Positions 1 to 64,000 of a DNA stretch of 64,000 nt are shown one piece after another. The position numbers were made by a program, and so were the translations under genes. Each line of letters begins with the position of its first letter. The stretch's first letter is position 1. The stretch lies in NCBI GenBank assembly GCA_037042915.1, contig CM073193.1:6572001-6636000 (forward strand), written 5' to 3'. The notes beneath the pieces are model-generated. The model searched no databases, was not told where the DNA came from, and saw nothing but the letters and a program-made list of their open reading frames with translations. The stretch is from Auricularia sp. M13 (taxonomy: Eukaryota > Basidiomycota > Agaricomycetes > Auriculariales > Auriculariaceae).

Positions 1-2947
1 TTGGTCGAAAATGAATCCAAAGCTCAAGGTTCTGTTAATTACACAATTTACCGCATCTGTACGAGACGTTTTTTTGACACTCGTTCTCTTCCGCAAAACT
101 CATCCTCGACACGTTTCAGATCTGCGAGCCGCAGGATATATCGTCGTCGCGGTGCTTTTTGGCGCAATATTCTTGCAACGTGCAGGTACGTATTTCAAGG
201 GCTGCATACGAGTTTTATTGAGCTTTCCTCCAGGTGACCTCGGGCAAAAATTCTGGGTCAAGGCATGGAGCGAGAGCTATGAAGGGTACGGCACCAAGCC
301 GCCATTTGGGCTTCCATCCCCTGCAGACAACCCGCTACCATATATCACGATCTATGTGTGCATCCGTAAGTTTCATTACCTCTCATCGCTTTGTTGTCAT
401 TGACCATTCATTCAGAGAGTTTGAATGCGGTATCTTCTGTCATTGCGCAGATTCCCAACATATACGGCTCCCTTCGCGCGTCACGAAAGCTCTACACGCG
501 CATGTTGGACTCGGTCCTTCGTGCGCCCGCCCGTTGGTTTGATAGGACTCCTGCAGTAGGTCATATCTCCGTACTGTTCCTGTACATTGATGCTGACCCC
601 GCTCTGACTCACCAGGGCCGTATCCTCAATCGTTTTGCGAAGGATATAGACATAGTCGATACCGGCCTAGCCGACCATGTACGGCTTGTGGGGGACCAGC
701 TCTTCACCTTTATCATCGCCATTTGTACTATCGCCTATGGCATTCCATGGTTTCTACCTGCTGCTGTCGTGATTGGATATCTGGTACGTGGAAGCCGTGG
801 CGGTACAGACAGTCGATCTTCTGACAAAAGCTAGCACTACTATTATGCTAATGGGGTGCGATACCCTCTACGTCTCGATGCTGGAGCACTGACAATTGTA
901 TAATCCAGTACATTAAGACTTCGCGGTTAGTCTGCAATCAATTTGTGCCTGCTCTGGCTGACCTTACTTTTTGCGCAGCGACCTCAACCGATTGGAAAGT
1001 ATCTTGAGAAGTCCTATCATTTCCTCATTTGGCGAATGTGCGTGTACTTGAGCGTGACGACGGCTGGCTGATGGTCTTTCTGATTCCCCAGTGCTCATCG
1101 GTGTCAGCACCGTCCGGGCCTTCGGTCACGAGCATCGCTTCATGTACGCGCTTTACGAACGCTTAGACAAATGTCAAGCAGCCTTTTACTACGGTGCGTC
1201 CCGCTGTTCGCCTGCCTACAATCAGTTAAAAGAACATCAACCACTACAGCATGGATGACTGTATGTTGTGATGATCATTATGGGTCTCGTTTGCTGACAA
1301 CAGGTTAGAATTACTGGCTAAGTTTCAGGTGTGCTATCAATTACCTGAATGCGTCGGACGTTCACCAGGAGCACTATTTCTCAGGTTCTCAATCCTGGGA
1401 GCTGTGACTTTTGGCTGTACCTCGATCCTAGCCATCTCCCTGAACATCCGGTGCGTGGAAAAGTCTTCGCACGACAAGCAATATTCTGACACAGTTCAGG
1501 GCTGGACTGGCCGCTATCATCATCACCCAGTCCCAGATTGTTCTAGGCGCGATTTACTGGGGCATGCACTCTTACATAGCGGCTGAGCAGGCATTCAACG
1601 GTGTGGGTGAGTACTAGAGCAACCCTTTATCGACCAACCCGCTAACGAAGCCCTTGACTTGCAGAGCGCATTGCAGAGTACATGGACCTTCCGTCTGGTA
1701 CAGTGGAATTGTCAAGCTTGCCTATACAGCTCATAGTGCTTTCAGAACCACCGAGGATCATGGATACGCGTCCTCCTGCAGGGTGGCCTTCGAATGACGG
1801 TGGCATAGAGTTCAACAACGTTGTTATCAAGTACGCGCAGAACCTCGATCCTGTCTTAAGGCATGTCACTTTCAAGATCAAACCTGGAGAGAAGATTGGT
1901 CTCTGTGGGCGCACCGGTAGCGGCAAGAGCACCCTAGCCTTGTCTCTTTTCCGCTTCGTGGACCCAACCGAAGGAAGTATTGTAATTGATGGCGTAGACA
2001 TCACCTCTATTGGCGTGGACGACCTGCGCTCACAGTTAACGTTAATTTCCCAAGGCAAGTGCTCTATCAAACTGAAAGAGGCGTGCGTTCACGTGTCGGC
2101 CATTTAGATGCAGTTTTGTTCCGGGGCACCGTTAGAGACAACCTCGTGTGTAGATGTCTGCGATAGTTAATTCTTTGCTGATGCATGGATAGGATCCCTT
2201 CCACGAATTCTCGGACGTAGAATGTCTTGAAGTCCTGCGCAAAGTACAGTTGCCAGTCGAAGAACCAGCACACGTTCCCCTCTCGTCCCATCTTGATCCG
2301 TCTGCCATACCGTCCGGCGCGACCACACCCTGCCCTAACACGCGGTCACGGGTTGCAGTGCGATTAAATTCGCGAGTGAGCGAGGGCGGCAACAACTGGT
2401 CAGCCGGGCAAAGGTTAGTCCGTCTGTCGACGCACCTACGCACGCCGATACTGAACTGTTGGTATGCAGGCAATTGATCGCCATGGCACGAGCGTATGTT
2501 TCTGTCCCATGACCATATTCGCCGAAACGCTAATGCGTGGCTGCTTCAAAGTTTGCTGCGCAAGACACGCATCGTCGTCCTTGACGAATCTACGGCGTCC
2601 GTGGACTTCGAGACCGACAGAAAGTTTGTACGGACCGTTACAGTGGAGCATACTGCTGACGAGGTTCAATTTATAGGATTCAGCACACCATACGTGAAGG
2701 CTTCCAGGATTCTATCATGCTCATCATCGCTCACAGGTGCGCACACCACAACATCGCTTCCGCGGAAGACTGACCCTGTGCAAGGTTGCATACAATTATC
2801 CAGTGTGACCGCGTCATGGTGCTCGATGCTGGCCGAGTTGTCGAGTTTGATACGCCGAAGGCGCTCCTTCAGAAAAAGGGCGGCGCGTTTCGCCACATGT
2901 GCGAAAAGAGTGGAAGCTTTGAGAGCCTGCGTGCGTCCACTGAATAG
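1..2947 (+). CDS. ABCC-type ABC transporter, 3' part (5' end outside window)
   Basis: This is the C-terminal half of a full-size ABC exporter of the multidrug-resistance-associated (ABCC) type, which uses ATP to move conjugates or drugs across a membrane. The second membrane domain is spread over many short exons (about 130-1600). The second nucleotide-binding domain follows: Walker [10 protein letters not shown] near 1909-1932, the C-loop WSAGQRQL (split by an intron near 2410-2470), Walker B IVVLDE with the following STASVD near 2570-2600, and the switch histidine in LIIAHR near 2720-2735. The last exon ends SLRASTE with stop TAG at 2945-2947. The C-loop reads WSAGQ in place of LSGGQ, a change often seen in the second domain of ABCC proteins. 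The gene converges on the MFS gene that ends at 3081. The family call is firm; the substrate cannot be told. Confidence 0.9.
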
Positions 2948-3080
2948 AGCTTTGCTATTCCCGTCTGCTTTCGAGCTTTTCCAGTGTACTGTACTCCATA
3001 TATCGATGTTTTAGAGGATTCAGAATGATCCCTGCGTGCTTGCGAGAAGCAGAAATCAATGACTCGGACAATAGGTTTCA

Positions 3081-5021
3081 TTAAACGAAGAAGGATCCTC
3101 TTTTCCTCGCTACAGATGCTCGCGCGGGTAGAAATACAATGATGCTTACTAGCCACATGACCTGGGCCGATCGTCAGCAACGATGCGGGTATTCAGAGGG
3201 GTTTTGACTCACTGCGCTGAATGTTATAGCTTTCCACCAGTGATATCTGGAGGTCAACAGCCAGCCTGCGACGGGCGACCCCAGCAAGCTGGAGATCCCG
3301 AGAGCGAGGAAGACGAGACCGATTCGCGAGCTGGTAGCGTCAGTCAGCCGTCGCCGTGCGAGCAGATACAGCGCGCGCACGCACCCGATCTCGTTGACGT
3401 GGTTGCTTAGCGCGACGGTCATCGGTGTTGCAAGCGAGATGACTGCGAGCGGGGGTCTGTGAGTAAAATTGGGCAACCCAGGAATAGGCGGTACTGACTT
3501 GCACCGGTGAAGAATCCGTATAGGATGGCGATCACGATGGGAGGCGCCGGGCTGCTGCCTATGCCCAGCATGCCGAGCACGACGGCGCCACAGCCTGCAG
3601 CGCAGACGATTTGGATGTTGAAGATGCCGAAACGGTCTGCGAGGAAGGTGGGCAGCAGGCGTCCGGGTATAGACGCCGCGTTGAGTGCAGTGATCTACGG
3701 TCGATGCCTCAGCATTTTTGGGGTGCAATGGGCAATGTGGGGCGGACCAGGTAGAAAGATAGATTTGCGTCGACGCCGTGCAATACTGCGTCCAGCTGGA
3801 TGTAGAATACTGATTACGGATGTGTGAGTCTTACAAACATCCTGTTAGAGAGTCGTCCTTACATGGGAAGAACAGTGCCAGCGCCAGCAATCCCGACCTA
3901 TAAAATAAAACAAGCTGTTAGATTTCCTCGACATATGCACCGCGGCAACTTACGCAGCAACCGCGCACATGAACGGTACGTCCATAATGAAGGCCTTGAA
4001 GCTGGGCTGGGGCCCAGGAACAGGTGGGCGTTTATGTTTGGGTGGGAGTCGTGTTCGTACAAGCAAGTTGCCTATAAGGAGACATCCAGCAAGAAGGCCG
4101 CCCAGGGCGCGAACTGCATTGCCAAAGGTCATGTTTGAGTGCAGGAGCTGATTCATCATAATGGGAAGGACGACGCCTCCGGCGCTAGAGCCTGAATACG
4201 CAATACCAACTGCGAGTGCGCGACGCCGTTGAAAGTGGTGCGAGATCACCGCAGCTGGAAGCAATGCGTTATCGTGACAAGCAATTCAGCGAGCCGGCCA
4301 TGGCATACCTGTGGGTAGGAAGACGAGGCCAAGGCCTATGCCTGCGCCAACGCCTTGTGCCAAAATTATCTGATGATGGATATGTCAACGGTGGCTCGGC
4401 GGCCGTGGTCTGGAAAAAAGAAAATACCGACTTGATAGTAACTGTGCCGCTGAGCCAGCGACAGCATGAAGATGCAAAAAATGTAGAGCGTGCCGCCGCC
4501 GATTTGGAGGTGGTGGAAGTAGCCTTCGTCGAATAGTTTGCCGGCGATTACGCCGACGCCATGCAGAAAGCATAGTTGCACGGAACCGATCCATGCGACG
4601 TCGGACGCGGTGTGGTTGGGCAGGTATACGCGTACGTAGTAGTCTATGCGGGCCCGTGAGCGAGTGTTCGCCGGGGTCGTGGACGGCAGAAGGCACCTTC
4701 GAACACGCCAAAGCTGCTGACAGCGCCGTACGTCGCGAACATGATGAACCATCTGCAGCCGGGCTCAGGGACGCGAATTGAGTGCAGGCAGACGGCTCAC
4801 GCGCCGCAGACAGTGGCCCAGGCTTTGGTGCCGCCGTCTGGTATTTCGAATGCGGCGGAGGCGGCTGCGACTGTCGGACTCGGCGTCCGCGCCGGGTCCG
4901 AGTCGTCGAGGCCGGGTTCTGGGTCAGCAGCGTGGGAATAGCGTTCCTTGGTGTGTTCGTCAAGCGTGTCGCGTCTCTCGTGAACCAGCGTGGGGGAGGT
5001 CGTGCTCGGGCGGGAGGTCAT
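3081..5021 (-). CDS. MFS transporter, monocarboxylate-porter (MCT) type
   Basis: This is a twelve-helix major facilitator of the fungal MCT/Mch family. The start at 5021 gives a hydrophilic, acidic N-terminus of about 60 residues. It runs into the family signature PDGGTKAWATVCGAW at the first helix, joined across an intron at about 4737-4788. Further exons give FATYGAVSSFGVFEDYY and then SDVAWIGSVQL (helices 1-2). Later exons carry the central loop, SSAGGVVLPI (near 4170-4200) and GRLLPTFLADRFG (near 3620-3660). A 54-nt intron splits EIGSRIGLVFLALG near 3340-3400. The last exon gives VMWLVSIIVF and a basic tail, with stop TAA at 3081-3083. The known members carry monocarboxylates or riboflavin; the substrate here cannot be inferred. 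The gene is convergent with the ABC transporter (133 bp between stops). Confidence 0.87.
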
Positions 5022-6074
5022 GACGGTCGTACTCGGGCAGCAGCAGGGGCAGGTCCAGGGGGTGGGCCGGGTCCAGTACTGCGCGGCAGCCGCGCGGGCG
5101 AAGCAGACAGGGGGGAACTGTTGACATCCAGCATCCAGATAGACGTTCTGTATTCACGAACACTCGGAGGAGATCCGTCACCACGCGGACGTCGGGACGC
5201 GGAGCGGAGTCTGCGCAAACTGTCACCTGCTCTTGTCCCTCGACTCTACCTATCCCGCAGCTGTACTCTGCTCTCTGGTCCGGGTCAGAGCTGCATTTTT
5301 CTTCTTGAGTTTGGCTGTGCCTCTCTGTTTTTTCGTCACAAGGGCTCTGGAGAAGACAGTTGGCAGGGCCGCCCTATGTCGTGGCAGACCTCACCGCGTG
5401 CGACGGTTACGCCGTGCTGGCTGCTTCTTATTCGTACGACATTGGCCTTGCTACTAGGGAGACTACACTTGCACTGGTCCAATTGCCGGAACGCTCCTCG
5501 GAGTCGCAGCTCTACTATTGGATTACCACGTCACTTCCGGACACAGTCTCCAATATCTTTTCTTGCTCTCTCAGGCCTTTCATGAGCGCAGAAGTGTCTT
5601 TCTTTCTCTTCTGACTGTGCCGTTTAGGTCCTTACGCGGCATGAACGTGGAACAAGTTCGATTCTCTTTACACCTTTGAGAGCCATGCACGCCTTGACGA
5701 GCATGACATGGATTCGTCTCATTGGTTGCCTTGCTTTCTCGGGAGATGTGTATCGCGCCCCACTGGCATTGACAGTGCTACGAATATGCTGGCCGCTCTC
5801 TCTCGCTCTTTACATTCGCATGCCTTTTGAGCGGCTTGGACTTCAGCATATTCAGACTTAACGCCTTGCCATGCACGACGGTCTCACTGCGTGCCACTTT
5901 AGATCGGCAAGATGATAAGGGAGCAGCAATTGAATAATGGGGAAGGCGGAACAAGGTCTTTGTAAACGAACAACAAAGTGAAATCGGGCGGACATGTACG
6001 TAGTTACGTGGCGCGTGTCAACGTTCGTTGCCAGAGCGTAAAGAAAAGAGAAAGGCCGCGAGCAGCCAGGCCGT
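5022..6074. other. Intergenic region, no gene recognised
   Basis: About 1.05 kb between the start of the MFS gene and the stop of the Rab11 gene. It should hold the MFS promoter and the Rab11 3' untranslated region. Open frames on both strands here lack family motifs and recognisable splice structure, so none is called. Confidence 0.5.
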
Positions 6075-7167
6075 CTAACAGCACTTTCCGCCCTCCTTGT
6101 TCGGCGTCGCGTCGAGCGTGGGCCGGACGGGGATGGAGTCGCCCTGGGTCGGCTTGATCGAGTCGGCGGCCTGCTCGAGCGCCTTGCTGGATACAATTCG
6201 GTAGATATCTGACGAGTGTGGAGTCAACGGGCGTCTAGAGACCCAAATTCAGATACGTACCGGTCAGGATGGTCTGGAAGGCGGCCTCGACGTTGCTTGC
6301 GTCCAGCGCAGACGTCTCGATGAACGACAGGCCGTTCTCCGCTATTGGAAGGGAGGGGCTCATCAGCACAGGGGGAGGGGTGTGATGGGATATCGTGCTC
6401 ACTGGAGAAGGCCTTTGCCTCGTCTGTGGGCACGGCGCGCAGATGCTTGAGATCGGACTTGTTGCCGACGAGCATGATGACGATGTTGGAGTCTGCGTGG
6501 TCGCGCAGCTCCTTGAGCCAGCGGGTCACGTTCACGTAGGTGGCGTGTTTCGCGATGTCGTAAACCAGCAGCGCGCCGACTGCCCCGCGGTAATATCTGC
6601 ATGCGCCCAATAAGCTGCGCGCCTTGCTGAGCAACAATCTGAGACGTACGCCGAGGTGATGGCGCGGTAGCGCTCCTGGCCAGCTGCAGGACGGCGGCAG
6701 GGCAGTGCAATTTGGGCGCAGCGGATTGGATGGGCGCAGACAAGCCATAGCAGTCAGCTTGCTAGACAGCAAAGGACTAAAGCTGCAGGGACGCACCGGT
6801 ATCCCAGATCTGGGCCTTGACCGTCTTGCCGTCTACGTTTATGGACCGCGTCGCAAACTCGACGCCGATGGTCGACTTGGACTCGAGATTGAACTCATTG
6901 CGCGTGAATCGCGAGAGCACTGCGAGTTTGGATAAGATATGGCGGGATTGGATATTGGAATGCATGTGCGCATACGGTTACTATGTGGGGCAGACGAGGT
7001 CGCGTGTCAGGAGGAAGTGGAACCAGGGCAACAAGCTCGCGCACCTCTTGCCGACTCCAGAGTCTCCAATGAGCACAACCTGGTCAGGATTAATCCTGGG
7101 ATCATGGGGATAGAATGAGCGGGAGGGTTACCTTGAAGAGATAGTCGTAGTTTGAAGATTCGGCCAT
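6075..7167 (-). CDS. YPT31: Rab11/Ypt31-type small GTPase
   Basis: This is a small Ras-superfamily GTPase of the Rab11 (yeast Ypt31/32) subfamily, acting at the trans-Golgi and recycling endosome in polarised secretion. Exon 1 (7132-7167) encodes [13 protein letters not shown]-loop GDSGVGKS lies in exon 2 (7045-7079). A 5-nt exon (6976-6980) then joins to the exon beginning at 6919 and restores [14 protein letters not shown]. Switch I ([10 protein letters not shown]), switch II ([19 protein letters not shown]), the guanine motifs GNKSD and ETSA, and a C-terminal double cysteine (GGKCC, geranylgeranylation site) are all present. Stop TAG is at 6075-6077. All parts typical of a functional Rab of about 210 residues are there. 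Its start codon lies 45 bp from that of the TAO3-like gene on the other strand. Confidence 0.95.
6976..6980 (-). other. 5-nt micro-exon of the Rab11 gene
   Basis: On the minus strand the five bases TAACC are preceded by an acceptor (acatag) and followed by a donor (gtatgc). Exon 2 ends two bases into a codon (AG). Adding TAACC and then the exon that begins TGCTC gives Ser-Asn-Leu-Leu-Ser, exactly the conserved Rab11 GKSNLLSRF. Without it the reading frame is lost. Flanking introns are 64 nt (6981-7044) and 56 nt (6920-6975). Confidence 0.88.
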
Positions 7168-7212
7168 GGCAAAGGAGAAGAACGAGCAACGACTTGGAAC
7201 TCAGCGGCAACG
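7168..7212. promoter_or_regulatory. 45-bp divergent interval between Rab11 and TAO3-like starts
   Basis: Only 45 bp separate the two divergent start codons (7167 minus, 7213 plus). No TATA-like motif was seen in it. The two transcripts must either have almost no 5' leader or overlap antisense in their 5' ends, so promoter elements probably lie inside the neighbouring coding or intron sequence. Confidence 0.6.
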
Positions 7213-10200
7213 ATGTCTGGCGGCCAAATCACCATCCCCAGTGAGCACACCCGAGTCTCCAGGCACGCCGCCGTCTGATGTCTGGCCGCAGCCTTTGACG
7301 ACGATGACGACCTGTTCACGACCTCTGCCGCCATTCCGTTTGGCCGGCAGCCCGCCACGACCGGGTTCGGCGCGCCGCACGGGAATGGCGGCGCTGCGGG
7401 GCGCGAGTCCCCAGTGCCGGACCCGCAGCGCTACGTGCACTCGCGCGGGGACTCGAGCGCGTCGCAGAGCTCGTCGTACTCGATCTCGACGTCGGCGACC
7501 GCGACCGGCGGCCAGTCGGTGTCGAAGAAGCCGTCGTTCGCGAGCATCCGCAACCCGTTCAAGACGAGCAAGGCCCCCGGCGCCGGCGACGCGACGCCGC
7601 CCGTGCCCAGCCTCGACAAGGACGCGTACCCGGCGCTGCGCAACCCGTTTGCGCCGCGCTCCGCGTCCGCGCTCGCATACGCCACCCAGCCCGCGCCGGC
7701 GCGCGACGACCGCCAGACGACCAGGCACGGCACGTCCAGCGCCAAGTCCAGCTTCTCGCGCCCCACGGACGGCGTCGGCAGCCCCGTGCGCCAGCCGCCA
7801 GGCATGACGCGCCTCAGAAAGGACTCGGTCGCGTCAGAGCCCGAGGACGACGACGCCCTCGTCGCCGCCGAGCCCCGCGCGCCCACTGAATTTGCTCTGC
7901 GCGCGCTCTTCATGCAGTTCGTCACCATCTCCGAGGCCAAGCTCGACGAGTTTCTCAGGGCCCCGCTCGTATGTGCCTCCCACAACAGCATCACTGCACC
8001 CGTGCTGATATTGTTCGCAGGACGCGGAGCCTGCCCTGAATTCCATGCTTGGGCCTGGTGCCCACCCTCCCTTCGACCGCACGCTGGCGTCCCTCGCCCA
8101 GCTAGCCCAGAAGCATGCTGCGAAGGTCGTAGAGAGCATTTCTCGTTGGAAGAAGACGCATAATGGGGATGCCATCTCCCCAGACATAACTAAACACCAT
8201 GTGTACGTTCAGTATTTTCAAGCTCTCAGCCATGCTCACAATTGCGCAGGCAGACATCCATCGATGCGCGAATAATACGTACATCCGACGTCAAAGGCAT
8301 ACTTAGCGAGCGCAAGGCGGTCAGTAGATATTTGTGCTGTATACACCTCGCTTATTCACCCGCACCAGGTCGCATCCGAGTACATTCTCTGTCGCGCATT
8401 AATCGTTGTCCTGGGCTCTGTCCCACCCAATGGCCTCGGAGAGCGGTTAGGCACGCACCTTGAGCAACTCACCTTTGATCAATATCAAAGTCTAAATTAG
8501 TTCGTCCATCTCCACTGTATGCTGACCCGCGTCTCACATTCTCCCTAGTAAATTACTCTCACAGTCAGTTAACCATCGTGCCAATGGTCAGCTGTATGGG
8601 CAGCTGCTGGCGCAGATGTCTTCCATCCGGTACGCACTGAAATTCAAAAACCCCTCCTCTCGCTTTATTCAACGGATGATATCGCAGCTTCGTGAGCTTG
8701 ACCGATCGGTTCATATCGGAGCTCCAGCCCCTTGCAAATGGTCAGGTACCTAAGGAGGCTGAACCCAAGTTCGAGCACCTCGTGCGTGGCTTGAGACACC
8801 TCAAACTGAAGGCGAGCTCTATAATAACTGTCTGACTCCTTCCCTGTCCGGCTGACGAAGGAATCCTCAGGCTTGGCCGCCAGAGGTTTTTGAGGAAGCT
8901 GCCGAGTTCATGGAACGCTTGTCCAAGTGCTACGTTAATATCCATGGCTCGCGTCTCAAGATGGCGTTTTCGGAGGTGCTGATACAACTTCTGCATCCAA
9001 TCGGCAAGGTACTAGATTTGGGGATCGTTGGAAATATGCAGCTACTGAAATATGTTGCGTCCACAGACTGCGCAAGCTGAGGTTAATCATCCACTTTGGG
9101 CGAAGGCCATCGAGGCCATCTACCCGAAGACCAAGGAAATGATCTCGAAGCGGCAGTACTGGACATTGGCTTATCCATTGCTTGTCGTCTCCTTGTGTGT
9201 TGCGCCGCGTGACTTCTTCCTCCAGAACTGGATGTGGTGCTTCGAAATGGGCGCAGCGAAGCTCAAGGTACGATATGCCGACTAGCTGTGTGCAGCATTC
9301 TGACAATGCGTTCAGGAACGTTCTGGTCGTCTCCTCATCATGAACTCGCTACTCCGCCTGCTCTGGGTGTATATCTACCGGTGCAACGAACCGACCTCGA
9401 CGGTGCTCGTGAAGCTCGCATCGTTGACCAAGTCGTTCTTCCCAGTCGCCCGCTCCAATCCGATGGACGACCAAACCGACTTGCTCGTCTACATCGTGCA
9501 TTTCATCCTGCTGCGCCATGTCGAGTATGGCCAAGAACTCGTCTTGAACATACTGCAAGAGTCGTCCTTGCGCCTGCTGGATCAAAGCATGACTACGGAG
9601 CTTCCGTCCCCGGATAGAGTCGTCGTCGGCATTCGCGCGATGTTGGTGACGCTGTATGCGATGGAGAAAGACATCACCGTGCCTAGCTGGCCGTCTTCAT
9701 GGGACCTCAACGCCGCGATACCAGCGACGGATTACCCCTCGTCCGCCGAGCGCTTGCCAGACACGTTCTGGGAGCAGCCCAGTCGCGCAGCGATGGCCGA
9801 TTTCCGAACACGGTTCACACGCATCATCGAGACGCTCACCGTTGCGCTGGGTGCGCGGCTTGCGCGGTGCCACTTTTTCGACGCGCAGTTCGCTATTACC
9901 CGTATAGGCGAGAGCATGGAGGAGCGCGACGCGTTTGTCATCCGCGAGCACGGAGATCGCCAGGTCGTCGCGTACCCAAAGACGTTGGCGCCCGAGATTG
10001 CCATCCTGCAAGCGTGCTTCGACGCGCTGCCGCGCTGTCTCGTCCCCGGTGGCGCGAAACTCGACCAGATGCTGGACCATGCCCTCGGGTGTGTCGTGAA
10101 CATCGAGCCTTCGCTTATTGCAGCCGCAGAGCGCCTCGTCCTGCGGCTTGCGAACGATACGATGTACTCGACGCGCACCATGCAGCATACAACGCGCTTC

Positions 10201-13200
10201 TTGTTCACGCATACCCAGATACTCCGCGGCCCGCCCGAGGTCTTTCTTCTCGTCGAGATGGAGTCGATGTTGAAACTCTGGAAGGCGGTCGTCGAGGCGT
10301 GGTCCAAGGTTGCATTGACGCCGGAGAAGGGCAACGAGCAGGAGTTTGCGCTCACGAACGAGATTGTGTCAGTTGCTTGCGAGGTCCAGGCCGCCGCGAT
10401 GTTCCTCCTCGCGTATAATTCGTCGACGATTCGCAGCATCGCAGCATCGATACTTCGCCTTTTCCACGGTCTGCCGCTCGAAATGGCGCCAGCCGATCGC
10501 GCATACGAGGCGTTCTTTGGCGCCGAGGCACTCGCTGTGCTGAACCATCCCATTCAGACGACGCAGCTGGAAAGCCAACAGCGCGCGCGATTCGCGCATT
10601 GGAAGAAGCAAAAGCACGACGATTTGCTTCTGCGCATCGCCGAGAGCACTAACGATGTGGACCGGCCCATCTGGCGCAATATCCTGGTCGCTCTCTTCCA
10701 GCGTAGCTGGGAACTGTATCCTCGTACGCTGCGCAGTTGTCGGGGTACCTTACTGGCGGCTGTCTTGCGCTATCACCCAGTCATTGCTTCATACGCTGGT
10801 CTCACCAAATCCGCGCCATCGCAGACCCCTGGTCGATCCACGCGGGACCGCGATGTCGACCAAACAGTGGCAGTTGAGCAGTGGAAGGTCTGGACGCGCC
10901 TCCTCTGTTGTACGGCGTTCGACGGGGAACCGTCGGGTGGTCGCCCGCCTCCGGAAACCGGGGCTGGTTCGCCAGAGGCACAATGGGAGCGCATGTCATC
11001 CGCGCGCGGCCTCTTTTGGCATCTTATCTCGTTCCTCGCTGCGGAGAACGGCACGAGCAGGAATGCTGTCGTCGCAGCGCTGGGCTCAGTACCTGCTAGC
11101 GCCGTACAGGGCCTCCTGGAAGATCTGCAACGCATCACGCAGTATATTTTCGACGGCAAGGCTCCCCGCGCACGCCGCTCAGATAGGCTGCATACGGCTG
11201 TTGCCAACGTGCACAGTCTGGTGGCGCAACACCTGCGCGATCCCATCGTGTCGCGAGGCCCGGCTCTGCAACTTATTGTGCAATTCGTGCGCGATACGGA
11301 GGTCTTCCTGCGTAGTCCTGACATTGTGTCGATGTGGGAAATGCAGCGCCTGCGCCGCCACTTCTGCAGTGTCGTCGAGCAGCTGTTCGACCGGGACGAT
11401 GCGCTCCAGGCTGCAGGACTGCCAAATCCGCTCTCCCTCTTCAGGCTGTGCGACGAGTGGTGCCAGTACGGGCCCAAGTCTGTGGAGGCGAAGACAAGAT
11501 ACGCCGCGATGCAAGAAGCTGCGTCCGCTAATTGGACAGATCCAAAGGATAAAGAGGCTGCCTCACAGTTCTTTCACACGGAATCTGTTGGCCTTTCGGT
11601 TGCTGCTAGCGGAGCTGTTGCTGCGCTTTGTGTGAGTGCAAACTACCTGTACTCCCTCAGATACTCGCTGACGCCATGGACAGAAAGCTGCAATTGACGT
11701 TACTCTCAATCCGCCTCCACCGGATTTCGGGCGCAATGGTTCCGTTTCCCAACCTGACGTGCTCGACCTTTCTGCCACCCTCGAGCGGTTTTTGGCCATG
11801 CTAGGATCCGGCTCAAGTAATGTCGTTGGCTTCGGCAGGTGCGTCTGTAATGCGACGTTCTGTCCCAAACTGAACCAAGATCAAGGCGTGCTATCCATAC
11901 TTTACTCGTGAGCCTTCCTCACGGTCATTACCTAGGCGAAGACATTGCACATCGGGCATTCGTCAGCTCCGACAGTCCTGATGCCGTCGACTCGAGGTTT
12001 TTCGCGATGCTGGAACAGGTCGTTTCGGCTGGGGAGCCGCATCCTCTGATCTTCGAGCAATTGGTTGCAAGTGGCCTCGCCAACTTGAGTAATTCGCAAC
12101 TCGCCGTACGGAAACGAGCTTTGAGCATCTTAGAACATGCGATGGGAGCTAGCTCGGCTGGATCCACTTTGCGCCAGCTCGCGCCATCCGTTTGTTCTTC
12201 AGCATCAAGCGTGTACCTGCGCGCCGTGCAGTACGTATCTGCTCGCATTGCAGCAGAACACGCTGTATCGGCCACGGCGATGATATCCGAAATCACTAGC
12301 CTCTTGCTCGACACCGCAGCGGACCAACATATTCACGGCATCCTCCTGCAGAGCCTTCGACCTTGGGTCGCCATGATCGACCTGTTACCAGACGAGGCAA
12401 CATCGATTGAGGCCGAAGAAGCAAAAGTCATACTCCATCTTTTAGCTCTCACGTCGCGTTACTACACCGTTTACTGTAACGAAATTCGGGATCTGTGGGC
12501 TGCGCTCGCTGACCTCGGCCTGCCCAGGAATGGAGGAGCTCTGATTCACTTCCTAATCGACCTCGTCACCCACCGCGATAATTCGCGGTTAACCGCGGAA
12601 GCCGTGCGAGCAGTTGCGTGCCTTTCCAATCTGGACGAAGGTTATCGAGCACTGCAGGATCTCTGTGGTTTTATCGACCCCCGCACCATGCTGCCTCCTC
12701 AAGAGAACATTGTCGTCCCGGTGACCGCTCTGGATGCAATGTTCCCGCGTTCGACCTCGCGTTCTGGGCTGGCGCGAGGCCAAGTCGCATTCGTATTGCT
12801 CTCCGACCTGGCCGTCGAAAGGGCGTGGGAACTCAAACATCAGCTGCCCATCATCTTGCACGTCCTGTTCATCCACCTCGACCACAAAACCTCCTACCTG
12901 CGTGACCATGCGCTACGCCTTCTGTTGCACACCGTTCGATCATGGATGCCCGCTTACGAGGATCTACAAGACGGGACCCCTCGGCCGGCCGTTGACGAGG
13001 CCTACGAACGCATCGAAAAGTTGCAGGAGCTCGGCGCAGATGCTTTCAAGTCATCCAATCAGTCCGCAATTGACGATAGCCTTGCCCAACTCCTTGAAGA
13101 TGTCCACACAGTCCTCGAACCGCTGCAACCCAATTTGAGGCAGGAGTGGGGCGAACTCGCGGTCCATTGGGGCACGACATGTGCGATCCGCCCTCTCGCT

Positions 13201-14859
13201 TTTGGTTCATTGAAGGTGTTCAGAACGATGATGCCTGCTGTGAACGCCGTCATGCTTGGCTCCATCATTGGTCGACTCTCCAATACGTTATCGGACGCAG
13301 ACGAGCATATCCAGGCATTCACGGTCGAGATTATGCGAACGATGACATCTTTGCTTCGGTCAGCAGAGCTGGACATGAACCTCGTCCCGCAGCTCTTCTG
13401 GTGCACCCTAGCTTGCCTGACAACGACGGTGGAAGACGAGTACGTGCAGGCGCTAGCGATGGTCAAAGCATTGCTCGACAAAGTCGATCTCAGCGACGAG
13501 GCGTCGGCCGCATACCTTGAGGAGACTATTCCGCCCGCCTGGTCCAGCAGCACAACCGATCTCCAGTCTAGCATCTTGGTTGGCTTGCGCTCATCGTTGA
13601 CGACGGAGGCCAGCTGGGAGCTGCTGCAGCGCATCGTGCAGATAGACGGGATACCATTCATCGGCTCGCCGACCACCCGGGTGCGAGATGCATTCGCCGT
13701 CTGTATTCCGTGGTGTCTGCAGGCCCACGACGACAAATCCGTGGACGATATGGTCGATTTCGCGATGAACCTCGCGGCGCTGGCAGAGCGCAGCGGGTAT
13801 CCGAGCATTCAGCGCGTCATGGTCTCCTTCGCAAAGCAGCGGTTCCGGACTCGGGACGACTTCCTGCGGCAGGCGCTGAGCAGCTTGCGCGAGCATTTCG
13901 CCGGGAGCATGGCTGACATCTGCACGCTTCTATTGGGCCTGGTACTCAACAAGACGCGCTGGCTGCAGCTGCGCACGATGGAGGTTCTAAAGGTTCTCTT
14001 TACTCACCGCGAGACGTGGAACCCCATCCGACTGGCAGGCTCGGAGCTGTTGATGCCGTTGCTGCGACTTCTGCCCACGGACCTGTCGTCGCAAGCGCTC
14101 GACGTTCTCGATCAGCCCATTGCTGTCTTTGGCGGACCTTCGGCGGCGCAGGTCGTGCGGATGAGCATGCAGAACATGACGCCCAACATCTTCGGTGCTC
14201 CGCGCGAGAGCGGCTGGTCGATCGCCAAACCTGACCAGGCGCGGACGCTGACGCGCCGGAACCTGGTGGCCGTGTTCGAGACGTGCAAGGTCGAGATGCC
14301 CAGCAGCCTGGTGTTCGAGCAGGACGAGGAGATCGTGTCGCCCGTCTCCGTGCGCTCGCTCGGGCGGCAGTTCGGCTCAGGGAGCGTGTCGAGCCCCGCG
14401 CCGGCGCACGCGAACCGCAACACGGTGTACGGGATCAGCGAGCTGCTGTCGAACCTGCAGACGCTGACGAGCTACTTCGCGGACGAGGGCCCGTCGCACG
14501 AGGCCGAGTCGAAGGTGACGCAGATCCTCGCGCCGCTGCGGCGCACGCACGGCACACAGTTCTCGACGGGCTCCGCGTCGGACTTTGCGAACGCGCAGGT
14601 GCCGCCGACGCCGCTCGTGGACCTGTTTTCGTCCGCGACGCCCGGGCGGATGCAGCACATGCAGCCGCTGCACGAGGGCTACTTCCCCGACTTTGACGGG
14701 AGCGACTCGGACGAGACTAACGTCGATTCCTTCGCGTTTGACGATGGTGCCGGTGCGCGGCGTGGGTTGAATGGGCTCGGGTTCGGGAAGGCACATACGA
14801 ACGCGAATGCCAACGGCGGTGGGAGTCATGTGCGGAGGTCTTCGAGTCGGGCAGGATAA
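7213..14859 (+). CDS. TAO3: Furry/Tao3/Mor2 (PAG1) cell morphogenesis protein
   Basis: This is a giant HEAT/Armadillo-like scaffold of the Furry family (yeast Tao3/Pag1, fission yeast Mor2), which supports NDR-kinase (RAM/MOR) signalling in polarised growth. Exon 1 (7213-7240) encodes MSGGQITIP; a 51-nt intron (7241-7291) leads to the acidic FDDDDD stretch. A Ser-rich region follows to about 7860. The conserved N-terminal domain starts at PTEFALRALFMQF and includes AQKHAAKVVESISRWKK (near 8100-8150). Many introns interrupt the gene up to about 9315. After that there are two very long exons (about 9316-11632 and about 11862-14859), with a short exon (about 11686-11829) between them. The protein should be about 2,200-2,300 residues, in the family range. 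The C-terminus (from about 14200) is low-complexity and ends RRSSSRAG. The first intron ends in frame with the long ORF, which supports this start. Confidence 0.9.
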
Positions 14860-15056
14860 TGTTTCTGACTTTTTTCTTTGACGTTTGCTTTTATCTCTTC
14901 TGTACTGGATCATTGTATACTTAGTTTGCATTACTTGTCGTGACCCTTGGCTGCATACTTTATGACCACTCATGATCGCAGACTCCGACTTGCTCGCGGC
15001 ACCGCCCATGACCGTTCATCGCCTTCTTTCTCTTTTTCATTTCGCTGGGGTATTCG

Positions 15057-15911
15057 ATGCCAGGACTGTTGTCTCTTCCGGTTGAGCTGGTTGTGTCAAT
15101 CGTCGAGCTGGCAGCGTGGAGCGAGGTTGATTTAAACCGCAGCTGGGTGGCTAGTCTATGCCTGGTTTGCAGCACATTTCGCGCCGCGGCCACAGGGCCA
15201 CTGTACGATCTGGTCGTGATTGAGCACAGCAACCTGGAGAGCATTAAGCACACGGCGTCGCTGGACAATACACCGTTCGCGCGGACGCGGGCCGTGACTA
15301 TGACGATGTTCGGGATGCAGTTTACGCCGAAGGACGTCTTTGCGCGCGCGTTTGCCAACGCAGAGTACTTTGCGGGCTCTGTGCGCGAGCTGCTGGCGCT
15401 GGGGGAGCACGGGCATTGCCCAGCGCAGTGCTCGATGGTGTTCGTGACGGCGGAGGTGGCGTCGGACGAGGAATGCACTGCGCTGCGGCCGCTGCTCGCC
15501 GCGTGCACGCATCTGCACATTCTCGTTCAGCTCGACGACGAAGATGATAAGCCGCCGCCGAACCTCCGCCTGCTGCTTGGCCCGCGGACGCGCTGGCTCA
15601 TCGTGGACGCGATGGCCAGCCAGCCGTATCCGCCGGAGCGCGTGCGGAACATCATCGACATGCTGCTGCCGGTGCGCGAAACTGAAAGATTGCTGTTCCG
15701 GACGCTCGAGATCTGCGGGGACGCGTCCAACGCGTCCGTCGACGGGTTCTGCGCGCTGCTGCGCTCGATCGCGCATGAGCGCAAGGAGACGCGCATCTGG
15801 CTCGACGCCAGCCCGCGCCACGACGACTGGAGCATATTCGAGCACGATGTCGACGACGCCCGACGCGGCCGGGCGCTGTGGGCGGCCGGCGAGCAGCTGT
15901 ATGTGCCCTGA
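15057..15911 (+). CDS. F-box-like protein, single exon
   Basis: An intronless 284-residue protein. Residues 4-45 (LLSLPVELVVSIVELAAW ... CLVCSTFRAAATGPLYDLVVI) match the N-terminal F-box pattern found in large basidiomycete families: LPxE, a hydrophobic helix, then a C-x-L-V-C-x-x-F segment. Such proteins usually recruit substrates to SCF ubiquitin ligases through Skp1. The rest shows no recognised repeat. The tail (about residues 190-284) is rich in charged residues. It lies 197 bp after the TAO3-like gene on the same strand. Substrate and partner cannot be told. Confidence 0.75.
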   Translation: MPGLLSLPVELVVSIVELAAWSEVDLNRSWVASLCLVCSTFRAAATGPLYDLVVIEHSNLESIKHTASLDNTPFARTRAVTMTMFGMQFTPKDVFARAFANAEYFAGSVRELLALGEHGHCPAQCSMVFVTAEVASDEECTALRPLLAACTHLHILVQLDDEDDKPPPNLRLLLGPRTRWLIVDAMASQPYPPERVRNIIDMLLPVRETERLLFRTLEICGDASNASVDGFCALLRSIAHERKETRIWLDASPRHDDWSIFEHDVDDARRGRALWAAGEQLYVP

Positions 15912-16064
15912 CTGTACATAGTACTAGTAGTGACTATGTAATTCGTCACGTCGCGCATGACGCGCATGTGGAGGGCGTCAGGGGATAATCATCATGCATG
16001 TCCTCGCTGGGGAACCGGGCCGGAAGCAAAATCAGCGCGCCCCAACGGACACGGAGCCCCAGTG

Positions 16065-16070
16065 TATAAA
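16065..16070 (+). promoter_or_regulatory. TATA box of desaturase gene A
   Basis: TATAAA sits 80 bp upstream of the ATG at 16150. The surrounding promoter resembles that of desaturase gene B: gcccca-x-tgtataaa and a cacccattctcttctc leader element occur at matching places in both. Confidence 0.7.
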
Positions 16071-16149
16071 GGCGGGCACGCTTGCCGCCCTCAGTTCCCG
16101 TTGGAGAACCCCACCCACCCATTCTCTTCTCAGACCGCGTCAACTCAGA

Positions 16150-17873
16150 ATGGCCGCAGCAATGCACGTCCGCACTGACCCAGTGGCCACAAAGCGCACC
16201 CAGGCCGACGCAGACGACGAGCGCGCTGCTCTCACGCCCCCGCTTACGCCGGACAGGACCACGCTGCCGCTGCTGCCGTCGGTCGCGCAGCCGCCCAAGC
16301 AGGACATGCCCGAGAACTACGTCGAGCACACGCTCAAGACGACCAAGCCTCTGCCGCCGATTACCTGGGCCAACCTCTACAAGGAAATCAACTGGCTCTC
16401 GCTCGGCATTCTCACCATAACCCCTGCCATCGCCATCTACGGTCTCTTCACCACCCCCGTCTCCCTCTACACGGCCATCTGGAGCGTCGTGTACTACTAC
16501 ATTACCGGTCTCGGTCAGTCCTTTCCCCTGCGCCACACGGCAATGTTTTTTTTGACTGACGATCATCTCCCAACAGGCATCACCGCAGGTCAGCCGGCTC
16601 CGCCCCACTCAACTTTTTTTTGCAAGCTTTTTCTCACACACCTTGCAGGCTACCACCGTCTCTGGGCCCATCGCTCATACAATGCGTCCAAGCCTCTCGA
16701 ATGGTTCCTCGCCTTCGCTGGCGCCGGCGCCGTCGAGGGCTCGATTCGCTGGTGGTCTCGCGGCCACCGCGCCCATCACCGCTACACCGATACCGAGCTC
16801 GACCCTTACTCGGCACACAAGGGCTTGCTCTGGTCTCACATCGGCTGGATGGTTCTGCTCCCGCGTCGCAAGCCTGGCGTTGCTGACATTTCGGACTTGA
16901 GCAAGAACCCGATCGTCGCCTTCCAGCACCGCAACTACCTCCCGCTCCTCATCGTTATGGGCTTCATCGTCCCGACCGTCGTCGCTGGCCTCGGCTGGGG
17001 CGACTGGTGGGGCGGATACTTCTATGCCGGTGCTGCTCGTCTGTGCTTTGTCCATCACGTGCGTATCATTCCGCCCCCTATTCGCGTTCGCCGCGGAGCT
17101 CCTGACACGGATTCTGTTTTGTTTCCGCGATCCAGTCCACGTTCTGCGTCAACTCGCTCGCGCACTGGCTCGGAGAGACGCCGTTCGACGACAAGCATAC
17201 GCCGCGCGACCACTTCATCACGGCGCTCGTGACGATCGGCGAGGGGTACCACAACTTCCACCATGAGTTCCCCTCGGATTACCGCAACGCCATCAAGTGG
17301 TTCCAGTACGACCCCACGAAATGGTTCATCAAGGGCTGCCAGCTCGTCGGCCTCGCGTCTCAGCTCAAGACGTTCCCGGACAACGAGATCAAGAAGGGTC
17401 AGCTGACCATGGAGCTTAAGAAGATGCGCGAGATCCAGGAGCAGATTGTCTGGCCCGAGAACTCCAACCACCTTCCCGTCATTTCCTGGGAGTCTTGTGC
17501 GTCATCATTGCCTTTTCCAGAAATTTCCACGCTCACACAGTCTCTAGTCCAGGAGCAGTCCAAGAACCGCCCGCTCATTGTCGTCGCTGGCTTCATCCAC
17601 GATGTCTCCTCTTTCCTCGACGAGCATCCCGGCGGTCGCCATCTCTTGGGCAAGAACATCGGCAAGGACGCCACAACAGCATTCTTCGGCGGTGTCTACG
17701 ACCACTCGAATGCCGCGCATAATCTTCTCGCGATGATGCGCGTCGGTGTCCTTCGCGGCGGCCTCGAGCTCGAATCGGAAAAGGCTATCCCGCCAAGCCA
17801 GAAGCTCAAGGTCGTGCGCGCCCAGGAGTTGTACATGACGCCCGAATCGTCCGGCGTAGACTCGGACGATTGA
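16150..17873 (+). CDS. OLE1: Acyl-CoA delta-9 desaturase with cytochrome b5 domain (copy A)
   Basis: This is an endoplasmic-reticulum stearoyl-CoA desaturase that inserts the delta-9 double bond to make palmitoleate and oleate. Exons: 16150-16513, 16577-16588 (12 nt), 16649-17058, 17136-17496 and 17548-17873. Histidine boxes are HRLWAH, HRAHH and HNFHH (the last near 17254-17268). The hydrophobic segments of the first exon and near 16950-17050 fit the four-helix membrane topology. The last exon is a cytochrome b5 domain with the heme-ligand motif DEHPGG and the second histidine in YDHSNAA. The start is set by the TATA box and by alignment with copy B. It is tail to tail with copy B, 596 bp between stops. 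Confidence 0.96.
16577..16588 (+). other. 12-nt micro-exon of desaturase A
   Basis: Twelve bases (gcatcaccgcag) lie between an acceptor caacag and a donor gtcagc. They restore [14 protein letters not shown], the first histidine box region. Skipping this exon removes four residues just before the first metal-binding histidine box but keeps the frame. Confidence 0.9.
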
Positions 17874-18469
17874 GCGTCGGCGGTCTCTTCTGCTGCTGTG
17901 ACTTTTTTTTTGCCCTTTAGTCGGGATAGATTAGATGATTCATGACGAGATGAAAAGGGCGCAGTGTGCGCTCGGATCTGTAGCGGTGTTGTGTCGTATA
18001 GTAGTAACGCCTCCAAGAAATCCTTTACCCTGCATCCAACCAATATATCCCTGCAATTCTCCCGCATGCTGAAGCTTTAGGCCTTTAGGCTCAATATGAC
18101 CCGAGGAATGGCAGGGCTGGACTGAGATAACTGCAGATGACTTGCCCCGGATGAGGAGGAATTCGATTCCTTGTATCCGTGGGAAATCGGCGATAGCCGG
18201 CATGAACGATTGGCACAGCCTTGAACAGCTCCAGTCTTCCCACGTTCAATTCTGCCTTTCCAGGTCTATAGATTTGTTCGCCAGTATAACTCCTGGATTT
18301 TTGCAGTTCCCATAATGTTTGATTTATCTGGAGATCGTTACTGTGCTACTTTACTCTACACCGCTGTACAAGGTCTAAGGCACTCTGAGCCTCAAGTGTT
18401 TTAGATTCGTCTATGGTCATCCCACCCTCGTAGGTTTGAGAAATACTACGAAGCGGCAAGGTAAGCAAG
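17874..18469. other. Convergent 3' region between the two desaturases
   Basis: 596 bp holding both 3' untranslated regions. Nothing gene-like was seen, and no copy of desaturase coding sequence is left in it. Confidence 0.6.
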
Positions 18470-20177
18470 TCAAGCGTCGTCCGAATCGGCGCCGGAAGAC
18501 TCGGGCGTCATGTACAGCTCTTCCCACCGGGCGACGGTGAGCTTCTGGCTCGGCGGGATCGCCTTCTCCGACTCGACCTCGAGGCCGCCCCGGAGGACGC
18601 CGACGCGCATCATCGCGAGCAGGTTGTGCGCGGCGTTCGAGTGGTCGTACACGCCGCCGAAGAACGCCGTCGTCGCGTCCTTGCCGACGTTCTTGCCCAG
18701 CAAGTGCCGCCCGCCCGGGTGCTCGTCCATGAAGGCCGAAACGTCGTGGATGAAGCCGGCGACGACGATGAGCGGGCGCTGCTTGGCCTGCTCCTGGACT
18801 GCGGCGAGTGTGAGCACTGAACAGAACGGGACGGACGGAAAGCAAGTGTACGGTGACGTACATTGGTCCCACGAGATAATCGGGAGGTGGTTCGAAGTCT
18901 GCGGCCAGACGATGTTGTCCTGGATCTTGCGCATCTTCTTGAGCTCCATGGTGAGTTGGCCCTTCTTGATCTCGTTGTCCGGGAACGTCTTGAGCTGAGA
19001 CGCGAGGCCGACGAGCTGGCAAGCCTTGATGAACCATTTCGTGGGGTCGTACTGGAACCACTTGATGGCGTTGCGGTAGTCCGAGGGGAACTGGTGGTGG
19101 AAGTTGTGGTAGCCCTCGCCGATCGTCACGAGCGCCGTGAGGAAGTGGTCGCGCGGAGTGTGCTTGTCGTCGAACGGCGCCTCGCCTATCCAATGCGCAA
19201 TCGAGTTAATGCAGAACGTCGACTATCGAGCGTTAAAAAGGTTCAGCTTGAGAGGTTGATCAGAGACATCGTGGGGAGTGACGCACGTGATGCACAAAGA
19301 CGAGACGGGCTGCCCCAGCGAAAAAGAACCCGCCCCACCAGTCGCCCCAGCCGAGGCCGGCGACGACGGTCGGGACAATGAAGCCCATGGAGACGATGAG
19401 CGGGACATAGTTGCGGTGCTGCCACGCGACGATCGGGTTCTTGCTGAGGTCAGAGATGTCGGCAACACCAGGCCTGCGGCGCGGGCGGAGGACAATCCAG
19501 CCGATGTGCGACCAGAGGAGACCTTTGTGCGCCGAGTAAGGGTCGAGTTCGGTATCGGTGTAGCGGTGATGGGCGCGGTGGCCGCGGGACCACCAGCGAA
19601 TCGAGCCTTGAACTGCGCCTGTGCCTGCGAAGGCAAGGAACCATTCGAGGGGTTTCGAGGCATTGTAGCAGCGATGAGACCAGAGACGATGGTAACCTGG
19701 ACGCGGGATGAGACACTTCAAGTACGGGGTGTACCGGCCAATGCGACCCACCAGCAGTGATTCCTTTGGGGATGTGTCAGTCAACGATGAAAATCCCCAA
19801 AGCTTGAACAACTCACCAAGACCTGTGATAAAGTAGTAAATGATGCTCCAGATGGCCGTATATCTTTGTATGGGAGTGGTAAAGCAACCGTAGATGGCAA
19901 TGGCAGGCGTAATGGTGACGAGGGCGAGCGAGAGATAATTGAGCTCTTTGTAGAAGTTGTACCACGTGATCGGAGGGAGCGCCTTGGTTGTCCTCAACGT
20001 GTGCTCGACGTAGTTCTCCGGTAACGTCTGCGTCTCCGACGCAGGAGGCAGTGGCAGCTCAGCCCTGGGCGGGGTGAGAGGCGGGGTGAGAGCGGCGCGC
20101 TCGTCGTCAGCGTCGCATGAAGGCTGGCGCTTGGTGGTCGCCGGGTCCGTGCGAACGTGGATGGAAGCAGCAGCCAT
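18470..20177 (-). CDS. OLE1: Acyl-CoA delta-9 desaturase with cytochrome b5 domain (copy B)
   Basis: A paralogue of copy A with the same exon plan, including the 12-nt exon (19752-19763). The N-terminus MAAASIHVRTDPATTKR and the PPLTP stretch parallel copy A but have diverged. Histidine boxes HRLWSH, HRAHH and HNFHH and the cytochrome b5 motif DEHPGG are intact. Stop TGA is at 18470-18472. From about the third histidine box to the end of the desaturase domain the two copies are almost identical in DNA, while their N-termini and introns differ, as expected from gene conversion. The 63-nt intron between desaturase and cytochrome b5 domains is a multiple of three and has no stop. Both copies look functional. 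Confidence 0.95.
19752..19763 (-). other. 12-nt micro-exon of desaturase B
   Basis: On the minus strand gaatcactgctg lies between an acceptor (cccaaag) and a donor (gtgggt). It encodes the same ITA part of GLGITAGYHR as the micro-exon of copy A, so this exon is older than the duplication. Confidence 0.88.
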
Positions 20178-20245
20178 TGAGTACGGAAGCTGGAGAAGAG
20201 AATGGGTGCGGCGGCGCCTGAAGGCAGCTGCAAGAACGACGAGCT

Positions 20246-20251
20246 TTTATA
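20246..20251 (-). promoter_or_regulatory. TATA box of desaturase gene B
   Basis: On the minus strand tgtataaaag lies about 70 bp upstream of the ATG at 20177. The leader sequence cacccattctcttctc between it and the start codon is shared with copy A. Confidence 0.7.
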
Positions 20252-20448
20252 CAATGGGGCGTCGCGGCCATTGGGGCCCCAGTTTATTTGGCACCGCGCC
20301 CCTTCAAGTTCGCCGCACGCGCCCATCGCCATCCCCAAAGTCTGTGTCGGGCTCGAACTCCGGGCCTGGAATCACGAGCCTCGACCATCCGGCGATCCGG
20401 AGTTTGCCCCACCAAAACGCGTCCTCGGAATTAGATTCTCCGCGCACG

Positions 20449-20456
20449 TCACGTGA
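20449..20456. promoter_or_regulatory. Palindromic E-box TCACGTGA
   Basis: A perfect 8-bp palindrome in the 420-bp divergent region between desaturase B and the RING-RRM gene. TCACGTGA is the binding-site type of bHLH factors such as Cbf1 and SREBP/Sre1. Sre1 is known to control lipid genes in fungi, so a link to desaturase B is plausible but not shown. Confidence 0.4.
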
Positions 20457-20597
20457 AAGCGCGTCTGCTTAATGCCACCGCGTACGCCGTCGACGATCCC
20501 AGGAGCCATAAATTCGCGTCTCAGCGTTTCAAACCCCGTCGACCCGCTCTCTCTCTCCTACCATCACCTTCCATCCACCTCCACCTCCACCCCCGCC

Positions 20598-22368
20598 ATG
20601 GCCGCGTCCGACTCTGCCCACAAGTTCCTCGTCCCCAAGACACCCTCTGCAAAGCACGCCCGCTTCGCCGACGCGCTCACGGACACGCCCTACAGCCAGC
20701 GCTCGACCCCCTTCACGCCCTTCAGCGCCCGCTCGTATGCTCAGTCACCCGCCGCCTACTCCACTCCGGCCAGCTCTGTCCAAGCATCCCCCGTTATCGT
20801 CAAGCGCAAGCAGTCCCTCGCCGACCTCACTCACAATTGGCGCGACCGCGCCCTCATGTTTACAAAGACGACTGCTCTGCCGGACCTTCAAGAAGACGAC
20901 GGTATGTCTGATGGTGCATATTGCGTTACTCGCAGTTTCTGACCGCATATATGCGCTTTATGTGACTATATGCGCATACATTCTCACTTTGAAGGCGAGT
21001 CTCCGTCCGCTCTCCCACGAACACTTGCTCATTCATCACAGGACTCCTGCCCGTTCCAAACTTCCTCTCGAACAGCCGCATCCCTCAGCCACCACCGGTT
21101 CAATACGAGCTTGTGGACCATCCGGTCGACTCAGTTTCTCCGATCCGAGTTTCACTCCCCAAGTCGACTTTTCCTGTGCCGTCACCCGTTCTGCCTTCCT
21201 TTGCTGCCGCCCCTCTCGTTCAGTCTAACATGCCGCTCCCTTCGCGTCGCGCTCATTCTTTTACCTGCTCTGTCTGTGACTTTGCGTCTTTCTCTCGCGG
21301 GGATCTCACTGTGCTCGAGCCATGCTCCCATCTGCTCTGCCGCGCGTGCATGACTAATTCTCTGAACATCGTTGGCGAAAAGACCTTTGCGTGCATGGCG
21401 TGCGAGTCCCCCGTCCAGAACTTCTATCTGCTCTCTTCTTCCGCGTCCAATGGGTGCTCCTCGTCTGTGCCTACCCCTTCATCTCCGCCTCCGGCCCCAG
21501 CTCCTCGTCCCAGTCTCTTCTCTGCTCTTCTTCTGCCTTCGAGCCCTTCTGCTTGCACCGTGCTGCGCATCGACAACTGTCCGTGGGACGTGACTCCTCC
21601 CATGTTACGCGAATGGTGTTCCCCAACGTCCATCACGACCGCTCACATCATGTTGGACCGCAAGGGCAAGACGCTGAGCCATGCTTTCATCGAGACCTCC
21701 AACTCTGAGGACGCCCGCTCCGTTCTCCGCCTCTGTCGCACCAAGATCCTCGGTCACGGCCGCCGCGCACGAGGTGTAACGATCACTCTTTCTTCGCAGG
21801 AAGAACTCATGAAGAATGTCAGTTGCTGTCTTGTCCACGAGTACGTTATAAACTGATGAATGGCAGCTCTTTCCGACCTGGGAGGGTCGCTTCGAGGGCA
21901 TGCAGCCGACTTTAGACGGCGTACCTCGCGAGACGGCGCATTCGGCGATCGCGCGCGGCATCATCTCGGCGCACGAGCTGGACGCGCTTCTTGACCTCAT
22001 CCAGCACCCTGAGGTATGCTTTCAGTCGCGCATGATTACGCCTGAACTCATCGAGTGAATCTCAGTCGGTGTTCCTCAAGAGCCCCTCCCTGCCGTTCTA
22101 CGTCCTCACCACGATCCTGTCCAAGCTGCCCGCCGACGCCGATTCTCGCCTTCTCTGGCCCGTCACCCTCCGCGCCCGTCTCTTCCGTCTGACCATCTCC
22201 GCGCTCGATACGCTGCTTGGAAACCTCTGTGGATACGACGCCGAGGTGCTGCCTGGCCTGCTCGGTGCCGCCATGGGCTGTCGGGCGTTCTCACCTGAGG
22301 AACGCGACAAGGTCAGGGCGATCTTCGAGTTTGTCGCCGACGTTGCGATGGAGTGCACTTCTAAGTAA
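20598..22368 (+). CDS. RING-finger and RRM protein
   Basis: Four exons: 20598-20901, 21042-21817, 21867-22013 and 22066-22368. The first exon is disordered and S/T/P-rich. The second has a C3HC4-type RING pattern (CSVC ... EPCSHLLCRAC ... FACMAC, about 21270-21412), a proline/serine-rich linker, and then an RNA-recognition motif (VLRIDNCPWDVTPPMLREW ... SHAFIETSNSEDA, about 21559-21780). The C-terminal exons form a helical region (LFPTWEGRFEG onward). A protein with both a ubiquitin-ligase-type finger and an RNA-binding domain suggests post-transcriptional control. I do not recognise a named orthologue. An in-frame ATG at 20472 would add 42 residues, but 20598 fits better as the start. Confidence 0.8.
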
Positions 22369-22698
22369 ATTCTTTGGTCTCCCATGCGCTGTTCTGTTCT
22401 CTGGGACGTCTCTTCATCTGTACTCTGACGCAACTGATCCTCACTCATCTCGTATCGCATTCATGGACTCATCCTCCCGTCGCATCCTCTCGCATCCCAT
22501 CTGCATGGTCCTGGCTCGCTGTTCGCTTATGTCGCATCGCATCTACTACCCAGCTGCATCGTTGTCCCCTCTCCTGCATGTCTTTATTACGTAGCTCGAT
22601 ATTTAGATTCCCGTCCATGACTTCGCTCATGTAACCCGACGCCAATACACAGATCTACGACTATAGCACGAGGTGATTGAACAACAGCATGTCCGGTC

Positions 22699-24477
22699 CT
22701 ACTCTCGCCTGCGTCCCATCGCAAAAGCGCCCTCGTATCCGACCTGGTCTACAGACGTCTCGACGTCGCGCCACCGGCCGACTAGATGGCCGTCGCGTCC
22801 GCCCACAATGAACCCCCGGTATAACCACAAGCCACGACTCGCCTAGGGGCATTTTGGTTAGCATATGCAGTGGGTAAAGACGGCACGAACCCAGACACCA
22901 CTCACGTATTGCTTCACAAGAGTGATGAAGCCGTCGCACTGCCTCACGCGCCCGCGCAGGTTGAAGCGACCCCAAGACGAGTGCCCTTCGCCGGTCACGA
23001 TGATATCCTGCCCTGGGTCGCCAAGCGCCTCGCCTGGCTCGTGCAAGCGGTAGTTCCACGTGTGCTCGCGCATATTTTCGTCGGTCGTGACGATCTCGAT
23101 GCCGGCTCGGTCCTCGCGCACACGTGCGCCGCGTTGGAAGTGCGCGTTCAGCGGGTCGCCGTCCGGCATCGCCTCGCCCAGCGGCGCCGTGTGCTCGCGC
23201 AATTTCCACACTTGCGAGTGCTCGCCGACGTGCGCGTCGAGCAGGGAGCGCGGGTCGCCGCCGTGCAGCAGGCGGATGTAGTCACGGAAATCCATGAACT
23301 AGACGTGACAAGGTGAGTTACTGAGCCTCGATGATGAGGCACAAATTCCAAACGCACGATGAAGGCGCCTTCCCAGATTCCACTGATGATCCCAGGTCGC
23401 ACGACGGGGCTCTTATCACTGGGCGCAAGACGCGCCCAATCCGCATCATATGCGACGGACGAGAGAGGCAGTGGCGGGTTCATTCGGGGCGTGGTGTGCA
23501 GACGGAGCAGATAGTGCAGGATGGCCACGGGCATGAACTCGGGCTCGTACAGACGAAGCGGCGCCCCGAAGTATTCTAGAGTCGTCTCGGAGGCTGGCGT
23601 GCGCGCAGAATCGAAGTGCATCCACCGCGTATCCGCAAGAGCATACTTCGGAGCATGTGAACCACGAACAAGTCGGGCAAAACGCGGTCTGACTCACGCG
23701 ATGGCTACCTAGGACGAAAGGCGTCACGGTTTGCAGCATGAACTGGTCTTGCCGTGCAAGGTCATGTGCATCGTGCTCTTCAAGATAGTGAATATCAAGG
23801 CGGCGAAGAACATAAATGAAATACCTTTAGCTATGAGCCAGAGGATCCACAGGAGCAGATTGACCACTCTCGTTTGCGTTGGCCACACGGCATCAGGATA
23901 GTATACTAGCAACCATTCGAGTCAGAGGAGTTTCCAACGAGTGCAGCGATTCCACTTACTCTGGTCGACACTTCGAGCTGGCAATGCAATTGCATCAGCG
24001 AACGCGGCAGCGTGCAGGCGGCGCGAGCGCACTTGCTAAACTGCGCATCCAATAGCCAGCCGTGAGATGATCAAGACGCGCTCTTGCTCGCGTTCGAAGA
24101 CGAGCATGCCGTTCCAGTATAGGCAGATTGCGCTTGTCGTGTTCATGGAGCATGAGCAAGACGATCCAGGTCTCGTCCTCGCCAGCAATGTTGTCTCGGA
24201 AACGCCACATGCATTCGAAGCGTCGCCGCAGCTCATGGGCCAGGTTTAGCGTGTCTAACGAGCTCGCTGGGAAACGGCGTTCTATAGCGGCGCAGTCGAA
24301 CGTGTCTTTGAACAGGCGGGCGTAAAGCAGAGGGTTGTGTTGGGGCAGCAAGTGGCGCGCAAGGGTTTGGCTGGCTGCCGCAAGAGAAAACAGGTCTTTG
24401 AAGGGAGAGTTGGAGTTACCAGCATCCCAGACAAACTGCGCGATGAGCTCTCTAAGCTCGGGTGGTAAGGCGTCCAT
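22699..24477 (-). CDS. F-box domain protein
   Basis: A multi-exon F-box protein. The first codon usable as ATG is at 24477 (MDALPPELRELIAQFVWDAG); the longer frame upstream begins with GTG and is not used. The F-box spans about residues 1-45 (LPPELRELIAQFVW ... LAAASQTLARHLLP). Later exons give ERRFPASSLDTLNLAHELRRR, YYPDAVWPTQTRVVNLLLWILWL, GSHRYALADTRWMHFDSAR, PEFMPVAILHYLLRLH and YIRLLHGGDP. The last exon ends LYRGFIVGGRDGHLVGRWRD and then RRRE, stop TAG at 22699-22701. This architecture and ending are typical of a family of F-box proteins common in Agaricomycetes. Substrate unknown. Confidence 0.8.
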
Positions 24478-24675
24478 CTGCGTAGATGAAGGTCGGAGAC
24501 GAGGCAGAAGTGACGGAACTCGAATTCCCACTGCACCGCTTTGCTCTGCTTAATCTCTCAATCCCGATTTATCTCAAATGCTCTCATTGGCGGACGACTG
24601 CCTCGAAGGGGACGGTAACAAGTTATACTGTATTCTCGTATGGTCAACTCGTTTTAAGGCACTTTCGAATCTGTG

Positions 24676-27600
24676 CTAATGACCCCTACCGCTTGCACGA
24701 TCCTCGTCTTCGATCTCCATGACTGCCTCGAAAAATGCGCCGAGCGCAATGAGCCCAAAGCTGCTCGAACCGAACTGGCCATCGACTACGGAGAGCTTCC
24801 AGGCAATGCTGGCCCGCTGCACACGCTGCCACGGCTCGATGCTATCGTCTCCTGCAAGCTCGGCGCAGACCTTCTCTCTGAGCCGCTCCATCTGCTCGTT
24901 CATGCGCGTCATGTGGTCCTCGCGCTTGCGGAACAGTGCGGATGAGACGCGTGCGACAATCGTGCCCGCGACCAGCTCCTCTTCGGTTAGCTGCGAACGC
25001 CTGCTTCGCGATAGTGTGTTGTGCTGGCATAGCAGACGCAGGTCGACGCAATATTGGTTGAGCAGCTGCACGATGTCGGACAATGTGTTGGGTGTGCAGT
25101 CGTCGATAAGCGCAAGAGGGGCGACGTGTTGAGTCAGCTGCTCAATGGCTGACAATATCGGGTGGGACTGCAGCTGCGCGTTCGATGTGAGACGTTCGTT
25201 GGCGGCGCTCAGAGAGAGCGGTTTGCGTGCCGCAGCGCTGGTTCTCTGAGCACGCCCTTCCTCGCGCGCCTCCTCCACAGCAGGCAAAGAAATTGCCCTG
25301 AAAAGGTATCCAAGGGCGCGTTCACTGCGATACACCCTATCGCGGTCTGATGCTCCAAGTTCTGAGATGCTCCAGTCGGGCATCATATTGGGAGCCGTCG
25401 GAATGTCCGCGTGGTTCACTGGAATGCCGGTCTTCGGGTAGTCGACCGCGACTGCACGCATATCGATAAGTGCTACTTCAGTGAAATGGGAAATACTGAC
25501 CTGAATGCAGCTCTGCGAGCTTCATGCACCGAACGTCGTACACACGATCCTGGCTGGCGTCTGCTATCTTCAGCCAAAGGGAAGCGATACGAGGCAGCTG
25601 GTCGTTGATGACGAAGTTCGTGAAGAACTCGTAGATATCTTGCATTGTGTATGGCCTTCCTATGTCCTGCCGCGGTGTGTTTTTGTACATGGCAGGTGCA
25701 GCGGCATTTGGTGGACGCAAAGTGCGAGGCGTCATCACGACATATTGGTCCCCCTGGAGAATTTAGCGACATACAGTTTATGACACGAGCAAAGCTTACA
25801 TCGTAGTCTCCACCTCCCAAACATGAGCCAGGTGATCGCCCGCCTTTAGCTTCTGTTAGAAAATTACCATGACTTTGGCCATCGGCCAACCTTTTGTCGA
25901 AAATACGACACAGTTCATTGGCCGCTCAGCAGCAAACGCAGTACCCGGAGGCGGGCGTCCAATAGCTCGCATAACCATAACGTCGCCGGGATGACAAGTC
26001 GGGGAGCGAGAGACAACGACTTCGCCTTGCAGGTATCTAACCTGCGACAGTGGCTCCTCCTTGATGCACACTGATAGGGAGAGGAAACATGAGCATTCAT
26101 CTTCTAAATGAAAACAGTTGCCAAACGCACCGAAAATTTCGCCTTCATTCAGGATGCCGTGATGGTCTGGAACACCAACCAATGTCCAGCTATCAGGTAC
26201 CGGTATCCGTCCCCTGAACTTCAGTCCACGCAAAACGTGGTTGACAGCGAAGTCCAAGGTCCTCACGACAAAATCATTGTCGGCCAGTAGGTGGTGTTCG
26301 ACCTCCGGGAAGTTAGCAAACCGTTGTCGGATCCTCCTGAAGAGCGTGGGAAGGCCCATCGGGCCTCCAAGCCCGTTCGATTCGAGGAGAGCTGCCGCAG
26401 ACTCGAGCGACTTCGTCGCCAACTGTGTTCGATCGACAACATCCTGCTGCAACCTCAAGAACGTCTCCTTGGGTATACCTCGCGCTTCGAGGACCATGAT
26501 GAGAGGTCGATTTAGATAAGCTGGCGAAGGCGTAGTGAACGCCGTGCAGACTTCGATCTGGTTGAATTGTTCGCCGGCTTCGAACTTCATCATGCTCGGG
26601 CGGAGGACGACCTGCCGACCAGAAAGCGTGGGGTCGACAAGGAGGGTGCCCTTTGCACCTCCCACCCGGACCTGAATGACACTAGGTGGAGGTGGAGGGC
26701 GGATGACCCCTCGTTTACTTCGACCTCGGCAAAATTCCAACCAGACAGCGGCCATGGCGTCGGTCGAGATGAGACCAGCACCGTCAGTCATGCAAGCGGG
26801 GCCGTCGCCACCTATGTCAGGCTCTATACGACGCTCCGACGCCAACAGCTCGCCAGAAGGGTCGGTTGCACTGAAGGCAAGTGACATGCGAGCGGCAACG
26901 CGTGCAGGGCAGCGTTCATCTTTCGTGAATGTGCCCATGGTGGCGCGAATCGTCGCGGCATTGTGAATGCGCCCTTCGGTATCCGTGAATTCGTGTACCA
27001 TCCATACTGAGTGCTGCTTTAGCGCGCTTTGAGAGTACGCCAAGTATTCGAACAGCCGTCCACCCAGTCTGAAGCCTTTCTGTAAGATCGGAAGGACATG
27101 CGACCGGACGAGCGCTTGTGTGTCGACGTCTGGGTCGTAGCGGAACGTCTGGCCGTCGTTATCCGTGAACGCGACACGGATAAAATGCTCCTGATGGTCG
27201 GCGTATGCGTGCAAGATGCGGTTCGAGCGATCAGGAATTGGACCGGTGATGGTGACAGAAGACGGAGAGACGGCAACATGGAGCGTGGAGATGTCATTGC
27301 GCCTTCTTCCCACCGATTGATTAATCGCTTCGCCAGCACTGTTGGGAACTACTCCCCGGATGAGGGATTGCAGAAGACGGCTAACCACGGAGGCGGAAGC
27401 CTGGACGTTGTCCATATACCAAGGCATCACCTTCAGTTCTGCGCCAAAGGCACGGAGGACCTGCGCTGTAACGCTGGATCCATGAGCCCGAACGAGTTCC
27501 TCTATGAGGCTGCGTTGTTCCAAGATCTCTCTACCGTCGAGTAGGTGCGCATATAACAGGTGCTCGACTTGGATAGCAATTGCCTGAGGAAGCGTCGGGA

Positions 27601-28645
27601 TCCAAGCTTTGATCTGGTCCAGGACATCGGCAGAAAATAATCCGCGTCGTTCGCACTGATAGTTTAGTTTCTGCGGGGTTCGCAGTCCCGCGACCTCTGC
27701 AGCTGCAGTGAACCTGGATATATCGTCGTGTGACTGGACGACGACCCGGAGCCACCGAGCGACATATCGGCCAGTACGTTTGAGATCCTCGGGGAAAGCA
27801 ACGCGCCTACGCCGTCCTTTCGAATAATTGCCGAGGAGCGGAATCAAGTCAACGCCAGGTGGCTCAAGCTCGAAGCTGGGCGCCACGCTCAGTTCGAATA
27901 AGATACTGGCTTGCGCCAAGTTATCTTCTGGGATAGTGACGAGGTCGATGTGCGAATATCGGAAGGCAATTGCAGGCTGAGCAGCACGCTGCGCAAGCTG
28001 ATTGAAGTCGAGACGGGTGATGATGTCTAGCAGATCAGATACTGAAGACTCGGGTACGGTATCGTTGATAATGCTATGATTGCCAGAGACTCTGGGTATG
28101 AGCACGACCTGCCTCTGGGCGTTCTCGAACCGGAGCTCCGCCCAGTCAGTCGACTCCCACTCGATGGAGTACGCGCCGTCGCGGCAGGTCCACCCGAACT
28201 GGACAGCAGCGACCTTGACAGTGGTTTGAGCAAGCTCGAAGTCGCGCAGTTGACGTTCTGCGAGGGCGCGGGGATTTTCGAACGGCCGGGAGAGCAGGTC
28301 CTGGATAAGGCCGGGTGGGGGCTCGTTCTCGCTTCGCCGGAACAGGAGCCTTCGACCTCTGAGCACTATGGAGCGGGAGAACGGGGTATGTCCGTAGAGC
28401 TCCATAAAGCGGCGTGCAGCAGGAAGGCTAGGAATAGTCAAGGTCCCCGAGCCTGCGTGGCCGGGCATGCGGTCGCGACCCGACCGGTTCGCCCGCTGCT
28501 TCATGAAGAGGTTGGCCTGAAAGTTTAGCGGCGCGCCTCCGGGAGAGTATGGCAGAAACTCGGGGCTGTGAAGCGCTTTTGCCAAGACGTCGACGACGTC
28601 GTACTCCGTTGCTGAATATTCGACGTTCTTGAAAATGATTTCCAT
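24676..28645 (-). CDS. RNA-dependent RNA polymerase (quelling/RNAi type)
   Basis: A cellular RdRP of the QDE-1/Rdp1 family, which makes double-stranded RNA for RNA interference. The start at 28645 gives MEIIFKNVEYSATEYDVVDVLAKALHSP, a usual beginning in this family. One long exon carries the N-terminal half and much of the catalytic region (RPSMMKFEAG, SRSPTCHPGDVMVMRA). A 60-nt intron (26071-26130) gives the conserved NEGEIFVCIKEE. The catalytic motif GGGDYDGD is itself split by an intron near 25757-25800 and continues DQYVVMTPRTL. AVDYPKTG follows across the next intron near 25460-25500. The C-terminal exon ends at 24676. The expected length is about 1,260 residues and no disabling change was seen. 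RNAi is therefore probably active in this organism. Confidence 0.92.
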
Positions 28646-30120
28646 GACTATTCCTAGCGATCAGCGTCATATCACACCCAGGACAGAGGCTAGTACATAC
28701 TCTGCTGATACAGGCAGGCTTGGATAGATACTCCTAGCGGTTCGAGGCCAAGTTGATATCGATCCACGCGACGGCTTCTATGCAGGCATGGCAGCAGTCA
28801 CCAGCCAGCTCGGGGACAGGCTCCATTCAGCAAGCAAGTGAGCCTTTGAGGGCCCGTAGATCGTACAGCACCCGGACTGCAAGCATGACGAATGCAGAAT
28901 CAGGACCAGGACTGCAAATTCGATTACTATAACGCTCAAGACCAGAGAGCGCCACTCTCCAGATAGAGGTCAAGGATAGTAAGGTATCGTGCTTTGATGG
29001 ATATAATCGCAGAGTGCCATCGCCCAGGCCTTGTTGCAGCAATGGATTGAACAAGGCAACTCGCGAGGAGGAATACGTCGACCGTAGTTCTGCAGCCGCG
29101 CGTTCTGACCCCCATTCCATCTCAGTTCGAGCACCTTCGAAGGGCCTGTGAGACAGGTTCCTCCAGTCATGCAGCCACTGACTCAAAGATAGGAAACGAG
29201 GCAGCTGAACGTGCTATCATAGGCCAGAGGACTTGACAGCTGGTGTGGGTGTTGCAGCCGCATCACAATCTGCACTGTGCACATTCAATTTACTGTATTG
29301 GTGATGCGTAGCCAATTGTCAAAGCCGCTCGCAGGCTAGAGGACTCACTGTGAACTTTCCATAAATGCTCATCAGTCGGCGCGTGATCGTGAGAACGAGA
29401 CCACAACAGAACTCGCATTTTCCCGAGGGGGCTCGTGCGCCACGAACCAATGCACAGTGCATCTCACCCGACACGCGGTCCATTACGAAGACAAGTGGTC
29501 GAAGACAGTGGCATATATACAAACGAGAGAGGGCATAATGGACGTGTCATACGCATACGGGCAATATTTTCTTTGGTTTCGATAGAGTGGGAGAGAGATG
29601 GAGTATAAACACAATGCGAGTATCGACAAGCGAGAGGGAGCGAGGAAAAAAAAAAAGAAAAAGAAAAGCCGGCGAAAAATATGACAGGATGAAAGAAGAG
29701 GGAAGGTCTGCGATGCCACGTCGGGGGCAAGATCTCGACACGACCCGGGAGAAGGTATGGCAGGATGCACGGTAGTACACTTGCTGAAGAGGAGAGCGAG
29801 AGGGAGGAGGTAGGCATACACATCGTTCTGGGCACATCGAGTCTGTCGGGCAGGAGAGGAAGAGGAGGAGGAAACGGGGAGGACGCCTTTGCAGCCCAGA
29901 GGAAGACGGGATGATGATGAATGATGATGGAGTCGTGGTGGGAGATACATGGAGAGCACCGAGCCAGGGCAGGGAAAACGTACAAGAATGTGATAGATGA
30001 TCTAGCGACAGCAGAAACCGCGCCCGAGAGACAGGACACCCGCGCCGTGTGAAGAGAGCCGGAGAGAGATACCGATAGCCATGTGTGCTGCACCTACAAG
30101 TGCGCGCAAGCTGGATGTTA
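28646..30120. other. Intergenic region: RdRP 5' side and long cyclin B 3' side
   Basis: About 1.5 kb with no recognised gene. From about 29550 to 30000 the plus strand is strongly purine-rich, including an A-rich run near 29647-29668; in cyclin B sense this is a C/U-rich stretch downstream of its stop. Two minus-strand open frames of just over 200 codons here follow this skew and look non-coding. A TGTATATA motif in cyclin sense lies at 29514-29521. Confidence 0.5.
29514..29521 (-). promoter_or_regulatory. PUF-type motif TGTATATA downstream of cyclin B
   Basis: TGTATATA in cyclin B sense, about 600 nt after the cyclin stop codon. It matches the core bound by Pumilio/PUF proteins. It counts only if the cyclin transcript reaches this far, which the sequence cannot show. 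Confidence 0.25.
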
Positions 30121-32027
30121 TCATGCCTGCTCGCCCTCGAGGAATTCGCCCGCCTCGGCTTGCTGCTCGGCAGCGGCGGCGCGGAGGGCTGCGAGATCCT
30201 CGGCAAGCCTCACAGGCATGTTCTCCTCCCAATGCGTGAGGGCCCACTCGCGCATGTACCTGCTCGCCTGCACAATATGCATGTTAGACAAGCAACAGGT
30301 GCAACATAGTGAAGGACATACCCTGTAGAATTTTTTCGCAGAGTACTTCTTCCAGAAGTGCTCATGGCGCATGGGCTTCAGGAGGAAGTTGATCATGATG
30401 TTGGCCACTGGTATGATGGCCTCCTCGGTGTAGCCCGAGTAGTGGATGAGGTTGGCGTTCCACTCGCCCTCTCCAAGAACAAGACGGCCAAGCCACATCG
30501 AGGCGGCAGCCAACATGCTCGGTGGGGTGGCCAGCAACCGCCACTCGACGACGCCGATCTCGAGGAAGAATTTGGCCAGCGTGCGGACCTTCGTGTTGTA
30601 CTCGTCCGCCTTGCTGATGCGTCTGAGGAAGTTGAGGGGGCTCGGGTAGCTGAGATTCCACTCGATCGTCTTGAGCATGTAGCGCTCGGCCTTGAGCAAG
30701 TCGGCCTCGGAGAAAGCATCGTCTGAGATCTCGACGAGGCGCATAGCGGCAGGTGTAAACATCTCTTCGACCTTGGCGGCGATAAAGACGGCAGCGGCGC
30801 CGACGAGCTGAAGCTTGTCGACGGAGGCGAGACGCATGGTGAGGAAGCGGTCAAGGATGTTGACACTGAGGAAGAGCGTCTCGGGCAGGAAGCGGAAGCG
30901 CGCATGGATGGAGATCATCCAGTCGACAAGGGTGCCACGGATTGCCCAGGTCATGGTGTCTTGGTCGTTCATATAGTTCGCGTTGGGCATGGTGGTCTTC
31001 TGCTCAGGGGAGTCAGTAGGCGACACGCGACGGAAGACGGTCGATCGCGCACCTCAATGGTCTTGAGGTAGTTGAAGATGTCTACGACGTATTCCGCGAC
31101 CATGAGAGGGTCGTCAGCGTCCTCGGCGTCCAGGTCTTCCCAGCCCGCGTCCGCGGCCTCCGCCTCGTCGTTCTGCTGCTCCAGCTGCTCCATGAGAGAG
31201 GGCGCCGGGGCGACGTCGGCATCGTCAGACGAGAGGACTTGGAGCTGGCGGTCCTGCTGCTCGAGCTCATCAGCCTCGGACGAGGTGCGGCGCTTCTTGT
31301 GGGCGCGGTGGGCCTCCTCCTCGTCGATCTCGACCGTCTCGCGGATGGTGAGCTGCTTGCGCGACTGGCGCAGTGGGCCGCCGGGGCGGACGCGCGGGAC
31401 CTCGAGAACGAGCTGCTTGGAGCTCTGCCTACGGACGACGGCGCCTGCGGCGGTCGGGAGAAGCGAGCGGCGGACCGGCGGCTGGGCGTTCTTGTCTGGC
31501 GAATCGATGGCCATGGCGTCCGCGGTTTCGGCGCCGTCGACGTGGACTGGGGCACGCGGGACCACCGTCGACGTCGACGAGGAGCGGGCGGGGACGAGCT
31601 GGCGGGTGGAGGAGGCGCGTGTCGCGAGTGCCGGGCGGGTTGATGGGGCTGCCTGGGGCTCCTTGATGGGCTTGAGAGCAGCGCGCTCCTTGCCCTTCGC
31701 GGCGGCGCCCGCCTTGGCCTTGCCGTTGGTGACCTCGCCGAGCGCGTCGCGCTTGCGCTTCTGGGCCGCGGCATCGGCCGTCGACGTCGCCCTGCTCCTG
31801 GCAGCGGCCGTCGCGGTCGTGTTGAGCGGCGCCGCGTCCTTGAGCCCAAGGGGCTGGGCGTCGGCGTCCGTCTTGGAGGCTGCGCGTGTCGCCGGGCGCG
31901 CCAGCTTGCGGGTTGCGTTTTCGTCTGGGAGGGCCCTGGTCACTCGGGTGCCGCGTCTCTGCTGCTGGACAGTGAGCGATGAGCGGCACGCTGCAGACGG
32001 GCAGCCACGCACAGGTATCTGGGACAT
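30121..32027 (-). CDS. B-type mitotic cyclin
   Basis: A B-type cyclin, the activating subunit of Cdk1 for mitosis. Three exons: 31053-32027, 30322-30999 and 30121-30267. The start at 32027 (MSQIPVRGCP) opens a long basic, A/S/T/P-rich N-terminus with an exact destruction box RDALGEVTN at residues 93-101. A second, imperfect one (TRALPDEN) lies near residue 30. The cyclin box begins about MNDQDTMTWAIRGTLVDWMISIHARFRFLPETLFLSVNILDRFL, with the hallmark MR/LVDW-type core, and continues into a second cyclin fold (PLNFLRRISKADEYN ... MRHEHFWKKYSAKKFYR). The last exon is acidic and Ala-rich. The family (B-type) is clear; which Clb-like paralogue is not. Confidence 0.93.
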
Positions 32028-32160
32028 GGCGGCGGAGTTGGAGATGGCGGGGGAAGGCGGTGGGAGAGGAGAGGAGGAGGAGTGAGGGTCGCCGGGCGGA
32101 GTTGACGGCGGGTTTTTGTTTGCTTCCTTCAACCGCGTTCGTGGTGGAATAGATTCCGCA

Positions 32161-32170
32161 GTCACGTGAC
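32161..32170. promoter_or_regulatory. 10-bp palindrome GTCACGTGAC in divergent promoter
   Basis: A perfect palindrome containing the CACGTG E-box, 6 bp upstream of the coiled-coil gene ATG (32177) and 133 bp upstream of the cyclin B ATG (32027). It is the longest palindrome noticed in the shared 149-bp promoter. A bHLH factor of the Cbf1 type would be the natural reader. Confidence 0.4.
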
Positions 32171-32176
32171 CCGCCA

Positions 32177-33268
32177 ATGGACCACCACCCGCGCTCTGCC
32201 TGGCACTCCATCCGGCCGTGGTCGCCGCGGCTGGTGCTCCAGGTCAAACATGTCTCCTCCGTCGCCGCCACCCTGGTCCTGTCTCCGCCGGACGACGACC
32301 CGGCACGGCCCATCGCTGATGTCCTCGCAAAGGGCGTCGCCGTCACCGTCAACGACCAGCCCTGGCATCGCGTCCTCGTCCACCTCGACGAGGCCGCCAA
32401 CGAGGCCATGGTGGTCATTGTCGGCCTCATGCCACTGAACCATTACGACATCGAGCTGCGCGTTGACTCGGCCGACCCCGACGAGCCAGCGCTGGCCATG
32501 GCGGAAACGCTCGACACCGTCCTCGCCGACAGCGCAGACGAAGACAACGATGGCGACGACGATGAGCATGACTCTGTGCCGTCCACGCCAACGCTGGCCG
32601 CGTCGGCCTCTCCGCCCGGCACGCCACCGCCGACAGTCGACGAGCGTGCATCTCAACTCAGAGCCCACCTTGCGTCGCTTTCCACAGAACAGGCTACACT
32701 TACGGAACAGCTCAAGACCACCCGTCGCGACATCCAACGCTCAGAGGCCGCCCTGCGCGCAGAGATCGACGCCATCAAGCGCGCCTCAGACAAAGCAGCC
32801 TCCGCCGAACAGCGTGCAAAGCAAAAGGTCCTGGCTCTGCAGGAAGCAGTCAAGCAGTCTATTGCAGCGACATCGGATGCCAAGGCCGAGGCTGCGTCCA
32901 TCGAAGAAGCCACCGCCAGCCTGCGCAAGCAGGAAAACGAGCTCGAGCTGCAGGTCGCCCGTCTGCGCGAAGAAGCGTCCCGCGTACGCGCCCACACCGA
33001 CGACGCCGTGGCCGCAGACGCCAAGCGTCTCTCAGACGCACAGCAGGACCTTGCCGCGAGCGAGGCCCGCGCCGAAAAGCTCAACGCGCGCTGTGCAAAA
33101 CTCGAGGAAAACATCCCCGAACTCCAATCGCGTCTGACTGGCCTGCAGCGCGAGAACGAACTGCTCGAAGCAGAGCTCGCGCCTCGTCCCGTCCCCGCAT
33201 ACCGCTTGCGCCTGCTGCGATGCATGCGCAGGGCTTGGGCCTCATATGGGGTCCGCCAGCTCCTCTGA
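32177..33268 (+). CDS. Coiled-coil protein of unknown function (possible 3' frameshift)
   Basis: A single exon of 363 codons. Residues 1-100 form a compact domain (WSPRLVLQVKHVSSVAATLVLSPP ... GLMPLNHYDIELRVDS) with the look of a small beta-sandwich. An acidic stretch (ADEDNDGDDDEHD) and a proline-rich stretch follow. Residues 155-335 are a long, charged, Ala-rich coiled coil. The family is not recognised. After PRPVPAY (33200) the given frame becomes Arg/Leu-rich and stops at 33268. If one base is missing at the CC of 33202-33203, the frame continues as a proline/serine-type tail (LGLIWGPPAPL ... GTSGSR) to a stop at 33321, which is more protein-like. Divergent from cyclin B. Confidence 0.7.
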   Translation: MDHHPRSAWHSIRPWSPRLVLQVKHVSSVAATLVLSPPDDDPARPIADVLAKGVAVTVNDQPWHRVLVHLDEAANEAMVVIVGLMPLNHYDIELRVDSADPDEPALAMAETLDTVLADSADEDNDGDDDEHDSVPSTPTLAASASPPGTPPPTVDERASQLRAHLASLSTEQATLTEQLKTTRRDIQRSEAALRAEIDAIKRASDKAASAEQRAKQKVLALQEAVKQSIAATSDAKAEAASIEEATASLRKQENELELQVARLREEASRVRAHTDDAVAADAKRLSDAQQDLAASEARAEKLNARCAKLEENIPELQSRLTGLQRENELLEAELAPRPVPAYRLRLLRCMRRAWASYGVRQLL

Positions 33269-33552
33269 CACGAAAATCAAGCTCACACTCCCTGCGCAAC
33301 GGTACTTCAGGGTCCCGTTGAGCGACGTTTCTGTCTGGAATCTTGGATCATATCTGTAGCGTAGTCCGTGCTCCCTTGTAGCCCACTGACAATAACTAAA
33401 TTTCTCATATTGGAGGGAACGCATGAAGAACCAAGGTCTAGATATTGTGACTTGGGCAATTAAGCACCTGTGGCTGCATTGAAATGGATAATGTAGTCAA
33501 TGAAACCGTGCGTCCTCAGCGGCATCGTAAATAAGCGTTGCTTTGCCCGTCA

Positions 33553-35689
33553 TCAAGGGGTTGCCGAGGAGTGAGCGCAGCGTACGTTCGGCTGACGTCG
33601 ATCCTGCCGGGAGGTGACGTCGATCCCACGCAGAACCGGCCTTGGGTCGACAGAGCTTGAAAAAAAAGCACATTAAGTTGCTGCACATCTCCCGACAAGA
33701 TCTGACTCCCCTGACAACTCCAGAACACATAACCTCGCTTGGAATAACGTCTTGTCCTAGTTCATCCTTTGCGGGGCTGATATTGAAGCAGTAGAGGACG
33801 GTGGCCATCATGAGCCAGACCTCTGCATCGGCAAAATGGATGCCAGGGCAGGACCTATCGATGGTTGACGTGAGGGGTTGCCGATGCATAGGTCTTTGAG
33901 ACCGACCGTCTGCTGAAGCCAAATACGATGTGGCGGGGATCCAGGACACTCTCGTCGATTTGTCCATCGGGGCCCAAGTAGCGCTGTGGGTGGAAACGCT
34001 CGGGATCTGGGTACGCATTCTCATTGTGTAGCATCGCCCTAAAGCGTGTCAGTATCGAGTGTCACGATCCATGCTCGCTGTGACGAACCAGAGGTTAGGC
34101 AAAACAAACGCGTCTTTCGGGATGCGCATCCCCCGGTACACATCGTCCTGCATAACACGGCGCGGGACACCTAAAGATAGGTCAGACAGAGCGCGTGCTA
34201 GCCGGAGAATGCGCACTGAGTGGAAGCGGAGGGAACTTGCGGAACACCTCGCGCAGCGTTGCCTCGAGGTACGGCAGCGCGCGCCTGTCTTCTATCTGCG
34301 GCAGGCGCTCCAGGCCTTGCGCGCCGAAGAACTCGTCTATCTCGGCCTGTGCAGCGCGCTGTACCTCTGGATTGCGCACCATGGAAAGGAAGAAGGCGTT
34401 CATCGTCCCGACGCTCTGTGCCCGCAGTCAACTTTGGTCACATCGAACGGCGAGAAGGGCGGCGAACGGTGTCAGCGCCAGCTGCAATGCGTATTAGCAT
34501 GAGCGACAACGCTACCTAGAAGTTAACCCACCGAAGAGTACAGTTCCAGTGCAATTCTTGATCACGTCCTCTGGGATGGGCGCCCCGTCCAGCTCGGCAT
34601 CCAACAGACGCGATGTCATGCTCGGGCGCGCCTTTCCAGCAGCCTAGACGCATGATTTCAGCCACCCGTGTCACCTAAAGTCTATCACTGGACAAGATAG
34701 CATACCACCTCTCTTTTGACAAATTCGTGAGGCAGATCGCGCGCGCGCTCAGCGACTGCCTTCCAAACTTTTGCATCGCGCTTGAATTGAGCGCCAGGAA
34801 ACCAGTCGGGAACCAGTTTTACTGCGGTACATCAGCAAAGGAGCAGCATCGTGCATTTGTGGCGACGCACGAATGGGGAGAACGTCGACAAGATAGATAC
34901 CCGCAGAACCGGCCTTGGAGCCAGTTTGCAGGGCGTCCTCGCCCATATGGATGTAAGGATCGTTGCTCAAGGCCGAGTCCATGCCATATGTCACCGCCAT
35001 GATGTTAGCCCCAGCGACCCTGGAGCAGTAAACTCAGTAACAGTGCGATCCGAGCTCGGTCTGGACGCGTACCAGCGAATGTGAGCCCAGAACCTGTCGG
35101 GTGACTCAAGGAGCAAGCGCAGGAAGATCGCGTTCGTGTTGAAGAGAAGCGGCCAGAACTGCCTGGACGACGTCTCGTTGAAGACCTGGTGGATCGCGCG
35201 TCGATGGAGGCGCCACCAGGCGCCATAGCGATGCAGGCCAACCAGCCAGTTATAGCCCATTCTGGAGCGGGCCTAAACAGCGCAGTTAGGTCGAGTACTT
35301 ACGGGACGTACAACTCTGCCAGCATGGGATATCGCGGCCTGTCAGAGTATATGGCTGAACGGCGCTCTAAGAGGTCCTCGCACACATCAATCGTACTCAG
35401 CACCACGATATTGCGGTCGAGGACTCCAAGGTGCATCACAGGACCTGACCCTTGCATGAGGCACAGAATGGGTGCCAGCGTTGGTCTTGGACTCGCCGTA
35501 CTGCTTGCTCAGTTCGGTGAACTGTCTCCATGGTTCACGTCCTCGAGGTAGATCACGTAGGTTGCCCAGTACGAAGCATGGCGCAGGCCCAGGAGGAAGA
35601 GGATTATGCCCATGTCTACGACTGTAAACGTGCCATGCAATGAGTGAAGCGAATCCCACAGCAATGCCCAGCCAGCCGATGAGAGTCAT
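33553..35689 (-). CDS. Cytochrome P450 (A), microsomal
   Basis: A multi-exon heme monooxygenase. The start at 35689 gives a membrane anchor (MTLIGWLGIAVGFASLIAWHVYSRR) and the proline hinge LPPGPAP. Motifs in order: WWRLHRRAIHQVF (helix C), the I-helix GAGADTS carried by a 14-nt exon (34468-34481), the K-helix ExxR in LREVFRKF, VPRRV, NLWAMLHNENAYPDPERFHPQRYL, and the heme loop FGFSRRSCPG, split by an intron near 33865-33915. The heme loop has Ser where the consensus FxxGRxxCxG has the first conserved Gly. The C-terminal splice is not certain. A donor inside SEVI joined to the exon SVDPRPVLRGIDVTSR gives a normal P450 ending with a stop at 33553; reading without that choice extends to 33497. 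Substrate unknown. Confidence 0.85.
34468..34481 (-). other. 14-nt micro-exon encoding the P450 oxygen-activation motif
   Basis: On the minus strand ctggcgctgacacc lies between an acceptor (cattgcag) and a donor (gttcgc). It joins FG to SVGTMNAFF and supplies AGADT, the conserved I-helix Thr motif. Leaving this exon out would shift the frame and remove the motif. Confidence 0.82.
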
Positions 35690-36584
35690 GGGACAAGCGT
35701 GATGAGACAGGTTCTGTCCCCAGAACAAGACGCCGCTTAAGAATGGAGTTCCATATAAAGTGCTACGCGTCAACGTTGCCTTGAAACGAGATAGCTGTCG
35801 TTGCGTCGATGGGCAGGCGCAACGGCGGTGAATCGTCGACAGCTCGACAGCCTGCCAGCACAACTGCCAGCACCAGCATCGGCTTAATTAATGACCCGAG
35901 ACCCATGGAGCATAGCGCTCCGTAGTGGACGACATGGTACGTATGACCGTCAGATTGTGAATATTGTAACAGGTTGGGTAGAGTCGAGAAAGTGTCGGAG
36001 TTGCTCGGGCTCGTGATGAGCGTCTCCGCGGATCCCTCATAGATCCCTGTGTTCAACCTCAAGAGAGTCTCAGCATGCGAAACAGCAGAACACCAAGGGT
36101 TCTCGAGCTCAAGTTGCTCAAGAAATGGATCTCTCAATCGAACTAGAATGTACATATGAGCAAGTACAGCGACCCATGCAGCTCCATTGCGCAACAGGCT
36201 TGTGCTGGCAATGCCTCAGGCTTAGGAAGCTAGGTATGTGAAACTCCAGCTTCCACGATTGCCGTTCCTGGAACGGGAAGCCTGGTGGCGCAATGCGCTT
36301 TGGCGGTCGAGTAGCAGGCTTCCATCCGACTCAGGGCCAATGCAATGGCAATTAGAACCGGTCGCATGACCACGACCCGTGAACTGCTGCCTGGATAGAA
36401 GCAGTCTGCGAGCATTATCGCTCTTGTCGTTGCACGGACCGGATGGCTGCAAATGCACATTAGGGGACAGCCACCGCACAGCCCTACACGTGTCAGTAGA
36501 GTACATATCGCCGATCATGCCCGGTTGAACTTGGCGCTCCGTCGTTCGAGTTGGACTCCCTCCCTGCGCCCTCTCCCGTGCAAG
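35690..36584. other. Divergent intergenic region between P450 A and DUF3433 gene
   Basis: About 0.9 kb that should hold both promoters. A minus-strand open frame of 143 codons (35763-36194) has no recognised motif or splice structure. It could be a small hypothetical gene, but the evidence is weak and it is not called separately. Confidence 0.4.
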
Positions 36585-38743
36585 ATGGCCGTCGCCGAGA
36601 ACGGGCAGGTCCTCACGTACAGCCCAATACGACCCGGCTCGATACGCACTCCGACGTCGGGCAATCTGAAGGAGATCGATCCATTTTTTCCTGCCGTCTT
36701 CTCAGGGAGCCCGACGAGGGCCACTACCACCACTCGTCCTGCAGCAGGCTCCAACGTAAGTATTATTAAAGTCGACTTTTAGATACGTATTTACATTGAA
36801 CTGCCTGGTAGATTCCTCTTGGTCTGCACCGATGGTTCGCGGTAGCCTTCGTGTCCTTCATAGTCGCGGTCGCCATCGCGCTGGAAGTCGCCCTCTCGTT
36901 CAGCAAAAGGAATAAGGGTTGGTCTACAAGCCAGCACCGCTCTACCCAGGATGGCATACTTCACTTCGTCTATGTGCGTCCACTATCCCGAGACGGTTGG
37001 ACTCGAGGCTCGATGGCTCACGGCCATGCAGACTCTTCCACCAATCGCCATCGCGATGATCATTGTCACAGGCTGGAAGACCACCGACCAAGGCATCAAG
37101 AAAATGCAGGTTTGTCGAATTCGCTGCTTGTCGCGCCAAGAGCTCATAGTAATTGCAGCCGTACGTTGACCTTGCACATGGCAACGCGGCTGCAGAGAAG
37201 TCCCTGCTGCTTGATTATACCTCCTCTCCGTGCGTCATCCGTTCCCTCGCATACTCTTGCTAAAGTGCGATGTATGCAGCGACATGATCGTATGGTTCAG
37301 TGCCTTTGCCAACAGGCATTATCTGGTTGCTGTGTCGGCGCTCGTCCTGCTCTTCAGTCTTGCCGCTCAGCCACTGTCTGGTGCGCTCTTCGTCGTGCGA
37401 GACATTTGGTTTTCTTTCCCTGGCGTCCCGGTACAGAGCGCACGAATCGTCGGTCTCAACCCGGACACTTCAAATCTTGCGCCGTTCGTCACTGCGGCCG
37501 GTTTCGCAGAGTCCAAGGCTTTGTATAACGTCTCGATGCCCGCGTTTGTGAAGTCCAACTGGTTAGTCGCGGACTTTGACGTACTACCCATCCGCCAACA
37601 GTTCAAGAACGGGACTGTGATCGTGAATACGACTGCCATCGACACTACCGCGAACTGTCTGAAGGCAGACTCTGTGGATGTGTCGGCGGCAGGGACTGGC
37701 AGTCTTACGCTCTTGACGCTTGATGTTTCTGGTCCTGGATGCTCAGCGACTTTTAGCATTGACACGTCCTCTTCGACACAGTTTGGTGTTACCAGTCTGA
37801 GATGTGGACCCCTGGCTGCGCCTCAGAGGCCTGTTGCTTTCTGGATTGTGGATGCTGCAACGTCATCGTCGCCCTCTGTAGCTGTTGCGATCTGCACGCC
37901 GAAGATGCGCGTTGTGCATGCGACTGCTAGCGTCGATATTTACACGGGCTTGCTTCCTGGTGTAGTTGAACGAACGGATGATCCATACACTCTTCACAAC
38001 AACGTGACCGACGCACCACTTGATGGGAACCCTTTGAATGGCATTAGGTTTGACTTGCCCGCAGACGCAGACGACGCTCAGCAAAGTAGAATATCTGCTA
38101 TCACCCAAGGCCTACCCAGCGCTATTTACCAGATGGCTACCCATCCAGGAGGGGTGGGTATGGCAGCTTTATTCGACAAATCTGGGGAACCGTTTGCGCA
38201 ATTTGCGGATCAAGTTTACGTGAGTCAAAATATCACAAACATCTCATTCGATACGGTGCGAGTAACACAACTTTTCACAGACGTTATACTTGACGCTTGT
38301 GGCCAAGGAGATGTACTTTATCTCATCGAGCGGGAGTACTCTGTCGTCGGAGGTGCGCACGTGGCAAAAGCGGCTTTGCATGAGGTGTGTGCTTCAGCCT
38401 GTTCTTGGTTATCCACATTTCTACAAGCTGACACTCTTGCAGTGAAGTTGCAACGCATATCTTATCTGCCGGATGTTTCTTGCTTGCGATCATCGCCTCG
38501 CTCGTCCACATCGCGCACGCGAAGCTTCGCGCACCCGTTATGCTCGCGCACGATCCGGGCACCCTCGCAACTGCGCTTGCACTTGCGTCGGGACACGAAC
38601 ACATGCATGATGCTCGTTCCGTGCTTAGAAAGCGTCGCTTCAGGATCGATCCACAAACTGGTCTCCTGGTTGAAGAGGGGCAACAGGGCTTCGAAGACGC
38701 TATTAGTCCCGACCCTCGTCAGAGCAGGTTCATTGTAGGATAA
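36585..38743 (+). CDS. DUF3433-type multi-pass membrane protein
   Basis: A fungal membrane protein of the DUF3433 type, function unknown. The start at 36585 (MAVAENGQVLTYSPIRPGS) gives a short cytosolic N-terminus. Membrane segments: WFAVAFVSFIVAVAIALEVAL (exon 2, near 36840), TAMQTLPPIAIAMIIVTGW (near 37020), HYLVAVSALVLLFSLAAQPLSGALFVV (near 37320-37395) and LLAIIASLVHIAHA (near 38485). Between the third and last helix is an extracellular domain of about 300 residues with several N-glycosylation sequons (YNVSM, NNVT and others). Stop TAA at 38741-38743. The last two joins (about 38216-38290 and 38380-38460) are less certain than the rest. Confidence 0.75.
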
Positions 38744-40421
38744 TTTGAGCGCAGGCATCTTCACCTCCAATCATTGACATTTGACGAAGATCGGTTAATG
38801 CTGTATGGATGATGAATTGAATGACAATAATGCTGCGTATGGTTTGTGGATTGTGTGGAGTGCATTCGTTTACTGTATTGTAAATATCTAGACTACACGT
38901 TGATCCTAATATTTGTTGATTATATTTCCGGACCGACGGCGCGCGGACTTTGATTCGGCTAGACTCTGCTTGCTTTCGGTCGTTGACCACTCGTACACCT
39001 GTACATGTACCAATCCCGCTGCTTGGACTGGAGCATTTCAGGGATTGGCTTTGTCTCGCTTCTCGGGGCGCCCGCCCGCCAGCGCCGTCCCGTCGTCTGT
39101 TGCTGCTGGCGTACTGGTAGTGTTTCAGACAGGTTCCAGGCATTCACGTCTTTGCGTGTTGGACACAGGGGTATCTTGATGACTATGGCCTCTACGGGAC
39201 TGTTTGCAATGCCTCGATCCGCGCGACTTTGTTAACTTGACGACTGGCCGCCCGCAGGTTAGCTGTGACCACCGTGGTTTTCTTGCACGACACAGCCAGG
39301 ATCCACAGGCCTCTCTCACTTTGGGGTGCCGCATGGAGCCGAAGGCCTTTTGAAGCCATTGCTTGGTCTCCCGGGACTCATCTCCAGCCAGGTGTGAATC
39401 GCAGGCCAGAATCCCAAACAACATCGACGAGCAATTCTGAGACTAGTACTCTATGGTTGTTCAACAACGCCTTTCTTTGAGCGATGCACTTTTTCTTCCG
39501 CCCAGGCAAGCGCTTCAGTCTCGCTGGAACTACCCTATGCTACCTCCGCGGACCTGTGCCTTATTTGGCAGGCGCTCGTTCGCGACACGCTGTGCGGGCC
39601 TCCTTGGGACGCAAATGCGACAGATGGGTTCACCAACATCCATCGTGCAGCGCTTGCTACGTCCCGAAATACTGGTCACCATTGCCTAAAGCAGCTGTGC
39701 GTTTCGCACGACGAAGTTTCTAAAAGACTCGAGGCTCAGGGTAACCGGTGGTTCGCATACATTGATTGATTCTGCATCGCCAAATGCCTATGTCTGTGCT
39801 GGCCCATGTTTTACCGAGCTATGCTACGCTGCGCGTTCCGATTAACCTGACCGTGATTGTGTAAGAAACCCTACGCTGCTGCCCGACCCTTGCCCTGCCA
39901 AAGTCTTGATTTGCCGCGTATAGGAGGTACAGATGGCCAGTGTTCACGTAGACCCTGATGAACCTGACTCTGTTTGTGTGCCTTGCATCGGGATGAATGT
40001 CTACGCCATTGTCACGACTTTTTGAATTCCAAGTTTCAAGCAGCCAGTATGTCCTGTTCGGTTACTGCTTGCCTATGACTATGCTAACACACTGTGTACC
40101 AACCGCCCAGCGAATGGAACTTGTTGCACTGCCATGCGCGCACATTCTTTGTCTCCGCGATGGTAGCGTCGGGAGACCGCGCCGTAGGCGCACAGCGAGC
40201 CAATTCCGTGTCAATCGCCAGTCCCTCGGACTTTCCGCAAACGGCTCTAAGGCCGATGTACGCAGCCCACTCAGGGCTCAGCGTAGCGCGCGTCTATATC
40301 GAGCTTTCAGCCATGGCGGTCACAAGCAATGCGTGACACTAACAGGATAATGGCTGGACTATATAACCTCCATCCTCAACATGATGCAGTTAACTTCACC
40401 CCTTGACCCAGAGAAACCAGC
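38744..40421. other. 1.7-kb gene-poor region upstream of pyranose oxidase
   Basis: No open frame here shows family motifs or coherent splicing. It should hold the DUF3433 3' end and the pyranose oxidase promoter. No transposon ends or terminal repeats were recognised by eye. Confidence 0.5.
40360..40366 (+). promoter_or_regulatory. TATA box of pyranose oxidase gene
   Basis: TATATAA lies 56 bp upstream of the ATG at 40422, a usual place for a TATA element in fungal genes with strong or inducible expression. The TATA-to-ATG distance is short, so the 5' leader must be about 30 nt. Confidence 0.6.
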
Positions 40422-42879
40422 ATGTCGACTCAGAATCTAACCCTCCATCCTGTTCACGAAGAGACCGGCCTTGATCAATTCGACGTCTTCATCGCTGGTT
40501 CCGGTCCCCTTGGTGCGACGTTCGCACGTTTCCTGGTTGACCGGGGAATCAATGTTAGTCTCCCTCCGATGGTCCTGTCTCCCGTCGCTTCATTGCTCAA
40601 CATTATGACAGGTCGTAATGGTAGAGATCGGGGACCAGGAAACGCGTGTACCTGGATCGCACAAGAAGAATGAGGTTGTTTTCCAGAAGAACCTCGATAG
40701 ATTTACCTCGTAAGCACGAGTAGCTGTCCGCGCGACACGGTACTGACGCACAGCGACAGCGTCGTACAGAGCGCATTGGACTTCATCTCAGTGCCGACAG
40801 CCAGCACGGTCCTTCCCACACTCGGCCCCGCCGCCTGGCGCCCAGCGTATGCTTATTCCACCAGTCAAACTAGTACCTATGAAACTGACGCGGGGCCAGC
40901 GACCCGAACCAGGCAGTGGTTCTCAACGGTCGCAATCCATACCAGCAGGCGTACAACAACCTTCCCTCGGCTGCTATTTCGCGTTGTGTCGGTGGCATGA
41001 GCACCCACTGGTATGCTCCCTCCTCCCGCCTAGTTTGATATCCAGTAACAATCGATTCTCAGGACTTGTTGCACCCCGCTCTTGATTAAAGGTCTTGACC
41101 GTCCTGTCATCTTCGGCGACGACGAACAGACCGACGATGCCGAGTGGGACTTGCTGTACGCCTCGGCGCAGCGCATCATCGGTACGAGCGACCAGGAATT
41201 CGTCCATTCCATTCGCCACAACATTGTTCTTCGTACACTGGAGCGCGAGTTCCCCGAGCGTCAACCGCGAGCTCTCCCGCTGGCATGTCACCGTCTGGCC
41301 AACGACTCACCCTATGTGCAGTGGCACGGCGCCGATCACGTATGTGCTCGTCACGTTGACTCCCAACCACAATTGTACTCAGAGGTTATAGGTTTTCGGC
41401 GACATGTTCACCAACCCGAACAAAGTCAACTCCGAGGGTATACAACGAGGACGTTTCCGTCTATTGACCAATACTCGTTGCACGAAGTTGATTCAAGGCC
41501 CTGCGACAAGTGGCGGTACCATCGATATCAAGTTTGCGGAGGTTCAAGATGTTCTCACGGCTCGGCTTTACGACGAGAGCAACCCTCCCCAGGCAAACTT
41601 CATTATCAATGCCAAGACCTTCGTCATCGCTGCGGGTGCTGCCGCTGGCCCTCAAATCCTCGCGAACTCGCGCTTTGGCGGTCTGCGGGACCAACCCGAG
41701 AGTGAAATGCTCATCCCCAATCTCGGCAAATATTTGAACGAACACCCCATGGCGTTCTGTCAAGTAATCATGAACGAGAATGTGATCGATTGGGCCAGCA
41801 GGCTCAGCGACAAGCCCAAGTGGTGGCGCGACAAGGTCATTGCGCACCGCAAGAAGTACCCTGACGACCCCCTGCCGATGTAAGATCAATCTTTTCCTGC
41901 AAACTCAATCAATCTGACTCTACTACCAGCCCCTTCCACGACCCTGAGCCGCAAACGTTCCTCCCTGCGTCATTTGAGGTGAGTAGTCGAGGATGTCGGG
42001 GCACAAAATTCTAAAGAGCCAATCACAGCACCCGTGGCACACTATGATTCATCATGATGCATTTTCATACGGCGCAGTTGGTCCCTCGGTGGAGGAGCGC
42101 ACTGTCGTTGATCTGAGGTGTGTCAAGTAGTTGAGCAGGTCTCCCCTGATCTCACGTCCCCTCAGGTTCTTCGGTCAGCAGGAAGGTGTCGCTACCAACA
42201 GAATGGTCTTCGAACGCACTGTGACGGATGAATTCGATATGCCTCAAATTACTTTCGAATACGAATTGACGCCCAAGTACGCCAAGCAGTCAAACCGCAT
42301 GATGGCCGAGTAAGTGCCTTCGCCTCCATGCTATCATACGTCTGACATTGCTGCAGCATGACCCTGGTCGCGAGTCGTCTTGGCTCGTATCTGCCTGGGT
42401 CCGAACCGCAGTTCCTGCTACCGGGCATCACGATGCACCTTGGCGGCGGCATGCGCGTCGGGAACGAGTAAGAACAGTCTCCAGATCATTGAAATTTGAT
42501 GTCTGAAGCGATCCCCTCTGCAGCCCCAAGGACACTGTCGCCGACTTCAACTCGAAGGTCTGGAACTTCAGCAATCTGTTCGTTGGAGGTAAGATCAGCT
42601 GCGTTGGATTTCTTGTCGATTAACGCCACATCACCCGCAGGCAACGCCGTCGTCCCCACCGCCTATACCGGCAACCCAACTTTGACCTCAATCTGCTTCG
42701 CCATTCGCGCCGCGCACAAGATCTACAATGATCTCAAAGGGGTCACTGACGGGAAGCCCGACGAAATCGTGCCAACGCCGAAAGAATGGGTGAACTGGCT
42801 CTTCGACAAGAACGACATCAACTACCCGCAGCATGATAAGCTCAGGTCCCCTCACCGTAGCGTTGCGGTCCTGGAGTAG
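40422..42879 (+). CDS. p2ox: Pyranose 2-oxidase
   Basis: A GMC-superfamily flavoenzyme that oxidises glucose and other pyranoses at C-2 and makes hydrogen peroxide, used by wood-decay fungi to feed peroxidases. The FAD-binding Rossmann motif is in exon 1 ([20 protein letters not shown]). The flavin-attachment segment GGMSTHWTC is joined across an intron at about 41018-41062; its histidine carries the covalent FAD in characterised enzymes. The substrate-domain region ([46 protein letters not shown]) lies at 41400-41760. The catalytic His and Asn are placed in [10 protein letters not shown] and TGNPTLTS at 42430-42690. The stop is TAG at 42877-42879. All key residues appear present. There is no signal peptide, as is usual in the family. 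About ten introns, several very short exons near 42000-42300. Confidence 0.93.
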
Positions 42880-43405
42880 AAGATGCTCTGCCTAAGTCTA
42901 TGTTGACGTCACTAGATCTAGAAATGTGTAGACCTGTGTAATGAGTTACCACGAACAGTAATGTCTTTTGAATGTCTTGACATTGTAATCTCATGCGTTA
43001 CTTAATCGCTTTCAAACTATAATATCTGGACATTGTAGTCGCGTGGCACTGCATTAGCCTTGGCAAGCTCTAATACCCTAGTTCCAATGAAAAAAAGGCA
43101 TTGTCGCTTCTTAGTCCCACAGCGACCGAAGAATTCGAGGAAGAGTGAATTTCAAAGTCAGCTTTCTCTCAAGCTCTCCTTTCTGCCGTCGCTCGCACAA
43201 TTGGGTAGATTCAAGTCATCGTCATTTGACATTTCATTCACAGTCGTCATCCGCGTTCAGGACCCATACGTCGTGCTGGTGGAACATTGGGAAAATTTAC
43301 CTAACGAATTTCTGATTCGGTTCGTCATCGAGCAATGCACGGCCCAGAGCCCCACATGCCTTGTGGCGTATAGCAATACGGGATACAGATCTGCAGTAGA
43401 CCCGA
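42880..43405. other. Convergent 3' region, nothing recognised
   Basis: 526 bp between the stops of pyranose oxidase and the GH105 gene. A plus-strand open frame that runs through it from 43060 overlaps GH105 exons antisense and is not coding-like. Confidence 0.5.
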
Positions 43406-44619
43406 CTACCAGAGCGTGCGGTAATACTCCGTCAGCGCCAGTAATGCCAAGCTCTGGCCGTACGGCATGCTCGTCAATGGAATCTTGCGATACCCGTCGA
43501 GATCATCGAATACCGGCGTCCCGAAGGAGACCTGCCCCATTCAGCATTGTTAATGGCTTATCATTCCACTGGGCTAGCGTTTCTTACCTCTTTCAACTCT
43601 CCTTGCGGCGTGATACGCGTCAAAATGGCTTGAACTGCTCGCTGGCCGGCTTGCGCATACAGCTTTGCTTTATCGGGCGACACGAGCCGCATCCGGACGC
43701 TCTTCAGCAGACCGTACGCGAATCCAGCCGTGGCGCTTGCCTCGACATAGCTCGTCGGGTCGTCCAGCAGCGTGTGCCACATACCGTTCGTATTTTGAAG
43801 CTGGACAGCTGCGTCAAGCAGGGATACCAGTGTGCCCACCAGGAAAGCACGGGTTCCATCCTGCGCCGGTAGCGCCAGGAGTTCGAGCAGGTCGGGGATG
43901 GATACTGCAATCCAGCAGTTGCCCCGCGCCCAGCGCGCGCCTGCAAAGTGATGGCGACCCTCAAACGTCCACCCTGGGCTATTCAGGCACTTGGCGATTT
44001 CGTCAACACATGGCGCACCGTGGAACCAGAGACCAGTCTTGGAATCGGCAAGGTACTTGACATGCAGCAACGTCTGCCGGATGGCCTCGCCGACGTACTC
44101 CGGCCGATCTAGGATTTTGCCAATCGTCGCGAGCGGAAGGACGGTCATCATGAGCGTGTCGTCCCACAGCTGCTGCGTATGCGGCGCGAGATATGTCGCA
44201 TGCTGGATGCCGCCCTCGTCCGTTCGCTCTGCTTCATACATCGCCCATTCGGCCCACGCGTCCAGATGGTAAGTAAAGTCTGCCACGCCCTTCTTGTGCA
44301 GCAACGCGGCGGTCAGCAGTGGCGACATCGTGTTGACATTCTTGGTCGTCCCGATCCTGAAGCGCGCCGCGAACCAGTCGAGCGCGTGCTGCAGCGGCCG
44401 CCTGTCCCCCGTTACCTCGTGCAGCTTGTACAGGCCGTAGAGGCCGACACCGTGTGTCCATTCCCAGTCGTTCCACCCCTTGGTATCAATGACGCGCCCG
44501 TCGGGGATCGGCATCAGAAACTCGCCCGTCGTGTCCTGGATGTTCACCATCGCCTCGACCACCGTCGCAATCGTTGCGAGCAGCTGCACTTTCACCGGGT
44601 TGGGATTTCGCTCTGCCAT
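43406..44619 (-). CDS. Glycoside hydrolase family 105 (unsaturated rhamnogalacturonyl hydrolase)
   Basis: An (alpha/alpha)6-barrel hydrolase that removes the unsaturated uronic acid left on pectin fragments by rhamnogalacturonan lyases. Two exons: 43588-44619 and 43406-43531, about 385 residues, the usual family size. Motifs: WEWTHGVGLYGLYKLHEVTGD near the start, WDDTLMMTVLPLA holding the likely catalytic Asp (near 44140-44165), HFAGARWARGNCWIAVSIPDLLELL (near 43870-43945) and, in exon 2, FGTPVFDD, PYGQSLALLALTEYYRTLW then the stop. There is no signal peptide, so it should act in the cytosol on imported oligosaccharides. It is divergent from an MFS transporter gene 265 bp away. That pairing supports a pectin-fragment uptake and breakdown unit. 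Confidence 0.92.
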
Positions 44620-44884
44620 CGCTCTCGTTACTGGTCGTCGTCACGGGCCAAGGGGGGGCGTGCAATAAACATTCAGCGGCCAGCATCCTCGTCCATATCA
44701 AGGCTGGTCCGGCGCATCCTCGGGACACCGTGCTGAGCCGGACCTGCGGTCCGTCACCGAGCAGCCGTCACGAGCACTGTCCCCGCGTGTGAATCCGGGG
44801 TTGATTCGCGCTCAGACTCATCCATAAGAATGCGCGGGCTCGGATGCACGGTGCCTCGTGCTTCTTGCTCCGTCTGACCCGCCA
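44620..44884. promoter_or_regulatory. Shared divergent promoter of GH105 and MFS transporter
   Basis: 265 bp between the two start codons (44619 minus, 44885 plus). No clear TATA element was noticed. Co-regulation of the two genes is inferred from the arrangement. Confidence 0.5.
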
Positions 44885-46995
44885 TGGCCGCAGTTGCACC
44901 AGAGAAGCAGCTCGACTCGCCCACCTACGTCGAGGATAGAGACCGCGAGAAGGACGTCTTCACCCCCACGTCCGGCGACGCCATCATCGGTGTTGGTGCG
45001 TGGTCGCGAGCGCGCTGGCTCATGATTTCTGCTGTTCCTGACGCCGTGTGAACAGAGCATGTGCCGCGGGGCATTGACACGGAGGTCGCCAACTTCTTCG
45101 CGCAGGAGAGCGCGCCCGTCGTGATTGACGAAGAGACGAACGCGCGCCTGCGCAGGAAGGTCCACAAACGCGTGCTCGTCGTCATGGTCGTGACCTACTT
45201 CGCCCAAACGCTCGACAAGGGCACGCTCAATTTTGCGAGCATCATGGGCATAATCGAAGATACCCACCTGCACGGACAGCAATACGCGTGGCTAACTACT
45301 TGCTGTGCGTCCCCTGTGTCTCCCCCAAGCTACTGGCTCACTGAAAGTGTGTAGTGTACCTAGCTGTGTACGTCTGCCCGCGCAGCGTATGAGGCTAGCT
45401 CACAACGTGCTCTGCAGTCTGGTTTGGGAGTTCCCTACCAATCGGTTGATTCAACGGCTGCCTATCGCGAAGTACCTTGGGTTCAAGTGCGTGCCCGCAT
45501 CGCGTCGCATTCAATTTCATCTACTCTGACACGAGTGCATTCTAGCATTATATGTTGGGGCGTCGTTTTGGCCTCCACAGCAGCATGCAAAAACTTCACC
45601 GGTGAATGTGCTTGCTACTCGCACATTGTTGTCTGAACCCGCGCAGGCCTAATCATCGTTCGACCTTGCTCGGCATTTTCGAGACTGTCTGCCAACCTGC
45701 ATTTGTGTACCTCTCCACGATGTGGTACAAGCGCTCGGAGCAGCCGCTCATTATAGGATCGTTCTACAGTATGAACGTTCGTTAAGTTCAAGTTATACGT
45801 GAGAAGGTAGCCAAATTTCCTGATTTTTCTAAACTATTAGGGCTTCCAACAGTGCGTGGGCGGGCTGCTCGCGTATGGTATCTCGCAATATGAGGATGGC
45901 GCGTTGAAGAACTGGCAATTCCTGTTTACGGTGCCTTTTGCATTTTGACTCTGTGTTTATTGCTAATGCGCCGTGATAGCTACTTGGCTGCGTCACGGTG
46001 GCATGGGGCGCGTTCGTGCTCTGGTGGCTGCCCGACAGCCCGATGCGCGCCAAGTGTTGGACCCAGGAAGAGAAGCTGCTCATTGCCGAGCGCGTCCGCG
46101 ATAACGATACGGGCATCCAGAACCGCGAGTTCAAGATGTATCAAGTTTGTATGTCGGAGCCTAGCTCTGTATACTATCGGCTGACGGCCGTCTACAGGGG
46201 AGGCTTGCCGCGACCCCTTGGTCTGGGGCGTCACGCTCGTGTCTTTTACCAATGGTCTTCCACCGGGCGGTCTCGGCGCCTTCAGCAACATCATCCTGAA
46301 CGCATTTGGCTTCACGCGCCTGCAGACCTACCTCCTCGCCATCGCACAAGGTGCCATTATAATGACCCTCCTCTTCTCGGCAGCATGGCTCTCCAAGCGT
46401 TTTAATCAGCGCCTGCTGTGCGGTTTCCTTTTCACCCTGCCCAACATTGCAGGCACGATCGTCTTCCTGACTGTACCAACGCGGGCGGACACCAAGGTCG
46501 GACTCCTACTCGCCTTCTATTGCACACAAGGCTTCGGCGCTGTCGCCGTCCTCAACCTGGCGACTATGTCAGGCAACATCGGTGGTCGCACTAAGCAGGT
46601 CATGGCCAACACCTTCGTTTTCGTTGCCTGGGCCGTAGGCAACGCTATCGGGCCCCAAGGTCCGTTCAACCCATGGGCTCGAGCATGCGAAACTAAAGGC
46701 ATGCACTGTAACAGTCTTCCAGGACCGCGAGAAACCCCGCTATGTCGGCGCGTTTGTCGCGCACATCGTGGTCTACAGTGTACAATGCATCACGCTTCTC
46801 CTCATGCGCGCGCTCCTCATGCGCCGCAATGCCACGCGCCGGCGGCAGGCTGCCGTGGATGATGCGCAGCGCACGCACCAGAATGCATTTGACGACCTCA
46901 CGGATTTTGAAAACCCAGATTGTGAGCCCCATTTTCAATTTGCTGCCTAGTGGTGGAGAGATGTTAATGTTGTCGCAGTCCGCTACGTATACTGA
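44885..46995 (+). CDS. MFS transporter, anion:cation symporter (Dal5/allantoate-permease) type
   Basis: A major facilitator of the ACS family, whose fungal members carry organic anions such as allantoate, nicotinate or pantothenate. Start MAAVAPEKQLDSPTYVED; an intron follows GDAIIGV. Family features: DEETNARLRRKVHKRVLVVMVVTYFAQTLDKGTLNFASIMG (helix 1), WEFPTNRLIQRLPIAKYLG (helix 2-3 loop, near 45424-45482), RPCSA-type loop then FETVCQPAFVYLSTMWYKRSEQP, the central loop WWLPDSPMRAKCWTQEEKLLIAERVRDN, and PPGGLGAFSNIILNAFGF. The last exon (two codons plus) completes NPDFRYVY with stop at 46993-46995. Paired head to head with GH105, so an acidic pectin disaccharide is a reasonable guess for the substrate; this is inference only. 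Confidence 0.85.
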
Positions 46996-47256
46996 TATGT
47001 GTATTTTTGACGTGTAACGCTTTGCCTAGCAAATAACTTTCTGTTCATGACGCTCCGTTTGATTGAGAGCAGCCTGCTCTCCTTCATAAGACCGACAACT
47101 CTACCCGCGGCGCCATCTTATCTTTCTGGAAGCCTCGTTCGACCTATGAGACGGCCTAGCCTCATCAGATTTTTGACGGATGCACAGACGGTATGCATTG
47201 TGGATTGTGGATTGATGAACACCCTTCTGCTCGACCATCATACCAACCTATTCCAC
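46996..47256. other. Short convergent 3' region
   Basis: 261 bp between the stops of the MFS transporter and the isoleucyl-tRNA synthetase genes. Nothing recognised. Confidence 0.5.
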
Positions 47257-49083
47257 CTATTCCACTAGAGCGCGTGTCTGCAGAGTCCCGAAACAACGCT
47301 CACACACTTCTTCATGTCCGCCCGCTTCACGCGTGTACTTCCAACAGCGCTGACATTTCTGATGGGGCGACGGCCGAACGAGCACTTCGATTTCCAGATC
47401 GCCTGCGGAATGTATCCAGCATCTGCAGACGGCGCGAATCAATGAACACACCTTGGAGAGGCACAGACTTGCTGAAAGACCATGCAGGCTCTTCTGCTGG
47501 TTCGTAATCGGGCTTTGTGATGACGTCCACGTTGGACACGATGAAGAGTGTGTCGAGCTCGTCGTCTACGATAGCCTGGTTAGAAACAGTCTAAGACGGA
47601 TCGGGCTACGCACAGTGCTTCTCCAGCAGGTTGAGCAGCTCGCTCTGGTTTCCTTCCGTCATCTCGGGAACCAGCAATACCACGTGTGCCTCGAGGGAGC
47701 TCTTCAGCAGTCTGTGAAGGATCAACTTGAGAAAGCCCGATACATCGCGGACAGTATCTTACTTCTGTACGCGGGCTTGTTCGAGCAGACCCATGACAAC
47801 TGTGCGGAGGTCCATTAACGCCTCCATTTCCTGCTCAACCTCTGCGTCGTCCCAGTCGTCACTCTACGCAGCGGGCATCAGTATCGAATCTCCCCCTATA
47901 TATATCCACAACGTACCAAAGGCTGCCACCCACGCGTGAAGACGGAGAGCTCAGTGTCCGGCCCCTTCCATGTTGCATGGATTTCTTCTGCAAGATGGGG
48001 CAGGACAGGCGCCATTATCATTGTCATGGTGTGTAGAATCTAGAAGAGTCAGCGATGCACTCGCCAGGTCGTTGAAATAACCAACATGGTTGAACACCGT
48101 CAAAGCAGCTCGGCGCCGTGGGCTGTCTGCGGCATCTGCGTACAGACTGTCCTTGGTGATGTTGAAGTAGAAGGCTGACAGAGTTACATTGCAAAAGTTA
48201 ACGAGAGACGTCACGACTTCGAATCTGAGTCAGTGCAGCCCGTGAAATGAAAATGCGATACGGACCTCGAGGGAAATTTAGCTGTGAATATGCAGCATGC
48301 GCCTCAGTCTGAAGTTCGTAAATCTGGTCCATCATGTATCTCTCCGCCTCAAGTAAACATCATAAGTAACCGAAGTTCAACTGCAATCGACAAAGACGTA
48401 CCAAGCCCATATCTGAGCGAGACACTGGCTCGAACTGTTCTGCGCCATCGCTCAGGTTGGCAAGCATGAAGCGCGAACAATTCCGAAGCTTGCGATGAGC
48501 TTCTGCGGTATTCGCGAGCACGCTGGGGCCGATGCTCATGTCGCGGCCGAAATCAATGCTTGCAACCCACAGGCGGAGGACGTCGGCACCGTAGGGAGGT
48601 TCCTTCTTTTCGTCCTGAATGGGCTATTAGACAGTTAAATGACAAAAACACAGCGAAGGACAAACCGGGCCTCCATTGACGATGGTAAGGGGACTGATGA
48701 TATTGCCCAGAGATTTAGACATCTTCCGCCCCTTGTCGTCCAGTGTAAATCCATGGGTGACGACCGTCTTGTAAGGCACTCCGAGGCCAGCCTCTCCGGC
48801 ACCAAGTGAAGTTAACAGAAGGCTCTGGAACCACCCGCGATGCTGGTCGCTGCCCTCAAGAACGATATCGGCTGGGGCAGACAACGCGGTCCACGCAGTG
48901 CCAGAGTCGAACCATACGTCCATTGTGTCGCGGCTCTTGGAAAATTCGCCCTGCATGCCGGGAGGCACAAACTCGCTGGCCGGTGCATCCCACCAGTAGC
49001 TCGTCCCGTGCTTATCGAGTACGGTGATGATGTGCTCTAATGACTCTGGTGTTAAGACCGCATTGCCCTCGGCGTCGAATAAA

Positions 49084-49115
<32 letters not shown>

Positions 49116-51083
49116 TGAGATGCACCATTCGGAGCGTTCGCGGATGAAGGACCTCAAACGTGTTTCCGCTACGCAAAAGTGAGTAGAATTGAATTTGAAG
49201 GAACATGCGACGTACAGCCCGGCGGGATGAATTGGACATTATCGAGCGCAGAGAACGCCGTAGCTTTCAGGTCATCGATGTTGGCGAACCATTGAGAAGT
49301 CGCGCTGCAGTATAACTGAGGACGACCGCAAGGCGAGAAAGAAAGAAACGAACGTGACGATAGTAGGTTGTTTGGTGCGCCAGTCATAGGGGTACGAATG
49401 GACCAGTTTCTCTGCTTGATCAGATGTCCACTTTCTTGCAATGCCTGCACGATGACGGATGTGCCTTTGCCGAGGACGAATTGGCCAGCGAGCCCTTCGA
49501 CCTCCGGCCAGAGCTCGGAAACTTCGCTGGTGAAATGCCCGTCTGGGCCAACGGGGCTCAGCACATTCTCGCCACGAGCGCCGAGCAGCCCCAAAGACTG
49601 CATCACGAGGTAGTCCTCCTGCCCGTGGCCTGCCGCGCTGTGCACCAGCCCCGTTCCTTTGTCGGCCTTGACATGCGGTGAATGGATGAGGGCCTGCGAA
49701 GGTCTTGAGCTGAAAAGCGGTTTATAACGAGCGCCGACAAGGTCACGACCTACGGACGGTCAACGGAAGTATAGAACACTTTGCATCCATACCTGAAAGA
49801 CTGGCAAGGACCTCATATTCTCCGATAATGGGTGCTGCAGCAGACTCAAGCATGAGAACTAGTTCCTGAGTTGATGTTCTGCGCAAGAGAGAGTATTGCA
49901 GATCGTTGTGCACGGCGATGGCCTGTAATCATCAATATCGTCAGCCAGGTAAAAATAAAGAATTTGACGAACCATGTTGGCGGGCAATGTCCACGGCGTT
50001 GTCGTCCATACGAGAAGGCGCGGGAGTCCATGGGCCTCAACGATCGCACGTAATTGCGGTGTGAGCGAGTGCTCGTCCAAATCAAACGTGACATAGACTG
50101 CCGTAGACCGGTGGTTATCGTTATATTCAAGTTCTGCCTCAGCAAGCGCTGTTCTGGACGAGGGCGACCAATGAACCGGGCGAAAGTGACGACTGATGAG
50201 ACCTGGTGGAATTATCAAGAAATCGCAAGCGCGGATGGAAGCTGCCTGACCTTTCTTGACCATGGCCTGGAAGACCCGGAGCTGGCGTATTTCGTAGTCA
50301 TGGTCTGCGCAAAATGCAATGCTGAGTGGGGTGGGAGGTCTCGAGCGATGTGCCTGCCCACCGATGGTCCTGTAAGTCGTCGCATCCGACCAGTTTCCCA
50401 GAAGGCCAAAGACCTTCATCTGCTCGCGCTGGTTGTTGACCTCCCGGAGGGCCACCTTGCGCGCAGCTTCACGAATGACCTGGGGTTCAAGCTCATGTGC
50501 TTTCGCCTGTGCGTAGTTTCAGCCGGGTAGGGCAAGAGCGTTCTTGCCAAACCAACATACGTCGAGCTCAGCGAGCGCCTTGTTCTCAATGGGTAGACCA
50601 TGGCAGTCCCATCCAGGGACATATCTTGCCGAAGGATAAGTGAGCGGTTTCGACACGCGCTGGAGCACATACTGCACGCGTCTGCCATTGAGCAGCTGGA
50701 ATCGCAGAATGACATCCTTGAGAATTTTATTGAGGGCATGTCCTACACCCATACGATAAGCCAAAATACGCGACGTCTGAGTGGCCCGACGCACCCATAT
50801 GCAGGCTGCCATTCGCGTACGGCGGCCCGTCCTGCAGCACGAACAGTTCGCCCTTCGCGTTCGCCGCCTGGAGTCACAATCACGCGTCAGTCGCGCCGTG
50901 CACGCGTCCAAAGGACATCAAAGCGCGCACCTGCCATTTGTAGAGCTCCTCGGTGGTCTTGGACACGTACGGCAGCTCGCCCTTGTCGCGCGTGGTCCAC
51001 AGCGGAAACGCCGTCTTCGGCAGCGAGAGTGTATCTTTATACGCCATGGCGGCAGCGCGCAGCACAGTACGCGTACATCGCAT
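47257..51083 (-). CDS. ISM1: Mitochondrial isoleucyl-tRNA synthetase
   Basis: A class I aminoacyl-tRNA synthetase charging mitochondrial tRNA-Ile. The start at 51083 gives [16 protein letters not shown], a short basic leader without acidic residues that fits a mitochondrial presequence. The HIGH motif appears as [22 protein letters not shown], split by an intron near 50762-50811, followed by [12 protein letters not shown]. The editing domain holds [14 protein letters not shown] and STAVYV (near 49980-50110). Then come [33 protein letters not shown] and KMSKSLGN (near 48704-48727). The C-terminal end carries a bacterial-type zinc motif CQRCWKYT ... CERC (47280-47360), which separates it from the cytosolic enzyme. 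More than ten introns. It ends with stop TAG at 47257-47259 and lies 332 bp downstream of the phosphatase gene on the same strand. Confidence 0.92.
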
Positions 51084-51415
51084 CTGCCTCGAGCCTTTTT
51101 AAGCCTTCGCAGGGTATTCTGACTTAGCCACTGATGACTCGTCGAATGACTCCCTGAGCATGAGCGTTGAAGGAAAGAACCGACTTGGATTCCCGCTGAA
51201 TGACACAACACCGAACGTGAACGCGTGAACAGCTGGACTGGATTGCATATGAGATGAACGAGCGAGAGCGCAGGGATATCTATTGCGTTGGGGATGTGGG
51301 AATGGCCAGGCAATGAACGTGAATCTGAAGGCGTGATGTACAATAATGTGAATGCGTTGTACAATGAGGCGTGCATCCATCCAAGAAAGAAAGATCTACT
51401 GTACGCCACAGACGC

Positions 51416-53923
51416 CTACTTCGGGGGTCTCCAGTGGTAGTATTCCACTGCGGACCAGGCGGGACAGTCCACGATCCATGGACAGTCATAGTTCCAATCC
51501 GTCTGCCCGATAATCTCGCGCATCGCCGCTGCGAACGCTGGGATGGGGCACATCCCATGGGCGTCCTCCTTGCACCCCTTGATGCCTGTCAAGGGCGCCA
51601 CGCCGTCGTTGATGATAATGCGCAACTGCGGCTCGGGCTTCGCCTCGCAGGCCAGCACTGGCGGATATGGGTCAGAAGTTTGCCGAGAAAGCACGACGGG
51701 CACGAACCTTGGAACTGCATGTTCGTCCCAAAAGGCGCCAATTGCGATGCGATAAACGTCCTCTTCTCAGGATGTGGTCCGCTGGAGCGGCCCGTTGGCG
51801 GCAAAGCTGGTCAGATTCAGAGCGGTTATGACGTTCAAGACGACGACTTCGTGTGTTCTGAAACCATGTCAGGTATTGTAGATGAAGGAGCCCGACTCTG
51901 ACTTACGCGTCGACGTAAAGACTGTGGCCCAGAGGGAAGGTGATAGGATTGTCATCCAGCGTCGCGTTCGTCGATGAATTATGCACCGCGATCGGGGTCT
52001 CCGTCAAGCGCGCGACCAATTCTTGCACGTAGCCAATACCCTGCACTCGAGACATAGGAGAGCCGAATGCCGAGTCATACCTAACGAAACGTTAGCATAT
52101 GAGCTGCACTACATATACTCTCAACGAACCAGAAGTACAGGTCCATTCTACGAGTAAGTTGATGTGAGATTTAGGAGAAAATACTGAAAGGCTCGACTTA
52201 CGCGTATTCAAAGCCTTCCCATTCTTCGTCAGTGAAAAGTTCGCAAAAGCTCGAATAGCCCAGAGCAACGGTCTACATGTTAAGCGTCAACAACGATGTT
52301 CCCACTAAATGCGCGCGTTACCACTTGCCTCGTAAGCACATGTCTACACAGCAGTGAGTGAGTGCACGCAAGAAACAGGCAGCGGAAAGACAGACCTGCT
52401 GCATGATGTAGACGTCCTCGATGGTGAGGTCGAAGCCTTTGATCTGAGGCTGGAGGCGCTCCTGAGCCGACTTGAGATAAATACCAGCCCATTCCTTGAG
52501 GTATGGAATCGCGCGGTCACTCTTCGTCGGGTCCCGTGCGTTGGGGCACCTGCGCTTGCAATGAGCGTGGTACCAGCTCCAGGTCGCAAAACCTACGTCT
52601 TGTACGGGCAAAGCGTGTTATTGAACTGCAATCCTGATCAGTAAAGCGGCCGTCTCGCTCGAGTTACTCACGCCTTCCGCTTCAATGGTGATGCTCTGGA
52701 CTACACGAGGCAGTCAGCCCTCGTTGCACGGTTAAAAAGCCCAGGATTAACATACGGTACTTGTCGTGGTAGTCGACGCCGAAGAACCCAGAGGCGAAGT
52801 TGAGGGCCGAATGTAACATACGATCTCTGAAATGAACTGATAAGATAAAACAAATGACTGCGCGGCTTATATAGCTCACTGGGACTCTGTGCGGAAGACT
52901 GGAAGGGCATTCTGTGCTGTAGAGTTCTGCGACATCGTGAGCGACAAGACGAGAAGAATGGAGGGTCTGCGTGCAAACCTCTAGCAGGAATCCGTATTTG
53001 ATCCTCAGCGAAATACCGAGGTCAAACATCTGCTGGCGACCGAAGGGAGTAAGGATTTCACCACCGAGTCTGTATGTCCTGTGAAAGTGGTTCAGACCAT
53101 ACGATCCATACGCCCATTGTAAGCGTACCAGTCATTGAGGAAAGCAAGATCACCCGAGGCGTCCCAATTGGCAGCTTGCTTGTGTAACCGCGAGGCCAGC
53201 TTGACTGGACCGCCATAGCTAGCCCAATTGGTCGGGTATCGGGCGCCATGACGGTGCAGAAAGTGCAGGGCAGTGACACGGCAGCCACTTGGTGCTTCTG
53301 GGGTAGAGTCGACGCCAAAGCCGCCCTTCTCGATGCTGTACCAGGGCGAAAGGTTGCCCCAGTACTTGAACATGTCGAAGCCCTTTTTGCGGCCAGTGGT
53401 GGGCGGAGACGCCGGGCCCAGGAGGTTCTGAATCTCGGTCTTCATGGGATACGCCGGCGCTGTAGCGACCAGTGCTGCCTCTGCGCCGGTGGGCGTCGGG
53501 CCAGCATAGCCGACGCTCGTCGGGAAGAACTCGGGCTTGGAGTTGGTGGGATGGGCGGGCGGGTAGTGGTGCACGACCGTCTTGCCTGCGTGCTCGGGCG
53601 CGAGATCGAGCATGCCCTCGTGCGACTCGTTGAGCTCGGGCTGGTGCTGGGGTCGCCAGAGCGGGACTTGCTGGCACGCAATGCCGACAAAGAACTGGAA
53701 TATGGCGCAGGATAGGATGCCAGCCACGAACGCCGCACCGACATACGTCCAAGACGCGCGGCCCAGGCGCGAGGCGCGCGTTGCTCGTAGGGCCCGTCCA
53801 GCGAGCGACGGCGGGGCTCAGAGGCCATGCGCTCCTTGTCTGGTAAAGGGCGACTTCCTCCTCGAGGCGGCCCTGTCGGTCGTCGTCGTAGCCAGCCCCG
53901 CGTTCGACGTCGGCTCTGTTCAT
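51416..53923 (-). CDS. Histidine acid phosphatase (phytase/MINPP-like)
   Basis: A branch-2 histidine phosphatase. The catalytic RHGARYPT lies near 53232-53255 after RVTALHFLH. Later exons hold FGRQQMFDLGISLRIKYG, RMLHSALNFASGFFG, the cysteine-bearing WYHAHCKRRCPN, LYFWYDSAFG and PITFPLGHSLYVDATHE, ending DWNYDCPWIVDCPAW and stop TAG at 51416-51418. The second catalytic motif reads HE (THEVVVLN), not the HD of classical phytases; inositol-polyphosphate phosphatases have a similar HAE. The N-terminus is unresolved. The ATG frame from 53923 joins the body through a 52-nt intron (53695-53746). However, a good membrane anchor (TYVGAAFVAGILSCAIFQFFVGIA) is encoded across that intron, and it joins the ATG frame only if two bases are missing. 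Either way it faces the secretory route. Confidence 0.85.
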
Positions 53924-54143
53924 CGTGACTGGACACCGTCAAGCGGACTTCGGAAGCGCGATTGCCGGACTCTATCTCCGCTCTCTGCCAGTTGAGATTG
54001 TCCGTAGCCCGCTCCGATGCATGAAGCCCCTGCTCGATGCTCGTCAGCCGTTGGGCGATCGCGCTGGCTCATGTCGCCCCTATTCCATCACTTCTCCGCT
54101 ACTCACCCCACTCACTCTCCGGCTCGTCTCTCGCGGTACCCAC

Positions 54144-55152
54144 ATGATGAGCACCCATGAACTCGCGCCTGGGTATCAGGTGCGCCTTACTCCCTGGTCA
54201 TCACTCATCGACTGACGACTGCGTCCAGCCGCCTGCTCGGTCCAGAGCTGCGAGTCGGAAGGTTCAGCTGGAGGACATAGGGCAACAATCTTCCGCAATG
54301 CTGGCAGCCTATTCGAGCGTGGACGTCGTTCGCAGAGTGCCTCTGGCCGTCCAAGAGACCGCGATGCTGGCGGTGCCCCTAAACGCGACCCCGGACCTCG
54401 TGTCGTCTCCGCGTTTCGCCACAGAGGGCCAGCGCCGCGTATCCTACGGGAGCAACGCGTCTCCGCTCATTTCCACGCCGCAGACGGACAGCGAGGACAA
54501 GCTTGGCGTTGAGCAGCCATCGGCGGAGGGCACCAAGTACTCGCCGCTCGGCACCGTCTACTCGTCCTCGGAGTCCATCCCCCAGCTCAGAACGCCCGCG
54601 AGCAACCTTGTCGTGACGCCGAAGCTATACAACACGCCCAACTCGAACATGTACAGCCCGTTCCACCCGGACGCCGAGAGCACGCCTGCGAATGTCCTGG
54701 CCGTCAAGAAGTCCCAACGCCTCAGCGAACTCGAAGTCGTCTCTGAAGAGGCGCCCGAGGACTACCCTGCACATGGCCGGCCGAGACTTAATCCTCGTGC
54801 GCCCACGTTCACGTTCCCACAGCGCCTCCTGACGGCATCGCCCACGCCGACCTTGCTCGACGCGCAAAGGGGCGGAGACGGTAGCGACGGCAGCAGCACC
54901 ATCAGGCCGAACGGCACGACGCCCATGCCCAGCAGACGTCCCACCGACATCTCGTTGACGTCCGGACCGTCCGCCCAGCTCCCGCTCCCGACGTCTGCTG
55001 CCTACCCGCATTCCAGCTATTGTCGCCTCGCCACGCCCTTTGCTGACTTCCGCTGGTGGGAGTCGGTGACGAACGAGCGCGCGAGAACGCTCGAGATCAG
55101 AGCGAAGGCATTGCTCCTCGGCGTCCTCTCCGATTGCACCGTACAAGTTTGA
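54144..55152 (+). CDS. Hypothetical S/T/P-rich protein
   Basis: The reading MMSTHELAPGYQ (54144-54179), a 49-nt intron (54180-54228) and the exon PPARSRAASRK to the stop at 55152 give about 320 residues. A single-exon alternative starts at 54157. The protein is mostly disordered, rich in Ser, Thr and Pro with TP/SP sites (SPLGTVYSS, TPKLYNTP, PTFTFPQRLLTASPTPTLL), and has no membrane segment. The most conserved-looking part is the C-terminal FADFRWWESVTNERARTLEIR. The divergent neighbour is the phosphatase gene (221 bp between starts). Function not recognised. Confidence 0.6.
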
Positions 55153-55964
55153 ACTATTTGCAACATCGTCACATTCTCGTATCATTATTCCCTCGATTGT
55201 ATCCTGTAGCTCCCCATAGTCTCGCAACTGTAGCTCATACTGCATCCAACACCCACGCTCATATCTTCCTCTCCACATAATTGTATTCACACCCTAATTT
55301 GCAAGTTATGCGTCTCCTGCAGAGACTTTCCGTTGTTTACGGGAAGTACATACTGCTCTTGTAATGTAAATGCAAAGGTCTGCGTCGCGGAGACTTGTAG
55401 CATATATCCGCCTTGTCTCCCTCCCATCTTCGAGTGTGAGTGTTGCTCCATCTCACCACAACTCTTGGGCAGCCTAATTAAAGACTCTTCTGCCGTTCAG
55501 AGCGATGCACAAGCAATGCCTGAGCGGTCGATCCAGAAGGCTACTGGTCCTTGCCCGCCGTTAGGGCGCTGAGGCGAAGAACCAGAGCATCTGCTTGAGA
55601 CGCGGTCCCGAAGTGCAAACAAAATAGGAATAGCTTAACAGGAGCACAGGCCGCGCGCGGGACCAGACACCAAACAAACGCGAATCCATTCCAGCGACAT
55701 TCCCAAGGTGACTGAGAAACAGACAAGTTGCGAGGTAGCGTTACGACATCCTACGATGCGCAGACGACGCTGGCTTATTGTAAGTACTGGTACAGCAAAT
55801 ACGAAAAAAGCAAGAGCTGCACCGGACCAGCGCGGGCGCGATACAAACGGAACAACAGGGGGATAGCGACGTAGGTACGGCAATGCAATGCGAATGTTCG
55901 AAGATCGCATCTCAGGAAGGGCACAGTACGTGGGTCAGGGTTGGGTTGGGGTTGGGGGCATCAG
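55153..55964. other. Convergent 3' region, nothing recognised
   Basis: 812 bp between the stops of the hypothetical gene and the GPI-anchored protein gene. No open frame with family features. Confidence 0.5.
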
Positions 55965-56619
55965 TCAGAAGTCCGAGACGAGCGCTCTAGAGAGCGCGAG
56001 GGCGAGAAGGACGGCGGGGAGCGCGAGCGCGAGCATGGAGCCGCGGACGGATGCCGCGGCGTTCGTGTCGCTGTCGCTCGGGAAGACCGGGTCGGTGGTT
56101 CCGTCGCCGTCGGTGGAGGGCGGGATGGGGCCGCCGGTGTTGGGCGTGGACGAGGGAGTCGAAGGGACGAAGTTGTTCGTCGGCCCGGGCGGGATGACCA
56201 GAGTCGCGCCGGGGGTGCTGAGAGGCGTGCTGCTGGCGACGCCGGTGCTCGAGTTCGGAAGACTGGTCGAGGGGGTAGTCGAGGGGCTGCTGGTGCCCGA
56301 GCCCACCTTGGTCGTAGAACCGCCGGGGAGGACGCAGTGCCGCTGCCCGAAGTCACTTTGGTGGTAGAACCTCCGGGAGCGGACCCAGTGCCGCTGCCCG
56401 ACGTGACTTTGGTGGTAGAACCTCCGGACGTGCTGCTGAACGGCTTGGTATGCGACGTCGTGATCGGCTTGGACGTCGTAGTCGGGAACGGCGTCGAAAA
56501 ACTTGAGACGGCGTCGAAAAGTTCGGGAAACCGGGCAGCGTGAACTGGCGACGCTCGACGGCGGGGACGGCTGCGGCGCACGCGAGGCCGAGGAGGGCAG
56601 ACAGCGCGAGGAGCTTCAT
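55965..56619 (-). CDS. GPI-anchored Ser/Thr-rich surface protein with frame breaks
   Basis: The ATG at 56619 gives a signal peptide MKLLALSALLGLACAAAV followed by PAVERRQF. The body is Ser/Thr/Pro-rich with a tandem GGSTTKVTSGSGT repeat. The end is SDTNAAASVRGSMLALALPAVLLALALSRAL, a typical GPI-attachment signal. Signal, body and tail lie in three different frames. Both joins (near 56497-56501, an A5 run, and 56325-56328, a G4 run) would be seamless if one base were missing at each. Alternatively a 50-nt intron could remove one repeat unit, and a 35-nt one could serve the first join, though 35 nt is very short. Probably an outer cell-wall protein of about 217 residues, or a decayed gene. Confidence 0.6.
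56325..56445 (-). repeat. Tandem repeat encoding GGSTTKVTSGSGT units
   Basis: Two full units of about 51 bp and a third, partly diverged unit on the minus strand, each starting ggttctac(c/g)accaa(a/g)gt. It lies inside the GPI-protein gene. The third unit carries the G4/C4 run where the reading frame changes. Confidence 0.7.
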
Positions 56620-57512
56620 GGCTGAGAGAGCGTGGGTTGGAAAGAACGGAAGGGTGGACGCGTGCGAGCGGGAGCCGACGACGAACACGAGGGGAAGGGC
56701 AAAGGAGCTGGGCGGGATTCGAAAGGGAGAACCCCGCGACGATGTGTTCGTGATCGGCAGTTGATCGCAGCAGCCGTATTTACACTTCGAGACGGGACGG
56801 GACCCGCCACGTGCGCAGCCACCGACAGCCGAATGCCGAGGAGTCGAGGACACGAGCTTCGCCCAACTGAAACCGCAGGCCAGATGCAATGCCACTGAAT
56901 AGCCTGAGAATAGCTTGACCGTCGTTGTTCAGGGTGTGCCGCAGGGCTAGCATCACTGGCGTCGAACCGATGCCCGGAAGACTCGTGGACCACTGGACGC
57001 AGATCAGCAGATCATTCACAAGGCGTCGATCCTGTCCGGAAAAAAAAGACCAATGCGATTTGACAGAATGCGGTCGTATCTTGCGTTCAAAAAGAGCAGG
57101 AGACCAGAAGAATGTACTGCGGCACAGTTCACCGACGCCGTGTGGCGGCAGCACGCGAGAGCCGCAGTCAATCACGTCGACGTTGTTGAAGTCGGCACAT
57201 GCCCCAGCTATGTATCCCCGATGGATATGGCACCAGCTTGAGAAACGTATTCAACCCCCAGCGTACAGCTGACACTATCGAGGACCATTGAAGATGGATA
57301 ATCATGGTCACAGCAACCCACAGTGGCGCGACTTGTTGTCCATGTTGCGACATAGTGACTCTAGAAGATCTGAGCCAGTAGGTTCGCCTGATAGATATGC
57401 CTTGCGCACTGCACATGACGAAGGCGCTGGAGCGGCGTCCGAGCGGCCATTTTCGGGACCAGGGCAACGAGCAGGCCTCACTTGAGTTCGCAGATACAGG
57501 CGCCAGTGCTGT
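56620..57512. other. Intergenic region upstream of GPI-protein gene
   Basis: About 0.9 kb up to the left copy of the LYS2-type repeat. Scattered short open frames, none with recognised features. Confidence 0.45.
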
Positions 57513-57917
57513 GTTCTGGAATGCCATAGAGTCGGGCATGTTGAAGCCGCTGTGTAATAGTCGAGCACATTCCACGGACGACAGATCCTCGCGGCAGAGG
57601 AGATGCTCGAATGAAAGTTTCTCAGCCGGTCATGGAAGCGTTCGCGAGAGTTGCCTGCTGTAGCTAGCCAACGCGGCTTGCGACGCGCGTCTGTTGACCT
57701 TGTCCAGAGCAAGCAGCCCAAATGCAGTCAAATAGGGCCATGGCTTCGACAGTTGAACGTTGAGCGACGTAGTGTTCATGTGGCAGGGAGGAAAGCAACT
57801 CGGCCGGCCCGGACCGACGTTCGCACTCAACCCTGTTGTGGCATGCGGCAAAAACTCCGGTCAGAGTCATCCTGAGCCATCGCGATCGCTGCACTCGATG
57901 GTAAGCTCAAGAGCCAA
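57513..57917 (+). pseudogene. Truncated duplicate of the LYS2 promoter and first codons
   Basis: About 400 bp that align along their whole length with 61678-62064, the promoter and first codons of LYS2. Shared stretches include gctcgaatgaaagttt, gtctgttgacctt, cggcccggaccg and cggcaaaaactc; by eye the match is roughly three quarters to four fifths identical. At the end the LYS2 start becomes gccatcgcgatcgctgcactcgatggtaagctcaag: the ATG is lost through a small insertion, but the following codons (ctgcactcgatgg, aagctcaag) remain. The similarity then ends. It is a direct, non-coding copy lying 100 bp beyond the 3' end of P450 B. Confidence 0.8.
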
Positions 57918-58019
57918 AATCACTTGCAGGATGGACAAGTTTCTAAGCTATCGCTAGAGACTCCGGTTCGGTTCATTGTACATTGATACAAAAACCTGCC
58001 CTTCTCTGCCCTTGCTCAT

Positions 58020-59951
58020 CTAAGTTGCATAGGACTTCACAGTACAGCGCAATTGTTTGCCCCTGAAGATTGGCACAAAGTGACAGCGAAATGCCATATC
58101 TTCGACACTGTCGTCCCAAGCAATAATCAGCACTTGGCAACGTATACGAGTATATTTACGAACGTAGTGTCGTATAACTGCATGTCAATCCTGCGGAATA
58201 CATGCCCAAAAAGCAAGTACATCTCAGACCAGGCAAGACTAGATTCATTGGTTATTTTTTGCGTCTCTGGTGGCGAAGAACCGAAAGCTTACTTTTGTCC
58301 TAGGCAGCTCCTCGGCCCCTTGGAAAACGCGACAAGGTTCTGGTCCAGACTGCGAGCATCGGGTCCGAGCCAACGTTCAGGACGAAACTCGAGTGGTTCT
58401 GGGAATAGCTCGGGATTTTGATGCATGAATATAGCGCCCATGCCGACAACAGTCTGCGAATCTGTTCAGCATCGCGACTCCTCTCTGAGCTGTTCATCGA
58501 GACGTACGCCTCGGGGCACGACATGCCCGGCGATGACAGCGTCCGAGGGACCCACGACGCGAGGCGCCGCACTAGCCAGCCCATGCGAAAACCTCAGGAT
58601 TCCTTGATGACTGCGGTCTGAGAGTCAGGGCCTGTGATGTGAGAAGATCACCTGGGAATTATAATAACGACACACCAGGTAAGGGAGTTTCTCTAATGTT
58701 TCCGCGCCAACCGCAACGTCTTTATCTGGCCAAACCGCCTTGAGCTCCGCGAACAGTTTAGTTTTTACGGCTGGACTGTGCAGGACCCAGAAAGTGCCCA
58801 TCGTACATGCGTGGCCAACCGTATCACTTCCTGCAGGGACGATTAACATGCATCGAGCAAGGAACATGACCCACCTGCGCCGAGGAGATTAACCGCCTCT
58901 GCCAGAAGAGATTCTCTTGAAGGAATTTAGCCTGACCCTTTTCAGGGTGAGGTTCAAGGAGATGGTTATAGATAGTTTCATGCTCCTCGTTATTAAGCAA
59001 GTTCGGGGTGAGCCAGAAGCTGGTCGACAGTTTGAGCCATCGCTTTGAAGAGCGTCCCAATGGTCGGAGTCGATGTCAGAAAGGCCAAAATGTCTCCGAG
59101 GAGATCGAAAATATGGAAACTCCACGGGAAATGCTTGAGGACCAATAGTATCGGGAATGAACGCTCGTAAGCCATGACCAGGAAGTGCGTAAATTTGGGA
59201 GCGTCAATGACACCGAACTCCCGTGCGAAACAGTAGGACGAAATGATATCGAGAGTTGCCGATCGGTAGGCGCGATGCATGTTGACCGGCGTGGATGAAG
59301 CATCGTAAGAGAGAATGCGCTGAATAAGGGCCTGCACCTGATGTTCTATTATCAGACGAACTGTGTAGTAGCCCGAGGGTGAGACCTGCCTTGCGCATCA
59401 CCACGTTCTCAAGCTGTGTCACCATCTTGCGGGAGAACATGGGGGCTAGGATATCCCGCCTAGTTTTGGCATCCCGAGGGTCGACGTACGCGAAGGAAGA
59501 TTCATCTTCGTGGAAGGTGCGATAGAGTTTGGGGTCTTTTGTGAACCGGTAATTGGTGTATATGTCACTGTATGCGCGTGGATCGTCGAAATGAAGCTGC
59601 AAGGGAGGTCAGAGTCCCAGTCAACAGGAACGAAACATTGCGAACCTCGTTTGGCCCGATTCTAACGACGGGACCTGTGTTCTCAGCTTGTGAGCGGCAG
59701 CAACGACCGAGAACCTGCTCCAACATACCGTACTCTTGGTGCAGCTCGACAAGCTTTGGAACGAGGGCACCATCCTTCCACACTTCATAATAAGTTGTAT
59801 ACCATTCTGTGGCAGCAGCGAGACGCGGTCCGGGAAAGCGTGCGAGAGGGTGAGAGACGAGGCGCCGCCACAGCCCGATTATTGTAAGGAGAAGAAGTAA
59901 GAGCGCGACGCAGCCAACAAATTGTAACGTTTGAAGCAGGCTCTGGCTCAT
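58020..59951 (-). CDS. Cytochrome P450 (B), terpenoid-oxygenase-like, with frame break at ExxR
   Basis: The start at 59951 gives a membrane anchor (MSQSLLQTLQFVGCVALLLLLLTIIGLWRR) and FPGPRLAAATEWY. Then come GPVVRIGPNELHFDDPRAY, FAYVDPRDAKTRRDILAPMFSR, the I-helix LLGAGSDTVGHAC (joined across an intron near 58834-58877), a TVVGMGAIFMHQNPELFPEPLEFRPERWL stretch and the heme loop FSKGPRSCLGQN. The last exons end VEDMAFRCHFVPIFRG with stop TAG at 58020-58022. At 58597-58598 the invariant ExxR helix is broken: TAVIKES runs into a stop, and LRFSHG follows in the frame reached by one missing base (GG for GGG). So it is either a base-call error or a recent pseudogene. The FSKGPRSCLG loop resembles trichodiene-oxygenase-type P450s. 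It shares a 204-bp promoter with the UbiA gene. Confidence 0.82.
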
Positions 59952-60155
59952 ATCCTCAGTGGTAGGTCGAAGTAACAGTTTGAAAATGAGGGGAAGCGGA
60001 GTCAGCACAAGAGGCCCGTGGAGCGCCGACTCACAAGCCCACATCAGATCTGTAGGACTCGCTGACAGCTGTCATTAGGGGGTATCATCGACTCGCAACA
60101 AATTCTGCAACACGTTTATCCTCTCAGGAAGTCCACACCATCATGCCTGCATTGC
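59952..60155. promoter_or_regulatory. Shared divergent promoter of P450 B and UbiA gene
   Basis: 204 bp between the two proposed starts (59951 minus, 60156 plus). If the UbiA gene starts at the second Met (60264) and P450 B at 60044, the interval stays about 220 bp. No distinct TATA box was noticed. Confidence 0.5.
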
Positions 60156-61388
60156 ATGAGATTATTATTAGGCACTCTGTCGCTACAGCGGCCCGGAGAA
60201 TATAGTACTCCCAACAACCAAGTCCTGCGCCAACTTGAGTATTCTCTCCCACATACGCCGAATATGTACTTGGAGAAGACGCGTTTCGGCCTTCCCGTAA
60301 CTCGTAATGGTGGATTTCCCACGACGCTGCTCGCCTGCACGACCTCGAACGTCTACATATTATATCTATTCACCTACACCGATATGAAGACGGTGATGCT
60401 CCCCGTGGTTCGTCGCCCTGCATTTATCCCCCATACATTCCCCAGCTCAACCAAGTAGACCATCTTCGCCGTCGTCTGCGCCCGTGAGGTATCAGTGGGT
60501 CGGCTCGCCATGGCGGTCTTTTGGCTCTGGTGCCACCTCCTCCAATGCGACATTGCGAATCAAGCTGGTGCACATTGGCAGGAAGACGCCATCAATCGTC
60601 CGTGGCGTCCCATCCCGTCTGGCCGCATCTCCCGACGCAACGCCCAAGCACTGCGATGGATCCTCTGCGTGTGGTGTCTCGCCCTATCAGCCTACTTCAA
60701 TCATAGCTGCCTCCTGCTGAGTGTGGCCTTCGCAGTGGATAACGTGCTTCACAACGATCTCTACTATTCCGACCATTGGCTCGGGAAGAACGTCTGCAAC
60801 GCCGTCGCGTATGGGATTTTTGAATGGGGCACGACATCGCTCGCAGGTACGCAGGAGATTTCCACACTGCGGCTGCGGGATTCGAGATTAACGTGTTGGT
60901 CCTGAGAGTAGACGCGGGTCGCAGCCTCGACGGTGCCGCACGAATTGCCGTGATGCTGTCGACATTGGTAATAGCCTCGACCATTCACATGCAGGATTTC
61001 TCAGACATATCGGGCGATAAGGCGAGCGGGCGCGGCACAATCCCCATCCGATTTCCAGGCATGACGACGAGAGGAGTTACTGGCTGCACAGTGTGCATCT
61101 GGTCACTTGCGCTGGGAAGGATATGGTGCCTCCCTCCGCTTCCTTCGGCGTTATTCGTGATCTTTGGGTGCTGGATAGCGTATAGGATCATCCGCTCCGA
61201 CTCGGAGCTGAGAGACGCAAACACATTCGTATCGTACACTGTGAGTTGGGCCTCTCCTGACGGCATCGTGGCTGACACGAGACTAGATGTGGCTCATGAT
61301 AGTCCACCTCCTTCCGATCGCAGCCCGCTGGTCCGGCAGACAAATGTTGTTCCTAGGCGAAGGACACAGACATCTACCGTCCAGATGA
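60156..61388 (+). CDS. UbiA-family prenyltransferase or UbiA-type terpene cyclase
   Basis: A multi-pass membrane enzyme of the UbiA superfamily. Exon 1 ends YILYLFTYTDMKTVMLPV. After an intron (gttcgt donor near 60406) come TIFAVVCARE, FWLWCHLLQCDIANQ, INRPWRPIPSGRISRRNAQALRW, and DHWLGKNVCNAVAYGIFEWGTTSLA. The exon near 60922-61238 holds the second Asp motif HMQDFSDISGDKASGR, and the last exon encodes WLMIVHLLPIAARWSGRQML with stop TGA at 61386-61388. The first motif NQxxxxxxED is degenerate compared with NDxxDxxxD, as in several fungal UbiA proteins. Known members either prenylate aromatics or cyclise farnesyl diphosphate (as in fumagillin biosynthesis). The adjacent P450 favours a terpenoid or meroterpenoid route. 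The start may instead be Met at 60264. Confidence 0.82.
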
Positions 61389-62039
61389 ATCAACCGCATG
61401 CAGGCAGAGAGCCGCAATTCTCAGCCCCACAGCACGATTCATGGAGCCTAAGGGCCGCAAGGGTTGCATAGAGTTTGTCCAGTTGAACCGGATGTTGCCA
61501 GAAAGAGACAGTAGCTCTAATCAACAATCAGATGCGCTGAGAACAGTCCACCGAGACTCTTCAGATCCCAGATCCCTGAAGCTGTGAGCTCCGCACGAGA
61601 AGTTCTCGCGGCCACAGAGATGCTGGAGTGAAATGATCCTAGCACAGTCTAGCCTGGAATGCCAATGCCGTCCTGCGTTCTAGAGTGCCATTGAGCCGGG
61701 CATGTAGAAGCTACTGTGTACCACTCGAGCGTATTCCACTGACGACAGATCCTAGGCAGAGAGGTGCTCGAATGAAAGTTTTTCAACGCGTTTGCGAGTG
61801 AGTTGCCTGCTGCAGCTAGGCGACGCCGCTTGTTGTCGCGTGTCTGTTGACCTTGGCCAGAATGGGTAGCCCATGAAGAGCCCAATAGGACCATGGCTTC
61901 GTCCGTTGAGCAGCGTAGCGTTTGTGTGGCAGCGAGGAAGAGTGCAAGTTGCGCCGGCCCGGACCGCGCACAGGAACTTTTTCGGCCGAGCTGCTTTGTG
62001 GCATGGCGGCAAAAACTCTTGTCAGAGTCATCGTGAGCC
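61389..62039 (+). promoter_or_regulatory. LYS2 promoter region containing the right copy of the duplicated segment
   Basis: The 3' end of the UbiA gene and the LYS2 promoter. From about 61678 on it matches the left copy at 57513-57917. Within it a motif of about 30 bp (ctcgcggccacagagatgctggagtgaaatga at 61603-61634) recurs in diverged form at 61755-61779, so the promoter also has an internal repeat. Confidence 0.65.
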
Positions 62040-64000
62040 ATGGCTGCACTCGATGGCAAGCTCAAGCGCGTCGTGGCCAGGCTGGCTAACGCGCCCTCCA
62101 TCTCCCTGCCCACGGATTATCCCCGCCCGTCTGGATCGCACAAGCTCATTGCAGCCTCGCACACGGGAGCCCTGCACGCCCCGACCGTCGTGGCGCTCAA
62201 TGAACTGGCGCGTTACAAGCCCGAGGACGAGGCTGGGGACAGCCCAACGGCGGCAGAAGACAGCACGACCACCCACGCCCACATCCTGCTGGCCGCGTTT
62301 GTGGTCGCTCTGCATCGCTACACCGGCGACACGACCCTTGTCGTCGCAGTCGGCGACGTGCTGGTCAAGGTCGACATCGAGCCCAGCGATCCGTTCTGGG
62401 CCGTTCTAAGACGCGTCCAGTTTGCTCTGCGCGAGGCCGCAGAGGACAAGGTCCCGTTCGAGGACGTTCGACGCGCTCTCGGCCGCACCGACGACACCGA
62501 CGCGCTTTTCCGCGTGCATTTTGGCGAAGAGGAGCCCGACAACATCGCCGTCGACCTCGCCGTTGCTCTCGTGCCTGGGCACCGCGTCCATGTCGCCTAC
62601 AACTCGCTTCTCTTCTCGGCAGCACGCGCTGCTCTCGTTCTCGAACAGCTCGAATTGCTAGTTCATGGTGCAGCCAAAGACCCCATGGTAGCTATCGGAA
62701 CGATGTCCATGCGCACTCCCGGCGTGCCCCTTCCCGACTCGCGCGCAGATTTGCATTGGTGCGGCTGGATGGGTGCGATCACCGATGTCTTCTCGCGCAA
62801 CGCAAAGGCGCATCCAGACAGGCCTTGTGTCGTCCAGTCAATTCCCACCGATGGCCCAGTAGAGAAGCAGCATCGACAAACCTACTCATATGGTGAAATA
62901 CGGCATGCATCCAACGTCGTCGCCCATGCGCTTCTGGCCGCTGGCGTCAAACGAGAGGAAGTGGTCATGATCTATGCGCACCGCAGCGTAGAGCTTGTAG
63001 TTGCTGTCATGGGAGTTTTGAAGGCGGGAGCGACATTTTCGGTCATCGGTGAGTCTTTGATTTCGGATGTGGCCACCACTATTTAAATTAAGTCTTTCAT
63101 TAGATCCTGCTTATCCACCAGCGCGGCAGACTGTCTATCTGAAGGTCGCCGCGCCCCGTGCCCTCGTTGTGCTCTCTGGCGCTGGAGAGATTTTGCCGCC
63201 CGTGAGAGAGTTTATCTCTCAGAACCTGCAGATCCGCACAGAACTTCCCGTGTCATTACCATTAGGGGGACCTCTGGCATCGTTTGCCCATCTCGCCGAC
63301 ACGGATCCTCATGTGGTGCTTGGCCCCGATAGCATAGGCACTCTGTCCTTCACCAGCGGGAGCACTGGCATCCCGAAGGGCGTGCGTGGTCGTCACTTCA
63401 GTCTGACGCACTTCTTCCCTTGGATGGGCGAGCGGTTTGGTCTTGGCCCGCATTCGCGTTTCACGATGCTCAGTGGAATAGCTCATGATCCTATTCAGCG
63501 AGACAGTACGTTGGCGTCTGGATAATAATGTTTATTTGTGCTCTGACATAGACCGAAGTGTTCACGCCGCTATTCTTCGGTGCTGAGCTACACGTTCCGA
63601 CGGCAGACGACATCGGCACTCCTGGCCGTTTGGCGGAATGGATGGCGTCTTGCGGTGCGACGGTCACCCATCTGACACCTGCAATGGGTCAGCTGCTCTC
63701 CGCGCAAGCGACCGCCTCCATTCCATCCCTGGCCAATGCGTTCTTCGTCGGGGACATCCTCACCAAGCGCGATGTTGGGCGACTGCAGGCGCTGGCACCC
63801 AACGCGCGGGTTATCAACATGTACGGCACAACGGAAACGCAGCGTGCAGTCTCGTACTACGCCGTTCCGCCGCGCGCGGAGGAGCCAGGGTTTCTCGCGA
63901 CGACGAAGGACGTCCTTCCCGCGGGCTCGGGCATGGTCGACGTCCAGCTGCTTGTCGTCAACCGCTTCGACCGCACGATTCCCTGCGGAGTCGGCGAAGT
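62040..64000 (+). CDS. LYS2: L-2-aminoadipate reductase LYS2, 5' part (3' end outside window)
   Basis: The large NRPS-like reductase of the fungal lysine (alpha-aminoadipate) pathway, which activates aminoadipate, loads it on a carrier domain and reduces it to the semialdehyde. Start [30 protein letters not shown] is the usual Lys2 beginning. Exons: 62040-63048, 63104-63506 and from 63559. The N-terminal condensation-like region is followed by the adenylation domain: [47 protein letters not shown], the core [48 protein letters not shown] and [15 protein letters not shown]. The family is about 1,400 residues, so roughly 40% is visible. The 3' splice after QRD uses the acceptor ccgaag. The promoter exists in a second, broken copy at 57513-57917. 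Confidence 0.94.

Follow-up and report, generated by a model that had tools for sequence, protein, structure and literature searches.

How does a pair of specialised-metabolism genes come to stand between two copies of the beginning of a core lysine gene? The question is raised by the window, a stretch of 64,000 nucleotides from Auricularia sp. M13 (contig C1, 6572001-6636000), in which the 5' region of LYS2 (61670-62072, plus strand) has a direct copy at 57506-57917 on the same strand; little is understood of how such genes move, whether inside one mushroom genome or from one to another. By pairwise alignment the duplication is real: 299 of 387 ungapped columns are identical (77.3%), with 41 gap columns and a K2P distance of 0.27, and blastn returns 74.5% identity over 428 columns with gaps (E 4.8e-68). 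The pair scores 392 against a maximum of 37 in dinucleotide shuffles, none of 300 reaching the observed value. A sequence-only reading had proposed this duplicated LYS2 5' end together with decay of its left copy; it was right on both counts, and its end points are correct to within about 8 bp. The right copy consists of 370 bp before LYS2 and about ten codons, and is joined to the LYS2 body (ATG at 62040). The left copy retains the upstream region and remains of codons 2-10; its start codon has been destroyed by a 6-bp insertion and a substitution, and similarity to the right copy stops at about codon 10-11. The coding overlap, which contains no intron, is identical at 27 of 33 bases, hardly above the upstream part (272 of 354). 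The longest stretch of identity is not unusual (P 0.23); mismatch density along the alignment is more uneven than chance (P 0.0038), which is consistent with constraint, although alignment error near gaps could explain part of it.

A search of the whole genome (52.1 Mb in 14 contigs) with the LYS2 5' repeat, by a program that skips very common words, returned these two places and no third. Adjoining the right copy, a possible partial third copy of some 50-58 bp of the repeat's 5' part lies at 61592-61649 on the plus strand. It is suggestive only: its score against the left copy is reached by 6 of 6000 shuffles and by none of 812 window stretches, its score against the right copy by 56 of 300 shuffles (nhmmer E 0.041). 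It is also the one hint that bears on the earlier proposal of a site of repeated recombination. An Rfam scan of 57000-63000 gave no known RNA at the gathering score.

The earlier reading placed exactly two genes between the copies; two are recognised, a P450 and a UbiA-type cyclase gene arranged head to head across a shared intergenic region of 312 bp (59952-60263), and alignment and gene map together bear out the layout of a cassette inside a duplicated LYS2 5' end. The UbiA-type gene (60264-61388, plus strand; four exons, 319 aa, frame intact) is terpene cyclase-like and matches PF01040 with E 3.5e-27 (95.7 bits, cut-off 34.2). Its start is presumed to be the ATG at 60264; the frame is open further upstream and has a second ATG there. 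The spliced protein carries motif II, QDxxDxxxD, as QDFSDISGD, and at motif I, NxxxG/AxxxD, it reads NQAGAHWQED, with A at +4 and the D one residue late (motif II from PMC9835599); four paralogous UbiA loci have a one-residue gap at the motif I position.

The cytochrome P450 gene (58020-59951, minus strand) has about nine exons, placed by eye, and is complete to its C-terminus. Its haem exon matches PF00067 (E 4e-13), two other exon pieces having no Pfam match, and contains FSKGPRSCLG, which conforms to FxxGxRxCxG, a pattern that we take to be the P450 haem-binding motif. Truncation of its 3' end at the repeat was considered and rejected, as the gene runs on to a stop at 58020. A paralog on contig C8 (66% amino acid identity in one exon) reveals three single-base frame slips in short one-base runs (58300-59000). 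LYS2, which has no second copy, has slips of this kind too, certainly one and probably three (about 3640-3700 and 4897 of locus L003), two of the three resting on what we take to be the LYS2 consensus. Because single-copy LYS2 slips alike, the P450 slips are equally explained by assembly error, and we do not accept that this gene is a decaying pseudogene; the slips in both genes suggest homopolymer errors in the assembly. LYS2 itself, the alpha-aminoadipate reductase gene (62040-64000, plus strand, extending beyond the window), has TIGR03443 as best match for all four of its gene pieces, successive along the model; since introns and frame slips break up the gene, no piece by itself passes the model's 1030 bits. 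Searched genome-wide, the first-exon protein found no second LYS2, the sole other match being 56 residues long (E 8e-4).

The same arrangement occurs beside a second core gene. A repeat scan of 144 kb of the organism's own DNA (the window and eight loci) yielded two direct pairs, the one at LYS2 and a 517-bp pair in L016 (C8:1327000-1336999), which is the locus of another UbiA-type gene. The gene downstream of the right copy belongs to the Sec1 family, PF00995 being found on three of three pieces, and we call it SEC1. On the SEC1 strand, L016 holds a left 5' copy at 3326-3830, the UbiA-type gene at about 4483-5536 (42-43% identical to the window UbiA in the main exon), and a right 5' copy at 5802-6302 that is joined to the gene. 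The repeat takes in the promoter, the first two exons with intron 1 between them, and some ten bases of intron 2. At both loci the left copy stops just inside the gene, and the right copy is seamless with the gene body, running in frame into LYS2 and into the Sec1-family gene; even the distance between the UbiA stop and the right copy is similar (265 bp at SEC1, 281 bp at LYS2). A whole-genome search with the SEC1 5' end found only its two copies, and Sec1-family matches fall in four places with 18 exon matches, as expected of distinct family members. A dispersed repeat was therefore rejected for either 5' end, each occurring at two places genome-wide.

Two further features of L016 deserve mention. 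A 111-bp inverted repeat at 6345-6454, 74% self-complementary and possibly a hairpin, lies in intron 2 of the Sec1-family gene and starts about 45 bp past the end of the right copy; if this site is fragile, it would be consistent with a break in that intron. Upstream of the left copy, at 287-2890, are open frames containing a GSGKT loop along with a D...QCK stretch, two pieces of which have no Pfam match; we take them to be reminiscent of NTPase-nuclease selfish genes of the Crinkler/RHS-like kind.

SEC1, unlike LYS2, offers enough coding sequence to ask how the copies diverged. Only 14 of 166 exon bases differ (92% identity), with dN 0.05 and dS 0.23 (Nei-Gojobori), and the ATG, frame and splice sites are intact in both copies; by contrast, intron 1 (52 and 53 bp) is no more similar between the copies than shuffled sequence, with 1383 of 2000 shuffles scoring as high. 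The difference between exon and intron has a P of 8e-12, the intron count being taken from a forced alignment. A relic that decays after duplication should diverge equally in exon and intron; the exons are alike and the intron is not, and the copies therefore appear to have diverged while coding under selection. Either each copy belonged to a working gene for most of the time since they separated, or the left exons, which have no exon 3 beside them, may still be in use. A dS of only 0.23 beside an intron that no longer aligns would also fit ongoing selection on the left exons or patchy gene conversion. As the LYS2 coding overlap is too short for a test of its own, the strongest argument there is carried over from SEC1. 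The two loci do share one quantity: promoter divergence is equal, with a K2P of 0.282 +/- 0.034 at LYS2 and 0.272 +/- 0.038 at SEC1, as would be expected of a single distance between donor and resident. Base composition is not strikingly foreign in the LYS2 insert (GC 0.53, tile median 0.576, 1 of 29 tiles as low).

These patterns hint that the cassettes came by a process that displaced the start of a core gene and supplied another. We tentatively favour, at somewhat less than an even chance, the hypothesis that both brackets, the P450-UbiA one and the lone UbiA one, stem from a break in a resident gene start that was repaired from a diverged, cassette-bearing donor. At LYS2, the break would have fallen within the first codons of the resident gene, and the repair template would have been diverged homologous DNA, from another haplotype or species, with P450-UbiA already in place ahead of its own LYS2. 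Copying would have set out from the LYS2 body and moved left across the donor 5' end, then UbiA, then P450, and the new end would have been joined to the broken resident 5' end, giving the order resident promoter and about ten codons, cassette, donor promoter and LYS2. At SEC1 the same route would have applied, with a lone UbiA gene as cargo. Repair from such a donor predicts that the left copy is truncated and the right one seamless, that similarity is confined to promoter and gene start, and that divergence is equal at both loci; the arrangement fits a diverged or foreign start having arrived with the cassette while the native start was left behind truncated. The suggestion, made from the window, that the cassette entered with the duplication gains substance from the second UbiA-type gene, which has the same architecture. 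Both architectures, with their copy numbers, orientations and spacings, and the selective divergence pattern at SEC1 are observed; the break, the repair route, the foreignness of the donor and which copy is the resident one are what we infer from them.

How closely such brackets follow UbiA genes was assessed by adding 36 kb from four other UbiA-domain loci and 60 kb from six 10-kb stretches, for a total of 240 kb (1 kb of L003 is shared with the window). In this sample, the direct repeats of at least 300 bp are the LYS2 pair, the SEC1 pair and one pair in L129 (67% identity), which continues piecewise over about 1.5 kb at one spacing, the open frames being similar too, as expected of tandem gene duplicates. 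A bracket is present at two of the five loci that match the window UbiA, the discovery case included; without it, the count is one of four UbiA loci against none of about 19 control 10-kb bins (the window outside the cassette, about five; L003, L004, L012, L017 and L125-L134), numbers too few to claim a UbiA-specific mechanism. The two UbiA loci on C11 have no direct bracket of at least 60 bp, the locus on C5 has two UbiA genes with only a 64-bp match between them and no bracket, and none was found at four more loci that have a UbiA domain but no match to the window UbiA (a fifth such locus, C10:1284345, was left out of the bracket check). The C11 loci, at 426 kb and 2033 kb (L013 and L014), present a different feature: about 8.4 kb or more containing a UbiA-type gene occurs twice in opposite orientation at 98.5% identity, either a recent segmental duplication or an assembly artefact.

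The main and serious rival to donor-templated repair, although on balance unlikely, is an old local tandem duplication of the cassette with the gene or its 5' part, in which both starts worked at first, and the gene body and cassette copy on the left then disappeared. It leads to the same final map and needs no donor to do so. Segmental and tandem duplications can leave a truncated gene copy, and direct repeats with a truncated left copy are what we see; L129 demonstrates that tandem gene duplications exist in this genome, and the possible partial third copy at LYS2 suggests local duplication activity. Such a duplication, however, requires a precise second loss at both loci, and no trace of the lost parts was found. 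To the left of the left copy, no relic of the LYS2 body is found apart from the known 30 bp and a chance match of 14 bp, UbiA has no match, and P450 matches are at chance level (best E 0.14); on the other side, about 15 kb beyond LYS2 are without a UbiA match and contain only weak matches to P450 pieces (best E 0.037). That two loci have diverged equally would have to be a coincidence, and neither the coding-constrained divergence of a truncated copy nor recurrence beside a second UbiA gene would be expected.

The left copies could instead still be in use, the SEC1 one as an alternative promoter whose exons 1 and 2 are spliced to exon 3 across UbiA, and the LYS2 one as an antisense promoter into the P450. 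The left SEC1 exons are indeed open and in phase, with good splice sites and a dN/dS of 0.22, and the left LYS2 copy, 102 bp beyond the P450 stop, points antisense into the 3' end of that gene. We consider this use quite improbable, since it requires an intron some 2.7 kb long, about twelve times the length of intron 2 of the right copy (introns 1 and 2 there are 52 bp and about 0.2 kb), and since the ATG is missing from the left LYS2 copy. Still more doubtful is a tandem promoter array that came first, with the gene pair inserted between two of its copies by chance and the copies merely decaying ever since: the possible partial third copy beside the right one would suit it, but the same layout at a second locus and the exon/intron contrast at SEC1 would be left unexplained.

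Least credible, to the point of near dismissal, is the proposal of the sequence-only reading that the copies bring the P450/UbiA pair under the same regulation as LYS2, which fails because neither copy adjoins the 5' end of P450 or UbiA. With the left copy beyond the P450 stop and the right one downstream of the UbiA stop, neither, where now placed, can be the promoter of the pair, which has its own intergenic region. For lysine regulation one could cite GAGTCA, common to both LYS2 copies and presumably a Gcn4-type half site, and two TGASTC cores in the P450/UbiA intergenic region, where we estimate that about 0.3 would be expected; against it, none of the three stretches scanned contains a full TGASTCA or a LYS14 motif. 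The TGASTC cores lie at 59999 and 60028 in the intergenic region and at 57864 and 62025, an aligned position, in the two LYS2 copies, a number not far from chance.

Replacement of a gene end by an incoming insert is not without parallel: fungal mitochondrial mobile ORFs bring a replacement carboxy-terminus to atp6, atp9, cox2 and nad3 in Glomus and to atp6 in Allomyces (PMC3630166). In that account an insert beside a core gene likewise lies between two diverged copies of one gene end, and the inserted end keeps the gene working while the native end is displaced. The two Glomus atp6 ends, at 63.5% DNA and 91% protein identity, are read there as of horizontal origin, a conclusion drawn for Glomus and Allomyces from relatives (PMC3630166). 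The differences are considerable, since those cases are mitochondrial, concern 3' ends and carry an endonuclease, whereas ours are nuclear and involve 5' ends with a promoter and metabolic cargo. No endonuclease gene was recognised in our inserts, which yielded only P450 and UbiA at LYS2 and only UbiA at SEC1; small ORFs were listed, and not each was scanned against the libraries. We do not assign the brackets to the mitochondrial class, which is the nearest situation described. By analogy, UbiA cassettes might spread between mushroom nuclear genomes via the 5' ends of essential genes, bringing a working foreign promoter and first codons and leaving the resident start as a truncated fossil, as a nuclear 5'-end counterpart of these mobile ORFs; we judge this wider idea improbable as it stands.

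Its interest lies in what it would make readable. Together, the displaced gene start and its replacement would form an arrival scar that can be searched for mechanically in any assembly; such a bracket marks the insertion point closely, and each half can be placed on the species tree, which makes donor and recipient testable. LYS2 and SEC1, with their equal promoter divergence, would be a first concrete case. In Antrodia cinnamomea, the tps1 and tps2 clusters for UbiA-type sesquiterpene cyclases similarly combine a cyclase bearing motif II with a P450 partner; the passages of PMC9835599 drawn on here mention no flanking duplication, and our locus has only the head-to-head pair. The main text of a study of lysine-pathway evolution in Agaricomycetes is silent on synteny, promoters and duplication (PMC8779187), and no LYS2 or SEC1 bracket of this kind is among the literature matches listed, an absence that is no proof.

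The rest of the window holds several genes of separate interest. Two desaturase genes with cytochrome b5 domains (16116-17869 and 20208-18477) form an inverted pair, tail to tail and 77% identical; a 934-aa frame at 25859-28660 encodes an RNA-dependent RNA polymerase family protein (PF05183); and on the minus strand, a frame at 53095-53817 matches phytases and acid phosphatases in the PDB (best E 2e-7).
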